Positions 1-64,000 of a DNA stretch of 64,000 nt are shown piece by piece. Under the pieces are notes generated by a model. That model was not told where the DNA came from. It did no database searches and saw nothing but the letters and a program-made list of their open reading frames with translations. The first letter of the stretch is position 1, and each line of letters opens with the position of its first letter. The position numbers and the translations under genes are program-made. Source of the stretch: Olsenella profusa F0195 (GTDB lineage: Bacteria; Actinomycetota; Coriobacteriia; Coriobacteriales; Atopobiaceae); assembly GCF_000468755.1 (NCBI RefSeq), contig NZ_AWEZ01000062.1:62001-126000 (forward strand). Direction: 5' to 3'.

Positions 1-654
1 GCTGTTGAGGTTGCCACTGGTGAAGTCGAGGTCGACGAGGGCCACCCGCATGCCCCATGACGAGGCACGGGCCGCGCAGGAGGCGACGACCGTGGTCTTT
101 CCCACGCCACCCCGCCCCGAGACGAACGTGACCACGGCACCGCCTTGCCGTGTCACGCGTGCCTGCTGGGATTGGGCGAGGGTCTCCCTCACGCGAGATG
201 CCTTCGTAGGCTGCAGGGCCATCGTCTTGTCTGCAGGGCTCCCTTCCTCCCCCGTTCGCTCCGGGGGCGCCATCGGATGCCTCCGTGCGCGGTTGTGTTG
301 GTCGTCACCCGTACGAACGGGGGAGCTCGGTGCCGCTGCGTCGATGACACGCGAGATGCCTGCCCGTGCGGCACGTGATCTCAACGAGCCCGAGGGATGC
401 CTGCACACCAGCACGATCTCGCTCGCACGGCCGTCATGCGCGATGGCGGCGGCAAGGTTGACGTCAGAGATGCCCCGCTCGCTCATGCCCACGATGGCTC
501 CGACGGAGCCTGGCTCCTCGTCCCTGAAGGCATCACGGAGCTCGCCTGGGCCGCCAACCAGGCAGAGCAGGGAGCCGGGGGAAATGGACCTGAGACTCTC
601 GCGCAGCTCGCGTCGAGCGGCTGCAGCCGCATATCCCATCCATATGTCAGTCAT
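1..654 (-). CDS. tadZ: TadZ/CpaE-like Tad pilus ATPase (cut by window edge)
   Basis: The gene reads leftwards and runs off base 1. About the first 170 residues look like a degenerate receiver/atypical N-terminal region. A deviant P-loop (GRGGVGKTT) follows near residue 190, then a Mrp/MinD-type second motif (VALVDLDFTSGN). That architecture is typical of TadZ/CpaE, a MinD-family ATPase that localises Tad/Flp pilus assembly at the pole. ATG at 654 is chosen over the in-frame ATG at 660 because GGAG lies about 6 nt upstream of 654 but abuts 660. It follows the CpaB-like gene by about 9 nt, so the two are probably co-transcribed. The C-terminal half is not visible, so a generic ParA-like ATPase is not fully excluded. 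Confidence 0.72.
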   Translation of the reverse strand, partial: MTDIWMGYAAAAARRELRESLRSISPGSLLCLVGGPGELRDAFRDEEPGSVGAIVGMSERGISDVNLAAAIAHDGRASEIVLVCRHPSGSLRSRAARAGISRVIDAAAPSSPVRTGDDQHNRARRHPMAPPERTGEEGSPADKTMALQPTKASRVRETLAQSQQARVTRQGGAVVTFVSGRGGVGKTTVVASCAARASSWGMRVALVDLDFTSGNLNS

Positions 655-663
655 GCCCATCTC

Positions 664-1434
664 CTACTCCGCCGAGCCCAGCTCGACCGTCGCATGCGAT
701 TGGATGGAGGGCTCGTCGGCCGCAGCCACCCCCTCCACGGGCTCAGGTGCCCGTGCGTCCCCAGACGTGGCGCTCGCATCCGGCAGCACGGCATCATCGG
801 CAGGAAGAACGAACTTGAGCGTGCCTGCAGCACTGGCGGCAAGCAGGGCGTCCACATCGTCCGAGGGGGCAGCGACGGTCAGCTGTGCCTGCGCGGCGGA
901 AGCCGCAAGGCCACTTGCGGAGGGGCCACTCGGCACGCTCAACACCACCACCCCCTCGGCCAGGAGCCGTGCGCTCTCCTTGTCCACCTGATAGGCCCTA
1001 AGGTGTGTGCCAACGGGCACGCCACGCTGTATGCCCAGCTTGTCGGTTACGGGAAGCGTTATGGCAACCATGCCAGAGGGGACCTGTGCCATGGCCTCGT
1101 CCGTACGGAAGCTCGAGTCCGCAACGACGGCGTTCTTGGGAATGGGGCTTGTGACCTCGTGTCCCAGCACGGCATCCAGACTCGTGCAGGCACCCTCGGG
1201 AACAAGGTCCGCTATCCAGTCGCGCATGCCCACATCGGACGCCTCCACGACGTCTCCGGGCTCTAACGCCGCAGTGGCAACCACCACGCTCGCCACATCC
1301 CCGCCGTAACGCGCCACGGCGTCGTTATGCTCCTGAAGTGCCGCAGCGCGAATCGTGTCCGCATAGCCAACGGCCAGCATCGCCACGAGCACCGCACAGG
1401 CACTGGCGAAGACGATCCGAAACCTGAGTGACAT
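664..1434 (-). CDS. cpaB: CpaB/RcpC-like SAF-domain pilus assembly protein
   Basis: About 256 residues. There is one N-terminal membrane helix (about residues 4-24, rich in A, V and L). A SAF/AFP-like domain follows (residues about 45-110, with the phrase LEPGDVVEASDV typical of SAF folds), then an Ala/Ser-rich tail that may be periplasmic/exported. CpaB/RcpC proteins help Flp pilus secretin assembly or act as anchoring factors in Tad systems. Gene order CpaB then TadZ supports the assignment. In-frame ATGs at 1452 and 1440 are alternatives. 1434 is preferred because a G-rich stretch lies 6 nt upstream and the membrane helix starts immediately. The upstream Tad genes expected in a full locus are not seen to the right. 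Confidence 0.7.
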   Translation of the reverse strand: MSLRFRIVFASACAVLVAMLAVGYADTIRAAALQEHNDAVARYGGDVASVVVATAALEPGDVVEASDVGMRDWIADLVPEGACTSLDAVLGHEVTSPIPKNAVVADSSFRTDEAMAQVPSGMVAITLPVTDKLGIQRGVPVGTHLRAYQVDKESARLLAEGVVVLSVPSGPSASGLAASAAQAQLTVAAPSDDVDALLAASAAGTLKFVLPADDAVLPDASATSGDARAPEPVEGVAAADEPSIQSHATVELGSAE

Positions 1435-1452
1435 GCCCATCCCCCCCGTCAT

Positions 1453-1785
1453 CCCCTGACCACGGTGCGACTCCCCTGCGTGGGAACATTCTCGTAGGCA
1501 GGGGGCCTTGTCAGGAGAGGTTTCTCGGACTTGCTGGCAGCCGTGTCACGCATATCTGCACACGTCTGCGACAAACGAGGGGAAGACCAGGCAGGAACCC
1601 CTACCCGGAGATGTAGGCCACAAAAAACGCCAGGCGCACCTACCGGTGGCGTCTCCATCGGGCAAGGTGACGATATGGGACGCCTCCAGGGCAGCGCGCC
1701 CCATGCATCGGGGCAAACGATCCCGCACGTTCCGTCGCGGCGTGAGTCACATCGCTAGGACGCACCACCGCCGCCGAAGCCATCC
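1453..1785. other. Gene-poor leader upstream of the pilus genes
   Basis: No convincing gene is seen. A 34-codon open frame on the minus strand (about 1449-1553) ends in an ATGA overlap with the first possible ATG of the CpaB gene. Its composition (MRDTAASKSEKPLLTRPPAY) matches nothing I recognise, so it may be a leader or chance. A terminator-like hairpin lies at 1622-1652. Confidence 0.4.
1622..1652 (-). terminator. Hairpin plus U-tract
   Basis: On the minus strand ACGCCA pairs with TGGCGT (1652-1647 and 1632-1627) and is followed immediately by six Ts. It would end transcripts coming from the HTH remnant on the right, separating them from the cpaB-tadZ transcript. Confidence 0.6.
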
Positions 1786-2202
1786 TCACCACCGCTGGAG
1801 AACCCACCGCCCCCGCCGGCGTTGGACTCGAATTCGAGGGCGCCTCGTCCGTGATGTCGTGCGCATGGCCTGCCGTGTCATCGGACGCCTGTACCGGCGA
1901 CGTCGAGCTGCCATCCGTGCCGCACCAGACATAGATGGCCATGAGCAAAGGCCTGTTCCAGAGCATGACGTCCTGGGGCGCGGCCTCGCGCAGGCGCGCC
2001 CCATTCCCTTGTAGCCGACCAGCGAGACGTGCAGGCCGGCGGGCTCGAATATGGCCTTCGGCCTCTCGACGGCGTGGTACCGGATCATGAACTCACTCTT
2101 GAATTCCCTCGAGTAGGTGATCCGGAGCGGCTCGACCCGCCTCACGGCATCGAGTGAGGAGAGGTGTTCCATCTCCTCGTCGGTGAACCGTCCTTTGTGC
2201 AC
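1786..2202 (-). pseudogene. HTH/IS3-type transposase OrfA-like remnant
   Basis: The first about 70 residues, from a GTG at 2202, match the pattern of HTH proteins associated with IS3-type transposases in actinobacteria: FTDEEMEHLSSLDAV, then FEPAGLHVSLVGYK. After the LVGYK/RACAR position the frame becomes an Arg-rich, low-complexity stretch, as expected after a frameshift or deletion. Another minus-strand frame stays open over 1640-1966 but shows no transposase signature. I read this as a decayed mobile-element or HTH fragment sitting just upstream of the pilus genes. No intact catalytic part or terminal inverted repeats were found. Confidence 0.5.
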
Positions 2203-2239
2203 TTGCGGGCCCTTTCGTTCTCGGGCTCGCCGCCAGGTT

Positions 2240-2646
2240 TCATTCGGAAACCGGTTCCGGTGTCCATTCTATAGGGTCCACATCAGTTGGCGTCCGTATG
2301 GCTGAGGGTGCGGCGTGCCCCCTCACGGGATGGTAGATCCTGCCTTTGCAGGAGCCTGCGTCATTCGTGACGGCAAAGACGCCGCCCCGTCCGTTTGAGG
2401 CGGAGCTGACGGTGGGGAAGGGCATGCCGCGACCGTTCTCCCCGACGCTCGCGACATTGGCGGCCGTCCGTATCGTGCGGCCATCGGATGTCTCGCCCGT
2501 GGGGATGTCCCAGCAGGTGCCATTGGCGTCGCCCTTGAAATCGAACGTGCGCGTATGGACTCCCCTTCGCGAGATGGGGTTTCCTGCAAAGCGCGTGTCC
2601 CACAGCAAAGGGCAGGGGGGTTGGCCCGGCGAACCGGACGGGACGC
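2240..2646. other. No recognisable gene between HTH remnant and rsgA
   Basis: An open minus-strand frame (ending at 2240) runs through this region and into the 3' end of rsgA. It contains the phrase TFDFKGDANGTCWDIPTGET, but I do not recognise any family. Open frames exist in other phases too, so coding status is undecided. It could be a decayed accessory gene. Confidence 0.3.
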
Positions 2647-3861
2647 TCACCCATGGGTGGATGGGCCGGCCGTCACGTCGGGATCGAGCGCCACCCTGGA
2701 TGCCCGCATCTCCCGTGCCAGCGACAGGTACGCATCGAGGCGTGCCCAAGGGAACGCGCCCGCCTCGAGGCACGCCCGCACCTCACAGCCAGGCTCATGC
2801 GTGTGCGTGCAGTCACGGAAGCGGCATCCCTGCGCAGCGGAGGCGATCTCAGGGAACACCCTCAGGAGACCCTGCTCGTGCCCCACGATGGGCAGACTCC
2901 TGAGCCCCGGCTCGTCGATGACGATCCCCGCCCCCGGCATGGAGACCATGCGCCGCGCCACCGTCGTGTGACGTCCCGTGTCATCGCGCTCGCGGATGCC
3001 CCGCGTCTCAAGCACGTTCGTCCCGAGCAGGGTGTTGAGCAGGGTCGACTTGCCTACACCGGACTCCCCCAGCACGATAGCCACGGTGCCTGCCGGTATG
3101 AGCGAGCGCACCCCTCGCTCGCCCCAGAGGGCATGACGCTCACGAGCGGCCTGCGCGAGAGGCCCGTTGTCCATCCTCCCATGCCCCGACCCGGTGCATG
3201 TCACCGCGATGGGGACATCATCGCCCAGGACCTCGTGGATGCGTGCGAGATCGGCCGCAAGCACCTTGGGCGTCGTGCGATCGGCCTTCGTGAGCACCAG
3301 GGCAACACGCGCACCGCAGCCGACGGCAACCACCGTCGAGCGTACCATGCGGTCGCACGAGACGGGCTCCGCGCCAAGGGCCTGCACGACCAGCACCTCG
3401 TCCACGTTGGCCGCAAGCGTCTGCCTGCGGACACGCGAGCCACCCCTCCAACGGGCGATGTCGCTCTCACGCGGCAGCACGAACTCGATGACGCCCATGT
3501 CATGATGCTCGGGGCGACGCAACGCGACCCAGTCGCCCACGGCGGCCGAGGGCTCCCGCACGACCCCAAAGCGAGACGAGAACTCGGCGCGACAGAGCCC
3601 CGAGGCCGCCATGAGGGCGGGGAAGGAGCGATCGAGCCGCACCACGCAGGCAGGCTCCACCTCACGGGCGTCGGCCCCCTCGCCACGTAGGACGTCCACG
3701 TCGTCCTCGTAGGCCTCGCGCTGCGCGTCGCTCATCGCAAGCTCGTCAAACGCTGGCAACTCCGTGAGCGAGGAAAGTGCCGGCAGAGCCTCGACCGAGG
3801 CCCCACCGGCACGCCTGGAACGCCTCTTGCTGCGTGGACGCCTGGCCACCAGCGTCCCCAC
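2647..3861 (-). CDS. rsgA: Ribosome small-subunit-dependent GTPase A
   Basis: 404 residues, slightly longer than typical RsgA (about 300-350) because of an N-terminal extension of about 60 residues rich in basic residues. RsgA is a circularly permuted GTPase that checks late 30S maturation. The OB-like region (AVGDWVALR) precedes the permuted G motifs: TKAD (G4), then the P-loop GESGVGKST (G1), then DEPGLR (G3-like). The C-terminal zinc site Cys-x5-Cys-x-His-x5-Cys is present (GCRFRDCTHTHEPGC). The start is GTG at 3861, directly after the stop of the upstream P-type ATPase, so the two are transcriptionally and probably translationally linked. Confidence 0.93.
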   Translation of the reverse strand: MGTLVARRPRSKRRSRRAGGASVEALPALSSLTELPAFDELAMSDAQREAYEDDVDVLRGEGADAREVEPACVVRLDRSFPALMAASGLCRAEFSSRFGVVREPSAAVGDWVALRRPEHHDMGVIEFVLPRESDIARWRGGSRVRRQTLAANVDEVLVVQALGAEPVSCDRMVRSTVVAVGCGARVALVLTKADRTTPKVLAADLARIHEVLGDDVPIAVTCTGSGHGRMDNGPLAQAARERHALWGERGVRSLIPAGTVAIVLGESGVGKSTLLNTLLGTNVLETRGIRERDDTGRHTTVARRMVSMPGAGIVIDEPGLRSLPIVGHEQGLLRVFPEIASAAQGCRFRDCTHTHEPGCEVRACLEAGAFPWARLDAYLSLAREMRASRVALDPDVTAGPSTHG

Positions 3862-6537
3862 CTACTTCTTGCCCTTGTCGATGGCGCGCATGACGGCCTT
3901 CTCCGCCTCGACGATGGGGATGATGAGGATGGACAGGCCCATGGAGATGAGGTAGTGGGCGACATCAAGCTCGGCGAAGTCGAACGCCTGGGCGAGCGGC
4001 GTCTCGATCACCAGGAAGGTGAGCAGCAGGGCGACACCCAGCGATGCCCACAGCCACTTGTTCTGGCCCTTGAGCGTGAAGATGGAGCCACGCTGGCTGC
4101 GCATGTTGAGCGCGTGGAACATCTCGACCATGGAGAGCGTGAGGAATGCCATGGTCATGCCCACGAGGCCCGCCTGGTCACTGGCAATCGCGTCGGCAAG
4201 CGAGACGCCTGCGGTCGAGATGCCGATGAAGTAGGCGGCCAACGTGAGCAGGGCGATGACGACGCCCTGAAAGATGGTGTCCGCACCCATGCCACCGGCG
4301 AAGATGCCGTCCTTGGCGTCGCGCGGCCTACGGCGCATGATGTCAGCCTCGGCGCCCTCCGTTGCCATGGCGAGCGCGGGCAGCGAGTCTGTGATGAGGT
4401 TGATCCACAGCAGGTGCGTGGGCTCCAGGATCGTGAAGCCGACGAGTGACGCCACGAACACCGAGATGACCTCGGCCAGGTTGCTGGAGAGCAGGAACTG
4501 GATGCACTTGCGGATGTTGTCGTAGATGCGCCGGCCCTCTTCGACGGCACCGATGATGGTGGCGAAGTTGTCGTCGGCCAGTACCATGTCGGCCACGTTC
4601 TTGGTGACGTCGGTGCCCGTGATGCCCATGCCGATGCCGATGTCCGCGCGCTTGATGGAGGGGGCATCGTTCACACCGTCGCCGGTCATGCCGACGACCT
4701 TGCCCTCACGCTTCCACGCGTCGACTATGCGGGTCTTGTGCTCGGGCTGCACGCGGGCATAGACGCCAAAGTCCCTGATTCGGGCGGCAAGCTCGTCGTC
4801 TGACAGGCGGTCGAGCTCGGCGCCCATGATGGCCTGTGAGCGATCCCTCACGATGCCGAGCTCCTTGGCGATGGCCACGGCGGTGTCAATGTGGTCGCCG
4901 GTGATCATGACCACGTGGATGCCTGCGGAGTGGGCCTCGTCTATGGCGGCCTTCACCTCGGGACGGACGGGGTCGATCATGCCGGAGAGGCCCACAAAGG
5001 TGAGGTCGTGCTCAAGGTAGTCGGGCTCAAATCCCTTGGGCCTCTCGTCACCCCAGTCGCGGCGGGCCGCGGCCATCACGCGCAGGGCCCTGTCGGCCAT
5101 GGCCTTGTTGGCCTCCATGACCTGCGAGCGCAGCTCATCGGTCATGGGCACGATACCATCCTGCGAGAGGTACTTGGTGCAGCGGGAGAGCACCACGTCG
5201 GGGCCGCCCTTGGTATGCTGCATGTAGCCGTCCTTGCCGCGGACGACCACGGACATCATCTTGCGGCCGGAGTCAAACGGCGCCTCGCCCACGCGCGGGC
5301 GGCTCTGGGCCAGATGCGCCGTGCTGAAGCCCAGCTTGGCGGCATCGGCCACAAGCGCGGACTCGGTCGGCTCGCCCACCGCGGCATCCGCGGTGTCGTC
5401 CCACCTGGCGTCGGAGGCCAGGGCCATGGTGCGCACCTGGCTCGTGAGGTTCTCGGTAAAGTGATCGACGACGGTCATCTTGTTCTGCGTGAGCGTACCC
5501 GTTTTGTCCGAGCAGATGATCTGCGTGCAGCCCAGGGTCTCCACGGCGGAGAGCCTGCGGATGATGGCGTGGCGCTCACTCATCTTGGTGACGCCCATGG
5601 AGAGCACGATGGTGACGACGGCCACCAGGCCCTCGGGGATGGCGGCCACGGCAAGCGCCACGGCGACCATGAAGGTATTGAGCACGAGATCGAGGTTGGT
5701 GATGAAGCCAGACCCATACCTGAAGAAGCCTGTGAGGAACACGATGGCGCAGATGGTGACGACGAGGATGGTGAGGATGTGGGAGAGCTCGTTGAGCCTC
5801 GCCTGCAGCGGGGTCTCCTCGTCCTGTGCCTCGGCGATGGCGCCGGCGATCTTGCCCATCTCGGTCTGCATGCCCGTCGCCACGATCACGGCACGGCCAC
5901 GGCCAAAGACCACGGTGGAGCCCATGTAGCACATGTTCTTGCGGTCGCCGAGGGGAATGTCGTCCGCGCCCTCCTCGAGGGTGATGACGTCAGCGTGCTT
6001 GGTGACGGGAACGGACTCGCCGGTAAGCGCCGCCTCCTCGACCTTCATGGACGCGCTCTCGAGGACGCGGCAGTCGGCCGGCACGGAGTCGCCAGCCTCG
6101 AGGATCACGATGTCGCCAGGAACGAGGTCCTGGGAGTGAACCTCGACCTGCTTGCCGCCGCGAATGACCTTGGAGGTTGCCGCCGCCATCTCCTGCAGGG
6201 CCGCCAGGGCCTCCTCGGACTTGGCCTCCTGCACGACGCCCAGCACCGAGTTGAGGATGACGACGAACAGGATGATGATCACGTCGGCGAAGTCCGCCTC
6301 GCCCTGCGCCACGCTCGTTGCCGCCGAGATGACCGCAGCCACGATGAGCATGATGACCATGGGATCGCCCATCTGCTGGAAGAAGCGGATCCAGAGCGGG
6401 GTCTTCTCGGCCTCCTTGAGCCTGTTGGGGCCGTTCTGCCTGAGTAGTTCCTCGGCGACACCGGCACCAAGGCCCTGCTTGGCATCGGTTGCGCACTCCT
6501 CAAGCACGTCCGACGCGCTTACCAGATACTCTCTCAC
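3862..6537 (-). CDS. Calcium-type P-type ATPase
   Basis: About 891 residues, the usual length for bacterial SERCA/PMCA-like pumps that export Ca2+ with ATP. It has the cation ATPase N-terminal domain, the actuator TGES loop (ALTGESVPV), and the M4 motif AAIPEGL. The phosphorylation motif is SDKTGTLTQNKM and the hinge motif is MTGDGVNDAPSIKRADIGIGM. Six C-terminal helices end the protein. The true start is GTG at 6537: AGGAGG lies 8 nt upstream, whereas the more distal ATG at 6630 lacks family-like sequence. It is followed directly by rsgA. Ca2+ versus Mn2+ preference cannot be decided from the motifs alone. Confidence 0.93.
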   Translation of the reverse strand: MREYLVSASDVLEECATDAKQGLGAGVAEELLRQNGPNRLKEAEKTPLWIRFFQQMGDPMVIMLIVAAVISAATSVAQGEADFADVIIILFVVILNSVLGVVQEAKSEEALAALQEMAAATSKVIRGGKQVEVHSQDLVPGDIVILEAGDSVPADCRVLESASMKVEEAALTGESVPVTKHADVITLEEGADDIPLGDRKNMCYMGSTVVFGRGRAVIVATGMQTEMGKIAGAIAEAQDEETPLQARLNELSHILTILVVTICAIVFLTGFFRYGSGFITNLDLVLNTFMVAVALAVAAIPEGLVAVVTIVLSMGVTKMSERHAIIRRLSAVETLGCTQIICSDKTGTLTQNKMTVVDHFTENLTSQVRTMALASDARWDDTADAAVGEPTESALVADAAKLGFSTAHLAQSRPRVGEAPFDSGRKMMSVVVRGKDGYMQHTKGGPDVVLSRCTKYLSQDGIVPMTDELRSQVMEANKAMADRALRVMAAARRDWGDERPKGFEPDYLEHDLTFVGLSGMIDPVRPEVKAAIDEAHSAGIHVVMITGDHIDTAVAIAKELGIVRDRSQAIMGAELDRLSDDELAARIRDFGVYARVQPEHKTRIVDAWKREGKVVGMTGDGVNDAPSIKRADIGIGMGITGTDVTKNVADMVLADDNFATIIGAVEEGRRIYDNIRKCIQFLLSSNLAEVISVFVASLVGFTILEPTHLLWINLITDSLPALAMATEGAEADIMRRRPRDAKDGIFAGGMGADTIFQGVVIALLTLAAYFIGISTAGVSLADAIASDQAGLVGMTMAFLTLSMVEMFHALNMRSQRGSIFTLKGQNKWLWASLGVALLLTFLVIETPLAQAFDFAELDVAHYLISMGLSILIIPIVEAEKAVMRAIDKGKK

Positions 6538-6734
6538 GCTATGTCCCTCCTGGGTCTCGGACGGCCCCCTGCCGTCCTCTCTTCGCACCTGGCAGATTGA
6601 TGCCCGATCATAATTCCCCAGGAGGGGCAAGGGCTCACCAAGGCTGCCGTGCCAGGCACCTTGTCCGCTACATAGTATCGCAAGGGCTCTGTGGGCCGAA
6701 GCTTTGTGGGTACAAGCTCCTCCGCGCCTGCATC

Positions 6735-6798
6735 ACCGAGTCGCACGCATTTCTCCGTCCACCTCTTGCGAGTCGTATGCACCTTTTTGGTCGTTTCT
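6735..6798 (+). repeat. AGTCG intergenic element, copy 1
   Basis: Two related half-sites, GAGTCGCACGCA and GCGAGTCGTATGCACC, have their AGTCG cores exactly 32 bp apart (6739 and 6771), followed by CTTTTTGG. The copy at 17991-18046 has the same layout and the same 32-bp spacing. It lies in the gap between the P-type ATPase and the YhcH gene. Confidence 0.6.
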
Positions 6799-6847
6799 GG
6801 ACAAGGGAGAGATCATACAATCCGTGTACCTGCACAAACACAAAACG

Positions 6848-6912
6848 GTGGCGCACAAAAAATGCGAACGACGCAAAGCGGCCGTCACCAAGATTGCATA
6901 CGACTCGATTGC
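6848..6912 (-). repeat. AGTCG intergenic element, copy 2 (inverted, diverged)
   Basis: Read on the minus strand, GAGTCGTATGCAATCTTGG is followed about 32 bp later by GCGTCGTTCGCATTTTTT. This resembles the second half-site of copy 1 with two bases missing. With copy 1 it makes a loosely inverted pair in the 385-bp gap 6538-6922. No gene is seen in that gap. Confidence 0.4.
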
Positions 6913-6922
6913 CTCCTCGGGG

Positions 6923-7411
6923 CTATCCCTCGTCCCAGAACTCGTCCGTGAGGATCTTGAAGCAGACCTTCCTGATGGCGACAGGCTCCGTCGTGGCACA
7001 GATGACGTTGGGCATATGCGGCTCGTGAGCCACGAAGATGGCAAAGTGGCGCTTCTCGAGCGTGCCCTCGATCTCATCGCCGTTGTCGGGAGCAGCCTTC
7101 ACATACTGTTTGTCGGATGTCTCGTCGTACTCCCCGAGCGGCTCGGTGGGGCCGGACGTCACGAAAAAACGCTCGGCACCCTCGATGTCCACCTGCAAGT
7201 CCATATATCGACGGTGCACCTCGTAGCGCGCAGTGCCATACGTACGCGTCTTGGCATCCTGCACGAGAGCGAACACCTTGTCCCCCAGGATCTCGTGCGG
7301 GCCCGTCTCGAGCTTCCGGCACTCGTGCTCGCCCAGCCAGTCGATGAGAACGTCCAGGCCCTTGTATAGGCCCCGGTACCGTTCGATGACGCCCATGCCA
7401 TCGTAGATCAT
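6923..7411 (-). CDS. YhcH/YjgK/YiaL (NanQ-like) family protein
   Basis: 162 residues, the full length of the DUF386 family (YhcH, YiaL, EbgC). These cupin-like, metal-binding proteins include the sialic-acid anomerase NanQ and the EbgC subunit. Family features visible are the start MIYDGMG, the metal-site region EVHRRYMDLQVDIEG, and the C-terminal FAIFVAHEPHMPNV with its conserved His pair. It follows a sialidase-like remnant by 12 nt. That context suggests a role with sialic acid or another aldose released from host glycans, though no other nan gene is visible. Confidence 0.85.
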   Translation of the reverse strand: MIYDGMGVIERYRGLYKGLDVLIDWLGEHECRKLETGPHEILGDKVFALVQDAKTRTYGTARYEVHRRYMDLQVDIEGAERFFVTSGPTEPLGEYDETSDKQYVKAAPDNGDEIEGTLEKRHFAIFVAHEPHMPNVICATTEPVAIRKVCFKILTDEFWDEG

Positions 7412-7423
7412 GTCAATCCCCTC

Positions 7424-8065
7424 TCACGATGTGTGGCTGTTGGCTTCCTCGTGTGCCCCCACGTCACCCGACGTGGGGTTGTATGTGCTCTCACCGCGCC
7501 TCTCGCCCATGACGTCAGCCTCGGAGAGCGTCACCCACTTCACACCCCTACGGGTCTCATAGGCATAGGCAAGGTGAATCATCCCGTCGGCGGCCTGGAT
7601 GACGCAGGGGTACTCGTACTGCAGGTTGTTGGCCTTGTTCTCGTCGCCCACGTAGCCCTGGCCGCGCTCGATGTGACGGATGAGCGGGAAGGTCCTGCCG
7701 CCATCCTCGGAAAGCGCAATGGAGACGGGGCAGCGCAGCCCCGGCCAGGCGCCCTTCTGGCCATAGGCCTGAGGTGCACTGGAGTGATTGTGCGCCACGG
7801 CGATACGACCGCTCGTGAGTTTGATGGCGCAGATGCCCGAGCTGTTGTTGGGGAGCACCGTGGGCTCGGGAACGGTCCAGGTGTCACCGTAGTCGAAGGA
7901 CTCGCTGCGGTAGATCCAGTCGGCCTGCCGCGAGCGCATAAAGGCGACGAGGTGAGTTCGGGGACGCCAGCACTCATCCTCCTCGACGGCGCAAACGGCC
8001 ACGCCAAACCGACGGAAGGCGCCCCCTCTCATAGGCGGTCGCAGCCCATCGAGAGCCGGTACCAA
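7424..8065 (-). pseudogene. Truncated sialidase-like (BNR) protein
   Basis: The frame matches only the C-terminal half of sialidase-superfamily beta-propellers. It has Asp-box-like strands (SFDYGDTWT and SEDGGRTF), the phrase LPNNSSGICAIKL, and EYPCVIQAADGMIHLAYAY near the end. Family members are about 380-420 residues, whereas this frame has at most 213. Its upstream part overlaps the 3' end of the metallo-hydrolase gene by 37 bp and uses a TTG. The N-terminal blades, including the usual Arg-triad start, are missing. The simplest reading is a deletion that fused the metallo-hydrolase gene to the tail of a sialidase-like gene. Confidence 0.65.
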
Positions 8066-8853
8066 ACGCCCTTCTCAGGCAGGACCACCCTCGTGTGGAA
8101 AGACCTTCTCTCTATGTCATCGACAATATCGACGAGCTCGTGCGAACCCTCCGCCATCTCGTGGGAGAGGCGGTCGTGGTGGTGAGGGAAGACGAGCGGG
8201 CCGCCAACGGCCACACAGAAGTCGGCGACCCTCTCAAGCGGGTTGAGCGCATTGCCCGTAAACTGCACAATCGAGACATTTGGTCGAAGTCGCGCCATAC
8301 GGGCTGCGTTATCGTAGTCGGGTGTGCCACCCCACACGAGCACACACAGATTGTCTTGGAGGGTCAGCAGATAATTGGTGTACTCATACGAGCCGTTAAC
8401 GTCCGTACGGTGGAATGCGGAGCTGATGCCGTTCGCCTCCTCGATTGCCCGCCAACCGTCAGGGGTGTCTCTTGACCCAAGTTTGGTGTGCTTGCCACGC
8501 AGCGCTTCGATCCTAAGATCATCAAACTCAAAGATGTCTCCGGGGACACAGCCGTTTATACGATGGCCGGGAAGCCGGAAGGCCTCAACGAGATCCAGCA
8601 TGGACCCCTTTCCCACGAATATTTGCGGGTCGAAGCGCTCGACAATGGTCCCAAGGCTCAACACGTGATCAAAGTGCGTATGCGAGATCAGCACGTAGTC
8701 TGCGCCTTCCGCATCCATATGCAACACGTGGTTGGGACTCTCGTCGATATAGGGATCTATGAGCACCTCCCTACCATCGGACAGCCAAATCTCGTAGCAG
8801 GCGTCATTGATCCAGCGGATGGCCGTCATGTCCCTCCTGGGATCCTCGAACAT
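8029..8853 (-). CDS. Metallo-beta-lactamase-fold hydrolase, UlaG-like
   Basis: About 274 residues. The metal motif SHTHFDH (His-x-His-x-Asp-His) is near residue 55, with GKHTKLGS and FPHHHDRL supplying further metal ligands. The overall pattern resembles UlaG-type lactonases/phosphodiesterases rather than beta-lactamases; the substrate is unknown. ATG at 8853 has GGAGG 6 nt upstream; a second ATG at 8829 follows AGGAGG by only 3 nt. The last residues (SMGCDRL) overlap the truncated sialidase, so the native C-terminus may have been altered by the same deletion. The strong hairpin at 8903-8925 separates it from the SLC13 gene. Confidence 0.8.
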   Translation of the reverse strand: MFEDPRRDMTAIRWINDACYEIWLSDGREVLIDPYIDESPNHVLHMDAEGADYVLISHTHFDHVLSLGTIVERFDPQIFVGKGSMLDLVEAFRLPGHRINGCVPGDIFEFDDLRIEALRGKHTKLGSRDTPDGWRAIEEANGISSAFHRTDVNGSYEYTNYLLTLQDNLCVLVWGGTPDYDNAARMARLRPNVSIVQFTGNALNPLERVADFCVAVGGPLVFPHHHDRLSHEMAEGSHELVDIVDDIERRSFHTRVVLPEKGVWYRLSMGCDRL

Positions 8854-8902
8854 CTCTCGCCTCCACAGTCACCCGTCGGGCTGGGCCCGACATAAACAGA
8901 GG

Positions 8903-8925
8903 CCCCAGTCGCACAAAGACTGGGG
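8903..8925 (-). terminator. Terminator hairpin downstream of the SLC13 gene
   Basis: A perfect 8-bp stem, CCCCAGTC/GACTGGGG, with a 7-nt loop. On the minus strand it is followed by CCTCTGTTTAT. It lies about 85 bp beyond the stop of the permease gene and probably ends the acid-sugar operon. Confidence 0.7.
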
Positions 8926-9010
8926 AGCCTCCTCTCTCTTACGTGCAATGTCCAGACGGATCGTTGACCCACCTCACGCCAAAAGCTAGCGGCGGGCACT
9001 CTCCAACATC

Positions 9011-10339
9011 CTAAAATAGGACGAGCAGCGTCGTGATGATTACGATGGGTATGAGGATGAGCAGCAGCGGGCCACCGATCTTCATGAAGTCGGAGAACTT
9101 GTAGCCGGCAGGCAGAATCTGCATGTTGACCGCCGTGCCATAGTTTGTCGCAATAGCGAGGTTAGAGCAGGCGGCAATGACGACGACCCAGGGGATGGGG
9201 CTGATGCCCAAGGCGAGCGCCATCTCGATGCAGATTGGAGAGAGCATGGCAGCGGTCGCATTGTTGGCCATGAAGTTGGTCATGACCGAGGTCAGCGCGA
9301 CGATGACAATCGTAAGCACAACGACCGATGCGTTCTGGCCACCGAAGAACCCAAGCACAGCGTTAGCGATGAGCGCGCCGCCACCCGACACCTGCAAACC
9401 AGTGCCAAGACCGGAAATGGCACCGATGGTAATCAGTACGTCCCAGGGCAGCTCGGAGTAGGCCTTCTTGAGAGGAATGCAGCCAGTCACGAGCACGATG
9501 ACGGCGCCGATCATGCCGATGATGCCAATGTTGAAATAGTCATTGAACGGGGCAAAGCCCTGAAGCACGAACAGCACGATGCACAGAAGCATGGTGCCAA
9601 GTGACACGCGCCGCTTCCAGAGAGGCGCGTCGGGGGTCCTCTCTGTCGAGAGTTTCATGTTTTGGGGTGCGTACATGTTGTCCTTGTCAAAGTCGGGGCT
9701 CTCGGGCTTGAGGACCTTCTTGAGCAGCGAATAGCCAAAGGTGCCCCAGAAGGTAATCTGTACTAGAGCAGTGGGCAGCATGATCTTGGCCTGATCGAAG
9801 ATGCCGAAGCCGTCCTCGAAGCCGGCGTAGCCCTGAAGCACTGCGTTGGCGGCAAGCTGCGAGGTGGAACCCATCAGTGTGCAGGCCCCGCCAATGACGG
9901 CCGCAGTGCCAGCAACGAAGATGACTATCTTGGAGCGGATTTTGCCCCCAGACCCCGCCGCGACGATGGCAATGATGGGCATCCAGATCGCGACGGTGCC
10001 GTTGTTGCTCATGAAGGCCGACATGAGCGTACAGATGGCGGCAACGGCCACGATGAAGCGCCGCTCGGACTGCGCCCACCAGGAGTGAGCGATGCGGTCA
10101 CCAATCTTCTGGGCGACACCGGTCTCGAACAGCGAGTCACTGACGACGAGCATGCCGACGACCATCATCCAGCCGGTTGCGGCGAAGCCCTCGTACGCAG
10201 CGCCAAGCTTCATCTCAGGGATGAGGATTGCCATCAGGGCAGAGCTGGCCAAGGCAACGATGCTCATGGGGATCTTATTCACCATGAACAAGACGATCGC
10301 TACAACCGCAATGACGATCGCAATGGTGCTTGATGCCAT
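9011..10339 (-). CDS. SLC13/DASS-family permease
   Basis: 442 residues with about 11-12 hydrophobic segments. Two repeated halves each carry an SNT/SNN-like motif: MSNNGTVAIWMP near residue 110 and ANNATAAMLSPI near residue 370. These are the substrate/Na+ hairpins of divalent-anion:Na+ symporters (SLC13, CitT-like). Family substrates are di- and tricarboxylates or sulfate. Its place as last gene of the acid-sugar cluster suggests uptake of a hydroxy-acid substrate (inference). About 100 bp of GC-rich sequence separates it from the dehydrogenase upstream. Confidence 0.85.
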   Translation of the reverse strand: MASSTIAIVIAVVAIVLFMVNKIPMSIVALASSALMAILIPEMKLGAAYEGFAATGWMMVVGMLVVSDSLFETGVAQKIGDRIAHSWWAQSERRFIVAVAAICTLMSAFMSNNGTVAIWMPIIAIVAAGSGGKIRSKIVIFVAGTAAVIGGACTLMGSTSQLAANAVLQGYAGFEDGFGIFDQAKIMLPTALVQITFWGTFGYSLLKKVLKPESPDFDKDNMYAPQNMKLSTERTPDAPLWKRRVSLGTMLLCIVLFVLQGFAPFNDYFNIGIIGMIGAVIVLVTGCIPLKKAYSELPWDVLITIGAISGLGTGLQVSGGGALIANAVLGFFGGQNASVVVLTIVIVALTSVMTNFMANNATAAMLSPICIEMALALGISPIPWVVVIAACSNLAIATNYGTAVNMQILPAGYKFSDFMKIGGPLLLILIPIVIITTLLVLF

Positions 10340-10441
10340 TACCTATCACTTCCCTCGTTCTCTACGACATGCGTTCCCTGCCGTCCCCACCGAGCCCCGC
10401 CCTCCGTCGGCAGGCGCCGGCCGGGGGCGAGGCGCGGCAGA

Positions 10442-11428
10442 TCATCGCATCGCGCGATGTTTCCAAGCGTCGGTCTTGTAGACTTCGGGGTTGCAGATGT
10501 TGGACCACTCTTCACCACGCAGCACGGCGAGCGTGCCCTCAGCAGCCATCGTCACGGTCTTGCCGGTGGTCTCCTGCGTCTGCGCCGCCATATGTGGGGT
10601 GATAATCACATTGGGGAACGAGAAAAGCGGGTTCTTGGGATCCATGGGCTCAGCCGAGAGCACATCAAGGCCGGCACCTGCGAGCTTGCCAGCCTCAAGG
10701 ACCCTCACGAGGGCGCTCTCATCGACAATGTCACCGCGAGCGCAATTCACGAGAAAGGCCGTGCTCTTGAAGGCGGCGAACATGCCGTCGTTGATCATCT
10801 TGCGGGTCTCGGGCGTTGAGGGCATGTGCAACGTGACGTAGTCGCCCTTGCTGATTGCGGCGGCCATGTCGGCCTCGTACTCGTAACCGTACTCGGTAAT
10901 CTGCTCTTTCTCGAGGAGGGGATCGTAGGCACACACCTTCATGCCGATGGCAGAGCAGAGGCGGGCCACCTCGCGACCGATCTTGCCGAAGCCAAGCACC
11001 GATACCGTCCTGCCGGCCACCTCAGTCGCCGCATATTTGCTGCGGATCGAGAAGTTGCCCCGCTCGTTCTCATCAACGCTCTCCTTGAGGTTCTTACTGA
11101 GCGCGAGTATGAGAGCGAGGGAATGCTCGGCGACAGCGTGGAAGTTCACGGCTGGGCAGATAACCACCGGAATGCCGTACTCGGTCGCAGCCTTGACGTC
11201 GACGTTATCGACGCCAACTCCCGGGCGCGTGATGACACGCAGCCCCGGACAGGCCTCGATAGCCTTGCGGTCAATCTTCCCGATGCGCAGAATGAAGCCA
11301 TCTGCTTTCTTGAGGTGATCGAGTATCTCGTCGCTGTCACCGTTGTTGGGAATGACGATGTTGACCTTACCCTCCAGTGCGTCCATGCCGGGTTTGTACA
11401 TGGCATGTGACACGACGACCGTATCCAT
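10442..11428 (-). CDS. D-2-hydroxyacid dehydrogenase (PGDH-like)
   Basis: About 328 residues. It has a substrate-binding domain, then a Rossmann core with VLGFGKIGREVA. The catalytic Arg is in NCARGDIVDE, the Glu in GLDVLSAEP, and the His in VIITPHMAAQT. This is a complete NAD-dependent D-2-hydroxyacid dehydrogenase related to 3-phosphoglycerate dehydrogenase, without a regulatory ACT domain. ATG at 11428 has GGGAG 6 nt upstream. It probably interconverts a 2-keto acid and 2-hydroxy acid within the acid-sugar pathway encoded upstream. Serine biosynthesis is less likely given the missing ACT domain and the context. Confidence 0.88.
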   Translation of the reverse strand: MDTVVVSHAMYKPGMDALEGKVNIVIPNNGDSDEILDHLKKADGFILRIGKIDRKAIEACPGLRVITRPGVGVDNVDVKAATEYGIPVVICPAVNFHAVAEHSLALILALSKNLKESVDENERGNFSIRSKYAATEVAGRTVSVLGFGKIGREVARLCSAIGMKVCAYDPLLEKEQITEYGYEYEADMAAAISKGDYVTLHMPSTPETRKMINDGMFAAFKSTAFLVNCARGDIVDESALVRVLEAGKLAGAGLDVLSAEPMDPKNPLFSFPNVIITPHMAAQTQETTGKTVTMAAEGTLAVLRGEEWSNICNPEVYKTDAWKHRAMR

Positions 11429-11587
11429 GGAAAACTCCCTTCGAGTCTGGTCCGGATGCCAAAAAGGTATAGAGACACCCCCGTGCGGGGCTTTACCCCG
11501 TACCTTCAAAGAATGGGGACGGATGGCTGACAGACCGTACGCCCGTTCCCTATGAGCTAGCGAGGAACCTGCCCCGCCTCATTTGGT

Positions 11588-12649
11588 CTATTCGCGAGCC
11601 TTTCTCCCAGCGGCCATACGCAGTGCGTAGTCGATGGCGTTCATGAGCGAGAGCTCGCTCGCGGTCCCCGTGCCGACTAGGTCGAAGCCCGTGCCGTGGT
11701 CCACGGAGGTGCGGATGATGGGCAGGCCCAGGGTGACGTTCACGCCCTCGACGGCCCGCCACCGCCCCTTGTCGCGGTCATACACGAAGCCCAGGAGCTT
11801 GGTGGGGATGTGTCCCTGGTCGTGGTACATGCACACCGTGATGTCAAACCAGCCGCCGTTCATCTCGGAGAAGACGGTGTCGGGCGGGATGGGCCCGATG
11901 GCCTCGATACCCTTGGCCTCGGCCGCCTCGATGGCCGGGATGATCTCCTCGATCTCCTCGGTACCGAAGAGGCCATGCTCCCCCGCATGGGGATTGAGGC
12001 CGGCGACGGCCACCTTGGGACCCTCGATGCCCAGGTCGCGGCAGGCGGCATCCGCCAGCTCGATGACCTCGAGCACGCGATCCCTCCTCACGCGGTCGCA
12101 GGCCTCGCGCAGACTCACGTGCGTGGACACGTGGATGACGCGAAAGTCATGGTGGGCGAGCATCATGGCGTAGCGCTTGGTGTGCGTGTAGGTGGCATAG
12201 ATCTCGGTGTGGCCGTCAAAGCGCATGCCCTCGGGCGCAAGCGCCAGGTTCATGGCCTCCTTGTTGAGGGCGTTGGTCACCGTGGCGTCGATCTCGCCGT
12301 CCATGGCCAGCTCGATGACCTCCCTTACGCTCTGGAAGGCGGCCATGCCACCCTCGGCAGAGACCTCGCCCAGCTTGAAGCTAGCGACGTCCTTCACCAG
12401 GTCCAGGTGGTACACGTCGATGATGCCAGCCTCGAACTTCGCGTCGGCAACGCTCTCGACGGGCCTCACCTTGATCTCGGGATGCCCGACGAAGCCCTTG
12501 GCCTGCTCGATCATCTTTGCGTCGCCCACCACCAGGGGTCGGCAGCGCTCATAGAGCGCGGCATCCGCCAGCGCCTTCACGGTGAGCTCGGGACCGTTGC
12601 CCGCGGGGTCACCCATGGTGATGCCAACGATTGGTCTTGTGCCAGCCAT
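11588..12649 (-). CDS. PdxA2-like 4-phospho-acid dehydrogenase
   Basis: About 353 residues, PdxA-fold. Visible features are GITMGDPAGNGPE at the N-terminus, metal-ligand histidines in FDGHTEIYA, NPHAGEHG and MYHDQGHIP, and SVDHGTGFDL near the C-terminus. PdxA2 enzymes oxidise D-threonate- or D-erythronate-4-phosphate, whose product decarboxylates to DHAP. In that pathway they act after a DUF1537-type kinase, which is encoded two genes upstream here. That pairing argues against a role in vitamin B6 synthesis. The start codon overlaps the upstream stop (TAATG), indicating translational coupling. Confidence 0.88.
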   Translation of the reverse strand: MAGTRPIVGITMGDPAGNGPELTVKALADAALYERCRPLVVGDAKMIEQAKGFVGHPEIKVRPVESVADAKFEAGIIDVYHLDLVKDVASFKLGEVSAEGGMAAFQSVREVIELAMDGEIDATVTNALNKEAMNLALAPEGMRFDGHTEIYATYTHTKRYAMMLAHHDFRVIHVSTHVSLREACDRVRRDRVLEVIELADAACRDLGIEGPKVAVAGLNPHAGEHGLFGTEEIEEIIPAIEAAEAKGIEAIGPIPPDTVFSEMNGGWFDITVCMYHDQGHIPTKLLGFVYDRDKGRWRAVEGVNVTLGLPIIRTSVDHGTGFDLVGTGTASELSLMNAIDYALRMAAGRKARE

Positions 12650-13542
12650 TACTCGATGCCCCTCTGCTTGTCCTCGGCGAGTGCCGTGCGCAGGGCGGCA
12701 AGCCCCTCCTCGGAGAGCTGGTTGAACGGGGCGCGGCATCTGCCCACGGGGAAGCCCAGCTCTCTCACGGCAAACTTCACGACGGTGTTGGGGTTGCCGT
12801 ACTTGAACACGCTGCGCAGGTTGGCCACGTTGTCCTGGCACTGCTGGGCGGCGTCGAGGTCGCCCTTCACGAAGTTCTCGTAGATGCCCACCATGTTCTT
12901 GGGATACACGTTGGCACAGCCGGCGATGGAGCCCTTCGCGCCCTCCTTGAGGGCCCTGAGGATGAGGGCGTCGTTACCGGAGAGCACGGCGAAGTCCTTG
13001 TTGCGGGTGAGGTCGATGTAGGCCTTGAGGTTGTCCCAGTCACCCGAGGAGTCCTTGGCGCCCACGATGTTGTCCACCTCGGAGAGCTTGGCCACGGTGG
13101 CGGGCTCGAGGGCGTTGCCGGTGCGCATGGGGATGTTGTAGAGCACGATCGGCAGGTCCACGGCGGCGGCCACGGCCTCGTAGTGGGCCTGAAGCTCGGC
13201 CTGGCTGGCCTTGGCGAAGCTCGGGGTGATGATGGAGAGCACGTCGGCGCCCAGGTCGGCAGCCATCTTGGACTGCTCGATGGTCTCCTTGGTGGAGACG
13301 CAGCCGGTGCCGGCGTACACGGGCACGCGGCCGGCGACCTGGTTGATCACCGTCGCGAGGACGAGCATCTTGTCCTCCTTGTCGAGGATGTAGCCCTCGC
13401 CGTTGGTGCCAAAGCAGAAGATGGCGTGGATGCCGGCCTCGATCTGGCGATCCACCTGGCAGCGCAGCTCCGCCGTGTTGATGGTCTCGTCCTCCCTGAA
13501 CGGCGTGACGATGGGAACGATGATGCCCTTGATGCCTGCCAT
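12649..13542 (-). CDS. DapA-family class I lyase/aldolase
   Basis: 297 residues, full-length (beta/alpha)8 fold of the DHDPS/N-acetylneuraminate lyase family. Features include IVPIVTPF at the N-terminus, GTNGEGYIL (the GTTGE-like pyruvate carboxylate loop), the catalytic Tyr in LYNIPMRTG, and the Schiff-base Lys in VGAKDSSGDW. The family condenses or cleaves pyruvate-derived substrates. Placed between an acid-sugar kinase and PdxA2, it more probably handles a 2-keto-3-deoxy acid or a related hydroxy-keto acid than lysine synthesis. The exact substrate is not readable. It lies directly after the fusion gene and overlaps the PdxA2 start. Confidence 0.88.
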   Translation of the reverse strand: MAGIKGIIVPIVTPFREDETINTAELRCQVDRQIEAGIHAIFCFGTNGEGYILDKEDKMLVLATVINQVAGRVPVYAGTGCVSTKETIEQSKMAADLGADVLSIITPSFAKASQAELQAHYEAVAAAVDLPIVLYNIPMRTGNALEPATVAKLSEVDNIVGAKDSSGDWDNLKAYIDLTRNKDFAVLSGNDALILRALKEGAKGSIAGCANVYPKNMVGIYENFVKGDLDAAQQCQDNVANLRSVFKYGNPNTVVKFAVRELGFPVGRCRAPFNQLSEEGLAALRTALAEDKQRGIE

Positions 13543-15927
13543 CTACCTCAGCAACCTCTCGTAGATCGCGCGTGCGTCCTCAGCGGTGACCTCACGCATG
13601 TTGTTCACGAGCAGCCGCTGCTGCTGCATGCCTGCCTCCACGAGGCCCTCGAGGTCCTCGGGCTTGACGCCAAACTCCTTGAGATCGGTGGGGATGTCCA
13701 GGTCGCGCACGATGTCACCGATCCGGTCGAGGAGGGCGCGGGACTTCTCCCCCTCTGTGGAGAGGACCTTGTCACCGTGGTGGGCGCGATCCCAGGCCTG
13801 CGCGAACTTGGTGCGGCAGGCGGGCTCGTTGAACTCCAGGACGGGCAGGAGCATCATGGCGATGGAGACGCCGTGGGCCATGTGGTACTTGCCGCCCAGC
13901 GGATAGGCCAGGCCGTGCACGGCCGTGGTGCCCGAGGCCGTGATGGCGATGCCGCCGTAGAAGGCGCCAATCTGCATCCGGTTCTTCTCGACAATGGCGT
14001 CCTCGTCGTCGCAGGCCCTCATGATGTTGTTCATGATGATGTCAAGGCCCTCGAGCGCGAAGGTGTCGCTCATGGGGTTGGCCTTCTTGGACGTGAGGCA
14101 CTCGATGCAGTGCGCCAGGGCGTCCACGCCTGTGGTGGCGGCGATCTTGCGCGGGAGGTTGCGGATCATCTCGGCGTCGAGGATCACGTAGTCGGGAACC
14201 ATGTTGTCGTTGACGATGCCGATCTTGGTCTCCTGCTCCGGCACGGCCACGATGGCATTGGGGGTGCACTCGGCGCCGGTGCCGGCCGTGGTGGGGATGG
14301 CGAGCAGGGGTGCGCACTTCCTGGCGCGACCGGGATCGGAGAGTAGGTCCTTCACGCCGTACGCGTCGGTGTCGAGCACGCTGGCGAGCTTGGCGGCGTC
14401 CATCACGGAGCCGCCGCCACAGGCGATGATGAAGTCCGCCCCAGTGCTGCGGAACTGGTCGACCGTGGCCTGGGCCGCCTCGTAGGTGGGCTCGGGCATG
14501 AGGTCGTCGAAGACCTCGCATACCAGACCGGCGGCCTCAACCTGCTTGGCCACCAGGTCAAAGAGGCCGCGTGACCGGATGGACCCGTCCGTGAAGGCAG
14601 CGACTTTGGTAGCTCCTGCCCCCTTGAGAATGGCGGGAATCCTCCCGAGGGAATTGGCACCGCTATAGACCGCATGTGGCAGCTTGAGGCTGTACGCATC
14701 CACTGGCATGGCTGAGACCTCCTGTTTCTCGACCAGGTACTGCTGGACTTGCATGAGTAGATCGTCCGCGCCAAAGGCACCGGACTTGGTGATGAGGTAG
14801 CGCTCGCGACCGGCGTCCTCGAAGCGCGCGAGCACGACGCCGGGCAGAATCTCCTCCATGGGCTCGAGCGTCCTGATGCCCATGGCGGTCATGAGGCTTG
14901 CAAGCGTGTCGCCACCGATAACCATCAGCGTGCGGCCGCCATCCTCCAGCACCTCGCGAGCAATGCGTCCCATGGCCTGGTTGATGGCTTGTGAGGGATG
15001 GATGCGGCGTTCGAAGAGCGCCGCCTCGCAGAAGTCAAGCGTGTCGAGAAGGGCGAGGGGCGCGCCTTGGGCCACCCGGACGAAGTCTCGTGCGAGCTGG
15101 ATGGCATCGCACTCGCACCAGGAACCCGAGAGCACGGGGGCGAGCGGCAGATGCATACGGGGCGCACCATGGGCCTCAATGAAATCCAGCTGGGAACGGG
15201 TGACCGCGTTGACCGAGCCGGAGAGCACCGACAGCTTGGGACTCAGCCTCGTGCATACAGGCACATATGCGGGCGTGCTCGACTGGCGTGGATAGGTCTC
15301 CAGGAAGCCGGCACAGCCCGCCACAAGCACCAGGTCGTCAGCCTCGGCAAGCCTGCGCCCGATGCGTGCGAGGCCCTCGTCGCTGTCGCAGTCGAACACG
15401 TCCACCCCAGGCTTGAGCGCGCTGCCATCGCACGGGCTCACGGCGACATCGCTCTCCAGGTGGATGAGCTCGTCGATGCGGCTTGTGGCGACCGGGTCGA
15501 TGGGATCTGTGGCAAAGACGCTCTGCGCAAGGGGCCTGCCGTCCACATACTGGACCAGGCCCTTGGTCACGCGGCCCATCTTGGGGTAGGCGGGGACGAA
15601 GTCGATGTGGTCGCGCCCCGAGGCCGCAAGGGCCGCGGCGATCTCGGCACCCACGTTGCCGCGCAGGCCCGAGTCCACCTTCTTGTAGATGCGAGTCACA
15701 CCATGGGCGCACGCCGTCGAGACGAGCTCGAAGACGGTACGGTACGCCTCGTCGGAGGAGGCGTGACGAGTCTCGGCATCGATGACAAGCACGTCGTAAT
15801 CGTCAAGCAGGGCCACATCCATGGTCGGGTCCGCAGACACCGCCACACGGTCACCCTTGCGAGCGAGCTGCACACCAGAATCCAAGGCCCCCGTAAGGTC
15901 ATCGGCTATGACGAGCAGACCAATCAC
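13543..15927 (-). CDS. Fused four-carbon acid-sugar kinase / iron-containing alcohol dehydrogenase
   Basis: One continuous frame of about 794 residues. Residues 1-410 form a complete DUF1537/OtnK-DtnK-type kinase: IADDLTGALDSG at the N-terminus, YKKVDSGLRGN, and the C-terminal nucleotide motif VIGGDTLASL. Residues about 415-794 form a full iron-containing ADH: CGGGSVMDAAKL, PTTAGTGAECTP, and metal ligands in GVDALAHCIE and VHGLAYPLGGKYHMAHG. In the last motif the usual middle His of HGxAH is Tyr. GTG at 15927 is chosen because GGAGG lies 8 nt upstream. The kinase would phosphorylate a four-carbon acid; the ADH partner reaction is unknown. The known fusion for this kinase that I recall is to PdxA, so this pairing looks unusual. 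Confidence 0.87.
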   Translation of the reverse strand: MIGLLVIADDLTGALDSGVQLARKGDRVAVSADPTMDVALLDDYDVLVIDAETRHASSDEAYRTVFELVSTACAHGVTRIYKKVDSGLRGNVGAEIAAALAASGRDHIDFVPAYPKMGRVTKGLVQYVDGRPLAQSVFATDPIDPVATSRIDELIHLESDVAVSPCDGSALKPGVDVFDCDSDEGLARIGRRLAEADDLVLVAGCAGFLETYPRQSSTPAYVPVCTRLSPKLSVLSGSVNAVTRSQLDFIEAHGAPRMHLPLAPVLSGSWCECDAIQLARDFVRVAQGAPLALLDTLDFCEAALFERRIHPSQAINQAMGRIAREVLEDGGRTLMVIGGDTLASLMTAMGIRTLEPMEEILPGVVLARFEDAGRERYLITKSGAFGADDLLMQVQQYLVEKQEVSAMPVDAYSLKLPHAVYSGANSLGRIPAILKGAGATKVAAFTDGSIRSRGLFDLVAKQVEAAGLVCEVFDDLMPEPTYEAAQATVDQFRSTGADFIIACGGGSVMDAAKLASVLDTDAYGVKDLLSDPGRARKCAPLLAIPTTAGTGAECTPNAIVAVPEQETKIGIVNDNMVPDYVILDAEMIRNLPRKIAATTGVDALAHCIECLTSKKANPMSDTFALEGLDIIMNNIMRACDDEDAIVEKNRMQIGAFYGGIAITASGTTAVHGLAYPLGGKYHMAHGVSIAMMLLPVLEFNEPACRTKFAQAWDRAHHGDKVLSTEGEKSRALLDRIGDIVRDLDIPTDLKEFGVKPEDLEGLVEAGMQQQRLLVNNMREVTAEDARAIYERLLR

Positions 15928-15997
15928 GTGCTGCACCTCCATCCACGGAAAAGTATGGGCCACCGTCACCGATGCCCCAAGGCTTCCTAATCCAGGA

Positions 15998-16070
15998 AAC
16001 GTTCCTATTTGAAACGTTACAGGACAGCCATGATGAATTTCTCGTAGTATGTTTCTAAATAGAACATACT
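15998..16070. promoter_or_regulatory. Paired operator between acid-sugar operon and regulator
   Basis: Two 15-bp sites share the pattern GTTyCTAwwTrrAAC: GTTCCTATTTGAAAC (16001-16015) and GTTTCTAAATAGAAC (16051-16065). Each sits in a wider inverted repeat with a 9-nt centre: AACGTT arms at 15998-16018 and AGTATGTT/AACATACT arms at 16046-16070. Their centres are exactly 50 bp apart, so they face the same side of the helix. They are the best candidates for binding sites of the divergent PrpR-type regulator. I could not place a -35/-10 pair with confidence. Confidence 0.65.
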
Positions 16071-16109
16071 CTAGGGGCATCCGATCTGGGGTATGGGAGG
16101 TGTGGACAT

Positions 16110-17981
16110 ATGATGCCATCACGCGCAGCGTCAGACGGAATCTTGGAGAGGAACATGGTCTGCACGGACGCACGGGGGGTGCGCATACTCGCCATCGCGC
16201 CCTACCAGGGACTTGCGATCGCCCTCAGGCGCGTCGCCGACGAGTATGCGAATGTGGGCCTCACCTGCATCGTGGGCAACCTCTCGGCCGGCGTCACCGC
16301 AGCCCAAGAGCAGGTCTCCGCAGGCAATGCCTACGATGTCATCATCTCTCGCGGCGGCACGGCCGACCTCCTGCGCGAGAGCTTCAGCCTTCCCGTCATC
16401 GACATCCCGGTCAGCGCCTACGACGTGCTACAGGCCATCAAGCTCTCCGAAGGGCTCAAGGGACGGCGCGCCGTCGTGGGCTTTACGGCCATCACCCAGA
16501 CGGCCGACACGCTCAACGAGATCATGCAGCTTGGCCTCGACATCTTCACGCTCGTGGACACCGACGACGTCAGTACGGTCATGGGACTCCTCGTGGAGAA
16601 CGACTACCAGATCATCCTCTGTGACGTCATCTCGGCCTCGGCGGCACGGGATGCGGGACTCAATCCCGTGCTCATCACCTCGGGCGGCGCATCGATACGG
16701 CAGGTGTTTGACGAGGCCCTCAGACAGACTAGGTACCTGCGCCACTACAGCAGTGAGAACGCGCTGCTGCGTACCGTCATCAACCGCCAGCCACAACGCT
16801 GCGCGATCTTTCGCAAGGACGGGTCGCTCATGCTGGGCACCTACCAGACGGACGATGGGGTCATGGCATACCTGCGAGGCATCGTCAACGAGGTCATGGC
16901 GGGGGACGTGCGGGTCGTGCGCAAGTCGTTGGGTGGCACGCTCTGGACGATTCGCGGCGAGAGGGTCTCCACCAGCGCCATCCCCCACAATGACTTCTGC
17001 GCCTTCTACTTCACGGGCACACGCGCCACCCCCAAGCGGCGGCGCGCAGGCATGAGCTCCTTCTCAAGGACCGAGGCGACCAAGGCCTATGACAGGAGCC
17101 TCTATGCCCTCACGAGTGACATCGGACGCATCTCGGCGACGATCGACAACTCGAACCAGACGGGGCAGCCCCTCCTCATCACGGGCGAGTACGGAACGGG
17201 CAGGACGGCTGTCGCCCTCTACGCCTACATCCATGGCCTCCATGCCGACATGCCCCTCACGGAGGTCGACTGCGGCATGATGACCGACTCCTCGCGCGAC
17301 TTCCTCGTCAACAGCTCGCGCTCGCCCCTCTACACGCGACATGAGGTCATCCACATCAAGAACTTCAACAGCTCCGACGAGGGGTTCCTGGACAGCCTCT
17401 TCTCCACCATCGCGCAGACGGGCGTGTGCGAGCGCAACCGCGTCATCTTCTCATGCGACCCACACGGCGAGCACGTGCACAGGCGCATCGCCTATCTCAA
17501 GGACAAGTTCCAGTGCGTCGAAGTCCAGCTCATCGCCCTGCGCGAACAGCCAGAACGTGTGGCTCCGCTCACCAGCCTCTACCTCAGCCAGCTGAGAAGC
17601 GAGCTGCCCAACGAGGTCCTGCGCATAGATGGTGCCGCCATGCGACTGCTCGGTGAGTACGCCTGGCCGGGCAACCTCGTGCAGATGGAGCGCATCATAC
17701 GACAGCTCTACCTCTCGGCGGTCGATCATGTGATTCGCACCGTGGATGTGCGCAGCGCGCTCGCCCTCGAACGAACCACCTATCCTCAAGGCCCAACGGG
17801 ACAGGACGTCGCGCAGACGTCCTCCGCCCATGCACCCACGGACATGTCCGGTCTCACGCTGGCCCAGGTTGACCGCCTTGCCGTGGAGGACGCCGTGCGC
17901 CGCAACGGCGGCAACCAGAGTGCCGCCGCGCGCGAGCTGGGCATCAGCCGCACGACACTCTGGCGCATCCGTAGGCAGTAG
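16110..17981 (+). CDS. PrpR-type transcriptional regulator with degenerate AAA+ domain
   Basis: Up to 623 residues. The N-terminal PrpR_N effector domain (about residues 25-200) contains VISRGGTADLLRE and PVIDIPVSAYDVLQA. A central AAA+-like domain follows (about 325-540) and a Fis-type HTH ends the protein (QSAAARELGISRTTLWR). Against sigma-54 activators, the P-loop is GEYGTGRTA rather than GExGxGKE, no GAFTGA loop is visible, and the Walker B position reads IHIKNFNSSDEG. It therefore probably does not drive sigma-54 promoters. ATG 16155 (GGAGAGG about 3 nt upstream) is an alternative start. It diverges from the acid-sugar operon and likely controls it via the paired operator. Confidence 0.85.
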   Translation: MMPSRAASDGILERNMVCTDARGVRILAIAPYQGLAIALRRVADEYANVGLTCIVGNLSAGVTAAQEQVSAGNAYDVIISRGGTADLLRESFSLPVIDIPVSAYDVLQAIKLSEGLKGRRAVVGFTAITQTADTLNEIMQLGLDIFTLVDTDDVSTVMGLLVENDYQIILCDVISASAARDAGLNPVLITSGGASIRQVFDEALRQTRYLRHYSSENALLRTVINRQPQRCAIFRKDGSLMLGTYQTDDGVMAYLRGIVNEVMAGDVRVVRKSLGGTLWTIRGERVSTSAIPHNDFCAFYFTGTRATPKRRRAGMSSFSRTEATKAYDRSLYALTSDIGRISATIDNSNQTGQPLLITGEYGTGRTAVALYAYIHGLHADMPLTEVDCGMMTDSSRDFLVNSSRSPLYTRHEVIHIKNFNSSDEGFLDSLFSTIAQTGVCERNRVIFSCDPHGEHVHRRIAYLKDKFQCVEVQLIALREQPERVAPLTSLYLSQLRSELPNEVLRIDGAAMRLLGEYAWPGNLVQMERIIRQLYLSAVDHVIRTVDVRSALALERTTYPQGPTGQDVAQTSSAHAPTDMSGLTLAQVDRLAVEDAVRRNGGNQSAAARELGISRTTLWRIRRQ

Positions 17982-17990
17982 CAGGGGGTG

Positions 17991-18046
17991 AAAGTCGTAC
18001 GCACGTTTCCGCCGGCCCCGTGCGAGTCGCATGCACCCTCTGGGCC
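17991..18046 (+). repeat. AGTCG intergenic element, copy 3
   Basis: AGTCGTACGCACG at 17993 and GCGAGTCGCATGCACCC at 18022, with AGTCG cores 32 bp apart, then CTCTGGGCCG. The layout and spacing are the same as in the copy at 6735-6798. It starts 10 bp after the stop codon of the PrpR-type regulator. Confidence 0.6.
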
Positions 18047-18271
18047 GCCGCAAGACGGGACAGCCGCTCAACCCATGTGCCTGCGCGAACGCGCGGTGAC
18101 TCCACATAGGGTCGCGAACGGCCGGGGGCAGGCGCGCCGGCGATTGCACGCGACCCGGTTCCATAGCGGAACAGAGCCCAGTTCCCCTCACAATTTCTGC
18201 GCAACCAGCGCCATCGCGTTAGAATGAGGGTAGGCGTTGCGTATTGGCAGTCCACGTATGGAGGGACGATC

Positions 18272-19279
18272 ATGAAGATTCTTGTGTTTGGCACCAAGAG
18301 CTATGACAAGGCCTCGTTCGAGAAGGAGCTGAAGGACTATCCCGACCTCCAGGTAGACTTCACGGAAATCAACCTCACCCCGCTCACGGCCCCCCTCGCC
18401 CAGGGATACAAGGCCGTCTGCGGCTTTGTGAATGCCGACGTCTCCGCCATGACGCTCGAGCTGCTGCGCGGCCTGGGCGTCGAGCTCGTCCTCATGCGCT
18501 GCGCCGGCTTTGATGCCGTCAACGTCGACTTCGCCAAGTCCATCGGCATGCGGGTCACCCGTGTCCCGGCCTACTCGCCCGAGGCCATCGCCGAGCACGC
18601 CATGGCCCTCGCCCTCTGTGCCAACCGCCACATCCACAAGGGCTACATCCGCGTCCGTGAGAACGACTTCTCGCTCGAGGGCCTTGTGGGCACCACCCTG
18701 CACGGCAAGACGGCCGGCATCATCGGCACGGGCCGCATCGGTGCCGCACTCTGCCGCATCTGCAAGGGCTTCGGCATGACGGTCCTGGGTTCCGACCTCT
18801 ACCCCAACCAGAAGCTCATCGACGAGGAGCACGTCATCGACGAGTACGTCGACTACGACGAGCTCTATAGCCGTGCCGACCTCATCAGCCTGCACGCCTT
18901 CCTCAACGAGGACAGCTACCACCTGATCAACGACGAGTCCATCGCAAAGATGAAGGACGGCGTGATCTTCGTCAACACCAGTCGCGGTGCGCTCGTCGAC
19001 ACCGAGGCCCTCATCCGTGGCATCCGTGCGGGCAAGATCGGCGCGGCGGGCCTCGACGTCTACGAGGAGGAGAACGCCAACGTCTACCAGAACCGCGAGG
19101 ATCAGATCCTTGGCCATTCCGTCACCGCGCGCCTCTGCTCCTTCCCCAACGTGGTCATGACCTCCCATCAGGCCTTCTTCACACACGAGGCACTGGGCCA
19201 GATTGCCCGCGTCACGCTCGACAATGCCGAGGCGTATGCAAACGGTAAGGATTTCGTCGATCGCAGCGTCGTGTGCTAG
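18272..19279 (+). CDS. ldhA: D-lactate dehydrogenase-type 2-hydroxyacid dehydrogenase
   Basis: 335 residues, the normal length for fermentative D-LDH. It has an N-terminal MKILVFGTKSYDKASFE typical of LdhA, a Rossmann motif GIIGTGRIGAAL, catalytic Arg in VNTSRGALVD, Glu in GLDVYEEE, and His in VVMTSHQAFFT. These enzymes reduce pyruvate to D-lactate with NADH. ATG at 18272 has GGAGG 8 nt upstream. It is followed by a very strong hairpin and then pyruvate kinase, so a link to the pyruvate node is natural. Other D-2-hydroxyacid specificities remain possible. Confidence 0.87.
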   Translation: MKILVFGTKSYDKASFEKELKDYPDLQVDFTEINLTPLTAPLAQGYKAVCGFVNADVSAMTLELLRGLGVELVLMRCAGFDAVNVDFAKSIGMRVTRVPAYSPEAIAEHAMALALCANRHIHKGYIRVRENDFSLEGLVGTTLHGKTAGIIGTGRIGAALCRICKGFGMTVLGSDLYPNQKLIDEEHVIDEYVDYDELYSRADLISLHAFLNEDSYHLINDESIAKMKDGVIFVNTSRGALVDTEALIRGIRAGKIGAAGLDVYEEENANVYQNREDQILGHSVTARLCSFPNVVMTSHQAFFTHEALGQIARVTLDNAEAYANGKDFVDRSVVC

Positions 19280-19347
19280 GCAAAGCCCTATCCTCGATAA
19301 GGCTTCCGCCAGCAAGCACACCACGGGTGGAATACACGAGAGCATCC

Positions 19348-19376
19348 GGCTGGCCGGCCCCTTGGGCCGGCCAGCC
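19348..19376 (+). terminator. Strong hairpin between ldhA and pyk
   Basis: A perfect 13-bp GC-rich stem (GGCTGGCCGGCCC and its complement) around a CTT loop. There is no long U-tract (only TT follows), so it may terminate weakly, protect the ldhA 3' end, or act in both directions. Confidence 0.65.
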
Positions 19377-19402
19377 TTAGAACGGAGAAGGGAACGACCG
19401 GT

Positions 19403-20845
19403 ATGACCAACAAGAGAACCAAGATCATCTGCACAATGGGTCCTGCCACGGAGAGCGACGACGTCCTGCGCCAGCTCATCGCGAGTGGCATGAACGTGGC
19501 GCGCTTCAACTTCAGCCACGGCAGCCACGACTACCACCGCAACAACATCGACCGCGTGCGGCGCATCTCTGCCGAGCTGGGCATGCCCGTGGCCATCATG
19601 CTGGACACCAAGGGTCCCGAGGTTCGCACCGGCGAGCTGAAGGATCACCAGAAGGTCATGCTAAAGACCGGCGGCACGACCGTCGTCACCACCGATGACG
19701 GCGTCATCGGCACCGCCGAGCGCTTCTCGCTGGACTACAAGGAGCTTCCCAACGAGGTCGAGAAGGGTTCCATCATCCTGATCGACGACGGCCTCATCGG
19801 CCTGGAGGTCGATCACGTCGAGGGCACCGACATGCACTGCGTCATCACCAACGGTGGCGAGCTGGGAGAGAAGAAGGGCGTCAACATCCCCAACGTGGAG
19901 GTGGGCCTGCCCTCCGTCACCGAGCAGGACAGGGCCGACATCATGTTCGGCTGCGAGCTGGGCATTGACGCCATTGCCGCGTCCTTCATCCGCAACGGTG
20001 CCGCCGTGGACGAGATTCGCGAGCTGTGCGCCGAGAACGGCCTGCGTAACCTCTACATCCTCCCCAAGATCGAGAGCGCCATGGGCGTCAGGAACTTCGA
20101 CGAGATCCTCGAGCACTCCGATGGCATCATGGTGGCCCGTGGCGACCTGGGCGTGGAGATCAACCCCGCCGAGGTGCCCCACGTGCAGAAGACGATCATC
20201 AAGAAGTGCAACAAGGCCTACAAGCCCGTCATCACCGCAACGCAGATGCTCGATTCCATGATCCACAACCCGCGCCCCACGCGCGCCGAGGTCGCAGACG
20301 TTGCCAATGCCATCTATGACGGCACCGACTGCATCATGCTCTCCGGCGAGACCGCTGCCGGCCAGTACCCCGTCGAGGCTGTCAAGATGATGGCCTCCAT
20401 CGCCGAGGAGACCGAGAAGTACCTGCCGGAGACCGGCGAGTACCATGACCGTGGCGGCCTGAAGAACGTGAACTCCGCCATCGGCGCCGCTGCCGTCGAG
20501 GTTGCCGATCGCGTGAATGCCAAGTGCATCATCTGCCCGACGCACTCTGGCCGCACGGCTCGCCTGATCTCCAACTTCCGCCCCAAGCTGCCCATTTATG
20601 CGATGTCGCCCTCCAACCACGCCATCCGCAAGACCTGCTTCCAGTGGGGCGTGCAGGCCATCAAGACCACCGAGCAGGGTTCGCTGTCCGCCACCTGCTA
20701 CAACGCCCTGACTGTGGCCAAGGAGAGGGGTGTCGTCAAGACGGGTGACCTCGTGGTCATCACTGCCGGCGACCCTCAGACCTCGCCCTCCCAGGGTGAC
20801 TACATCACGTCCACCAACATGGCGATGGTGTCGCAGATCCAGTAG
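19403..20845 (+). CDS. pyk: Pyruvate kinase
   Basis: 480 residues, complete. It converts PEP and ADP to pyruvate and ATP. Signature stretches in order are TKIICTMGPATES, NFSHGSH, MLDTKGPEVRTG, the catalytic Lys and metal-site region LPKIESAMG, MVARGDLGVEI, ATQMLDSM with PRPTRAEV, and LSGETAAGQYP. The C-terminal domain is complete. The AAGQYP region is the K+/allosteric part of bacterial type enzymes. GAGAAGGGAACG precedes the ATG. A terminator follows at 20869. Confidence 0.97.
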   Translation: MTNKRTKIICTMGPATESDDVLRQLIASGMNVARFNFSHGSHDYHRNNIDRVRRISAELGMPVAIMLDTKGPEVRTGELKDHQKVMLKTGGTTVVTTDDGVIGTAERFSLDYKELPNEVEKGSIILIDDGLIGLEVDHVEGTDMHCVITNGGELGEKKGVNIPNVEVGLPSVTEQDRADIMFGCELGIDAIAASFIRNGAAVDEIRELCAENGLRNLYILPKIESAMGVRNFDEILEHSDGIMVARGDLGVEINPAEVPHVQKTIIKKCNKAYKPVITATQMLDSMIHNPRPTRAEVADVANAIYDGTDCIMLSGETAAGQYPVEAVKMMASIAEETEKYLPETGEYHDRGGLKNVNSAIGAAAVEVADRVNAKCIICPTHSGRTARLISNFRPKLPIYAMSPSNHAIRKTCFQWGVQAIKTTEQGSLSATCYNALTVAKERGVVKTGDLVVITAGDPQTSPSQGDYITSTNMAMVSQIQ

Positions 20846-20868
20846 GGTTCGCCCACGGAGCGTACGGT

Positions 20869-20898
20869 GGGCCTCCGCCACAGACGGGGGCCCTTTTT
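20869..20898 (+). terminator. Rho-independent terminator of pyk
   Basis: A 9-bp stem, GGGCCTCCG with CGGGGGCCC, one G-U pair, 7-nt loop, followed by TTTTT. It lies 24 bp after the pyk stop codon. Confidence 0.9.
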
Positions 20899-20976
20899 GT
20901 GACCTGGGGGTGCGGCTGCAGTGTCGTACCCGTCGCTGGAACGAGGTCTTGCACGCTGAGGCAGAACGTGAGGGAC

Positions 20977-22215
20977 TCACTCGATGCACTCCACATGATT
21001 TCGCAGCGAGAACCATGCACCAACCGTCACAAGCACCGCTCCGAGGGAGATGAAGACGGCGGACGGCGCACCTATCCATGCGACAAACCCGCAATAGAGA
21101 GACGAGAGCGGAGCAGCACCAAAGGAGGCAAGGCTCATCACTGAAATTGCCGTTGCGGTATCGGAACCCCGTGCCTGCGTGATGAAACGTGTGACAAGCA
21201 AGGTCGAGCCCACGCCGCTGCCCAAACCCGCAGCTACAGAGAGCAGTGACGCAAGCGTGTGAGAACTTGTCGCCCCTGCAGCAGCAAACCCAAGCCCAGC
21301 GACGACGATCCCCCGTCCGATATGCGGTTCGGCCCTCTGGGGAACCACAAGGGCCATAAGGCATGCCGCAACGGCCGCACCTGCCCCATAACACGCGAGC
21401 ACCTGTCCCAATTGGAAACCATCCCAAGCGCGAGCCGTGGCCAGCATGGCATATCCCGTATTCGTGAGCCCAGAGGCAGCAAACTCCGCCAGCACGATCA
21501 ACACGAGACACGGACGAAACACACTGTTGGCAAGTATGCGCTTGACGCTCCCGAGCATCCGCGTCCCTAACGTATGGAGCGGGCGCCCATCCGTCAGGGA
21601 GGTACGGCAGCATTGCTCCCGTACCATGAGCAGGCAGGCAAGGGACACGAGCGACACAACGGCGAGCATTGAGAAGAGCATGCGTGGAGAGAGGAAGCCG
21701 AGCAGTGCGCCGCCAAGAAGTGGTCCTGCCACCACTCCCAGCCGCTGTATCCCGGAAAACAGCGGCTGGATTCTCTCGATCGTATCCTCAGACGAAACCG
21801 TGGTGACCATGCTTTGCGAACTTGGCAGATAAAAGGCCTCAATACAACCGAAGAGCAGAGCCGCCGCCAACAAGGCCCCCATCATGGGCACGGGCCTATC
21901 GCCACAAGCCACGGCCAGAGCGCCGAGCACGACCATGCGCAGGAAGCTCGCCCTCACGGCAACTCGACGAAACCCCCTCCCATCGGCAAAGGCCCCTGCA
22001 GGTAGAAGTAGGATGGCGCGCGGCAGGGCACCAATCGAAACGACAAGGCCAGCAACGAGGTCGGATTCGGCTAGTGCCAAGGCATACCAGGCCAACGCAA
22101 GATAGAAGACCTGATCCCCCATGACGCTGACGGCATAGCCAAGGAGAAAGAGCGTGACGTTCCTCCCGCTCCCACCGGAATGCAGCGAGGGCGCAGTCCC
22201 CTCCACAGGAGTCAC
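20977..22215 (-). CDS. MFS efflux transporter
   Basis: 412 residues with about 12 membrane segments. The loop 2-3 motif is GAFADGRGFRRVAVR, a variant of the MFS signature GxxxDRxGRR, and the protein has a symmetrical second half. The pattern resembles drug/siderophore exporters of the EntS/MFS_3 type (VSVMGDQVFYLALAW near the start). GTG at 22215 overlaps the stop of the small upstream gene by 4 nt (GTGA), so translation is probably coupled. Substrate unknown; the divergent ArsR-like gene probably regulates it. Confidence 0.83.
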   Translation of the reverse strand: MTPVEGTAPSLHSGGSGRNVTLFLLGYAVSVMGDQVFYLALAWYALALAESDLVAGLVVSIGALPRAILLLPAGAFADGRGFRRVAVRASFLRMVVLGALAVACGDRPVPMMGALLAAALLFGCIEAFYLPSSQSMVTTVSSEDTIERIQPLFSGIQRLGVVAGPLLGGALLGFLSPRMLFSMLAVVSLVSLACLLMVREQCCRTSLTDGRPLHTLGTRMLGSVKRILANSVFRPCLVLIVLAEFAASGLTNTGYAMLATARAWDGFQLGQVLACYGAGAAVAACLMALVVPQRAEPHIGRGIVVAGLGFAAAGATSSHTLASLLSVAAGLGSGVGSTLLVTRFITQARGSDTATAISVMSLASFGAAPLSSLYCGFVAWIGAPSAVFISLGAVLVTVGAWFSLRNHVECIE

Positions 22216-22409
22216 AGCCGCACTCCTTCTCTTATGGCAAGCGATTCCATATCAATGAGATACGATCGGCTCGTCACGGAACAATCTCCCGTGAGCAAGT
22301 ACTGCACTATCTGGCCAACCACACTCCTGGGAACTGAGTTGAGCGTACGGTAGTCGTCCTCGCGTTTGAACGCATCGTCATAGGGCGCGAAACTGTCATA
22401 CACCTCCAC
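22212..22409 (-). CDS. Small unknown protein coupled to the MFS gene
   Basis: 65 residues from a GTG at 22409; AGGAAGG lies about 8 nt upstream, and in-frame stops upstream rule out a longer form. Sequence features are acidic N-terminus (YDSFAPYDDAFKREDDYRTL) and a central hydrophobic patch (VVGQIVQYLL). No family is recognised. Its 4-nt overlap with the transporter and its own promoter support it being real. It could be a remnant of a longer protein. Confidence 0.5.
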   Translation of the reverse strand: MEVYDSFAPYDDAFKREDDYRTLNSVPRSVVGQIVQYLLTGDCSVTSRSYLIDMESLAIREGVRL

Positions 22410-22466
22410 GAGATCCGCCTTCCTCGAGTCCGCGCCTGTATACTGATGACCATTTTATCAACATAT

Positions 22467-22495
22467 ATTGTACAATTATTATTGCTAAATTTCAA
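22467..22495 (-). promoter_or_regulatory. Promoter and palindromic operator of the MFS operon
   Basis: On the minus strand TTGAAA (22495-22490) and TACAAT (22472-22467) are separated by exactly 17 bp, a near-consensus sigma-70 promoter in locally AT-rich DNA. The -10 overlaps a 10-bp palindrome ATTGTACAAT (22467-22476), a plausible operator for the divergent ArsR-like regulator. Confidence 0.7.
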
Positions 22496-22574
22496 AGGGA
22501 AATTTGGGCGAGCCGGCATGACTCACCGCTATGGCAGAATTGCTCAGGAGCCATCACTGAGGATAGAGGGCAGC

Positions 22575-23168
22575 ATGGGAAAGTCAGAAACAATTAAGCG
22601 TACAGTCACTGATATCACTACGCTTAGGGTCATGTCGAACCCAGAGCGCATGCGAATCCTCGGCCTTCTACGAAACCGGGGTGCTCACACAGTGGGACAG
22701 ATCAGCTCCGAGATTGGCCTCGCACCAGGGAGCGTGAGCTATCATTTAAAGAGGCTTGCCGCTGTGGGGCTTGCCGAGCAGATGACTAACCCTGACATGG
22801 ATCGCCGTCAAAGTTGGTGGCAGGCATCTGACGCAGCAATTGAGCCGGCAGTCAGCCCAGATGAAGGGGCCAGCAAAGAAGTCCGACTGGAGTTGGGACG
22901 TGCCTCGGTACGCACCTATTTCGAAGCATATGAGCGCTACCTGCAAGGCTACAGGGACTTGCCGCGCGCATGGCGCGAGCATGAGATACGTCTTGATACC
23001 GTGCTTTCTCTCACACCAGAGGAGATGGGACAGTTCGAATCTGACCTGGAGGCGCTTTTAGACGCGTGGACAAAGAGAGTGGCGGCTACGACAGGGCACG
23101 CCTCCTCGAACCACGATCATCGCAGCCAGGTGCTCATCGCACTCCTTGGATTCCCCTGGCAGCCTTAA
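22575..23168 (+). CDS. ArsR-like winged-helix regulator
   Basis: About 197 residues. The N-terminal winged-helix region (LRVMSNPERMRILGLLRNRG, then GLAPGSVSYHLKRLAAVGL) is typical of ArsR/HTH_20 regulators. The C-terminal half is helical and acidic (EAYERYLQGYRDLPRAW) and carries no metal-binding cysteines, so it is probably not a classical metal sensor. ATG at 22575 has GAGGG 6 nt upstream; earlier in-frame ATGs (22446, 22518) lie inside the divergent promoter region. It diverges from the MFS operon. Confidence 0.8.
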   Translation: MGKSETIKRTVTDITTLRVMSNPERMRILGLLRNRGAHTVGQISSEIGLAPGSVSYHLKRLAAVGLAEQMTNPDMDRRQSWWQASDAAIEPAVSPDEGASKEVRLELGRASVRTYFEAYERYLQGYRDLPRAWREHEIRLDTVLSLTPEEMGQFESDLEALLDAWTKRVAATTGHASSNHDHRSQVLIALLGFPWQP

Positions 23169-23210
23169 CACCGTAGTAGCCACTGGAATGGCATCCTCGC
23201 GGCAGGAAGA

Positions 23211-23240
23211 GGGCTCCGGAGCAGGTTCGCCCCGGAGCCC
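23211..23240. terminator. Bidirectional hairpin between convergent genes
   Basis: A perfect 9-bp stem, GGGCTCCGG/CCGGAGCCC, 12-nt loop, just after the ArsR-like gene and directly abutting the repeat array. No U-tract on either side, so termination is tentative. Confidence 0.5.
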
Positions 23241-23445
23241 TGTGGGTGCCAATCGATCCGTGTGGGTGCCAAATGATTCGTGTGGGTGCCTTTCTCCCGG
23301 GAGGGGCCGACAAAATCCCAGTTCGCAAGAGGCCGAGACGGGAGATTGGCACCCACATGCAGCAAATCACACCCACACGGTGAGAATGACACCCACAGCG
23401 GTGGAGAATCGCACCCACATGCAGCAAATCGCACCCACATGGGGA
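23241..23445. repeat. GTGGGTGCC periodic array with 75-bp hairpin core, copy 1
   Basis: Three forward copies of GTGGGTGCC start at 23242, 23262 and 23282 (20-bp period). Five reverse copies carry CACCCAC at 23350, 23370, 23390, 23412 and 23432 (20-22 bp period). The innermost pair forms a stem, GTGGGTGCC-TT-TCTCCCG against CGGGAGA-TT-GGCACCCAC, whose two motifs start 66 bp apart. A second locus at 51498-51596 has the identical core spacing. It fills the gap between convergent genes; no gene is seen. Confidence 0.85.
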
Positions 23446-23489
23446 TGCCCCATGCATCACACGCACACGAGGAGCTTGCGCCCTCGCCT

Positions 23490-24860
23490 TTAGCGCTCGC
23501 AGAGCCAGAGATGCGTGGTGAAGGGCTCCACCTCGGAGCCACCACCGAAGTCGTGCCACTCCCCTGTCGCCAGATCGGTCGCCCGACCGCACTGCGCATC
23601 GAAGTGGAAGGTCACGGGCTCGCTACCGGCGTTCACGGCCACGATGACGCGCTCGTGCTTGCTTGTGCGCTGGAAGAGCAGCGTGGTGGACGACACCTGG
23701 ATCTCGGTGTAGTCGCCCCAGCAGAGCGCCTCAAAGCCAGGGGCGTCCTTCTTGCGCGCCGCCGCATACGCGGCGATGGCTTCCGTGAGCTCGTTCCACT
23801 CGGGCGCATCCAGCGCGGGACGCAGCTCGTGGTCGCCAAACCTCTGCTCGCCCTCGATGCCCCACTCGCTGCCATAGTACAGGCAGGGCACACCGGGGAT
23901 GCCAAAGAGCAGGCCATACAGGCATGGGAGCTGGCGTGTGTCATCCAGCTTGGTGGCAATGCGCGGCACATCGTGGTTGTCCACGAAGTTGAGCAGGTGT
24001 CTGCCCGTATAGAGGTCCCAGGGGTCGCTCCCGCTCTGGCGATTGAGGGCGTAGGCCACCTCATGCATGTTGGACGAGTTCATGGATGACCAGAGGCCCT
24101 TGTACACCTCGTAGTTGGTGACGGAGTCCGCGAGGGTGTCCCCCATCCACTGGTTGTAGTCGCCGAACATGGTCTCGCCCACCAGCACGAACTTGCCGTC
24201 GTACGCTCCCAGGCGCTCCGTGCGCCTTGCCGTGAGCTCGTCGGCGATGCGGCGCAGGTACTCCAGGAAGCCACGGTCGAGGCAATAGGCCACGTCCAGG
24301 CGCAGGCCGTCGATGTCGAACTCCTCCTCCCAGCCACGAATGACATCGGCCAGGCAGTCATTGAGCTCGAGGTTGCCATGGTTGAGCTTGACGAGGTAGG
24401 GCACGCCCGCCCACGTCTCGTAGGAGAGGCCGTCGTCCCACTCGGTGTTACCGTCCCAGTCGATGTTGAACCAACCGGCATAGGGGCTGCTCTCACGGTT
24501 CTTAAGCACGTCCTGAAAGGCCCAGAACCCACGCCCCACGTGATTGAACACGCCGTCGAGCAGCACCTTGATGCCGGCCTCATGACAGGCGTCCACCACC
24601 CTGCGCAGGTCCGCATTGGTGCCCAGGCGGCGGTCGACGGTCTTGTAGTCGCGCGTGTCGTAGCCATGCGCGTCGCTTTCGAACACGGGGTTGAGCATGA
24701 GGCAGGTGGCGCCCAGCTTGGTCATGTGCTCGATCCAACCATGATCCACGAGCTGCAGGATGCGCGGTTCCGGATCGGACGTGCCATCGTTCTCATACGG
24801 GGCACCTGTCAGCCCCAGCGGATACACCTGATAGACCACGGATCCCTCATACCAGTTCAT
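23490..24860 (-). CDS. GH13 alpha-glucosidase/amylase-family enzyme
   Basis: About 456 residues. The (beta/alpha)8 glycosidase has YQVYPLG at strand 1, DGVFNHVG (region I), the nucleophile Asp in DGLRLDVAY (region II), the acid/base Glu in LVGETMFG (region III), and FVDNHDVPR (region IV). A short C-terminal beta domain follows. There is no signal peptide, so it acts inside the cell, probably on short alpha-glucans. ATG at 24860 has GGAGG 4 nt upstream. No sugar transporter is adjacent. The stop lies next to the periodic repeat array. Confidence 0.92.
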   Translation of the reverse strand: MNWYEGSVVYQVYPLGLTGAPYENDGTSDPEPRILQLVDHGWIEHMTKLGATCLMLNPVFESDAHGYDTRDYKTVDRRLGTNADLRRVVDACHEAGIKVLLDGVFNHVGRGFWAFQDVLKNRESSPYAGWFNIDWDGNTEWDDGLSYETWAGVPYLVKLNHGNLELNDCLADVIRGWEEEFDIDGLRLDVAYCLDRGFLEYLRRIADELTARRTERLGAYDGKFVLVGETMFGDYNQWMGDTLADSVTNYEVYKGLWSSMNSSNMHEVAYALNRQSGSDPWDLYTGRHLLNFVDNHDVPRIATKLDDTRQLPCLYGLLFGIPGVPCLYYGSEWGIEGEQRFGDHELRPALDAPEWNELTEAIAAYAAARKKDAPGFEALCWGDYTEIQVSSTTLLFQRTSKHERVIVAVNAGSEPVTFHFDAQCGRATDLATGEWHDFGGGSEVEPFTTHLWLCER

Positions 24861-24881
24861 AGAACCTCCCGTCTGGCGCAT

Positions 24882-25156
24882 GCGCCAGGTCGCAGTGTCA
24901 CTTCATTGTAGGTGCTCGTCCACCGATTCCCAGGCCTATACTGGCTTTCGGGCAAAAGGGGGGAATATGAGCACATCGGCATCGGACGTCTCGTCCTCGG
25001 CGCGCGAGGGGCATCTCGCATACGTCACGGAGACGTACCCCTAGCTCTTGGACTGTGACCGTGTGGGCAGTGCGCCGCGTCCCATGGGCAAGAGCCGCGC
25101 CATGCCCTCAAGGGCTACGTCGGGGGCACGACGTGCTTCCGTGAGGTTGCCCGGTG
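24882..25156. other. Intergenic region with a possible decayed plus-strand gene start
   Basis: An ATG at 24967 with GGGGGG 3-4 nt upstream opens a 25-codon frame ending in TAG at 25042. The same frame stays open after the stop for about 40 more codons. This looks like the N-terminus of a degraded gene. I recognise no family. Confidence 0.25.
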
Positions 25157-25876
25157 TTATCGCAGGTAGAACTTGGGTGGCGCAGCGAGCTCCGGTGCCG
25201 ACGCGCCTTCGCGCGCGTAGGCCAGAAGGCCCCGCTCCAGACGTTCCTGCACGTCGTGGGACATGTGCTCGAAGAGTCCCGCCGCCAGCATACGGTAGTG
25301 CGGCGTCTCGCTGAGATAGTGCTCCTGGTTCGCGCGCACGATGGCATCGGACACGTCCACGGCACGACGCACATCCCCCTCCGCAATGCGGTACTGGGGA
25401 AATGCCACGGCCTGCGCGATGAGCGCGTCATCCACCCTGCAGAGCATCGAGATGTCCAACGTACGTCCAAAGAGCGCGAAGTCATCCTGCTTGAGGACGC
25501 GCGTCGCGTTCCCCGAGGGAATGTGACGCTTCATGCGAAACGCATTCACCCAGTGGTTGTAGCCATTGTCCGCCACAAGGTGACACCAGGCGCCCAGCGT
25601 CACGTCGCTCACGTGTCCGGCGTCATCCGCGCTGGGTAGGCCATAGCGCTCCCAGAACTCCCAGAAGCGGGCCTCGGGCACAAAGGCGGGGTCGGCGAAG
25701 TGCGTTTCGCGATACTCGATCGTACGGGTGATGGGCCGTACCATGTAGCCCACGTAGACGTCTGGCACGAAGTTGCCGAAGAGAAAGGCGTTCACATCGT
25801 GAATGCCCAGCTCATCGGCCGTATGCTCGCGGAGGAGCCGCTCGACGTGCGCGGTATGTACGTTCCAGCTTGGCAT
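25157..25876 (-). CDS. Zinc-dependent phospholipase C-like protein
   Basis: 239 residues. The N-terminal Trp-x-x-His arrangement (MPSWNVHTAHVERLL), a His/Asp-rich helical middle (GNFVPDVYVGY, then GAWCHLVADNGYNHWVN) and the overall all-helical composition resemble the Zn_dep_PLPC family. That family contains clostridial phospholipases and many uncharacterised intracellular relatives. No signal peptide is present, so secretion as a toxin is not suggested and the substrate is unknown. It stands alone, 54 bp beyond the pheT stop. Confidence 0.65.
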   Translation of the reverse strand: MPSWNVHTAHVERLLREHTADELGIHDVNAFLFGNFVPDVYVGYMVRPITRTIEYRETHFADPAFVPEARFWEFWERYGLPSADDAGHVSDVTLGAWCHLVADNGYNHWVNAFRMKRHIPSGNATRVLKQDDFALFGRTLDISMLCRVDDALIAQAVAFPQYRIAEGDVRRAVDVSDAIVRANQEHYLSETPHYRMLAAGLFEHMSHDVQERLERGLLAYAREGASAPELAAPPKFYLR

Positions 25877-25930
25877 AGCGGCATGGTACCCGCATGACAG
25901 CGGGAAGGCTGCCTCACGGGTGCCTCCGAG

Positions 25931-28402
25931 TTACCTTCTCACCTCACCACCCGTGGACTTGGTCACCTTGGTCACGAGCTTGTTGTGCGCCCTCTCGACC
26001 TCCTCGGAGGTGAGGGTGTGGTCGGCCGCGCGATACGTGAGCGAGAAGGCCATGGACTTCTTGCCCGCTCCCACGCGCACGGGATCGCGGTACACGTCAA
26101 AGAGGCGCACGTCTGCCAGCAGCTTGCCACCAGCGCTCCTGACGCGCTGCGCCACCTGCTCGAAGGGCATATCCTCATCCACCACGAGCGCAAGGTCGAT
26201 GGAGACGCCAGGCAGCGTGGGCACCTCCTTGTAGGGAAGCTCGCGCCTGGCCAGGCGCAGCAGGGCTGCCGTGGAGAGCTCGAAGGCCACCACCGGCACG
26301 TCGATGCCGACGTTCCGGAGGCTCGCAGGATGCATGGTACCCACCCATCCCAACAGCTCGCCCCTGCCAAGCACCTCGGCGGCACGACCGGGCTGCAGCC
26401 AGCCGTACCGCTCGGGGTCGGCCACACGGAAGCGCACCTTGGTGATGCGCAACGCCTCGAGCAGACCTTCCACGATGCCCTTGGCATCAAAGAAGTCCAG
26501 GTCGTGATAGGTACGGTTCCACTGGTTGTCGTCCCAGGAGCCCGAGAGCACACCGGCCACAAAGCTGGGCTCGCTCGGCTGGCTCTTGCCCTCGCGGCCA
26601 TGGAACACCCGGCCGATCTCATAGAGGTGCACGTTCTGCACGCCATGATCGATGTTGTAGGCAACGGAGCGCAGAAGCCCCGGCAGGAGGTCGCGGCGCA
26701 TCTCGGACTGGTCTGCCACCAGGGGGTTCATGATCCTGACGGGAATGCCGCGACCGGTCTCTCCCATGCCCAGGCGCTTGAGGTCGCCGGCGTCGGCAAA
26801 GGCGTAGGTGCTCGTCTCGGAGAGGCCGCTGGCGCGTAGCACGGCGCCGATCCTGCGAAGGCGCCGCTGCTCCACGGTGAGGCCACCGGCGTGGTTGCGC
26901 GCGGCGGGCAGCGTGGGCTCCACGTCGCCCTCACCCCAGAGACGCAGGACCTCCTCGACGAGATCGACCTCGCGCGTGAGGTCGGGCCGGTTGGTGGGGG
27001 CGACCACCGTGAGTGCGGAATGCTCGTCGGCGCTCCCCGTGACCACGCACCCCAGGCGATGCAGGCGCTCCACCATGAAGCTGGTCTCGATGGGGGCACC
27101 GCACAGGGCGCGCACGCGGTCGGGGCGCAGCGTGAGCGTCACGGGCGAGACGGGCGCGGGGTGGACGTCCACGATGCCCTCGCATACCTGGGCCGAGCAG
27201 CACTGCTCGAAGAGGGCGGCCGCCACGGTGGCTACGGTGGCGCACCCCGCGGTGTCCACCTGACGCTCGTAGCGGATGGAGGCCTCGCTCATGAGGTCGA
27301 GGCTGCGGCTGGCGCGGCTGATGTGCCCCGCCTCGAAGCTCGCGGACTCCAGGAGCACGTCGCAGGTGCCCTCGTCGATCTCGGAGTCGAGGCCCCCCAT
27401 CACACCAGCCAGCGCCACGGGCACCCTGCCGTCATCGGTGATGACGACCATGTCGCCCGTGAGCGTGCGCCGCTCGCCATCGAGGGTGGTGACCTCCTCG
27501 CCATCGGCGGCGGCACGCACCACGATGTGGCGCTTGCCAGCGCGCTCGGAGAGCTTGCCCAGGTCGAACGCGTGCAGGGGCTGTCCGGTAAGGTACATCA
27601 CGTAGTTGGTGACGTCCACCACGTTGTTGATGGGGCGGCTGCCCGCGGCGATGACGCGCTTGGCCAGCCACTCGGGGCTGGGGCCGATCTTGACGTTGCG
27701 CACCACGCGCGCGGTATAGCGCGGGCAGAGCGACGCATCGTCGATGCGCACGTCCACGAGGTCGGCGGAACGACCGAAGGCGGCGCTCTCGCTCTGCACC
27801 TTTGGCAGCTCGATGTGGGTGTCCTCGTCGAGCATGGCGGAGACCTCGGTCGCCATGCCCACCATGGAGAGGCAGTCGGGGCGGTTGGGCGTGATCTCGC
27901 AGTCGATGACGGTGTCACTCAGCCGGCGCCACCGCACGAAGTCCACGCCCACCGGCGCATCGGGCGGCAGGATCATGATGCCCTCGTGGTCACCCCCCAG
28001 GCCCAGCTCACGCTCCGAGCAGTTCATGCCACAGGAGTCGATGCCGCGCAGCCTGCCCCTCCTGATCTTGACGCCCCCCGGAAGCGTGGCTCCCACCAGC
28101 GCCGTGGCGGTCTTGTCGCCCTGGTTGAAGTTCTGGGCGCCGCAGACCACCTGCAGCGGCACGGGGTTGCCGTCCTCGTCCACGTTGTGGGTTCCCACGT
28201 CCATCTTGCAGACGAACATGTGGTCCGAGTTGGGGTGCGGGACCTTCTCGAGCACCTGCGCCGTCACGACCTTGGTGATGTCGGCGCCCACCCTCTCGAC
28301 GGCCTCGACCTCGGTGCCGGTGCGGACGAACTCACGCACCAGGTCCTGGGGGTCATCGGGGATGTCCACCATGCCCTTGAGCCACTCGTAGGAGACGCGC
28401 AT
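25931..28402 (-). CDS. pheT: Phenylalanyl-tRNA synthetase beta subunit
   Basis: 823 residues, complete. The N-terminal tRNA-binding OB fold has HPNSDHMFVCKMDVG (about residues 40-150). B3/B4 editing domains follow (GEEVTTLDGE, TPNRPDCLSM region), then B5, the catalytic-like core (LLPGLLRSVAYNIDHG), and a C-terminal FDX-ACB domain (SLTYRAADHTLTSEEV). Together with PheS it forms the alpha2-beta2 enzyme charging tRNA-Phe. It starts 47 bp after pheS and shares the T-box-controlled transcript. Confidence 0.97.
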   Translation of the reverse strand: MRVSYEWLKGMVDIPDDPQDLVREFVRTGTEVEAVERVGADITKVVTAQVLEKVPHPNSDHMFVCKMDVGTHNVDEDGNPVPLQVVCGAQNFNQGDKTATALVGATLPGGVKIRRGRLRGIDSCGMNCSERELGLGGDHEGIMILPPDAPVGVDFVRWRRLSDTVIDCEITPNRPDCLSMVGMATEVSAMLDEDTHIELPKVQSESAAFGRSADLVDVRIDDASLCPRYTARVVRNVKIGPSPEWLAKRVIAAGSRPINNVVDVTNYVMYLTGQPLHAFDLGKLSERAGKRHIVVRAAADGEEVTTLDGERRTLTGDMVVITDDGRVPVALAGVMGGLDSEIDEGTCDVLLESASFEAGHISRASRSLDLMSEASIRYERQVDTAGCATVATVAAALFEQCCSAQVCEGIVDVHPAPVSPVTLTLRPDRVRALCGAPIETSFMVERLHRLGCVVTGSADEHSALTVVAPTNRPDLTREVDLVEEVLRLWGEGDVEPTLPAARNHAGGLTVEQRRLRRIGAVLRASGLSETSTYAFADAGDLKRLGMGETGRGIPVRIMNPLVADQSEMRRDLLPGLLRSVAYNIDHGVQNVHLYEIGRVFHGREGKSQPSEPSFVAGVLSGSWDDNQWNRTYHDLDFFDAKGIVEGLLEALRITKVRFRVADPERYGWLQPGRAAEVLGRGELLGWVGTMHPASLRNVGIDVPVVAFELSTAALLRLARRELPYKEVPTLPGVSIDLALVVDEDMPFEQVAQRVRSAGGKLLADVRLFDVYRDPVRVGAGKKSMAFSLTYRAADHTLTSEEVERAHNKLVTKVTKSTGGEVRR

Positions 28403-28449
28403 GTCGTTGCCTTTCTGTTCGTGCGGAAACGGTCGTGTGGGGATGTCGC

Positions 28450-29517
28450 CTAGAACTGACGCAGGAAGCGCATGTCGCCGGTCATGAGCATGCGCAGGTC
28501 GGGCAGGTCGTAGCGCAGGGCTGCCACACGCTCCACACCGATGCCGAAGGCGAAGCCGGAGTAGCGCTCGGGGTCGATGCCAACGTAGTCGAAGACGTTG
28601 GGATCGACCATGCCGCAGCCCAGGATCTCAAGCCAGCCGGTGCCCTTGCAGAAGCGGCAGCCCGCGCCGTGGCACACGCCACACGAGACGTCCACCTCGC
28701 AGCTCGGCTCCGTGAACGGGAAGAAGTGCGGGCGGTAGCGGGTGGCGCGGTCGGCACCGAAGATCTCGCACGTGAGTTGGTCGAGCGTGCCCTTGAGGTC
28801 GCCAAAGGTGATGCCCTCGTCCACCACGAGCCCCTCCACCTGCGTGAACTGCGGCAGGTGGTTGGCGTCGGCCGTGTCGGGACGAAAGACCGTGCCCGGA
28901 CAGATCATATAGATGGGCGGCCCCTGGCGCTCCATGACACGCACCTGCACGCCGGAGGTCTGGGTGCGCAGCAGCATGTCGGAGACGGACAGCCCCAGGT
29001 CGCCCTTGCCCTCGGGCGCGTTGTCGACCACGTAGAAGGTGTCGGACGCGGCGCGGCTGGGGTGGTCGGCGGGTGCGTTCAGCGCGGTGAAGTTGTGGTA
29101 GACGTCCTCGATGTAGGGGCCGTCCTCCACGGTGTAGCCAAGCCCCACGAAGATGTCCTCGATCTCCTCGCGGATCTGGGAGATGAGATGCTGGGTCCCC
29201 GCGTGGAGACGGCGGCCCGGCAGCGTGACGTCCACGGCCTCGGCCGAGATGCGCTCCTCCAGCGCGGCCCGCTCGAGTGCCTCCCTGCGCGCGGCGAGTG
29301 CGGACTCCACGGAACCACGCACGCTGTTGGCGAGCTGACCCATGGCCGGACGATCCTCCTGGGGAACCGCTCCCATGGAGCGCATGATGGCCGTGAGCGA
29401 GCCCTTCTTGCCAAGAAAGGCCACACGCACCCGCTCGAGCTCGTCGAGCGCGCCCGCCTGCGCGATACCCTGCTCCGCCTGTGTCTGAATGGCCCTGAGG
29501 TCATCGGACATTGCCAT
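28450..29517 (-). CDS. pheS: Phenylalanyl-tRNA synthetase alpha subunit
   Basis: 355 residues. An N-terminal coiled coil (residues 1-85) is followed by the class II core: motif 2 region GTVFRPDTADANHLPQFTQ, and motif 3 GFAFGIGVERVA. An inserted CGVCHGAGCRFCKGTGW knuckle, seen in many bacterial PheS, is present. ATG at 29517 has AGGGG 7 nt upstream; the longer frame to 29619 overlaps the T-box and is rejected. Confidence 0.97.
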   Translation of the reverse strand: MAMSDDLRAIQTQAEQGIAQAGALDELERVRVAFLGKKGSLTAIMRSMGAVPQEDRPAMGQLANSVRGSVESALAARREALERAALEERISAEAVDVTLPGRRLHAGTQHLISQIREEIEDIFVGLGYTVEDGPYIEDVYHNFTALNAPADHPSRAASDTFYVVDNAPEGKGDLGLSVSDMLLRTQTSGVQVRVMERQGPPIYMICPGTVFRPDTADANHLPQFTQVEGLVVDEGITFGDLKGTLDQLTCEIFGADRATRYRPHFFPFTEPSCEVDVSCGVCHGAGCRFCKGTGWLEILGCGMVDPNVFDYVGIDPERYSGFAFGIGVERVAALRYDLPDLRMLMTGDMRFLRQF

Positions 29518-29533
29518 GAGAGAACCCCTTCCA

Positions 29534-29805
29534 AAAAGAAAGCCGCCCCTGAGCCTGTGCCCAAGGACGGAGACGATCCGCGGTACCACCTTGCTTGACG
29601 CGCGCGTTTTCACCCGCACACGTCCCCTCTTGTGTCCCGTGCCGTGGGACGGACGGCTTCCCTACTGGCGCCGCGGCGCGTTCAGGTTGCGGCTGGTGGA
29701 GTGAACGTCTTCCGTCCGCCTGCGTGGGAGCCTCTCAGCCCATGGACTCCCGCTCTGTCCGCTGGCGACGCGACGGCAAGAACCTCTCCGTCAATGCCTT
29801 GGAGC
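29534..29805 (-). promoter_or_regulatory. T-box riboswitch controlling pheST (Phe specifier)
   Basis: The minus strand carries the T-box core AAGGTGGTACCGCGG (29592-29578). Downstream is a terminator of about 12 bp (CCG-T-CCTTGGGC with GCTCAGGG-G-CGG, loop ACAG), followed by CTTTCTTTTT ending near 29534. Further upstream a stem I region contains UUC followed by AC (29705-29703), the Phe specifier. Uncharged tRNA-Phe would pair with the specifier and the TGGT bulge, favouring antitermination. This is a classical leader for an aminoacyl-tRNA synthetase operon. Confidence 0.93.
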
Positions 29806-29867
29806 ATGGTAGCACAGGGCAGGAGCAGCACCCGAAGGTCACAGCGAATCCGTAACGTGCACCGGAA

Positions 29868-30806
29868 CTAGTGACCAGTCGCCCTGATGGGGTCGCCCGT
29901 CACCTTGAAGGTGGGCTGTACCTGCTCGATCAGGCCGTCTCCCTCGCTGGTGCCCGTGGGATAGTCGAACGTGAGGGAGCAGATCTTGTCCGCCGTGACG
30001 TACTCCATGGTATAGAAGGTCGTTCCGTCTCCCCGGTCGCGCGAGACCACACACCAGCCATCGCCCTTTGTGGCGTAGGCAGAGGGGTCGCCATTCGCAC
30101 CGGAACTCGACGTGAGCGACGCATAGGCATCGTCCAAGCTGATGCCGTTGGCGTTTGCGTGCGCCGAAATGCTCACGTCGATGCTGCCCTTGGTGAGATG
30201 CAGGCTGTCCTGCGAGACGCTGGGGGTGTAGCCCGCAGGCATCTGCAGCGAGATGCCATACTCGTCGCAGGTCACGCTCCTGTCCGCATTGACCTTGAAC
30301 GTGGCGGTCTCGCTGCCGGAGCCCGTGGTGTAGGTGTCCTTCTGCGTGTCGACGGAAGGCGAGGCGTTGGTGGCGGGCGAATCGGCCACCTGCTGCGTCT
30401 GCTGGGCGACAGGCGCGTCGCCGGCAGGCGCAGGTGCAGTACCCTGCGAGGACACCTGCGCTGCCACCAGCGCAAACACGATGATGCCGATGATGAGCAC
30501 GGCCACGACGATGGCCACCGCCACGGGCAGCCTGTCCTGCGGGCGGCGCAGGGCAGGGGTTGGCGTAGGGATGGTGGCAGCTGCCTTGGCGGAGCGGAAC
30601 TTCCCTGCATGGGGCGTGACGGCGACAGGCTGGACGCCTTGGGGCACGGGGCGTGCCGACCTGGCGGCAGCAGGACGGGCGGCGGGCTTGGCCACATCCA
30701 TACGCACGGTCCTGTCGGCTGAGCCCTCGGCAAGAACGGGAGCACCACACTCCGTGCAGAACCTGCTGCCATCCTCGATCCTCGCGCCACAGTTGGTACA
30801 GAACAT
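29868..30806 (-). CDS. Zinc-ribbon membrane-anchored protein of unknown function
   Basis: 312 residues. The N-terminal zinc ribbon has Cys-x2-Cys ... Cys-x2-Cys (FCTNCGARIEDGSRFCTECG). A Pro/Ala-rich linker and a single membrane helix follow (about residues 96-117, VAVAIVVAVLIIGIIVFALV). After a Ser/Thr/Ala-rich linker there is a C-terminal extracellular-type domain of about 140 residues (GISLQMPAGYTPS, then GWCVVSRDRGDGTTF). Zinc-ribbon plus helix plus outer domain proteins are common in Gram-positives, mostly without known function. It stands alone between the T-box and mupG. Confidence 0.75.
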   Translation of the reverse strand: MFCTNCGARIEDGSRFCTECGAPVLAEGSADRTVRMDVAKPAARPAAARSARPVPQGVQPVAVTPHAGKFRSAKAAATIPTPTPALRRPQDRLPVAVAIVVAVLIIGIIVFALVAAQVSSQGTAPAPAGDAPVAQQTQQVADSPATNASPSVDTQKDTYTTGSGSETATFKVNADRSVTCDEYGISLQMPAGYTPSVSQDSLHLTKGSIDVSISAHANANGISLDDAYASLTSSSGANGDPSAYATKGDGWCVVSRDRGDGTTFYTMEYVTADKICSLTFDYPTGTSEGDGLIEQVQPTFKVTGDPIRATGH

Positions 30807-30922
30807 GATGGCTCCTCGTCACAGTGATGGTGTCTCAATGGTATCAGTGACGAGCGGCTCCCATAGCTCCTGCCCAATGGATGTGGCTTTCTGAAAGCGG
30901 CATGCGAGCCATGGGTCCGTGC

Positions 30923-32008
30923 TCAGTCACGCCAACCGGAGGCAGGTCCCCAGGGTCTCTCCAGCACAAAGCCACGACCGCACGTGACGAAGGGCAGGAG
31001 GGGCCGGTCCTCGGCGCACACCCAACCAGCCAGCGTGTCACGCCCGTCCAGCTCAAGCGGTTGGCGGGCAATCCCCACCTCGCCGGCATAGCGGCCATAG
31101 GCCTCGTTGCCCACCACCACGGCACCGGCCTCGCACGAGAACGTGCGCGCCCTGCTGCCCGCCGCGGAAACGGGCATGTCCCAGCCCCGCGACTCCGGCG
31201 AGCGGATGAGGAACTCCGACGAGTCGGGACGGTCGTGCTGCGGACGGCCATAGAGGTACGAGAACGCCTCGTCCAGCATGGCATGGAGGGTCACGTAGCC
31301 TTGATTGAGCTCGCCCATGCGTCGCCAGACGATGTCGGACACGTCGGAATCGCCCACGAGCACCACATCGCAGCGGGCATCGAACAGCTCGAGCATGTCG
31401 CGCACGAGCCCGATGCCCGTGTCGCCACGGTGCCCCTCCACGGTGGGCAGACCCTCATGCAGAGGGCCACGCAGGCCAGCGTCCCCCGGCACAAAGCCCA
31501 TGACCTCGACGCCCAGGGCCTTGAGGCGGTCGTTGACGGAGGCCACGCGCCGCAGGGAGAGACCACTCCATCGTTTGGGGTAGTAGTTATGGCAGGCCGC
31601 GACCCGCGCAAGGTCCACGCCTGCGGCACGCCAGGCGGCGATGTCAGCGTCCGAGATGGTCGATGCGTTAAACACCACATGGAAGCGACGCGACAGCTCA
31701 GCCACGCGCGGGGCGCCAAAGCCAAAGTCGAGGCGCAGGTATGTGAGTCCCAGCTGCGCCACGTCATCGATGCTGGAGCACCCCAACAGGCCAAGGGTAC
31801 GAGGCGACACATCTGCCACCAGCTCGATGCCTGCCTCGCGGCAGAGCCTCACCAGATGCGCCGCCTCTCTCTGGTAATCGGGGATCCGCTCCTCGGGGAT
31901 GTGCAGCGATGTGAACGCCCGCCGCACGCCCGCACGCCGGGCCTTTTCCACCAGACGCGCGTTGTGCTCGTAGCCATTCGACAGATAGAGCGAGACGCCC
32001 GTATGCAT
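30923..32008 (-). CDS. mupG: 6-phospho-N-acetylmuramidase (MupG/DUF871 family)
   Basis: About 361 residues, full-length DUF871: an N-terminal TIM-barrel starting MHTGVSLYLSNG, with RLDFGFG, FNASTISDADI and the signature ACHNYYPKRWSGLS. A C-terminal cyclophilin-like domain follows (EFLIRSPESRGW). MupG splits MurNAc-6-phosphate-containing disaccharide inside the cell. The location directly downstream of a MurNAc-type PTS, MurQ and MurR strongly supports that role. ATG at 32008 has AGGGGGG about 5 nt upstream, derived from the edge of the repeated hairpin region. Confidence 0.9.
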   Translation of the reverse strand: MHTGVSLYLSNGYEHNARLVEKARRAGVRRAFTSLHIPEERIPDYQREAAHLVRLCREAGIELVADVSPRTLGLLGCSSIDDVAQLGLTYLRLDFGFGAPRVAELSRRFHVVFNASTISDADIAAWRAAGVDLARVAACHNYYPKRWSGLSLRRVASVNDRLKALGVEVMGFVPGDAGLRGPLHEGLPTVEGHRGDTGIGLVRDMLELFDARCDVVLVGDSDVSDIVWRRMGELNQGYVTLHAMLDEAFSYLYGRPQHDRPDSSEFLIRSPESRGWDMPVSAAGSRARTFSCEAGAVVVGNEAYGRYAGEVGIARQPLELDGRDTLAGWVCAEDRPLLPFVTCGRGFVLERPWGPASGWRD

Positions 32009-32022
32009 GCCAACCCCCCTCG

Positions 32023-32097
32023 CCGGCGTGGGACCCTCCACGACCGGGTGCCGGCGTGGGACCCTCCACGACCGGGTGCCGGAGAGGGTCCCACGCC
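32023..32097 (-). repeat. 28-bp tandem duplication with alternative hairpins between murP and mupG
   Basis: Two identical 28-bp units, 32023-32050 and 32051-32078, each carry GGCGTGGGACCCTC. A single perfect 14-bp complement, GAGGGTCCCACGCC, follows at 32084-32097. On the mRNA one left arm can pair with either of two right arms, giving mutually exclusive hairpins immediately before the mupG ribosome-binding site. No U-tract follows, so it may modulate mupG translation or mRNA decay. Confidence 0.8.
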
Positions 32098-32111
32098 CAA
32101 ACGCTCGAGCG

Positions 32112-33596
32112 CTATGCGCCAAACACGTCGTTGATGCGGTCCTCGTCGACGCCAAAGAAGTATGTGAGAACGAACCCGGCACCATAGGCGGCCAGCATGG
32201 CGACCACGTAGAGCCACTGCGTGCCCGGCACCACGATCAGGAGGCCAAACAGGCCGGAGACGCCCTGCGAGACCGTGCCCAGGTGGAAGAGCCACGCCAG
32301 CACGCCGCCCACGCCCGCACCCAGGCAGGCGGTCACGAAGGGCTTGCCCAAGGGCAGCGTCACGGCGTACATGAGCGGCTCTCCCACGCCGAGGATGCCC
32401 ACGGGGATGGACTCGCGCAGGTAGGTCCTGACGCGCTCGTTCCTGGTCCTCACCAGAAGGGCTATGCCCGCGCCAACCTGGCCACCACCGGCCATCATGA
32501 GGATCGGGAGCAGATAGTTGACGCCCTGCGTGGGACCGGCAGGATCGTTGAGCATGGCATGGATGGGCGTCAGGGCCTGATGCAGGCCCACGGAGACCAG
32601 GGGCAGGAACGTGGATGACAGCAGGTAGGCACCAAACGCGCCAAGCGTGTCGTAGAAGAACTGCAGCGCGAAGAAGATGCCCTGCGTGAGGAAGGCGCCC
32701 ACCGGCTGCAGCACGATGATGGCCACAAGGGAGCCCACGATGACCGTGCAGAGCGGGGTCAGGAAGGTGTCGAGCACGCTCGGCATGAGCCTGTGCAGGC
32801 GCCTCTCGAGGAAGGCAAAGAAGATGCCGCAGATGAGGGCACCCAGAAGACCACCGGCCGCAGGGTTGTACGTCATAGATGCCGCAATGGAGATGCCCCC
32901 GTTGGCAAACGTGGCCGTCGGCAGCGCGAAGGGCAGCTGCACGAGGGCAACACCGCTGGTGGCATCCTTCAGCAGCAATGGCATGGCTGCGTTGGAGATG
33001 GAGAGTGCACCGGCCATGGCACCCAGAACGGAGGAGCCGCCAAACTCCTTACAGGCGTTGGAACCCACGAGCAGGGGCAGGTAGAGGAAGAGCGCCCAGC
33101 CCATGGTCCTGATGCACTGGTACCACCATACGGTATTGAACGCGTCGCCCGTGGAGTAGTTGATCACGTTGGCGATGCCGTTGATGAGACCTGCGGCGAT
33201 GATGCCCGGCAGCAGGGGCACGAAGATGTTGCCGATGCGCTTGAGGAAGCGCTGCACGGGCTTGTCGTACCTGGCCCTCTGGGCGGCCTTGTTCTCGGCC
33301 GCGGCGCTGCGCACGTCCACGTCCTCCACGTCGCCAGCCTTCACGCCCGTAAGCTTGACGAACTCGTCCAGCACCTTGTTGACGACACCTGGGCCAAAGA
33401 CCACCTCGCAGCGATCGACATCCTCCACGAGGGCCATGACCCCCTCGACGGCCCTCACGGCAGCACCATTCACCTTGGCCGGGTCGGCCACCGTCAGGCG
33501 TAGCCGCGTCATGCAGGCCATGTTGCCCCGCACGTTCTCCCTGCCACCAACGGCAGCGAGGACCTCGCGCGCGACACGTGCATACTCCATGCTCAT
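32112..33596 (-). CDS. murP: PTS EIIBC, N-acetylmuramate type (MurP-like)
   Basis: 494 residues. The EIIB domain (1-90) has the phosphorylated Cys in NMACMTRLRLTV. The EIIC domain (about 105-480) has ten hydrophobic segments and the conserved GVGEPLMYAVTLP. It belongs to the glucose superfamily of PTS permeases and lacks its own EIIA, as expected for MurP, which borrows EIIA-Glc. Neighbours murQ, murR and mupG fix the substrate as MurNAc or a MurNAc-containing disaccharide. The start overlaps murQ (ATGA). Confidence 0.9.
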   Translation of the reverse strand: MSMEYARVAREVLAAVGGRENVRGNMACMTRLRLTVADPAKVNGAAVRAVEGVMALVEDVDRCEVVFGPGVVNKVLDEFVKLTGVKAGDVEDVDVRSAAAENKAAQRARYDKPVQRFLKRIGNIFVPLLPGIIAAGLINGIANVINYSTGDAFNTVWWYQCIRTMGWALFLYLPLLVGSNACKEFGGSSVLGAMAGALSISNAAMPLLLKDATSGVALVQLPFALPTATFANGGISIAASMTYNPAAGGLLGALICGIFFAFLERRLHRLMPSVLDTFLTPLCTVIVGSLVAIIVLQPVGAFLTQGIFFALQFFYDTLGAFGAYLLSSTFLPLVSVGLHQALTPIHAMLNDPAGPTQGVNYLLPILMMAGGGQVGAGIALLVRTRNERVRTYLRESIPVGILGVGEPLMYAVTLPLGKPFVTACLGAGVGGVLAWLFHLGTVSQGVSGLFGLLIVVPGTQWLYVVAMLAAYGAGFVLTYFFGVDEDRINDVFGA

Positions 33597-34636
33597 TGTT
33601 GTCCCTTCTCTCCGTACTCGCTCCCTGTCGCTTCCAACGCATCCCTGCCGTCATGCGATACGTCCGCAGGGGCCGAGGATGCCGAGAGCCCCCCTCGTCG
33701 CCTGCGCGCATCCAGGTGGGCGTCCCCCTCACCGGCCTCCTCTGTGGCCACCGCCTGCGAGATCCTTCCCTGGGACGCCGCAAGGAGGCCCTTCGCCTGG
33801 TCGGACGTGGTGTCGGTGAGCAGCATGACGATGGCCACCTTGGCAGAGCCATCCGCCTGGGCAAGTGCCTCCTCGGCCTGGCCCTGCGTGCAGCCCGTCG
33901 CCGCCATCGTAATGTTCTGTGCGCGAACGCGCAGCTTCTCGTTGGTCTGCTGCACGTCCACCATGAGGTTCTGGTACGTCTTGCCGACACCCACCATGGA
34001 ACCCGTCGAGATCATGTTGAGAATCATCTTCTCGGCGGTCCCCGCCTTGAGGCGCGTGGATCCCGTGAGCACCTCGGGCCCGCAATCCGGCTCGATGGCC
34101 AAATCGGCCTCCATCCCTATCTGGGAATTGCGATTGCCCGCTATGGCGACGGTCCTGCAGCCCACCGCACGCGCATGGCGCAGTCCGCCAAGCACATAGG
34201 GCGTCCTGCCACTCGCAGCCAAACCGATGGCCAGGTCATGCCCAGAGAGCCCCAGGGCGTCCATCTCCCTGCCGCACAGCCCGAGGTCGTCCTCGGCACC
34301 CTCGACGGCACGCACGAACGCGCTTTCGCCCCCAGCGATGAGACCCACCACCACAGAGGGGGGCACGCCAAAGGTGGGGGGGCACTCCACGGCATCAAGC
34401 ACGCCCAGCCTGCCCGACGTTCCCGCACCAAAGTAGACGATCCTGCCCCCATCCCGCAGGGCCTCGGTTGCCCACTCGATGGCCTGGGCCACCTGGTCGA
34501 GCACCGCACGAACCGCCTGCACCACACGACCGTCCTCGTCGTTCATGACACCCGCCAGCTCGCGGGGGCTCATCTGGTCGAGATGCATGGTGAGCGGGTT
34601 GCGCGCCTCGGTCGACAGATGTGAGAGGTCTATCAC
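33593..34636 (-). CDS. murQ: N-acetylmuramic acid 6-phosphate etherase
   Basis: 347 residues. The SIS-type etherase removes D-lactate from MurNAc-6-P to give GlcNAc-6-P. Visible features are STEARNPLTMHLDQMS at the N-terminus, YFGAGTSGRLGVLDAVECPPTFG, the GGESAFVRAVEGAEDD loop, and LTGSTRLKAGTAEKMILNMIST. The C-terminus is about 45 residues longer than usual, basic and low-complexity. GTG at 34636 has GGGAGG 6 nt upstream and overlaps the murR stop (GTGA); its own stop overlaps murP (ATGA). Confidence 0.96.
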   Translation of the reverse strand: MIDLSHLSTEARNPLTMHLDQMSPRELAGVMNDEDGRVVQAVRAVLDQVAQAIEWATEALRDGGRIVYFGAGTSGRLGVLDAVECPPTFGVPPSVVVGLIAGGESAFVRAVEGAEDDLGLCGREMDALGLSGHDLAIGLAASGRTPYVLGGLRHARAVGCRTVAIAGNRNSQIGMEADLAIEPDCGPEVLTGSTRLKAGTAEKMILNMISTGSMVGVGKTYQNLMVDVQQTNEKLRVRAQNITMAATGCTQGQAEEALAQADGSAKVAIVMLLTDTTSDQAKGLLAASQGRISQAVATEEAGEGDAHLDARRRRGGLSASSAPADVSHDGRDALEATGSEYGEKGQQ

Positions 34637-35523
34637 GAACGCCCTCCCTTCCCATCGTGCGCCGGCCGGCGCACATCCGAACCCTTCTCGATCCAGTTGG
34701 ACGAGAGCCGTTTGATGCTTTGCGCATAGTGGGCATTGACATAGGATACGAAGAGTATGTCCACCACATTGAGCTGGGCGATGCGCGATGACATGGCACC
34801 CGTCCTCTTGACCAGCTCCGTCGCCGCTACGCCCAGCACCACGTCGGAGAGCGAGACGAGGGGCGACCCGTATCCACCGCGCGTGATGGACACCATCCGT
34901 GCCCCGTTCGCACGCGCCACGCGCACGCAGTCGAGCACCTCGGTCGTGAGGCCCGAGTAGCTGACGGCGAGGGAAAGGTCCCCGGCGCGCATGTTCTTGG
35001 CACACAACAGCTGCGCGTGAAGGTCATCGCAGAGGTTGCAGGGTATGTCCAACCTGAGCAGCTTAAGCTGCAGGTCGCGTGCGACCAGCAGGGATGCCCC
35101 CACACCAAAGAGGCAGACGCTGCGCGCCGACGCCAGGAGCGAGACGGCCCGATTGATCGCCTCCGCATCGAGATCCTCGGCAGTGAGCTTGAGGGAGGAG
35201 ACGTTCTTGAGTGTGACCTTGTCAATGATGGCCTGCGTGGAGTCGCTTGAGAGCACGTCGCTCGTCACCACGGAGTCGGTCTGTGAGGCAATGGCCACCT
35301 CGCGCATGAGCGACTGCTGGAACTCGCGATAGCCGCTGCAGCCCAGCTTGCGGCAGAGGCGGATGATGGTCGACGGCGAGGTGCACGTGAGCTTTGCAAG
35401 CGCGCTCATCGATATGCCGGCGACCTGGTCGGACGTGGTGAGGATGAAGTTGATAATGGCCTGCTCCGATGCCGTGGCAAGGCCACAGTACTCCTCCAGT
35501 CGGAGCTTCAGGCCACGAATCAT
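34633..35523 (-). CDS. murR: RpiR-family regulator of the mur operon
   Basis: 296 residues. The N-terminal RpiR HTH (residues 1-75) contains SALAKLTCTSPSTIIRLCRKLG. A C-terminal SIS sugar-phosphate domain contains CLFGVGASLLVARDLQLK and SLAVSYSGLTTEV. MurR-type proteins repress MurNAc catabolism and are released by MurNAc-6-P. ATG at 35523 has AGGAGG 6 nt upstream. It is the first gene of the operon and probably autoregulates from the AT-rich region near 35606. Confidence 0.9.
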   Translation of the reverse strand: MIRGLKLRLEEYCGLATASEQAIINFILTTSDQVAGISMSALAKLTCTSPSTIIRLCRKLGCSGYREFQQSLMREVAIASQTDSVVTSDVLSSDSTQAIIDKVTLKNVSSLKLTAEDLDAEAINRAVSLLASARSVCLFGVGASLLVARDLQLKLLRLDIPCNLCDDLHAQLLCAKNMRAGDLSLAVSYSGLTTEVLDCVRVARANGARMVSITRGGYGSPLVSLSDVVLGVAATELVKRTGAMSSRIAQLNVVDILFVSYVNAHYAQSIKRLSSNWIEKGSDVRRPAHDGKGGRS

Positions 35524-35599
35524 GGCAATCCTCCTCATATGCCCTAACGATCAGCTGGCGCCATGCTGCGGCGCTCCCTGGCCGTATGATACTGGCATA

Positions 35600-35637
35600 G
35601 TCATATCTTTTTGGAAAAGTGACTCATTACTTGTCAG
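35600..35637 (-). promoter_or_regulatory. AT-rich putative promoter/operator of the mur operon
   Basis: About 80-115 bp upstream of murR the DNA becomes AT-rich, with the near-palindrome TTTTTGGAAAA and TATGAC/TATCAT hexamers on the minus strand. No clean -35/-10 pair is visible. Its position and composition make it the likely control region. Confidence 0.35.
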
Positions 35638-35707
35638 CTTATGGCATAGGCAGAGCGCGCGACAGACCGCTCGCCACCCCGACAGCGCCGCTCGGCACGC
35701 CTGGCCG

Positions 35708-36547
35708 TCAGTGCAGGTGGCAGGACGAAGCCGTATGTGGAGGCATCTCGCCCCGTACGAGCGCCTCGATGGCCATGGGCACGGCATCGTCCTCGCAGGC
35801 GCCGATGAGGTAGCGTGCCGCATCCTTCGCATCCCGCGTTGCCCCGCTCACGGCAAACGACAGGGGCACGTACGAGAGCATCGAGACGTCATTGCCACCG
35901 TCGCCGAACACGGCGACCTGGTCGAGGCCGATGCCCAAGCGCCCACAGAGCACGTCGATCGCCGGCCCCTTGCCCCACCCCCGCGTGAGGACGTTGAGCC
36001 ACCCCGCCCGGGGCACGTCGAAGTCGAGCTGTGGGATCAGCGCCGCCAGGCGATCCGCCAGCTCGTGCATCAGGGTGATCGTGTCGTCAGAGAAGACGTT
36101 GGCCTTCACGATGTCAATGCGGGGAACGTCGTCCACGGAAACGCAGCTCCTGCCATAGCTGGGGAAGCAGCGCGTGAGCTCCTCGCGCGAGCCCACGACC
36201 AACTCGGGCGTCACGTCGTCAAAGCACACGAGGCCACAGCCGGGCATGCCGCGTAGGACGTCAGCCAATGACCGCAGGGCATCATGGGGCAGCAGCTCCT
36301 TGTGCACCTCGCAGCCGTCCAGATAGACTTCCATGCCATTGGAGGCGAGTGCCGTGGCGCAACACGACCCATCGTCCCTCAGCAGCGGCGGAATCCACCT
36401 GAGACCACGCCCACTGGCCGGCCCCACACGCAGGCCCGCATCCATGGCCGCGTGGAACGCGTCGAGGCAGCGCTCCCCCACCCGTGTCTGCCCGTAGGGC
36501 AGAATGGTGCCGTCAATGTCCGTGAGGATGAGTCTGATGTCTGGCAT
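35708..36547 (-). CDS. HAD-superfamily (Cof-type) sugar phosphatase
   Basis: About 279 residues. Motif I is LTDIDGTILP with nucleophile Asp, motif II GPASGRGL, a C2B cap spans about residues 85-185, and motif IV is VAVFGDGGNDVSML. Cof/YidA-type phosphatases hydrolyse sugar phosphates and related metabolites with broad specificity. ATG at 36547 follows GGGGGC at 6 nt. It ends 184 bp upstream of the murR start on the same strand and could be linked to MurNAc metabolism, but this is not certain. Confidence 0.87.
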   Translation of the reverse strand: MPDIRLILTDIDGTILPYGQTRVGERCLDAFHAAMDAGLRVGPASGRGLRWIPPLLRDDGSCCATALASNGMEVYLDGCEVHKELLPHDALRSLADVLRGMPGCGLVCFDDVTPELVVGSREELTRCFPSYGRSCVSVDDVPRIDIVKANVFSDDTITLMHELADRLAALIPQLDFDVPRAGWLNVLTRGWGKGPAIDVLCGRLGIGLDQVAVFGDGGNDVSMLSYVPLSFAVSGATRDAKDAARYLIGACEDDAVPMAIEALVRGEMPPHTASSCHLH

Positions 36548-36879
36548 GGCACGCCCCCGATGGTTGGTCGCCTCCCCAGCAGCGTAGCGCATGGAACAGA
36601 CGCAAGACGTCGAGGGACGTTGCGCGTCGCGCGATCGATGGCCGCGCGACGCGTTCCCCGAGCATCCCTTGGGACGATTTCGTCACGCTGGGCCTTTATT
36701 TCCCATACGTAAGAAAGGACCATGTTTCTGACCTCTATTCAAAAATATTTGCTATGGTGGATACATTCATAGTCAAGCATGGTGGCCCTACGACCTTGCG
36801 ACCACTCAGAGGGCCTGCGCCACAAGCAGGCGTGCGTCCACGGCGAGCAGAGCCACGTGGCACCAGGGAAGGAATGGAC

Positions 36880-38370
36880 ATGCAGTCAAAGCTCGCGCAT
36901 GCGGCCGAACGCAAGGCCTTCGAGATCGTCATCGACCAGTTCATCAATGCTCCTGAGGGGAAGGCGCGCGAGAAGGTCTTCAACCGCTTCCTTGACATGG
37001 CCGGCAAGCTCCTTGCCGACACCGCACCCGACATGGGCAATGCGCTCCGCCAGGCGTTCTACCCAGGCTCCAAGTGGGAGAAGGTCATCCTGAGCCTGCC
37101 CGAGCGCGTCGACCACCACATCCTGCACACCGCCGTGACCAACGGCGCCTACGAGGCCGCCTTCCGCGGCCTGCGCACCACCACCGAGTCTGCCGAGAGG
37201 TACCAGTGCAACGTGCCCTGGATCATCATCTTCGACCCCACCAGCGCCTGCAACATGCACTGCGTCGGCTGCTGGGCCGCCGACTACTCCAAGTCGCTCA
37301 ACCTCTCGTTTGACGAGATGGACCGCCTCGTCAGTGAGGCCAAGGAGCTGGGGTGCCACTGGTTCATGATGACCGGCGGCGAGCCCATGTGCCGCTGGCG
37401 CGACATCGCCAGGCTCGCCGAGAGGCACAACGACTGCCTCTTCGGCCTCTACACCAACGGCACCCTCATCAACCAGCAGGTCTGCGATGACGTCAAGCGC
37501 GTCGGCAACGTGCTCTTCTCCGTCTCGCTCGAGGGCTCCGAGGAGGCCAACGACGGGCGGCGTGGCGACGGCTGCTTCGACAAGGTCATGGCCGCGTTCG
37601 ATCTCATGAGGGAGAACGGCGTCGCCTTTGGCACCTCCACCGCCTACACCCGCGCCAACGTGGAGTCCGTCACCTCCGACGAGTACTACGAGCTCCTGGA
37701 GCAGAAGGGCGCCCTGTGGGCCTGGTACTTCCACTACATGCCCGTCGGCGAGGGCGCCAACGCCGACCTCATGCCCACGCCCGAGCAGCGCGAGTACATG
37801 ATCAAGCGCATCCGTGAGATTCGCGACTTCGAGGGCGGCCATTCCGTCATGGCGATGGACTTCCAGAACGACGGCGAGTACGTCGGCGGCTGCATCGCCG
37901 GCGGGCGCGTCTTCTGCCACATCACCGCCCGTGGCGACGTGGAGCCCTGCGTCTTCATCCACTACTCCAACGCCAGCATCAAGGACCAGAGCCTCCTCGA
38001 GTGCCTGCAGCAGCCCATATTCCAGGCGTATCGCGCTCACTGGCCCTGGAATAACAACATGCTCGAACCCTGTCCGATGCTCGAGAACCCCGAGGTGCTG
38101 CCCGAGATCGTGCACGAGGCGGACGCCAAGTCCACGGAGTACGTCACGCCCGAGAGCGTCGACCACCTCTGCGAGCGCACCGCTCCCTACGCCAAGACCT
38201 GGAAGCAACATGCCGACAAGATCTGGCTCGAGGAGCACCCGACGGGCAAGAAGGTCTACGAGGACGACATCTCGATGATGGACGTGGATGCCAAGGCCAA
38301 GCGCCTCGCCAAGAAGGATAGGGAGCTTGATGCCGAGGAGCAGAGCGTGTTCGCCTCGGCAGCCGAGTAG
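36880..38370 (+). CDS. Radical SAM protein with C-terminal auxiliary-cluster cysteines
   Basis: About 496 residues. An N-terminal helical region (about 1-105) precedes the radical SAM core with Cys-x3-Cys-x2-Cys in SACNMHCVGCW and the MMTGGEP motif. The C-terminal part has cysteines in GGCIAGG, RVFCHIT, VEPCVF and LEPCPML, consistent with a SPASM/twitch-type extra iron-sulfur cluster. Such enzymes modify peptides, cofactors or anaerobic sulfatases. No peptide precursor, sulfatase or other partner gene is visible beside it. ATG at 36880 (AGG about 7 nt upstream) fits better than ATG at 36874. Confidence 0.85.
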   Translation: MQSKLAHAAERKAFEIVIDQFINAPEGKAREKVFNRFLDMAGKLLADTAPDMGNALRQAFYPGSKWEKVILSLPERVDHHILHTAVTNGAYEAAFRGLRTTTESAERYQCNVPWIIIFDPTSACNMHCVGCWAADYSKSLNLSFDEMDRLVSEAKELGCHWFMMTGGEPMCRWRDIARLAERHNDCLFGLYTNGTLINQQVCDDVKRVGNVLFSVSLEGSEEANDGRRGDGCFDKVMAAFDLMRENGVAFGTSTAYTRANVESVTSDEYYELLEQKGALWAWYFHYMPVGEGANADLMPTPEQREYMIKRIREIRDFEGGHSVMAMDFQNDGEYVGGCIAGGRVFCHITARGDVEPCVFIHYSNASIKDQSLLECLQQPIFQAYRAHWPWNNNMLEPCPMLENPEVLPEIVHEADAKSTEYVTPESVDHLCERTAPYAKTWKQHADKIWLEEHPTGKKVYEDDISMMDVDAKAKRLAKKDRELDAEEQSVFASAAE

Positions 38371-38390
38371 CGGAGGGTGAGTCCGCGTGA

Positions 38391-38425
38391 GGCACGCCGT
38401 CCGGCATCGTGCGGGGCGGCGTGCC
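38391..38425 (+). terminator. Terminator hairpin after the radical SAM gene
   Basis: A 9-bp stem, GGCACGCCG/CGGCGTGCC, followed by ATCGTTTCTC, 20 bp after the stop codon. Confidence 0.65.
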
Positions 38426-38518
38426 ATCGTTTCTCATGCCTGCCGGCGCTGCGGCATGCCGGAAGACACGGGAAGACAAACTCGGAGACGTCATCACAGC
38501 GGCATGGACTGCAAGCTT

Positions 38519-38609
38519 CGCCCAAAGTGCATGCGCAACGCGTTTCGCCCAGCGTTTGCCCAGATGGCATTTTCTGGAAGTGCGTTGCGCGTGCACTTTG
38601 GGCGGCGCC
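38519..38609. repeat. 91-bp hairpin element, copy 1
   Basis: Arms of 23 nt (38519-38541 and 38582-38604; starts CGCCCAAAGTGCATGCGC) pair with one mismatch around a 40-nt centre that contains TGCCCAGATGGCATTT, ending GGCGGCGCC. A related 90-bp element lies at 49285-49374. It fills most of the 319-bp gap between the radical SAM gene and the aquaporin; no gene is seen there. Confidence 0.7.
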
Positions 38610-38689
38610 ACTCAGGTAGGGAGGGCAGACGTCGGCACCACGGCGTCCGCCCCGCCCACCTTTATGTCAAGTGGCGTCGACGGCGACCC

Positions 38690-39415
38690 CTAGAACATCC
38701 CCAGGAAGCCATGGACGAAGAGCGCCGCCAGCGCCGCGCCCACGAACGGCGCAATGCCCGGCACTATCAGGCCGTAGCGCCAGTTGTTGTCGGCCTTGTT
38801 CCTGATGGGAAGGATCTGGTAGGCCAGGCGGGGGCCGAGGTCGCGCGCCTGGTTCATGGCGAAGCCCGTGATGCCGCCCATGCCCATGCCCACGGCCCAG
38901 ACGATGATGCCCACGGCAATGGCCAACAGCAGCACGTTCTCGCCGGCACGGCTGGCGGCCGCAAGGATGGCGGAGACGAACACGAAGGTGCAGAGCGTCT
39001 CGCAGGCAAAGTCGCGCGGAAGGTTCTCGATCACGGGGTTGGTCGAGAAGATGTTGCGCTGTGCGACCGGATCGACCTCGCCCTCGGAGGCCCTGAAGTC
39101 GTCCGCGTACATGAACCATGCGATGATGGCGCCCACCAGGCCGCCCAGCATCTGGGCAACCATGTAGGGGACGAGGAGGCTCCACGGTACGAGGCCGATC
39201 AGGCATTGGGCGAGCGTCATGGCGGGATTCATGCAGACGGCCCCGCCAAAGACGAAGAGTGCCACCGAGATGCCGAACGCCCAGGTGGTAATCGCAAACA
39301 TGTGGCCCGAGCCCTGGTACTTGGTCCCCTTGAGGACGGTGTCGCAATGGACGCCGACACCGAAGACGATCATGAGTACCGTGCTCCCGAACTCGGCCAG
39401 AACGCTAGGCGGCAT
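38690..39415 (-). CDS. MIP-family channel (aquaporin/glycerol facilitator)
   Basis: 241 residues, six membrane segments. The first half-helix motif is MNPAMTLA; the second is MNQARDLGPR, where the usual NPA reads NQA. The Asp after Arg in that motif is typical of glycerol facilitators. ATG at 39415 has GGGAG 5 nt upstream; upstream in-frame ATGs lie outside the fold. Isolated gene. Glycerol or another small polyol is the likely solute, since no glpK or other partner is visible. Confidence 0.85.
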   Translation of the reverse strand: MPPSVLAEFGSTVLMIVFGVGVHCDTVLKGTKYQGSGHMFAITTWAFGISVALFVFGGAVCMNPAMTLAQCLIGLVPWSLLVPYMVAQMLGGLVGAIIAWFMYADDFRASEGEVDPVAQRNIFSTNPVIENLPRDFACETLCTFVFVSAILAAASRAGENVLLLAIAVGIIVWAVGMGMGGITGFAMNQARDLGPRLAYQILPIRNKADNNWRYGLIVPGIAPFVGAALAALFVHGFLGMF

Positions 39416-39570
39416 GAGAACTCCCATCAGTCGTTGTCTACACCTATGACCTGATTGCAGCACTGTGCGACAGGCACTGCCCCCACTAGGGTAGCAACTC
39501 AGTCAACGACTGTGGTCAGCAAGCTGCACATAAACTGGTAGACGCAGGGCAGACCGGCTTGGGTGTGCCC

Positions 39571-40371
39571 CTACCCCCTGCGTTTGGCAAGGGCCTTGCC
39601 CGCAAGGATCAGCAGGAGAAGCGCCACGGCCATGAGCACGATGGTGCCACCCGGCTTGAGACCACAGCAATACGAGATGACAAGGCCAAGCACCGTGGTC
39701 GCCACGCCAATGCCACTCGCCAGCACGCAGGTCTGGCGCCAGCTGCGCGCCAGCTGCAGGGCGCACGCCACGGGTACCACCATCATGGAGGACACGATAA
39801 GGGACCCCACCGTGCGCGCCGCCACGGCCACGACCAGGGCCACGACGATGACGAAGGCCACGTTGGCCGCGCTCACGGGCACGCCCACACAGCGCGCATG
39901 ACGCTCGTCGAACGACATGAGGAAGAGCTCGCGGCGGGCCAGCACGCAAAAGCCCAGCGCGATGACACTGATGGCCACGATGGCCACGGTCTCCTCCGCG
40001 CTCACCGTGAGGATGCTGCCGAACATGAAGCTGTTGAAGCTCGAGGCGTTGGGCACGAAGCCCGAGAGCACGCCCGCAAGGCCGATGCCCGTGGCCATGA
40101 CCACGGCCACCGCCAGCTCGGACTGGTCGCGGAAGCGCCGACGTATCCCCTCGATGCAGAGGGCGCCCGCCAGGCAGGCGATGGTCGCCCCCGCCACGGG
40201 ACTGATGCCGGCCACCAGGCCTGCGGCCACGCCGGCGAGCGACGTGTGCGAAAGCGCGTCGCCGATCATGGAGAGACGCTTGAGCACCACCGTCACACCC
40301 ACGAGCGGTATCACGATCCCCAGCAGCACGCCCACGACAAGGCTGCGCTGCATGAACACGTACCCCAGCAT
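39571..40371 (-). CDS. znuB: Zinc ABC transporter permease
   Basis: 266 residues, ABC-3 family permease with about eight hydrophobic segments. Typical stretches are LIGDALSHTSLAGVAAGL (the conserved region contacting the ATPase) and SLIVSSMMVVPVACALQLA. Its ATG directly follows the znuC stop. It completes the zur-znuA-znuC-znuB operon. Zn2+ rather than Mn2+ is favoured because of the Fur-family gene with Zur-like features and the acidic, His-containing loop of the binding protein. Confidence 0.92.
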   Translation of the reverse strand: MLGYVFMQRSLVVGVLLGIVIPLVGVTVVLKRLSMIGDALSHTSLAGVAAGLVAGISPVAGATIACLAGALCIEGIRRRFRDQSELAVAVVMATGIGLAGVLSGFVPNASSFNSFMFGSILTVSAEETVAIVAISVIALGFCVLARRELFLMSFDERHARCVGVPVSAANVAFVIVVALVVAVAARTVGSLIVSSMMVVPVACALQLARSWRQTCVLASGIGVATTVLGLVISYCCGLKPGGTIVLMAVALLLLILAGKALAKRRG

Positions 40372-41082
40372 CTATGCGGCCTCCTCACGCGCCACGCCAT
40401 CGACAACCCGCACCACGCGCGCGCCCAGCCCCTCGAGCGGCGCCAACTCGTGCGTCACCAGCAGCACGGCCATGCCACGCTCCCGATGCGCCTCACCCAC
40501 CAGCCGATAGAAGACGGCACGGCTCTCGGCATCGAGCCCGCTGGTGGGCTCGTCCAGCACCAGCAGGCAGGGATCGCCCACCAGGGCACACGCCAGGCGC
40601 ACGCGCTGGAGCTGGCCGCCCGAGAGCTCGCGCACCAGGCGCTGCCCAACGTCCCGCATGCCCACGCGCGCAAGGGCGTCCCCACTGCGCTCGCGTCGGG
40701 CGCGGCGACCCAGCTGTCGTCCGGTGGCATACTGGCTGGCATCCACCAGCTCGAGCACGCTCGCAGGGAAGCGCGCAACCGCCTCGGACGGCAGCTGGGG
40801 CACATAGCCCACGCGCTGCCAGTCACGAAAGCGCAGGGGGTTCTGCCCGAAGAGCTCCACCGTGCCCTCATCAGGCACGAGCTCCCCCACCACCAGGCGC
40901 GCGATGGTGGACTTGCCGGCGCCGTTGTCGCCCACAAGGGCGCACACCTCCCCCGCGCCAACGCTCGCGCTGGCACCTCGCAGGACCTCCGTCCCTCGGT
41001 ACGAGAAGCGAACGTCGTGCAAGGCCACGGGCGTTCCATCCGATGCGTGCGTGTGCCGCGCGCCCTCCCGCTTGGCTGCCAT
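40372..41082 (-). CDS. znuC: Zinc ABC transporter ATP-binding protein
   Basis: 236 residues. Walker A GDNGAGKSTIAR, signature LSGGQLQRVRLA, Walker B LLVLDEPTSGLD and the H-loop VTHEL are all intact. It powers zinc import with ZnuB. The start codon overlaps the znuA stop by one base (TGATG), so the two are translationally coupled. Confidence 0.94.
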   Translation of the reverse strand: MAAKREGARHTHASDGTPVALHDVRFSYRGTEVLRGASASVGAGEVCALVGDNGAGKSTIARLVVGELVPDEGTVELFGQNPLRFRDWQRVGYVPQLPSEAVARFPASVLELVDASQYATGRQLGRRARRERSGDALARVGMRDVGQRLVRELSGGQLQRVRLACALVGDPCLLVLDEPTSGLDAESRAVFYRLVGEAHRERGMAVLLVTHELAPLEGLGARVVRVVDGVAREEAA

Positions 41083-42065
41083 CAGGCAAGGGCCTCCTCG
41101 ATCTTCCGTAGGTTCTCGCGCATCACGGAGAAGTAGTCCTCGCCTGCCGCCAGCTCCTCGTCGGAGAGACCCTCGAGTGGGTTGAGCTCCTCCACGGTGG
41201 CTCCCGTGGCGTCTGCGATGGACTGGGCCACCTTGGAACTCACCAGCTCCTCACTGAAGATGGTGCGCACGTTGTTCTCGCGCACGAAGTCCACGATCTT
41301 GGACATCTGCTGGGCATCCGGCTCCGCATCCGCCTCGATGCCCTCGATGGGCAGCTGCGTGAGGCCAGCGTCCCGACAGAGGTAGCCAAAGGCCTCATGG
41401 CTCACCACGATGGTCTTGTTCGCGAGGCCCGAGAGGCCATCCGTGAACTCCTGCATCAGCTTGTCGCACTCGGCCGCCCACGTCTCGGCATTGGCGTGAT
41501 AGACGTCCGCGCCGTCCGGTTCCGCCTGGGAGAGGCCATCGGCGATGCGCGCCAGCTCCTGCTTGGCAACGAGGGGAGAGAGCCAGCAGTGGGGGTCGGT
41601 GTCGGACACCTCGCTGGGGTCCTCGCCCGCCTCCTCATGCTCCTTGCGCTCCTCCTCGAGCGCGTCATCGGAGAGCTTGAGGAGGTCAGCCCCCTCGCTC
41701 GCCTCCACGACCGTGAGCGTGCCGGCATCAAGGCTCGCAAGCGTATCGGCGACCCAGTGCTCCATGCCCGCACCGTTGTACACCAGAACCTGCGCGTTGG
41801 CGATGGTGCGCAGATCCGCCGTGGACGGTTCCCAGTCGTGGGGCTCTGTTCCCGCGGGCACCAGGCAGGTCACATCCACACGGTCGCCACCCACCTTCTG
41901 GGCGAAGTCGTACATGGGGTAGAAGCTTGCGGCCACGCGCAGCTTGCCCGAGGCGTCGGTTGACGCGTCCGGCCCCTTACCACAGGCCGCCAGACACGCG
42001 GCCGCGGAGAGGATGGAAAGGCCCAGAAAGTGGCGGCGCGAGATGACGCCCGTACGATATGTCAT
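41082..42065 (-). CDS. znuA: Zinc-binding lipoprotein of ABC transporter
   Basis: 327 residues, cluster A-I metal-binding protein. The signal has a twin-arginine pattern (SRRHFLGLS) and a lipobox CLAAC, so it looks like a Tat-exported lipoprotein. Metal ligands are plausible at GTEPHDWEP, TDPHCWLSP, VSHEAFGY and the C-terminal Asp/Glu. An acidic loop with His (EEERKEHEEAGED) before the second ligand is a ZnuA-type feature. It is the second gene of the zur operon, 94 bp after zur. Confidence 0.92.
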   Translation of the reverse strand: MTYRTGVISRRHFLGLSILSAAACLAACGKGPDASTDASGKLRVAASFYPMYDFAQKVGGDRVDVTCLVPAGTEPHDWEPSTADLRTIANAQVLVYNGAGMEHWVADTLASLDAGTLTVVEASEGADLLKLSDDALEEERKEHEEAGEDPSEVSDTDPHCWLSPLVAKQELARIADGLSQAEPDGADVYHANAETWAAECDKLMQEFTDGLSGLANKTIVVSHEAFGYLCRDAGLTQLPIEGIEADAEPDAQQMSKIVDFVRENNVRTIFSEELVSSKVAQSIADATGATVEELNPLEGLSDEELAAGEDYFSVMRENLRKIEEALA

Positions 42066-42159
42066 GCTTGCTCCCGTCTGTCAGGAATCTCGTCTGGGCT
42101 TGTGACACCAGGTGCCTGCCACCCACGGCGCCGCCCCCAGAGGGTGGATGAGCCGATGG

Positions 42160-42576
42160 CTAGCCACGGGCCCGCTCCTCGCATGTGCCACAGGTTCCAT
42201 AGAGCACCGTGCGGGAGAGCTCGATGGAAAAGCCGTGCTCGCTGTGGACGTGCTCCGCCAGCTCGTGCAGGTGGCCGCAGTCCAGCGCGACGACCCTGCC
42301 GCAGGAGAGGCACACCATCTGCCCCTCGCCCGCATGGGCGACATCGATGAGGCGATAGAGGGCCTCGCCCCTGCCCGGCGAGATGACCTTGGCAACGGTT
42401 CCGGCGCCAACGAGCGCCTCGAGCGTGCGGTATGTCGTCGTGCGGCCCACGGTCGTGCCTGCGGCACGCATGCGGCCAAAGACGTCATCAACGCTCAGGT
42501 AGCGGTCGCTGTGCGCCGCCATGAAGCCCTGGATGGCCTGCCGCTGTCGCGTGTTGTACGTACGTCGCCCCGTCAT
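42160..42576 (-). CDS. zur: Fur-family regulator, Zur-like
   Basis: 138 residues. Winged helix (residues 1-85; SVDDVFGRMRAAG, GRTTTYRTLEAL). The C-terminal dimerisation domain has Cys-x2-Cys pairs in VCLSCGRV and GTCGTCEE, the structural zinc site. The His-rich CGHLHELAEHVHSEHG region supplies further metal ligands. Its position as first gene of the znuACB operon indicates a zinc-responsive repressor. ATG at 42576 has GAGGG 6 nt upstream. Confidence 0.92.
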   Translation of the reverse strand: MTGRRTYNTRQRQAIQGFMAAHSDRYLSVDDVFGRMRAAGTTVGRTTTYRTLEALVGAGTVAKVISPGRGEALYRLIDVAHAGEGQMVCLSCGRVVALDCGHLHELAEHVHSEHGFSIELSRTVLYGTCGTCEERARG

Positions 42577-42603
42577 GCGTCACCCTCCCCCATGGCATCA
42601 GAT

Positions 42604-42620
42604 TTGAAAACGAAATTCAA
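42604..42620 (-). promoter_or_regulatory. Candidate Zur operator
   Basis: TTGAA-N7-TTCAA inverted repeat (17 bp, inner ACGAA) in a short AT-rich patch 28 bp upstream of zur. The position and symmetry fit an autoregulatory Fur-family box. Its exact match to known Zur consensus is only partial. Confidence 0.5.
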
Positions 42621-42703
42621 TTTTAGAAAAGAGGGGGAGCTTGTCAAGCGACATCCGCATCGTGAGCTCGTACCGCCCATCGAACGGGGGCGGGGCGCAG
42701 CCC

Positions 42704-43336
42704 CTATGCGCTCTTCATGATGACGGTACGTACCACACCCGCGGCGGCGTCGCAGGCGTCGAGCGCGCCCTCCATGCGGTCGAACACGCGCATCCAGCCC
42801 ACCACGTGGCCACGTCGTGCCTCATCGAGCGAGTCATCGTGATACAGGCGGTAGATGGCCTGGTCGTACACATCGTCCCCCTCGTCCTCTATCTCGCCGA
42901 CGGCGAGGGCCCTCTCGCGCACGAGGGGATCCCTCTTGTAGTCTGCCAGGTGCTCGAACATCTCGTTGAGTGCCACGATGGCGAGCTGCGTAAGCCCCGC
43001 GAGCTCACGGGCCTCGCGACGCGTCGCGCTCATGTTGAAGAGGTCGAGGCCGGTGCAGACCCGCTCCATGTAGTCCATGATGTCGTCCATGCGCAGCGCG
43101 AGGCTGCTGATGTCATCGCGATCGAACGGCGTGATGAACGAGGTGTAGAGCTCCTTCATGATAGTGCGCACATGCGCATCACAGCGGCCTTCATAGAGCT
43201 TCATGGTGGAGATCATCGTGACGGTGCCGGGATAGCCATCCACGAAGCGCACATAGTCGTTGGCGGCCTTCACGAGGTCTGCCGAGAACTTGCGAAGCAG
43301 ACCATAGAACGGGTCTTCCTTCTTGACGTGAGCCAT
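42704..43336 (-). CDS. PhoU-like DUF47 phosphate accessory protein
   Basis: About 210 residues, all-helical DUF47/PhoU-like. Features are EDPFYGLLRKFSADLVKAA at the N-terminus, the acidic metal-binding helix LRMDDIMDYMERV and the second acidic helix VGEIEDEGDDVYDQAI. These proteins regulate low-affinity Pit phosphate carriers. It lies 34 bp after the pit gene on the same strand, the usual pairing. ATG at 43336 follows AAGGGGACC at 4-6 nt. Confidence 0.9.
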   Translation of the reverse strand: MAHVKKEDPFYGLLRKFSADLVKAANDYVRFVDGYPGTVTMISTMKLYEGRCDAHVRTIMKELYTSFITPFDRDDISSLALRMDDIMDYMERVCTGLDLFNMSATRREARELAGLTQLAIVALNEMFEHLADYKRDPLVRERALAVGEIEDEGDDVYDQAIYRLYHDDSLDEARRGHVVGWMRVFDRMEGALDACDAAAGVVRTVIMKSA

Positions 43337-43370
43337 ATGGGTCCCCTTTCCATGCATGCGGACGAAGTGC

Positions 43371-44420
43371 CTAGAACCAGATGAGGAAGAGCCTGGCCAG
43401 CACGAAGCCGATGATGCCGCAACCCGGGAACGTGAAGACCCAAGTGAGCACCATGTCCCTTGCGATGGCCCAGTTGACCGAGCGTACGTTCTCCGCCGCG
43501 CCGGCGCCCATGATGGCTGCCGTCTTGGTGTGCGTGGTGGAGACGGGCAGGCCCGTGAGCGTGGCGACGAGCAGCGAGACCGTCGCACTCACGGATGCGG
43601 CAAAGCCCTGGTACTTGTCAAGCTGCACCATGCTCATGCCCACGGTCTTGATGATCTTCTTGCCGCCCACGGCCGTGCCCAGCGCCATGACGCCTGCACA
43701 GAGCACCATGATCCACAGGGGGAACTTGACGCCTGCCATGCTGGAGGAGCCCGAGGCAAGCACGATGGCCATCATCGCCGTGGACATGAACTTCTGACCA
43801 TCCTGTGCGCCATGCATGAGGGCGACGCCCGCCGCACCCAGCACCTGCATGCGACCGAAGAAGTCGTTCGCATGCCGTCGATCAACCTGGCGGCAGGCGC
43901 GCGGTATGACCTTGGAGATGACCCACCCGGCAGCGTACCCCAGCACCGTGGAGAGCACCAGGCCGTAGATGACCTTCACCCACTCCACCCCATTGACGCC
44001 GCCCAAGCCCCCGTGCACGGCGAGCGCCGCGCCGGTGAGGCCCGCGATGAGGGCATGGCTCTCCGACGTGGGGATGCCAAAGATCCAGGCGCCCACGCCC
44101 CACCCAACGATGCCCACGGTGGCGGCGGCCAATGCAATGAGCGCGGCGTGCGTGTCCCCGCCAAAGTCGACCATGCCGCTCATGGTGTCCGCCACGGCCG
44201 TGGAGACGAGCGTCATGCCCACCAGGCCAACGAAGTTGCAGATGACGCTCATGACGATGGCCTGGTTGACGCCAATGGAGCGCGTGCCCACGGGCTCGGC
44301 GATGGCATTGGCGGCATCCGTGGAGCCATTCACGAAGATGGATCCCAGAATGAGCGTCATGACGACGAGCAGAAAGGGGTTGGAGACGAGGATCTCCATG
44401 AACTGACCGATGGTGACCAT
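43371..44420 (-). CDS. pit: Low-affinity inorganic phosphate transporter (Pit)
   Basis: 349 residues with two homologous halves. The PHO4 signatures are GSTDAANAIAEPVGTRSI near the N-terminus and AHDGQKF-like AQDGQKFMST in the second half. Other features are TGLPVSTTHTKTAAIMGAG and SESHALIAGLTGAALA. Such carriers import phosphate (metal-phosphate) with H+ or Na+. It is co-transcribed with the DUF47 protein. ATG at 44420 has GAAGGG 6 nt upstream. The 320 bp upstream to the LysR gene hold no gene. Confidence 0.95.
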   Translation of the reverse strand: MVTIGQFMEILVSNPFLLVVMTLILGSIFVNGSTDAANAIAEPVGTRSIGVNQAIVMSVICNFVGLVGMTLVSTAVADTMSGMVDFGGDTHAALIALAAATVGIVGWGVGAWIFGIPTSESHALIAGLTGAALAVHGGLGGVNGVEWVKVIYGLVLSTVLGYAAGWVISKVIPRACRQVDRRHANDFFGRMQVLGAAGVALMHGAQDGQKFMSTAMMAIVLASGSSSMAGVKFPLWIMVLCAGVMALGTAVGGKKIIKTVGMSMVQLDKYQGFAASVSATVSLLVATLTGLPVSTTHTKTAAIMGAGAAENVRSVNWAIARDMVLTWVFTFPGCGIIGFVLARLFLIWF

Positions 44421-44742
44421 GGTGGCCCTTCTCGAGGATGTCCCATGCATGCGGGGGCACGTGCAGTGGGCCCTATTCTACATGAGCGAAGGGCAGGGGA
44501 AACCGGGCGCCCGTAAGGCTAGAGCAGGCAGACGAGGTTTCCCACCAGCAGCGTGGAGGCGGCGGAAAGCGCCACGAGCGCGCGACCCGTCCTGCGTCCC
44601 CAGGGCGCAGGCGGCACATGATCACGAACGCCAGCGTTCGGAATCGCTGACGGCACCCCTGCCGTGGTTGGCACCTAGAATGAGTATTCGTATGACATGT
44701 GCCAGGACATGGTCCGGGCGTCGGATGTGACAAGGAGGAGTC
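44421..44742. other. Divergent control region between pit and the LysR gene
   Basis: No gene is seen. It holds the inverted repeat at 44669-44704, described separately, and must contain the pit promoter. No clear -35/-10 pair was identified. Confidence 0.5.
44669..44704 (+). promoter_or_regulatory. Inverted repeat upstream of the LysR gene
   Basis: TGGCAC (44669) and GTGCCA (44699) flank a 24-bp segment containing TAGAAT and ATGAGTATTCGTAT, 39 bp upstream of the regulator's GTG. It is a candidate autoregulatory LysR site and promoter. Confidence 0.4.
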
Positions 44743-45717
44743 GTGCAGATCCAGCAGTTGCGTTACCTGGTGGCCGCGGCGGAGCATGGCTCCTTCAGGG
44801 CGGCGGCCCAGCACCTCTTCGTCTCGCAGTCGAGCCTGTCCGTGGCCATCGGCGACCTCGAGCGCGAGTGCGGGACCACGGCGTTCAGCCGCACGACCAG
44901 GGGCATCACGCTCACGAGCGAGGGCGTGGAGCTTGTGAGCTATGCCCGGCAGGTGCTGGAGCAGGTCGACCTCATGGAGCGCCGCTACGCGCGCGACCGC
45001 GTACGGGAGACGCGCCTCTGCGTGTCATCGCAGCATTACTACTTTGTGGTGGAGGCATTCGGCGACTTCGTCGATGCGCACGGCGGCGAGGGCGCCTGTG
45101 ACTTCTCGCTGCGCGAGACCTACACCAACCAGGTCATCAAGGACGTGCAGGACTCCCGCAGCGACCTGGGCGTCATCTACCTGAGCAACTACAACGACCG
45201 CGTCATCAGGCGCGTGCTGGAGGCCGGGGACCTGCGCTTCATGTCGCTCTTCGTGGCGCAGCCTCACGTGTTCGTGAGCGCGCACAACCCGCTGGCCGAG
45301 CGCGACTCCATCGCGCCGGAGGAGCTCACGGGGCTCTTCCGCTACGTGCAGGAGCAGGGCATCCAGAGCTCGTCGTACTTCGCCGAGGAGCCGCTGGCCA
45401 CCATACCCAACGCACGACGTATCACCGTGGGCGACAACGGGACGCTGGCGCGGCTGCTCGCGCGCGGGGAAGGCTATACCATCGCCACGGGCGTCTTTCC
45501 CGAGAACGAGGGGCTTGTCTCCGTCCCGCTCGAAACCGACGAGGTCATGAACGTGGGCTACATCGCGCATGCCGACAGGGGGCCGAACCCCCTGCAGGAC
45601 GAGTTCCTGGGGTTCCTGATGCGTCGCATCATGGACTACAGCGGCACCGTGGAGCCGTCCTCCCTCGTCTTTGACCGCCTGCGACAGGCGGACCCGCCGG
45701 CGGGCGACGGGCGCTAG
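44743..45717 (+). CDS. LysR-family transcriptional regulator
   Basis: 324 residues. N-terminal LysR winged helix (MQIQQLRYLVAAAEHGSFRAAAQHLFVSQSSLS...), then a periplasmic-binding-like effector domain (about 95-305) with LSNYNDRVIRR and DNGTLARLLARGEGYTIATG. GTG at 44743 has AGGAGG about 4 nt upstream. It faces the pit gene divergently and converges with the histidine kinase, their stop codons overlapping by 2 nt. Target genes are unknown; the effector domain sequence does not identify a ligand. Confidence 0.88.
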   Translation: MQIQQLRYLVAAAEHGSFRAAAQHLFVSQSSLSVAIGDLERECGTTAFSRTTRGITLTSEGVELVSYARQVLEQVDLMERRYARDRVRETRLCVSSQHYYFVVEAFGDFVDAHGGEGACDFSLRETYTNQVIKDVQDSRSDLGVIYLSNYNDRVIRRVLEAGDLRFMSLFVAQPHVFVSAHNPLAERDSIAPEELTGLFRYVQEQGIQSSSYFAEEPLATIPNARRITVGDNGTLARLLARGEGYTIATGVFPENEGLVSVPLETDEVMNVGYIAHADRGPNPLQDEFLGFLMRRIMDYSGTVEPSSLVFDRLRQADPPAGDGR

Positions 45718-46949
45718 TACAGCACGCAGGTGAAGCTCACGACGCCACCCTTCCAGGAGGCCTTGATGGAGCCGTTGCTCTCCTCGCAGATGTGCTGTGC
45801 GATGGACAGGCCAATGCCGTAACCCGACTGGTTGCCATGTGAGGTATCGCCCCGATAGAAACGATCGAAGAGGCGGTTGAAGTCGATCGAGGTGCCGTCC
45901 GCATAGGTGTTGGACACCACGATGCGCGCGCCCCGGCGCCAGAACCCCAGCACGCGCGAGCGTTTGAGCGGGGAGACCTTCACGAGGATGCTGCCGTTCT
46001 CATCGCAGTACTTGCAGGCGTTGTCCACGAGCAGGCGCAGCAGCTGGCTGACCGTCTCCCGCGACGACGCCACGGTGACGCCGGAGCTGGGCGTGCTCGC
46101 GAGCGTCAGGCCACGTTGCTGCGTGACGGCCTGATAGGTCTCGACGACCTCGGCGGCAACCTGGGCGACGTCCACCTCTGCCAGCTCCTGGTCAGCCGGC
46201 ACCTCTTCCGCGCGAGCGAACTCCACGAGGTTCTTCACGAGGCCATCGAGGTAGTCAACCTGTCGGAGCGTCGATTGGCTCCACTCGGACTCCCCCTGCA
46301 GGGCCTCTTCGACCTCGGTGTTCGCGCGTATCACCGCCAAGGGCGTCTTGAGCTCGTGGCTGGCGTTGGTGATGAACTCCTGCTGTCGCTTGGCCGCCTC
46401 GATCTCAGGCTCGATGGCGCGGCGCGAGAGGAACCACACGAGCACGAACGCCACGGCAAGGCCCGCGCCAAGGAAGACGAGGGTCATGGAGCGAACCCTG
46501 CGGCCCTCCCCCAGCTCCACGGTGCCGTTCACGAAGGCGATGGCCTTGCCGCCGTCGGGTGCGTCCACCACCTTGTAGTAGTAGTCGCCGATGGAGCCCG
46601 AGCCAAAGAGGGAGCCCCTCACCTGCTGGGCGAGGTCTACGGCCATCGCGCGATCCATGTCGGCGTCGGCATCCAAGCCGACGTCCAGCACGTTGCCACG
46701 GCTGTCCAGGACAACCATGAAGTACTGGACGTCGTGCCTGGCGGTGATGCTCAGGCTGTCGCGGGCGTTCTCGGGCAGGACGCCGTCATTGGTGATGATC
46801 GAATCCAGGATGCCATCCATCCGTGACTGGGCTGCATTGACATAGGCGCCGTTCACGGCCACGGCGATGAGGACCATGATGGCCAAGAACGCCATGAGCA
46901 TGATGGCGATGATCTTCGTGCGCAGGTGGCGGATGGCCTTCTCTCCCAT
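45714..46949 (-). CDS. Sensor histidine kinase
   Basis: 411 residues. TM1 (about 12-33), an extracytoplasmic sensor of about 120 residues, TM2 (about 158-178), then DHp with the phosphorylated His in NASHELKTPLAVIRAN. The CATPase has an N-box LLVDNACKYC, a G-box GYGIGLSIAQHI and a short end. The overall style is an OmpR/EnvZ-class kinase of Gram-positives. It follows its response regulator by 24 bp and a small alarmone synthetase overlaps that regulator. The stimulus is unknown. Confidence 0.9.
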   Translation of the reverse strand: MGEKAIRHLRTKIIAIMLMAFLAIMVLIAVAVNGAYVNAAQSRMDGILDSIITNDGVLPENARDSLSITARHDVQYFMVVLDSRGNVLDVGLDADADMDRAMAVDLAQQVRGSLFGSGSIGDYYYKVVDAPDGGKAIAFVNGTVELGEGRRVRSMTLVFLGAGLAVAFVLVWFLSRRAIEPEIEAAKRQQEFITNASHELKTPLAVIRANTEVEEALQGESEWSQSTLRQVDYLDGLVKNLVEFARAEEVPADQELAEVDVAQVAAEVVETYQAVTQQRGLTLASTPSSGVTVASSRETVSQLLRLLVDNACKYCDENGSILVKVSPLKRSRVLGFWRRGARIVVSNTYADGTSIDFNRLFDRFYRGDTSHGNQSGYGIGLSIAQHICEESNGSIKASWKGGVVSFTCVLY

Positions 46950-46973
46950 GCGAACCCCCTCGAATATGGCGGG

Positions 46974-47648
46974 CTAGCCGTGGCGCGACACGTCCAGCGT
47001 CACGCCGCTGTCAGCCCCCTCCGCGATGACAAGCGCCGATCCCACGGCAGCGAGCTTGTCCCTGAGGTACGAGAGGTACAGCACGAGGCCCTCGTCCGTG
47101 GCGGTGGAATCGTCCCCCCACACATGCCCCAGGATGAAGGCGCGCGAAAGCGGACGGCCCACATTGCGCATGAGCAGCTGCAGGAGCTCGGCCTCGCGCG
47201 ACGAGAGGCACACGGAGTTCTCGGCCGAGAGCTCGGACGTGCCCATCCTGAGGGTGGTGCCGCCAACCGAGAGTGGGGCATCGTCGGTGGTGGTCTGCCG
47301 ACACATGGCGCGCACGCGCGCGAGCAGCTCGCGCATGGCAAAGGGCTTGGGCAGGTAGTCGTTGGCACCAGCGTCCAGGCCGGCCACGCGGTCGTCGACC
47401 TCCGCCTTGGCCGTCAACAGCAGCACGGGCGTCTTGACGCCACGGTCGCGCATCTTTCGCAGGGCCTCGATGCCGTCCATCCGCGGCATCATGATGTCCA
47501 GGATGATGCCGTCAAATGTCTCGGCCATCACGTGGTCGAGCGCCTCCTGGCCATCATACGTGCAGGTGACCTCGTAGCCGCTCTTCTCCAGAATCGCCTG
47601 GAGCGCCCGATTGAGGTCGAGGGTGTCCTCTGCGATCAGCAGCCTCAT
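46974..47648 (-). CDS. OmpR-family response regulator
   Basis: 224 residues. The receiver domain has an acidic pocket AEDT, phospho-Asp in IILDIMMPRMDG, Thr/Lys switch residues in LLLTAKAE and LPKPF. The winged-helix output (residues 125-222) has LSSREAELLQLLMRNVGRPLSR-like recognition elements. It pairs with the downstream kinase. Its ATG overlaps the stop of the alarmone synthetase gene (ATGA), so the three genes form one operon. Confidence 0.93.
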   Translation of the reverse strand: MRLLIAEDTLDLNRALQAILEKSGYEVTCTYDGQEALDHVMAETFDGIILDIMMPRMDGIEALRKMRDRGVKTPVLLLTAKAEVDDRVAGLDAGANDYLPKPFAMRELLARVRAMCRQTTTDDAPLSVGGTTLRMGTSELSAENSVCLSSREAELLQLLMRNVGRPLSRAFILGHVWGDDSTATDEGLVLYLSYLRDKLAAVGSALVIAEGADSGVTLDVSRHG

Positions 47649-48298
47649 GAGGCCTCGCCACCCCCCATCATGGTCGTGGTGTCGCTTGCGTCACTGGCGC
47701 GGATCATGTTCCGGATCGTCTGCATCGAGAGGTCCGTGGAGGCCAGCTCGTCGGCACAGCGCTTGAGCTCCGACGTTATGAGGGCGAGGTTGCCGCCCAC
47801 GTCGTGCTTGTACTTGATCTGATGCTCGAGGGCCGCCCAGGTGTCCTGTGATATGGTGCGAATCTGGAACTCGGCACAGAGATCCCCCTCCACGCGCACC
47901 ACCATATGGTAGCTGCGATACCCATTGGGCTTCACGTGGCGGATGTAGTCCTTCTCCTGCACCACCTCGATGCCGGGGAGCGCAGCCACGCGGTCACGCA
48001 TGAGGTAGACGTCATCGAGGAACGTGCAGACCAGGCGGATGCCCACGATGTCGTAGACGTTCCGGAGCACGACCTCTCCCGTCGGGGACATGCCCTTGCG
48101 CGCGCACTTCTCCCGGATGCTCTGGACGCTCTTGATCCTGCCCAGGCAATGCTCGATGGGATCCTCGCCCTGCTCGCGCTCGAGGCTGGCACGCAGCTGC
48201 TCGACGCCTGCCAGGAGACGGTCCCTCAGGGCCATGAGGTCGGCGAGCCTGCCCCCGTAGATGGGATCCTCGTTCGCGCCAGCAGTGGCTTCCGTCAT
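47645..48298 (-). CDS. Small alarmone (p)ppGpp synthetase
   Basis: 217 residues, single-domain RelA/SpoT synthetase of the RelP/RelQ type; no hydrolase or ACT/TGS domains. Motifs are RIKSVQSIREKC, DIVGIRLVCTFLDDVY, PNGYRSYH and EFQIRTISQDTWAALEHQIKYK, with the catalytic acidic and Tyr residues present. It transfers pyrophosphate from ATP to GDP/GTP. It is the first gene of an operon with a two-component system, an uncommon arrangement suggesting that alarmone synthesis and envelope sensing are co-expressed. Confidence 0.92.
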   Translation of the reverse strand: MTEATAGANEDPIYGGRLADLMALRDRLLAGVEQLRASLEREQGEDPIEHCLGRIKSVQSIREKCARKGMSPTGEVVLRNVYDIVGIRLVCTFLDDVYLMRDRVAALPGIEVVQEKDYIRHVKPNGYRSYHMVVRVEGDLCAEFQIRTISQDTWAALEHQIKYKHDVGGNLALITSELKRCADELASTDLSMQTIRNMIRASDASDTTTMMGGGEAS

Positions 48299-48419
48299 GT
48301 CGTCGTCTCCTCCAGATGCGCCGGTATCCCTCTAGTCTTGCCCAAAGTGGCGGCACTCTACACCATCCATGCGTGGGAAGACAACAATCGGCATACCCCG
48401 ACACACAGGAGCTTGCGCC

Positions 48420-49244
48420 TCATGCCAGGGCGTCAAGGGCAAGCTGGCGCATTCCCACGCCACCCATGGCGTCGTGCGCAAGGATGTTGACGTGCGTGAA
48501 GCCGGACGTGATGGCCGCACCGACGGCCACATCAAAGCCCCCGTCCAAAAGCTCGCGCTGGTGCGCGTCCGAGTTGATGAGGATCTCGCCGCCAAAGCCG
48601 TGCAGCGCGCGCAGGAGCTCGCGGCGCGGATAGAGCTCCTCCTTGCGGCCGCGGTTGTAGGCACCGCAGTTGATCTCAAACGGAACTCCCTGCCTCACCA
48701 GGTGCTCCATGGCCTCCAGGGCCGGCGTCAGGTAGCGTGGGTCCGTCTCGTCAAAGGCGCGCATCTGGTCGTTGAAGCGGGTCACGAGGTCAAAGTGACC
48801 CACGAAGCTGCAGTTCGTACGGTCGTGCACCTGTGCCTCGAAGTCGTAGTACGACCGCACGAGCGCATACCAGTCCCCGTCATAGAACTCGCGGCAGAGC
48901 GTCTCGAGCATACCGGGCGTGTTGTCCACGCTCATGGGGACCTCGGTCTCGACGGGCAGGAAGTGCGTGGAGCCAATGACGTACTCCGCACCGGGACAGC
49001 AGGCGGGGTCGTAGGCATTGTCCAGCTCAACGCCCATGAGGATGTCCAGGCGGTCACCGTAGCGCGCCTTCATGCGGTCCATCTCCGCAACATAGGACGG
49101 CCAGTCCATATGGATGTCCGGGTCCATGTGCCCCGAGAAGCCCAGGTGCTCAAAGCCCAGGTCAAGAGCCTGCCGAACCATCTCCTCGGCGGTGTCGGTA
49201 CCATCACAGAGCACGGTGTGCGTATGGTAGTTGGCTTTGAGCAT
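48420..49244 (-). CDS. PHP-domain phosphatase, HisK-type histidinol-phosphatase
   Basis: About 274 residues. The PHP fold has metal ligands in YHTHTVLCDG, GFSGHMD, MGVELDN, GSTHFLP, VGHFDL and NSDAHQ. Length and motif order match the HisK/YtvP-type histidinol-phosphatase family; no other his gene is nearby, so another phospho-ester is possible. ATG at 49244 has GGGAGAGG about 4 nt upstream; the upstream extension to 49379 is rejected because it runs into the repeat element. Confidence 0.85.
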   Translation of the reverse strand: MLKANYHTHTVLCDGTDTAEEMVRQALDLGFEHLGFSGHMDPDIHMDWPSYVAEMDRMKARYGDRLDILMGVELDNAYDPACCPGAEYVIGSTHFLPVETEVPMSVDNTPGMLETLCREFYDGDWYALVRSYYDFEAQVHDRTNCSFVGHFDLVTRFNDQMRAFDETDPRYLTPALEAMEHLVRQGVPFEINCGAYNRGRKEELYPRRELLRALHGFGGEILINSDAHQRELLDGGFDVAVGAAITSGFTHVNILAHDAMGGVGMRQLALDALA

Positions 49245-49284
49245 GGCCTCTCCCGTCACATAGGGGTCGATACCCAGATGGTAC

Positions 49285-49374
49285 CGTCCAAAGCGTACGT
49301 ACGGTGCGCCTCGCGTGACGTCTGCCCAGTTGGCATTTGCAAAAACGCATCCAACGCACACGTCGAGCGGCGCC
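49285..49374. repeat. 91-bp hairpin element, copy 2 (90 bp)
   Basis: It matches the element at 38519-38609 in layout: CGTCCAAAG at the left edge, TGCCCAGTTGGCATTTGC starting 38 bp later in both, and an AGCGGCGCC right edge. The arms are more diverged, so the stem is weaker. It lies between the PHP gene and the DUF1858 gene. Confidence 0.6.
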
Positions 49375-49409
49375 CACACCGCACGTGGCGGCGCTCACGA
49401 CCAACGAGC

Positions 49410-49790
49410 CTACTGCTTCGGCAGCCTCCCCGACTCCTGGGCGCGCCTGATGGCCATCTCCATGTTGGCAAACATCGGGGCCGTGGAGGCATCGGGCAGC
49501 CCCTCGCCCTCGTAGCTGCCGCCAAAGAGGACGCCCAGCATGTCTGGCAGCGGGCTCCTGTAGCCGGAGTCCTCGGGCACATACCCAATGACGTCATAGC
49601 CCGATGCCATCAGGGCCATCGAGACCACGGAGAACTCGACGCCGAGCCCCTCCGCAATCTCGGGCAGCGCCCTGTCGGCAGGGAGGTCCTCAAAGCCGAG
49701 CTCATCAAGAATGCCCTTCAGGCCGGGGTTCTCCCCCACGAGCTCTCCCACCGGCCGGCTCACGTCCAGCGTCCGTACCTCGTTTGGCAT
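49410..49790 (-). CDS. DUF1858-domain protein
   Basis: 126 residues. The N-terminal about 60 residues match DUF1858 (TLDVSRPVGELVGENPGLKGILDELGF), a small helical domain found at the N-terminus of ScdA-like and hybrid-cluster proteins and also alone. The C-terminal half (GYDVIGYVPEDSGYRSPLPDML, then MFANMEMAIRRAQESG) is helical and without cysteines. Function unknown; iron-sulfur stress roles are suggested for some relatives. It starts 21 bp after the aminotransferase stop and is probably co-transcribed with it. Confidence 0.8.
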   Translation of the reverse strand: MPNEVRTLDVSRPVGELVGENPGLKGILDELGFEDLPADRALPEIAEGLGVEFSVVSMALMASGYDVIGYVPEDSGYRSPLPDMLGVLFGGSYEGEGLPDASTAPMFANMEMAIRRAQESGRLPKQ

Positions 49791-49811
49791 GCCCTCTCCC
49801 CTCGTTGCCTA

Positions 49812-51302
49812 CTACTGCCGATAGTACCCCAGAAACTCCTCGAGCTTGTCCATGGCCTCGTGCAGGGTGTGCTTGCGTGGCAGATAGACGATACGGAAGT
49901 AGCCCTGGGTCATCCAATTGAACCCCTTGCCGCCCACAACGAGCACGTGCTGGTCCTTGAGCAGGTCAAGGGCAAACTGGTCGTCATCGCTGATATTGAA
50001 CTTCTTGGGATCGAGTCGGGGGAAGATGTAGAATGCCGCCTTGGGCCTCATCACCGAGACCCCGTCGATGGCCGACAGTCGTTCGTAGACGTAGTTGCGC
50101 TGCTCAAAGACGCGCCCGCCCGGCACGAGGAGCCGCTGGGAGGCCTGCGTGCCGCCCAGGCAGGTCTGCACCACGGACTGCGCGGGCACGTTGGAGCACA
50201 GGCGCATGTTGGACAGCATGTTGATGCCCTCGATGTAGTCCATGGCCAGGCGCTTGTTGCCCGAGAGGCTCATCCAGCCGATGCGGTAGCCCGCGATCAT
50301 GTGGCTTTTGGAGAGCCCGTTGAACGTCACGCAGAACAGGTCGGGCGCCAGGCTGGCGATGGAGGTGTGCCGCAGGCCATCCATCACCAGGCGGTCGTAG
50401 ATCTCGTCCGCGAAGATGACCAACTGGTGCTCGCGTGCGATCTGGACGATGCCCTCCAGCAGCTCACGCGGATAGAGCGCGCCCGTGGGGTTGTTGGGGT
50501 TGATGACGACGATGCCCTTGGTGCGCGGCGTGACCTTGGCACGGATGTCATCGAGGTCGGGGCACCAATCCTGCTGCTCGTCGCACAGGTAGTGCACCAC
50601 ATGGCCACCGGCGAGCGTGGCGCAGGCCGTCCACAGCGGGTAGTCGGGGCTGGGGATGAGGATCTCGTCGCCATCGTCCAGGAAGGCCGACATGGCGAGG
50701 TTGATGAGCTCGGAGGCGCCATTGCCGGTGTAGATGTCCTCGACGTCCACGTTGGGGATGTCCTTGAGCTGGTCGTACTGCATGATGGCCTTGCGTGCGG
50801 AGAAGAGGCCGCGGCTGTCAGAGTAGCCCTCGCACTCGGTGAGCTGATCCTGCATGTCCTTCACGACCTCGTCGGGCGTACGGAAGCCAAAGGGGGCGGG
50901 GTTGCCGATGTTGAGCTTGAGGACGTGCGTGCCCTGGTCCTCCATGCGCATGGCCTCGTCGAGCACCGGACCACGCACGTCGTAGAGCACATCGTTAAGC
51001 TTGGTGGACTTCTTGAACCTTCTGACGGTCATGGGCAGTTCCTCCTGGGGTGACAACGCTGAAATTGAACTTTTTTGAGTGGGCTGTGTGCCATCGAGCT
51101 GGCTCACGGGAACGTCGAGAAGCGTGGCCAGCATGGCAAGCATGCCCGCACGGGGCACGGTCTTGCCGCTCAGATACTGGGAGAGCTGACTTTTTCCCAG
51201 CTTGCGGCCCTGCTCATGGGCCAGGCGGACAAGGTCGGACTGCTTGAGACCCCGTTCTCTCAGCGCCGAGGCAAGACGTTCCGCGAAGGTGTCCGCTGCC
51301 AT
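49812..51302 (-). CDS. XRE-type HTH fused to class I/II aminotransferase
   Basis: About 496 residues. Residues 1-70 are an XRE/Cro-like HTH (RLASALRERGLKQSDL, SKSQLSQYLSGK-like element). After a linker, residues about 95-496 form a complete aminotransferase of the AlaA/aspartate fold, with NPNNPTGALY, ADEIYDRL and the PLP Lys in FNGLSKSHMIAGYRIGW. Related enzymes make alanine or aspartate. The HTH suggests an enzyme that also regulates, likely itself. ATG at 51302 has GGAGG about 4 nt upstream. Five TTGAAC-type repeats lie just upstream. Confidence 0.9.
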   Translation of the reverse strand: MAADTFAERLASALRERGLKQSDLVRLAHEQGRKLGKSQLSQYLSGKTVPRAGMLAMLATLLDVPVSQLDGTQPTQKSSISALSPQEELPMTVRRFKKSTKLNDVLYDVRGPVLDEAMRMEDQGTHVLKLNIGNPAPFGFRTPDEVVKDMQDQLTECEGYSDSRGLFSARKAIMQYDQLKDIPNVDVEDIYTGNGASELINLAMSAFLDDGDEILIPSPDYPLWTACATLAGGHVVHYLCDEQQDWCPDLDDIRAKVTPRTKGIVVINPNNPTGALYPRELLEGIVQIAREHQLVIFADEIYDRLVMDGLRHTSIASLAPDLFCVTFNGLSKSHMIAGYRIGWMSLSGNKRLAMDYIEGINMLSNMRLCSNVPAQSVVQTCLGGTQASQRLLVPGGRVFEQRNYVYERLSAIDGVSVMRPKAAFYIFPRLDPKKFNISDDDQFALDLLKDQHVLVVGGKGFNWMTQGYFRIVYLPRKHTLHEAMDKLEEFLGYYRQ

Positions 51303-51323
51303 ATGCCCTCCTTCGGAAGTTAA

Positions 51324-51407
51324 GTTCAAAACCAGAGTTCAATCAATTGGATATGATGATACTAGTTCACTTCCTACAGGCTACAGTGAGTTCAATATTT
51401 GGTTCAA
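51324..51407 (-). promoter_or_regulatory. TTGAAC repeat cluster upstream of the HTH-aminotransferase gene
   Basis: On the minus strand TTGAAC (or GTGAAC) appears five times within 84 bp, at plus positions 51324, 51337, 51365, 51390 and 51402. They form two close pairs 12-13 bp apart and one single site. The DNA is AT-rich compared with its surroundings, so this is the promoter region. The repeats are the likely target of the protein's own HTH domain. Confidence 0.6.
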
Positions 51408-51497
51408 TTTATGGATAAGCCGTGGTGACGCAGCTGTCAGCATCGAGACGACCCCGCATGGATCTGCGTGCCGTCGATGGTACGGGGCCCTCCCGGC

Positions 51498-51596
51498 GTG
51501 TGGGTGCCATATGCTCCGTGTGGGTGCCTTTCTCCCGGATGACACAGTCACGACCTGCAGATTCGTTGGCCTCTCTCGGGAGATTGGCACCCACAC
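51498..51596. repeat. GTGGGTGCC array with 75-bp hairpin core, copy 2
   Basis: GTGGGTGCC at 51500 and 51520 (20-bp period) and its complement GGCACCCAC at 51586. The core pair starts 66 bp apart, the same as in the 23241-23445 copy. Both edges, TGGGTGCCTTTCTCCCGG and GGGAGATTGGCACCCACA, are identical in the two loci, while most of the loop differs. It lies downstream of the racemase gene and upstream of the HTH-aminotransferase gene. Confidence 0.8.
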
Positions 51597-51645
51597 GAGG
51601 CGCATCGGGGGCAACGCCGGGGCACGATGCGACCCAGGGGCGGGC

Positions 51646-52350
51646 CTAGCCGTGGGTCGCATCTCCCATCACCACATCAACGAGGGCGTCGATGTGCAGC
51701 TGCAGGACATCGATGGCGGGAATGGGCAGCTCGCAGCGATGCGCCAGCATGGGCAGCTCCGTGCAGCCAAGGATGACGGCCTGTGCACCCTCGCCAGCCC
51801 CCTGCTCCACGATGGAGCGGAAGCGTGCCACGCTCTCGTCGCGCACGACGCCATGCTCGAGCTCGTTGGAGATGATGTCCCACAGCCAGGTCCTCTCCCC
51901 GGCGTTGGGAGAGACCACGGGCACGTGCGAGAGGATGATGGGCTGCTTGAGGAAGGGCTGCTCCATGGTCGCCCTGGTGCCCAGCAGGAGCACCGCACGA
52001 TAGCCCCGACGAACGATCTCGTCGCGTATCACGTCCACGATGCTCACGAGCGGAATGGGCGAGCGATCCACAAGTTGCTCGAACACGATGTGTCCCGTCA
52101 CGCAGCAAAGCGCAGCCACGTCACAGCCCGCCGATGCCAGATGTTCGATGCCGCCCATGAAGTAGTCCGTCAGCTCGTCCAGGCGCCTCTCGGCCGCCAG
52201 GGGCATGACATCGTAACAACTCATGCTCTCGATGGTCAGAGGAGGAAAGTAGTCTCTGCCCACACGCCTGCGGACACCCTGGGTGATACCCAGGTAGTAG
52301 TCAATCGTGGATTCGGGACCCACGCCTCCGATGAGACCAAGCTTGTGCAT
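51646..52350 (-). CDS. Aspartate/glutamate racemase-family protein
   Basis: About 234 residues. The start MHKLGLIGGVGPESTIDYY is typical, with the two catalytic cysteines in ALCCVTGH and LGCTELP. Such cofactor-independent racemases invert Asp, Glu or related substrates. ATG at 52350 has AGGAGG 5 nt upstream. It may supply D-amino acids for peptidoglycan, but murI-type function cannot be asserted. Close to a PLP aminotransferase, so amino-acid metabolism is a common theme. Confidence 0.87.
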   Translation of the reverse strand: MHKLGLIGGVGPESTIDYYLGITQGVRRRVGRDYFPPLTIESMSCYDVMPLAAERRLDELTDYFMGGIEHLASAGCDVAALCCVTGHIVFEQLVDRSPIPLVSIVDVIRDEIVRRGYRAVLLLGTRATMEQPFLKQPIILSHVPVVSPNAGERTWLWDIISNELEHGVVRDESVARFRSIVEQGAGEGAQAVILGCTELPMLAHRCELPIPAIDVLQLHIDALVDVVMGDATHG

Positions 52351-52444
52351 ATGCCCCTCCTGTCGCCAGCCGTGGGAACGAGGCCCGTTCCCGTTCGGCC
52401 TATCATAGTGGAATGCAACCGGTGACACTTTGAGAGGGGCACCC

Positions 52445-53277
52445 ATGGACGCAGGCTCGCGGACCGCGCTGGGGCTCTTGGCCGAGATGAACGTGCGGTA
52501 CCTGGTACCGGCGTACCAGCGGCCCTACTCGTGGGACGAGGCCCGTGCCTGCGCTCGCTCGTGGACAACCTGGAACGCCCCGATACGCCGGTCCAGGAGA
52601 CGTCCGCGCGCATCATGGGCAGCCTGGCGCTCTTCGAGCGCCGTGTCTCCACGCTCCAGGACCTTGGGGCGCTCTGACGGGTCCCCCGGCGCCTGGAGGT
52701 GATCTCCATCGAGCTCACGTAGGACCGCGACCAGCCACAGCTCATCTTCGAGTCCATGAACTCCACGGGCAAGGGCCTGAGCTGCGCCGACCTCGTACGC
52801 AACTTCGTGCTCATGGACTTCCCCATCACCGAGCAGCGGGAGGTTCACCACAGCTACTGGCGCCAGCTCGAGGTCGTCCTCGCGCGCGTCAAGCAGCATG
52901 GCACCGTCAGGGGAGCGACGTGTTCGCAGGCTTCACGCGCTGCTACCTCACCGAGGTGGAGGCACGGCAGGGCTTTGCTGCCATCGACGCCTGCCAGGCA
53001 CTCAAGGCCCATGCCTGGCAGACGGGCTACAAGGGGCAGGGGCGCATGCGCTTCTTCTGTCTCGACCTGCGTGACCATGCCAACACCTATGCGTCCGCCC
53101 TCCCAGGCGAGCATCACGACGCCGCAACGCACAGCGTGGAGCGCATCTCCCCGGCCACGGGGACTGGGCAACCTGGAGACGCTCGGAGCCTCGGGCGAGG
53201 GCGCGGACGGCTGGATGCGCTGGCGCCGCGGCGCCGGTGGCCCGCTCCTGGACGCCCTGCGCGAGGAGCTGCTGTAG
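52445..53277 (+). pseudogene. Decayed DUF262 (GmrSD-like) gene
   Basis: The first frame gives VRYLVPAYQRPYSWDE, a DUF262 hallmark. A different frame then gives FESMNSTGKGLSCADLVRNF, the second hallmark, and further segments (FTRCYLTEVEARQGF) appear in a third frame. At least three frameshifts and internal losses break it. DUF262/GmrSD-type proteins include defence endonucleases acting on modified DNA; this copy is dead. It has a good ribosome-binding site (GAGAGGGG) at the start. Confidence 0.75.
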
Positions 53278-53285
53278 CGGTGACG

Positions 53286-53813
53286 CTACCCCTCCCCCAA
53301 CAGGAGCCCGACCTCCATGAGCTTGACTGCCTCGACAGAGCTCACCGCACGCACGGGTGACGCCTTGAGCAGACGGGTGTCATTGGTCACCAGATAGCTG
53401 GCGCCCGCACGAACGGCAGCACACACGACCAGGGAATCCTCAAAGTCACCAATCACATCCTGATACTTCGCTGCGAGCCAGAGGTCGGACTCATCACAGC
53501 CTACCGCCGTTGCCACCGAACGCATTCTGTCCACACAGGACCATGCCAAACGGTAGACGTGGCTCGCCTCGTCTTCGGTGAGCCCCCCATGCTCCCTGAG
53601 GCATTGTTTGGTACTTCGCTCGCACAGGTAGAAGACGTCCTTTACGGCATGGACGGGGTAGAGTAGCTTGCAGTCGTGCTGTCGGGCACGTCAGATAAGC
53701 GTTCTTGCGCCCTCTGTTTGCATGCGCCAAGGTAGCAGTGCGTCCAGCCATACATTTGTGTCCACGAGCAACGAGGGTGTGCCCACAGAGCCCTCGAACG
53801 CAGGGATGCTCAT
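53286..53813 (-). pseudogene. PIN-domain toxin gene with an internal stop
   Basis: The frame from ATG at 53813 gives LLVDTNVWLDALLP, the PIN N-terminal Asp motif. It hits a TGA at 53693-53691 and then continues in the same frame through YPVHAVKDVFYLCERS to EDSLVVCAAVRAGASYLVTNDTRLL, the C-terminal acidic active-site motifs. One nonsense mutation therefore separates about 40 N-terminal residues from an otherwise complete PIN ribonuclease of about 175 residues. Reinitiation downstream would lack the first catalytic Asp. Confidence 0.8.
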
Positions 53814-53956
53814 GCCAGCCCCTGTGCCGCATAGCGCTCGAAGAGGTCATCTGCAACGGCGGCATCGTCATCGACAGGGGTGACGTCTGTGCCGAGCTCG
53901 ATATGTGGCCTCAACTGCTCAAGACCATCAGAAATTATCGAGAAATGAGCGGTAGC
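53810..53956 (-). pseudogene. Antitoxin C-terminal remnant
   Basis: Directly after the ABC exporter stop, a frame of about 45 codons without a usual start codon gives GLEQLRPHIELGTDVTPVDD and ends DLFERYAAQGLA. Its stop overlaps the PIN gene start (ATGA), as in many toxin-antitoxin pairs. The N-terminal DNA-binding half is absent, so the antitoxin is truncated. Confidence 0.6.
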
Positions 53957-55771
53957 CTACCGGGCCTCTCCATCGAGGAAGCCACCGGTCTGGCGATCCC
54001 ACAGGCCAGCATACTCGCCACCCGCCTCCACCAGCTCGTGGTGGGTGCCATCCTCAACCACCTGTCCATGGCTCAGCACCACGATGCGGTCGAGCGACGC
54101 CACCGTGGAGAGCCGGTGCGCCACCACGATGGACGTGCGCCCGCGCATGAGGTTCTCGAGCGCGCCCTGCACGAGCGCCTCGGACTCGGAGTCGAGCGCG
54201 CTGGTGGCCTCGTCCAGCACGAGGATGGGGGCGTCCACGAGGATGGCACGGGCGATGGCCACGCGCTGGCGCTGGCCGCCGGAGAGCCTGACGCCCCGCT
54301 CGCCCACCATGGTGTCGAAGCCCCCAGGCAGACGCTCGATGAACTCGAGCGCGTTGGCTTCGGCGGCCGCCGTGCGGATCTCCCCCTCCGTGGCGTCCGG
54401 CTTGCCATAGGCTATGTTCTCGCGGATGGTGCGGTGGAAGAGCAGGGCCTCCTGGGGCACGTAGGCCACCTGCTGGCGCAGGGACTGCTGGGTGCAGTGA
54501 CTCACGTCCTGTCCGTCCACGAGCACCTGGCCCTGCTGGACATCATCCAGACGCAGCAGCAGCTTGGTGAGGGTGGTCTTGCCCGAGCCGGAGCGGCCCA
54601 CCAGACCCATGCGCTGCCCGGCGGGAATGTGCAGGTTGAGGTCCTGGAAGACGTAGTCGTCCTCCGGCGCGTCCGGATAGCGAAAGCCGATGTGCGAGAA
54701 GTCGATGGCACCCTCCGTCACCTTGAGGGGCTTGGCTCCCTCGTCGTCCGCCACGAGCGTGGGCTCGTCGAGCACACGCGTCATCTCGGCGGCGTCACCC
54801 AGAGCACGGTTGATGCGCGCCATCATGGAGTTGAAGTAGTTGAAGCGCATCGTGAGGTTATAGGTATAGGTGAACATCATCACGAGCGTACCGGCGCTGA
54901 TACCGAACCAGGCGTTGCCGCCCGACACGAAGATGGACACGATGAGCATGATCACCGTGATGAGGAACGACGTGATGAAGCCGCGACGCATGGCGGCGCG
55001 CATGTTGACGTTGGCCGCACGCATGGCATCCTGGTCGGCCTGGGTGAACGTGTCGCGCTCGAAGTCCTCGCGCCCGTAGGTCTTCACGGCAAGGATGTTG
55101 GTGACGGCGTCGGACAGCACGCCCGAGAGGCGGTTCTGCGCGTTGGAGGCGTCTGAGGCCAGCACCAGGATGCGCTTGTACATGCGATAGGCCAACAGCA
55201 CGTAGAGCATCAGCATGAGCATGAGGACGAGCACGAAGCTCGGGGCGGAGGGAGCCAGGGTCGTGATGGTGAGCACCACGGAGGCGAGGGTGGGCCACAG
55301 GCTGTAGGTGAGCACGTCCACCAGGCCGGAGTAGCCGCTCACGAAGCGCGAGGTCTGGCTCACGAGGCTGCCGCCAAGGCGACTGTCATGGAAGGTCATG
55401 GACTGGTTGGAGAGCGTGTCGAAGCACAGGCGCGAGAGCTGGTAGTCCCCGTTGATCTCGAGCTTGTAGACCGAGTAGTCCTGCAACTTGGAGAGCACCT
55501 GTCCCACGGCGTTGACCAGCAGGAGGGCCAGGATGTAGGGGCCGAAGACCTGAAACACCTGATCGGCCGCCACGGGAGATGCCTGCACGCGGTCCACGAT
55601 GAGGCCCATCACATACGTGTTCGCAAAGGTGAGCAGCGCGATGTAGCCAACCGAGCTGATGATGGAGAGGGCGAAGACCCCAGGCTTCTGCCTGGTGACA
55701 CCCCAGAAGTAATGGAGCGTGCGCCCGATGGTGGCGCGGTCGTTCGCGTCGGTCGTCTTGCGAAGTGCCAT
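53957..55771 (-). CDS. ABC exporter (fused permease and ATPase)
   Basis: About 604 residues, half-transporter of the MDR/lipid-exporter class. The transmembrane domain (residues 20-320, six helices) precedes a full NBD: Walker A VGRSGSGKTTLTKLL, Q-loop VPQEALLF, signature LSGGQRQRVAIARA, Walker B ILVLDEATSALD and H-loop VAHRLS. It would act as a homodimer because no second half-transporter is adjacent. ATG at 55771 follows GGGGGATCAC. Substrate unknown. Confidence 0.93.
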   Translation of the reverse strand: MALRKTTDANDRATIGRTLHYFWGVTRQKPGVFALSIISSVGYIALLTFANTYVMGLIVDRVQASPVAADQVFQVFGPYILALLLVNAVGQVLSKLQDYSVYKLEINGDYQLSRLCFDTLSNQSMTFHDSRLGGSLVSQTSRFVSGYSGLVDVLTYSLWPTLASVVLTITTLAPSAPSFVLVLMLMLMLYVLLAYRMYKRILVLASDASNAQNRLSGVLSDAVTNILAVKTYGREDFERDTFTQADQDAMRAANVNMRAAMRRGFITSFLITVIMLIVSIFVSGGNAWFGISAGTLVMMFTYTYNLTMRFNYFNSMMARINRALGDAAEMTRVLDEPTLVADDEGAKPLKVTEGAIDFSHIGFRYPDAPEDDYVFQDLNLHIPAGQRMGLVGRSGSGKTTLTKLLLRLDDVQQGQVLVDGQDVSHCTQQSLRQQVAYVPQEALLFHRTIRENIAYGKPDATEGEIRTAAAEANALEFIERLPGGFDTMVGERGVRLSGGQRQRVAIARAILVDAPILVLDEATSALDSESEALVQGALENLMRGRTSIVVAHRLSTVASLDRIVVLSHGQVVEDGTHHELVEAGGEYAGLWDRQTGGFLDGEAR

Positions 55772-55882
55772 GTGATCCCCCAAGTAGGTGCCGTGTGCAG
55801 AAGGTGCAGGCGATATACCCGAGGTTGATACCCATTTGTCGGCCGCTGTTTCGGCCTGGGTCTGACTCCGGTCACACAAGGA

Positions 55883-55906
55883 GGGGGCCTCCCGAAGGAG
55901 GCCCCC
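55883..55906 (-). terminator. Terminator hairpin after tRNA-Leu
   Basis: A perfect 10-bp stem, GGGGGCCTCC/GGAGGCCCCC, loop of 4, 11 bp beyond the tRNA 3' end. An identical stem follows the decayed tRNA copy at 62599-62622. Confidence 0.8.
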
Positions 55907-55916
55907 TGATCATGCG

Positions 55917-56007
55917 TGGTGTCGGAGGCGGGACTTGAACCCGCACGACCTTTTAGTCAGTCACTAGCACCTCAAGCTAGCGCGTCTGCCAATTCCGCCA
56001 CTCCGAC
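55917..56007 (-). tRNA. tRNA-Leu (anticodon GAG)
   Basis: Read on the minus strand: acceptor stem GTCGGAG/CTCCGAC, D-arm TTGGCAGA, anticodon stem CTAGC/GCTAG with loop TTGAGGT (anticodon GAG), a long variable arm typical of Leu, T-loop TTCAAGT, discriminator A and an encoded CCA (55919-55917). A promoter-like TTGCCA-N17-TATCGT lies upstream. GAG reads CUC/CUU Leu codons. Confidence 0.96.
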
Positions 56008-56122
56008 ATTCATATGGTGCAGGAAGAACGATAACACAGCCCTTGACTCATGGCAATGGAAAAAGATGGACCCTGCGACCCATGCGACATCCCGGTCACG
56101 CAGCAGAAAGCAAGCTGACAGC

Positions 56123-57175
56123 CTACAGCCTGACAGAGGCCCCCTTGATGGGATGGGGCTCCGCAAAGTGGCATGCGCAGAAGTGTCCCTGCCTGATCTC
56201 GCGCAAGGCAGGGACCTCCTCGGAGCAACGCTCCCGTGCGATGGGACAGCGCGTATGAAACGGACAGCCTGAGGGCGGGTCAATGGGCGAAGGCACGTCA
56301 CCGGCAAGGATGATGCGCTTACGCTTGTGCTGGACGTCAGGATCGGGGACGGGCACCGCAGAGAGCAGCGATTGCGTGTAGGGGTGGCAGGGTTCCACAT
56401 AGAGGGACTTCCAACCGGAGCACTCCATGAGGTGTCCCAGGTACATGACAGCCACACGATCGGAGCTATGCTGCACCACCGAAAGGTCATGCGCAATGAA
56501 GAGGTATGCCGTCTCGTACTCCCTCTGCAGGTCGGAAAGCAGGTTCAGGACCTGGGCTTGGATGGAGACATCGAGCGCCGAGACCGGCTCGTCGCAGATG
56601 ATGAGCTTCGGATGCACGGCAAAGGCGCGAGCGATGCCCACACGCTGGCGCTGACCACCGGAGAACTCATGGGGATAGCGGTTGATGTGCTCGGGATTCA
56701 GGCCAACGATATCCAGAAGATCTCGCACATACTTCGTGCGCTTCGCCCGATCGGGCAGGATCCCATGAATCAGCAGTGGTTCGGAGATGATCTCCCCGAT
56801 GGTCATGCGTGGGTTCAACGATGCGTAAGGGTCCTGGAAGATATACTGGATGTCACGATGCATCGCTTTGAACTCGGACCTGCTCATCTTGGCAATGTCC
56901 TTGCCATCGAAGAGGACCCTCCCGGACGTAGGGGTCGTCAGGCGCATGATGGACCGCCCGGTCGTGGACTTGCCACAGCCGGATTCGCCAACAAGACCGA
57001 AGGTCTCACCTGGATAGATGTCAAAGCTCACGTCCTCGACGGCGTGGACCCTCTTCGCATCTCTACGCTTGGAGGCGATCACGCCGGACTCGATGGGAAA
57101 CTCCTTGGTGAGGTGCTCGACCCGTAGCAGAGGCCTCCGCTCGGTGCGAGCCTCCCTGTGCTCGGTACGTGACAT
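56123..57175 (-). CDS. oppF: Oligopeptide ABC transporter ATPase OppF
   Basis: 350 residues. Walker A GLVGESGCGKSTTGRS, signature FSGGQRQRVGIARA, Walker B LIICDEPVSALD, and the C-terminal oligo_HPY domain with the iron-sulfur-like Cys pattern (SGCPFHTRCPIARERC). It energises peptide import with OppD. ATG at 57175 starts 1 nt after the oppD stop, with GGAGG 6 nt upstream. Last gene of the opp operon. Confidence 0.94.
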   Translation of the reverse strand: MSRTEHREARTERRPLLRVEHLTKEFPIESGVIASKRRDAKRVHAVEDVSFDIYPGETFGLVGESGCGKSTTGRSIMRLTTPTSGRVLFDGKDIAKMSRSEFKAMHRDIQYIFQDPYASLNPRMTIGEIISEPLLIHGILPDRAKRTKYVRDLLDIVGLNPEHINRYPHEFSGGQRQRVGIARAFAVHPKLIICDEPVSALDVSIQAQVLNLLSDLQREYETAYLFIAHDLSVVQHSSDRVAVMYLGHLMECSGWKSLYVEPCHPYTQSLLSAVPVPDPDVQHKRKRIILAGDVPSPIDPPSGCPFHTRCPIARERCSEEVPALREIRQGHFCACHFAEPHPIKGASVRL

Positions 57176-57176
57176 C

Positions 57177-58313
57177 CTATGCCTCGCCTCCTTCCCCGTT
57201 CGAGGCGCCCACAGACGCGGCGCCGTCACCGTCCTTCGACCGCGAGGTGTGCGGCGCATTCCTCGCAACGAACGCGGCATCATGCGAGTAGTGGCAGCGG
57301 GAATAGTGGCCTGTCTCGCCTACATAGAGCTCGGGCTCCTTCGCCCTACAGAGATCGGTCGCATAGGGGCAGCGTGGCGCAAACACACAGCCTGCAGGTA
57401 CGCTCACCAATGAGGGCGGATTGCCCTTGATGGGCGTGAGCGCATGCTTGGCATCCATGATGGGATCAGGGATGGAGCGTGTGAGACCCCAGGTATAGGG
57501 GTGCATCGATGCATAGAAGATCTCGTCTGCCGTGCCGAATTCGACGGGCTGCCCCGCGTACATGACCATGATCTTGTCCGCCACGTCAGCGACGACACCG
57601 AGGTCGTGCGTGATCATGATGATGGCGTTGCCGTTCTGACTCTGCATCTGTTGCATGAGCTCGATGATCTGCGCCTGGATCGTGACGTCAAGGGCGGTGG
57701 TGGGCTCGTCGGCAATGAGGATGTCGGGATCGCAGGCAAGCGCCATGGCAATCATGACGCGCTGACGCATGCCACCAGAAAACTCATGGGGGTAGTCCCT
57801 CACGCGCTGCTCGGGATTGGGGATGCCCACCATGTCAAGAAGCTCGATGGAACGCTGGAGCGCCTGCCTCTTGCTGTACCCACGATGGAGGATCATGCCC
57901 TCGCTGAGCTGGCGCCCTATGGTATAGACCGGATTGAGGGAGGTCATCGGATCCTGGAAGATCATCGCGATGTCGTTGCCACGGATGTGCTCCATCTGCT
58001 CCTCGCCCATCTTGAGCAGGGACTCACCGTGATAGCGGACATCTCCGCCCTCGATGCGCCCCGGTGGCATGTCAACTAGGCCCATGATGGTAAGGGATGT
58101 GACGGACTTGCCCGAGCCAGACTCCCCGACAACTCCCAGCGTCTCCCCCCTGTCAAGCGTATACGAGACACCATTGACGGCCTTTACGACACCATCCTGC
58201 GTGTGAAAGTACATCCTGAGATCGTCAACCTCAAGCAGATGCCGTCCGTCAGGAACCGGCTGCTCCTTGAGATCCCTATAGGTGACGTCCTTCTTCCTTC
58301 TGAATAGCATCAT
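57177..58313 (-). CDS. oppD: Oligopeptide ABC transporter ATPase OppD
   Basis: 378 residues. Walker [17 protein letters not shown], signature [14 protein letters not shown], Walker [13 protein letters not shown], then oligo_HPY with [16 protein letters not shown]. The N-terminus has an extra basic segment ([11 protein letters not shown]). The start overlaps the oppC stop by 4 nt (ATGA). Confidence 0.94.
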
Positions 58314-59275
58314 GCATCCTTCATCTTGACGTCGAGGGCATCGCGCAGACCGTCACCAAGGAGCGTGAACGCAAGGACGGTCAGCAAGATCGCAAGGCCC
58401 GGCATGATCATGAGCCATGGTTGTGTCGCAAGGAACTTCTGTCCATCCTCAATGAGGATTCCCCAGGAGGGGTCGGGTGGGACGACGCCCATGCCCAGAA
58501 ACGAGAGCGCCGCCTCGGTGAGAATGGCGCCACCGATGTTCATCGTGGCATAGACCACAATGGATGCGACGGAGTTGGGGAAGATGTGTCGCACGATGAT
58601 GCGCGCATCCGATGCGCCCATGGAACGTGCGGCATCCACGTAATCGTTCTCCTTGACCGAGAGAATCGCCGAGCGGAACACGCGAGCGATGGAGGGCCAT
58701 CCCAGAACGCCGATGGCAATGAACACGTTTTGGATGCCGGACCCCAACACCGCCAGCATCACGATCACGAAGAGCGTATAGGGGAATGCCAGGAAGATGT
58801 CGGCAAGGCGCATGATTATGGTGTCCCATATACCACCATGGTAGGCCGCAAGCGCACCCATCACCAGGCCGATGGCCGTGGAAATCGCCGTTGCCAGGAT
58901 GCCGACGGCCAGGGAGATGCGCGCACCATAGATGACGCGCGAGAGCACGTCACGTCCAACCTGGTCGGTGCCAAAGGGATGCTGGGCGCTCATAGGCAGG
59001 CGAGCGTCATAGAGCTGGGCCGTGGGACTACCAAGTGCCTGGGGAACCCAGAGGTCGGCGGTGAGGGCCACGATGACGATGAAGACGACCCACACGACAG
59101 CGGCAATGGCAAGCCGATTCCTGCGGAGACGTGCGAAGGCGTCACCCCAGAGCGTGCGGGAGGGTGCCGCCGAGACCGCTTGGGTGCCCTCGGGAGGTGC
59201 GGCACTGCGCTGATCCTCCGGCGTCTCAATGCCCACGGGCTCGCCCTTCCTGATGGTCTGAAAGGTCTTCCTCAT
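58310..59275 (-). CDS. oppC: Oligopeptide ABC permease OppC
   Basis: 321 residues. A cytoplasmic N-terminal region of about 45 residues precedes TM1; the BPD_transp_1 core carries the EAA-type loop DAARSMGASDARIIVRHIFPN. The typical DppC phrase HPFGTDQVGRDVLSRVIYGAR is present. ATG at 59275 has GGTGGG 4 nt upstream; GTG at 59284 is the alternative. It follows oppB directly. Confidence 0.92.
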   Translation of the reverse strand: MRKTFQTIRKGEPVGIETPEDQRSAAPPEGTQAVSAAPSRTLWGDAFARLRRNRLAIAAVVWVVFIVIVALTADLWVPQALGSPTAQLYDARLPMSAQHPFGTDQVGRDVLSRVIYGARISLAVGILATAISTAIGLVMGALAAYHGGIWDTIIMRLADIFLAFPYTLFVIVMLAVLGSGIQNVFIAIGVLGWPSIARVFRSAILSVKENDYVDAARSMGASDARIIVRHIFPNSVASIVVYATMNIGGAILTEAALSFLGMGVVPPDPSWGILIEDGQKFLATQPWLMIMPGLAILLTVLAFTLLGDGLRDALDVKMKDA

Positions 59276-59284
59276 GCGTCCCAC

Positions 59285-60325
59285 CTACCCCTGGTCCTTG
59301 GACTTGCCATATCTGATACGTGGATCAAGGAAGGCATAGCTGATGTCGACGACGAGGTTGATGACCATAACCACCAGGACAATGACCGTCACGGACCCAA
59401 GCACGATGGGCCAGTCGCGCTGCGTGATGGCACGATAGGTCTCGTATCCCACTCCGGGCCAGTTGAAGACCGTCTCGGTAAGGATGGCGCCGGCAAGCAT
59501 GGTGCCGAAGTCAATGCCGATGTAGGTCACGACGGGAATGAGGGCGTTCTTCAGGGCATGATGAAGAATGACCGCATGACGAGAGAGGCCCTTGGCGCGA
59601 GCCGTGCGAATGTAATCCTGGTTCATGATCTCCAGCAACTGGGAACGCATGATACGCGCCGTATACGCCGTCGAGACCGATGCGAGCGTAATGGCTGGAA
59701 GGATGTAGTACATGCCACTGCTGAACTCGGCATATGGTCCACCCGCCCCAGAGATGGGCAGATAGGCCGATCCTCCCGTGGCATTCTTGAGCACAATGCC
59801 GAAAAGGAGCTGCAGGAGCATGCCCAACCAGAATGCCGGCATGGCCACGAGGATGGACGTCGAGAGAGTCACCAGGACGTCCCAGAACGAGTATCTCTTG
59901 ATGGCCGAGACCATCCCGGCAAGGATGCCTATCACCGCCTCTATCAGAATGGCCACGATGGCCAAACGGATGGTATAGGGATACTTCTCGGCAAGGATGT
60001 CGGCAACGGGTCTACCCGACTGCTGATAGGAGACGCCCAGATCGCCGTGGAGCAGACCACCGACATACAGCACATAACGCTTCCAGAGAGGGGTCTCGAT
60101 GGTATGCCCTGTCTCGTCATAGACGATGTTGCCATCTCCGTCGGTCTCGATGAGGTGATAGGTGGCACGCAGGTTGTTCTCGGTCACCTGGTCAAGCTGC
60201 TTTTCGCCCGCGATGAGCTTGATGGGATCGCCGGGAACGACGTTCTGCATCAGGAACAGGATGAGCGTCACACCCAAAAAGACGGGAATGAACTGCAGGA
60301 TGCGCTTTGCGATGTATCTACCCAT
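59285..60325 (-). CDS. oppB: Oligopeptide ABC permease OppB
   Basis: 346 residues. N-terminal MGRYIAKRILQFIPVFLGVT is the classic DppB/OppB start; the EAA-type loop is RTARAKGLSRHAVILHHALKN. About six membrane segments. It carries an unusually acidic extracytoplasmic insertion (IETDGDGNIVYDETGH) after TM1. It sits 145 bp after oppA, beyond a hairpin. Confidence 0.92.
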   Translation of the reverse strand: MGRYIAKRILQFIPVFLGVTLILFLMQNVVPGDPIKLIAGEKQLDQVTENNLRATYHLIETDGDGNIVYDETGHTIETPLWKRYVLYVGGLLHGDLGVSYQQSGRPVADILAEKYPYTIRLAIVAILIEAVIGILAGMVSAIKRYSFWDVLVTLSTSILVAMPAFWLGMLLQLLFGIVLKNATGGSAYLPISGAGGPYAEFSSGMYYILPAITLASVSTAYTARIMRSQLLEIMNQDYIRTARAKGLSRHAVILHHALKNALIPVVTYIGIDFGTMLAGAILTETVFNWPGVGYETYRAITQRDWPIVLGSVTVIVLVVMVINLVVDISYAFLDPRIRYGKSKDQG

Positions 60326-60403
60326 GAAGGGGACTCTCCTTGGTTGGGTCTGCCCCTGACAGGGACGAAGGCACGTCTTGCCTGGGACGAACCCATATGA
60401 ACG

Positions 60404-60433
60404 GGGGCGGGCACCTAACCTGATACCCGCTCC
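60404..60433 (-). promoter_or_regulatory. Hairpin in the oppA-oppB gap
   Basis: An 8-bp GC-rich stem with one mismatch, GGAGCGGG/CCCGCCCC, 14-nt loop, without a U-tract, located between oppA and oppB. Such hairpins often stabilise the binding-protein mRNA so that it is made in excess over the permease. Confidence 0.5.
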
Positions 60434-60470
60434 CGACCTCTGCTGTCTTGGGATGGCCTGCGCCGTGAGG

Positions 60471-62096
60471 CTACGCCTTGAGCGTCGTCGTGGCGAAGTC
60501 CACCTTGTTCTGAGGGTCGAGATAGAGGCTCTCGACTCGCTCGCTACCCACCCAGTTGTGGGCGTAGAACATCAGGGGGACGATGGGCATGTCCTCGCCG
60601 ATGAGCTGATTGACCTCGCGGAGCTTGGCCTTGCGCTCCTCCTCGTCAGCAATCTGTCGGGCATCATCGATGCCCTGGTCCACCTCGTCATCCTTATACT
60701 TGGAGTAGTTGTTGTCAGCGGTGCTGTAGAAGTTGGGGTAGAGCATGTTGTCGATCGTGGGATAGTCGGCAATCCAGCCGAGACGTCCCATCGTAAAGTC
60801 GCCGCCCTTGAGCTTTTGCAGATAGGAGGCCCACTCCTGGGACTCTTGCTGAACCTTCAGCCCCACGGCCTCAAGATCGCTCTGCACCATGGACATGATG
60901 TCCTCATGGCCACCACCCGAGTTATAGGAGAGAGTCACCTCGGTACCGGCAAGGCCGTTGTCGTCAATGAGCTTCTGGGCCGCATCCTTGTCGTACCTGC
61001 AGTCCGCCCAGGCGTTGCTGCCGTCGGGATCGAGCACCGTGGGGATGACGCTGTCGGCTGGGATGCGTGTGCCCTCGAAGAGCGTGTCACAGATGCTCTG
61101 CCTATCGATGGCCAGCGAGACGGCATGACGCAGGTTCTTGTCAGGCATCTTCTCGATGTTGATGGCGAGGTAGTAGACGGACAGCTCGGCGCCCGTCAGG
61201 GTCTGGTGGCCCGGCGTCACGGTGTAGCCGTCATCCGACTTGCCGTACTTCTCGATGGTCTCGTTGAAGCGACCGGTGGGGATCTGCGCCATGTCGATAT
61301 TGCCGCCCTCGAACTCGCGGAAGGCCGTGTCGGGATCCTTCTGGATGGAGAAGTTGATACCGTCGAGCTTGGCCTTCTCGCCATAATAGTCATCGAAGCG
61401 CACGACGTTGATGTATTGGTCGGCCACCCACTGGCCATCCATCTTGAAGGGGCCATTGCCAATGGGGGCCACCAGGAAGGACTCGGGGTCGTCGAGGGCA
61501 GCCTGGGGCACGGGCGCCAATGCGGAATGCGTGCACACCGTAAGGAAGTCGGCCATGGACGAGCTTAGGGTCACCTCGAACGTGGTGTCATCCACGGCCT
61601 TGAGGCCCTCCATCTCGGTTGCCGTGCCCTTGAGAAACTCGTCGTATCCCTTGACGGGAGCAAGATGGTAGTTGATCTCAGATGGGGTAGCCATCTTTGG
61701 GTTGACGATGCGCTCCCAACCGCGCTTGAAGGAGGCCGCATCGACGGCATCACCGTTGTGGAACGTGGCCCCCTTGACGAGATGGAAGGTGAAGACGGTG
61801 TCATCGTCATTGACCTCCCAGGACTCGGCGGCCTTGCCCACGACCTCGTGCTTGCTCCAGTCGTAGCCGACCAGCGCGTCGAAGAGGATGTGCTCGACCT
61901 GTGTGCCCTGATCCTCCTGCGTGTTGTAGGGGTCGATGGCAACGGGATTGTTGATGTAGTACTTGAGCGTGCCGCCCTTCTTGCCTTGGCCCGTGCTGCC
62001 GTCCCTCTTGCCGCAGGCGGCCAGGGTGGCAAGGGCACTAGCGGCAAGCCCTCCCCCAATGAAGCCGCGACGACTCACCACATGATCGTTTTTCAT
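60471..62096 (-). CDS. oppA: Peptide-binding lipoprotein OppA
   Basis: 541 residues, family 5 solute-binding protein. The signal has SRRGFIGGGLAAS and lipobox ATLAAC, so a Tat-type lipoprotein. Family elements are YDPYNTQE-like IDPYNTQED, EVNDDDTVFTFHLVKGATFHNGD (SBP_bac_5 signature region) and DKNLRHAVSLAIDRQSICD. ATG at 62096 has GGAGGAG about 5 nt upstream. It is the first gene of oppABCDF. Confidence 0.95.
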   Translation of the reverse strand: MKNDHVVSRRGFIGGGLAASALATLAACGKRDGSTGQGKKGGTLKYYINNPVAIDPYNTQEDQGTQVEHILFDALVGYDWSKHEVVGKAAESWEVNDDDTVFTFHLVKGATFHNGDAVDAASFKRGWERIVNPKMATPSEINYHLAPVKGYDEFLKGTATEMEGLKAVDDTTFEVTLSSSMADFLTVCTHSALAPVPQAALDDPESFLVAPIGNGPFKMDGQWVADQYINVVRFDDYYGEKAKLDGINFSIQKDPDTAFREFEGGNIDMAQIPTGRFNETIEKYGKSDDGYTVTPGHQTLTGAELSVYYLAINIEKMPDKNLRHAVSLAIDRQSICDTLFEGTRIPADSVIPTVLDPDGSNAWADCRYDKDAAQKLIDDNGLAGTEVTLSYNSGGGHEDIMSMVQSDLEAVGLKVQQESQEWASYLQKLKGGDFTMGRLGWIADYPTIDNMLYPNFYSTADNNYSKYKDDEVDQGIDDARQIADEEERKAKLREVNQLIGEDMPIVPLMFYAHNWVGSERVESLYLDPQNKVDFATTTLKA

Positions 62097-62168
62097 GCTC
62101 TCCTCCTCTGTTGACGGGAACCGCTCCAACCTGACACCGCCACGACACCACATGAATCGCTCCGCCAC

Positions 62169-62598
62169 CTTACATACTGGTTATTTTAAGGAACAATGGG
62201 CATGGTATCGCCTTGCGGTGGTCGCTTGTTGCGTGGTTGTAACGCATGAGTATACTAGGTTCATCCACAGGCCCATCCGGACACTCGGGTCTTGCTCCCA
62301 AACCTACCCGCATGCGCCCCGCCGAGGCCGAGCTGGGATGCTGGAGTCGCTCTACACCATCGAGCCGCCTACGAATCGGGGTACGTCCACCCGCTCGATC
62401 GCCTGCAGTTGGTGAGAGCCCAAGGCCGCAGTGGACAAACTGGAGGGGCACAGGGAGGCCGTGCTCGTGGAGGACGCATCCACCCCCTCTTCGCCTTCGG
62501 ATGCGGGCCGATTGCCACCAACAGCTCGGTGTGACTGACCGCATGGCGAAAGGCGTCCGAAACGGGACAGGACCCCCACGGCCGCGAGGCGATTGGAA
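62169..62598. other. Upstream region of oppA without a clear gene
   Basis: The first about 100 bp are AT-richer and must hold the oppA promoter, but no clean -35/-10 pair is seen. The rest is open in several frames, with plus-strand phrases such as LVEDASTPSSPSDAG, and matches no family I recognise. It may be filler between the two duplicated blocks. Confidence 0.35.
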
Positions 62599-62622
62599 GG
62601 GGGCCTCCCGCAGGAGGCCCCC
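62599..62622 (-). terminator. Hairpin identical to the tRNA-Leu terminator stem
   Basis: GGGGGCCTCC/GGAGGCCCCC with loop CGCA, the same stem as at 55883-55906 and at the same distance from the tRNA-like sequence. Confidence 0.75.
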
Positions 62623-62631
62623 GACGATGCA

Positions 62632-62721
62632 TGGCGCCAGTGGCGGGACTCGCATCCGCTTGACCCTCCAGTCAGCCACTAGCAACTCAGCTAGTGTGTC
62701 TGCCGATTCACTCACTCTGAC
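62632..62721 (-). pseudogene. Decayed tRNA-Leu copy
   Basis: Aligned with the tRNA at 55917-56007 it keeps the acceptor stem (one mismatch: GTCAGAG versus CACTGGC), the D-arm phrase GGCAGA, a perfect 7-bp anticodon stem CACTAGC/GCTAGTG and encoded CCA. It has lost one base from the anticodon loop (TGAGTT) and changed the T-loop from TTCAAGT to TGCGAGT. The 5' flank (CGATAACACA) is also shared. It is a pseudo-tRNA from a duplicated locus. Confidence 0.85.
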
Positions 62722-62783
62722 CTTCATGTGCCACAGGTGGAGCGATAACACAACCATCACGCCATCGCGGCGACTCTGTTGAC

Positions 62784-64000
62784 TTACTGTTCCTTCTCCC
62801 ATCCGACATTCTCGGCAACGATGTCCAACAGCAGGGCCGGTCCCCAGTTGGCAAGCCCCTTCTTGCAGACGATGGTGTCCGCGCCACTATACAGGGGGAT
62901 GAACGCATAGGATGCAAGAGCCTCCCTCTCTGCCTCGTTGAAGGCCTTCATCTGCTCCCCATGATCCTCGATGCCCGTCACCGCGAGGAACTTGGCATCG
63001 AGCTCCGCACTGCCAGCATGGGTGTAGTTCGACTCTGAGGTAGAGCCGAAGAGCTGTCCACCGTTGTTATAGGTCGCGCTGCCGGAACTCCAGGCAAAGA
63101 GGATAGTGTCCCACTCGCCACCCGTAAGCGTCTTTGAGAACTCAGAGCTGGGCTTGTTCACAATGGTGACGTTCATTCCCGCATCCTTAGCCATCTTCTG
63201 GATGGCGGCGGCACGGTTCTTGACGACGTTGGAGTCACCAATGGCCGTAAAGCTAAAGGCGACCTGCTTGCCCTCCTTGACATAATAGCCGTCCGAATCC
63301 AGTTCGTAGCCGGCATCCTCAAAAGTCTTCTTGGCCGCGGCAGTCTGAGCCTCAGCGGTGGTATTGGCCGATACGTCTTCGGGTAGATTGTCCTCGTAGC
63401 CATCCATCCACGGAAGGATGCAAAGGGAACCTAGGCGATCCTCCTTCCAGTTCACTCCCTGATACACGATGCCCAAGATGGTCTCGGCGTTGATGCACTG
63501 CATGAAGGCTCTCCGCACCTCGATATCTGAGAGGGAGTCGCGCTCGGTGTTGACCTCCAGGCACGCAATGGACTTGCTGTCGGAACGACGGATCTCGACA
63601 TCGTCCATGCCCTGGAAGTTGGAGAGCATCTCGCCTGTGCCACTCTGTCCAAGTTCGGTTGCGTCGAGTTCACCGTTCTTGAAGGCATTGAACTCTGCCT
63701 GGGCCTCCATCTGTTTGAAGGTGACCGACTCAAGCTTGGCAGCGTCGCCCCACCATTCGGAGTTACGCACGAAGGTGATTTGGGTCTCATCCACGGAATC
63801 TACGATGAAGGGACCACAACCCCACTCGTTATGGGGATTCATCTTCCAACCATCGTTAAAGACCTCGGGACTGGCAGCACTGGGATGCAGGAAGCCCACA
63901 AGGGCCTCGTACGGATAGTAGGGCTGGGAGAAGGTGATGATGGCCTGCTTGTCGTTCTCACCTCTTTTTACGCTCTCGACCTGATTCCAACCATCGGTCG
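62784..64000 (-). CDS. Second family 5 solute-binding protein (5' end outside window)
   Basis: At least 405 residues of the middle and C-terminal part are in the window; the frame is open to base 64000. It resembles oppA-type proteins: NEWGCGPFIVDSVDETQITF, IEVRRAFMQCINAETI, AAAIQKMAKDAGMNVTIV and a C-terminal EAEREALASYAFIPLYSG. Sequence is clearly different from OppA. It is followed by the pseudo-tRNA rather than by permease genes, so its transporter partners are either upstream outside the window or lost. Confidence 0.85.
   Translation of the reverse strand, partial: TDGWNQVESVKRGENDKQAIITFSQPYYPYEALVGFLHPSAASPEVFNDGWKMNPHNEWGCGPFIVDSVDETQITFVRNSEWWGDAAKLESVTFKQMEAQAEFNAFKNGELDATELGQSGTGEMLSNFQGMDDVEIRRSDSKSIACLEVNTERDSLSDIEVRRAFMQCINAETILGIVYQGVNWKEDRLGSLCILPWMDGYEDNLPEDVSANTTAEAQTAAAKKTFEDAGYELDSDGYYVKEGKQVAFSFTAIGDSNVVKNRAAAIQKMAKDAGMNVTIVNKPSSEFSKTLTGGEWDTILFAWSSGSATYNNGGQLFGSTSESNYTHAGSAELDAKFLAVTGIEDHGEQMKAFNEAEREALASYAFIPLYSGADTIVCKKGLANWGPALLLDIVAENVGWEKEQ

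Follow-up and report, generated by a model that had tools for sequence, protein, structure and literature searches.

The window, by which we mean the whole stretch of 64,000 nucleotides of Olsenella profusa F0195 that was analysed, carries a gene cluster in which a DUF1537 four-carbon acid sugar kinase and an iron-containing alcohol dehydrogenase (Fe-ADH) share a single reading frame. The features of the cluster are the following.

6923-7411, minus strand: DUF386 (YhcH/YjgK/YiaL family, anomerase-type) protein
7424-7954, minus strand: remnant of the operon sialidase-fold (BNR_2) gene, C-terminal part; intact in the sister strain (G039) and relatives
7955-11603: strain-specific block with a 2-hydroxyacid dehydrogenase, a DASS transporter and a metallo-beta-lactamase-fold protein
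9011-10339, minus strand: CitMHS/DASS-type carboxylate transporter, strain-specific replacement of the usual permease
10442-11428, minus strand: D-2-hydroxyacid dehydrogenase (PGDH-like), a strain-specific accessory which recurs beside the operon elsewhere
11588-12649, minus strand: PdxA-family dehydrogenase, PdxA2-like, candidate D-threonate-4-phosphate dehydrogenase
12649-13542, minus strand: DHDPS-family class I lyase/aldolase with Phe at the DapA Tyr107 position, not DapA
13543-15927, minus strand: fused gene, DUF1537 kinase plus Fe-ADH, 794 aa, GTG start
13543-14709, minus strand: Fe-ADH half (residues 407-794) with its own ATG; metal ligands Asp602, His606, His671 and His685; Tyr675
14710-14718, minus strand: junction codons GTC TCA GCC (Val404 Ser405 Ala406)
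14717-14723, minus strand: retained internal Shine-Dalgarno AGGAGGT, 7 nt upstream of the internal ATG (Met407)
14719-15927, minus strand: kinase half (residues 1-403), full DUF1537 two-domain fold with all invariant family residues kept
16155-17981, plus strand: PrpR_N-family regulator, divergent, conserved beside the operon

The fused gene lies on the minus strand, a correction to the first-pass annotation, and its frame runs from the GTG at 15927 to 13543 without interruption over 794 codons. The protein contains the Pfam domains SBD_N (residues 4-210), NBD_C (234-391), Fe-ADH (417-584) and ADH_Fe_C (597-792), all of which exceed their curated cut-offs. The first two (132.7 bits against a cut-off of 25, and 75.3 against 28.3) follow each other as in DUF1537 kinases, and the predicted fold of the kinase half matches the solved DUF1537 structure 3dqq with a Z of 40.4 over 386 residues and an rmsd of 3.5, the plasmid loci being left out of the alignment used for structure prediction. 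Every residue invariant in 22 relatives is kept in this half, while the second half possesses both Fe-ADH domains together with the Asp/His/His/His metal ligands. The same 794-codon fusion is open in G039, an independent single-contig assembly of the same species, with 99% identity and four codon differences, none of them close to the junction. The two strains are wholly different in the 3.6-kb block downstream, and yet their junctions are identical. A stop codon masked by a sequencing or assembly error, which the first-pass annotation had located near 14680-14730 as the event that would undo its claim, found no support and is excluded for practical purposes by this second assembly, leaving it a negligible probability. 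The frame represents a natural fusion, specific to the species, which joins two neighbouring operon genes and leaves every domain at full length. The single frame with a full kinase and a full Fe-ADH described by the first-pass annotation was therefore confirmed by the frame, the domains and the sister strain; its placement of the junction near residue 412 was not, as the ADH starts at Met407 (14709-14707) and the kinase ends at about residues 403-405.

The kinase is a separate gene with its own stop, directly upstream of the ADH, in 19 further genomes from the family and the order; the boundaries seen among relatives are stop/start overlaps or gaps of a few bases. Six of these 19 genomes have both genes in one frame, divided by a single stop. 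Codon alignment at the junction sets GAG GAG TAA GGA ATG of one orthologue (G123) against GAG GTC TCA GCC ATG of the window, so that the TAA stop falls opposite TCA, the codon of Ser405. One substitution in this stop, A to C, would be enough to open the frame, which makes stop loss the simplest route to the fusion. The C-terminal helix of the kinase is predicted to extend to residue 405, and Met407 is the native start of the ADH. The internal Shine-Dalgarno is predicted to pair with the 16S end at -11.0 kcal/mol, which matches the strength of the kinase's own site (-10.6 kcal/mol), and among 226 other internal start codons of the neighbouring genes only 1 follows an equally strong site. As the ADH has kept a strong ribosome-binding site and an ATG inside the frame, the locus probably yields two products, the fusion and free ADH subunits.

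No further kinase-ADH fusion was found under strict thresholds among 397 genomes of the order, nor in an even sample of 396 genomes from the phylum, and within this range the fusion is ruled out as a widespread form. The search also covered a plasmid collection, whose best match, from Enterococcus raffinosus, has a stop between the kinase and ADH genes. In the other species of the genus that the search covered, nothing matched at the threshold applied, and this species is the only one from which the fusion is known. The first-pass annotation had proposed a survey of domain co-occurrence across genomes, and these two genome sets returned no second kinase-Fe-ADH fusion. It had also held that homologues which are always separate would speak against the fusion: outside the species this is nearly the case, and the fusion itself stands because two assemblies carry it. 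As far as these searches show, a DUF1537-Fe-ADH fusion is undescribed.

An operon of the kinase, the ADH, the DHDPS-like lyase and PdxA2 is conserved across three phyla. The conserved block consists of the PrpR-type regulator and, divergently, the kinase, ADH, lyase and PdxA genes, an order kept in about 20 genomes. The relatives have, downstream of this block, genes for a CitMHS-type permease, a sialidase-fold protein and a DUF386 protein, in some cases joined by an MFS transporter or esterase-like proteins; the operon often includes a sialidase-fold protein, a YhcH anomerase and carboxylate transporters. With varying order, the gene set was also found in Enterococcus raffinosus, Niallia taxi, Subdoligranulum, a rumen Clostridiales genome (MAG), Pantoea vagans, Klebsiella pneumoniae, Caballeronia and a leaf Comamonadaceae, accompanied by a sialidase-family gene in Enterococcus, Subdoligranulum, Caballeronia, Klebsiella and Comamonadaceae. 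On the Caballeronia plasmid (L072:9224-11530), the kinase is fused to PdxA in a protein of 768 aa, clustered with DHDPS-like, Fe-ADH and sialidase-family genes. The earlier statement that relatives of the kinase act with PdxA2 and are sometimes fused to it agrees with both this fusion and the PdxA2-type operon.

Some further features of these operons were observed. Esterase-like proteins of about 600 aa with an alpha/beta hydrolase core recur in some of them (L039:15639-17435, L041, L046, L070 and L077), a hint at an esterified substrate. The ADH and the regulator are split in L047 (G097), as is PdxA in L040 (G077), in operons which are otherwise conserved; these splits represent decay or assembly frameshifts. 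The PrpR_N-type regulator of the window gives a weak Sigma54_activat match, and no sigma-54 gene (PF04552) was detected in the genome carrying it, so that the regulator probably acts without RpoN.

The sister strain has the intact downstream set, and its arrangement is the ancestral one. In the window strain, the block at 7955-11603 stands in place of the usual CitMHS permease and of the sialidase-fold gene's N-terminal portion; a 2-hydroxyacid dehydrogenase of the same family adjoins the operon in G201, Niallia and Pantoea. With the sialidase-fold gene truncated and the permease replaced, the window strain may take up a free acid sugar. The model of the intact G039 protein (pLDDT 76) has the propeller fold of GH33-type sialidases, as predicted from its match to 2ber (Z 37.8, 319 residues, rmsd 2.4); GH143 was not among the matches listed for this model, an absence which proves nothing. 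The sialidase-fold proteins of the operons (L032:3365-4549, minus strand, and relatives, alignment A3) have no obvious signal peptide and, when the alignment is read by eye, a seemingly invariant His occupies the position of the first carboxylate-triad arginine of sialidases. Judged from these sequence features, they may act intracellularly on an unusual ulosonic acid.

The ADHs of the operon form one clade (tree of 27 rows, support 100/97). The Tyr which the first-pass annotation had noticed in place of the second His of HGxAH is present, as Tyr675 in HGLAY, and sets the protein apart from the FucO-like pattern. It had been read as a hint of a changed active site; a link of such a change to the fusion is not supported, since Tyr is found in every unfused operon orthologue with a readable motif and also in the nearest other clade, that of 4-hydroxybutyrate-dehydrogenase-like ADHs, and is thus a property of the clade. 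A fusion-specific change at this position is ruled out. Three members of the neighbouring clade (support 92/81) adjoin succinate-semialdehyde dehydrogenase genes. Four other plasmid ADH matches lack the operon gene set and fall outside the operon clade, and a succinate-semialdehyde dehydrogenase gene lies beside three of the four. The ADH of a Clostridiales genome (L073, G758:C16) groups with the window ADH (94/85), which, as far as the tree goes, suggests exchange of the operon between distant lineages.

These observations can be arranged in one scheme. The DHDPS-like lyase would release pyruvate and D-threuronate, a C4 aldehyde acid, from a 3-deoxy-2-ketoaldarate, the Fe-ADH would reduce the aldehyde of D-threuronate to D-threonate, the DUF1537 kinase would convert D-threonate into D-threonate 4-phosphate, and PdxA2 would yield DHAP and CO2 from it by oxidative decarboxylation, recovering the NADH spent by the ADH. 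The C4 semialdehyde chemistry of the neighbouring ADH clade matches the reduction proposed here. In Pantoea, the kinase and PdxA exceed the curated D-threonate cut-offs (520 against 450 and 658 against 583), making D-threonate the likely intermediate of that cluster. The window kinase (175 bits against 450 for the DtnK equivalog NF047819) and the window PdxA (327 against 583 for the PdxA2 equivalog NF002891) are under the D-threonate cut-offs; the PdxA is above the cut-off of TIGR00557 pdxA (321 against 290). The D-threonate assignment is carried over to both proteins by gene context. A pyruvate-forming lyase followed by reduction to threonate requires the substrate to be a C7 3-deoxy-2-ketoaldarate, for which the best candidate would be Dha (3-deoxy-D-lyxo-2-heptulosarate) from the rhamnogalacturonan II (RG-II) of pectin. 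Carboxylate-type transporters fit a diacid, and a 3-deoxy-ulosonic acid in ketosidic linkage would suit the associated protein with its sialidase fold. YhcH provides an aldolase with the open form of a cyclic ulosonate and does not affect a C5 ulosonate that is mostly open-chain (PMC8141875), an argument for a longer, cyclic substrate; jointly, the sialidase-fold protein and the anomerase point to a cyclic 3-deoxy-2-ulosonic acid. On paper, cleavage of Dha at C3-C4 and reduction of the aldehyde give D-threonate alone of the four possible stereoisomers, a match which is independent of the preceding argument and falls short of proof, as the same product would be expected from a C4 epimer of Dha. 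We hold with middling confidence that the fused protein, made along with some free ADH, is bifunctional and performs consecutive steps of a sugar-acid route from a 3-deoxy-2-ketoaldarate, Dha being the best candidate, to pyruvate and DHAP. The fuller claim is more tentative: that the operon is a complete cytoplasmic Dha route to these products, present in three phyla, with the maker and the user of D-threonate being here one protein.

Several facts count against this scheme, namely the low scores of the window kinase and PdxA, a lyase above the cut-off of the TIGR00674 dapA model (226 bits against 206), the truncated sialidase gene of the window strain, and the presence in some relatives of esterase-like genes beside or instead of it. 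The lyase score would suit a cluster which is not a single pathway, composed of an ordinary lysine DapA and a general alcohol dehydrogenase, but this is very improbable: the window lyase has TPSF in place of TPYY, every operon copy has Phe for the catalytic Tyr107, a further copy elsewhere in this genome (L080) retains TPYY and the DapA residues, and the gene order is kept in about 20 genomes. DapA is ruled out for the operon lyase on its active site. The same operon logic could also serve another substrate, e.g. through plain uptake of D-threonate or erythronate, with the ADH and the lyase handling a second acid such as 2-keto-3-deoxypentonate or -hexonate, from which glycolaldehyde or glyceraldehyde would be released and reduced by the ADH. 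Lactaldehyde reductases are indeed the best-scoring models for the window ADH, such aldolases occur in the DHDPS family, and the window kinase and PdxA score under the D-threonate cut-offs. We regard this as rather unlikely, since it leaves unexplained the joint travel of the four genes across phyla with sialidase-fold and YhcH genes, and YhcH does not affect the mostly open-chain C5 ulosonate.

What the fusion itself does can be considered separately. In the Dha scheme, the two halves would be consecutive, the ADH yielding the D-threonate which the kinase consumes, and the pairing of an alcohol/aldehyde step with a phosphorylation step put forward by the first-pass annotation finds good support in the conserved operon. 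Here the kinase is joined to the ADH, and in Caballeronia to PdxA, the following step, as a linear route predicts for its middle enzyme. Channelling between the halves is possible, and the internal start site speaks against a need for a strict 1:1 complex of kinase and ADH. The same start site, with its retained Shine-Dalgarno, would also suit a real and incidental fusion, that is a near-neutral stop loss in a translationally coupled pair, with the ADH made mostly from the internal start and nothing channelled. The restriction to one species among the 397 genomes of the order and the overlapping or closely spaced genes of relatives favour this account, to which we assign a possible but less than even standing. 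Against it, the frame is intact in two strains that differ at four codons and all invariant kinase residues are kept, so that the fused form is at least tolerated.

Several known systems resemble parts of the cluster. The window ADH shares its family, the four metal ligands and a likely C4 semialdehyde reduction with the group of FucO and 4-hydroxybutyrate dehydrogenase, and differs from FucO in having HxxxY instead of HxxxH and in belonging to a clade of its own tied to the kinase operon. Sialic acid catabolism, which proceeds through ManNAc via NanK/NanE, likewise combines a sialidase, the YhcH/NanQ anomerase and NanA, comparable to the sialidase-fold hydrolase, DUF386 protein and DHDPS-family lyase found here, whereas in the operon the lyase is followed by a C4 acid kinase and PdxA2 rather than the ManNAc route. 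The DtnK-PdxA2 pathway for D-threonate, based on DUF1537 kinases (Zhang et al. 2016, as far as it is outlined in PMC10971088 and PMC10580937), also has a DUF1537 kinase and a PdxA-family dehydrogenase in one operon, with C4 acid sugar chemistry expected to lead to DHAP. As outlined there, it differs from the window in the fusion of the kinase to an Fe-ADH, in the additional lyase, sialidase-fold and YhcH genes, and in the scores of the window proteins under the curated D-threonate cut-offs. A DUF1537-vitamin B6 fusion is listed in PMC4921024; in DUF1537-PdxA fusions, the same kinase family is joined to a neighbouring enzyme of the same pathway, the partner being the dehydrogenase of the following step, while in the window the partner is the Fe-ADH, which would act in the step before. 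GH143 of Bacteroides thetaiotaomicron, part of a bimodular RG-II enzyme, is a Dha hydrolase of variant fold (PMC6811678); it acts on the proposed substrate of the operon, whose protein has instead the classical sialidase fold.

Our literature search, outside which most subscription papers lay, returned no description of this gene cluster or of the fate of Dha downstream of GH143, and no paper with both heptulosar- and threonate. The cluster looks like a complete route, so far undescribed, by which a rare acid sugar of seven carbons, possibly Dha from pectin, would be consumed. The fusion suggests which two steps of an orphan operon are successive, and the operon offers a concrete, testable answer to what becomes of Dha once RG-II is broken down. 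If the scheme is true, it would account for the role of many genes annotated as 'sialidase family', 'dihydrodipicolinate synthase family' and 'iron-containing alcohol dehydrogenase' beside D-threonate kinases, among them those of plant-associated bacteria, as plants are without sialic acid (PMC12168206, PMC6852159).
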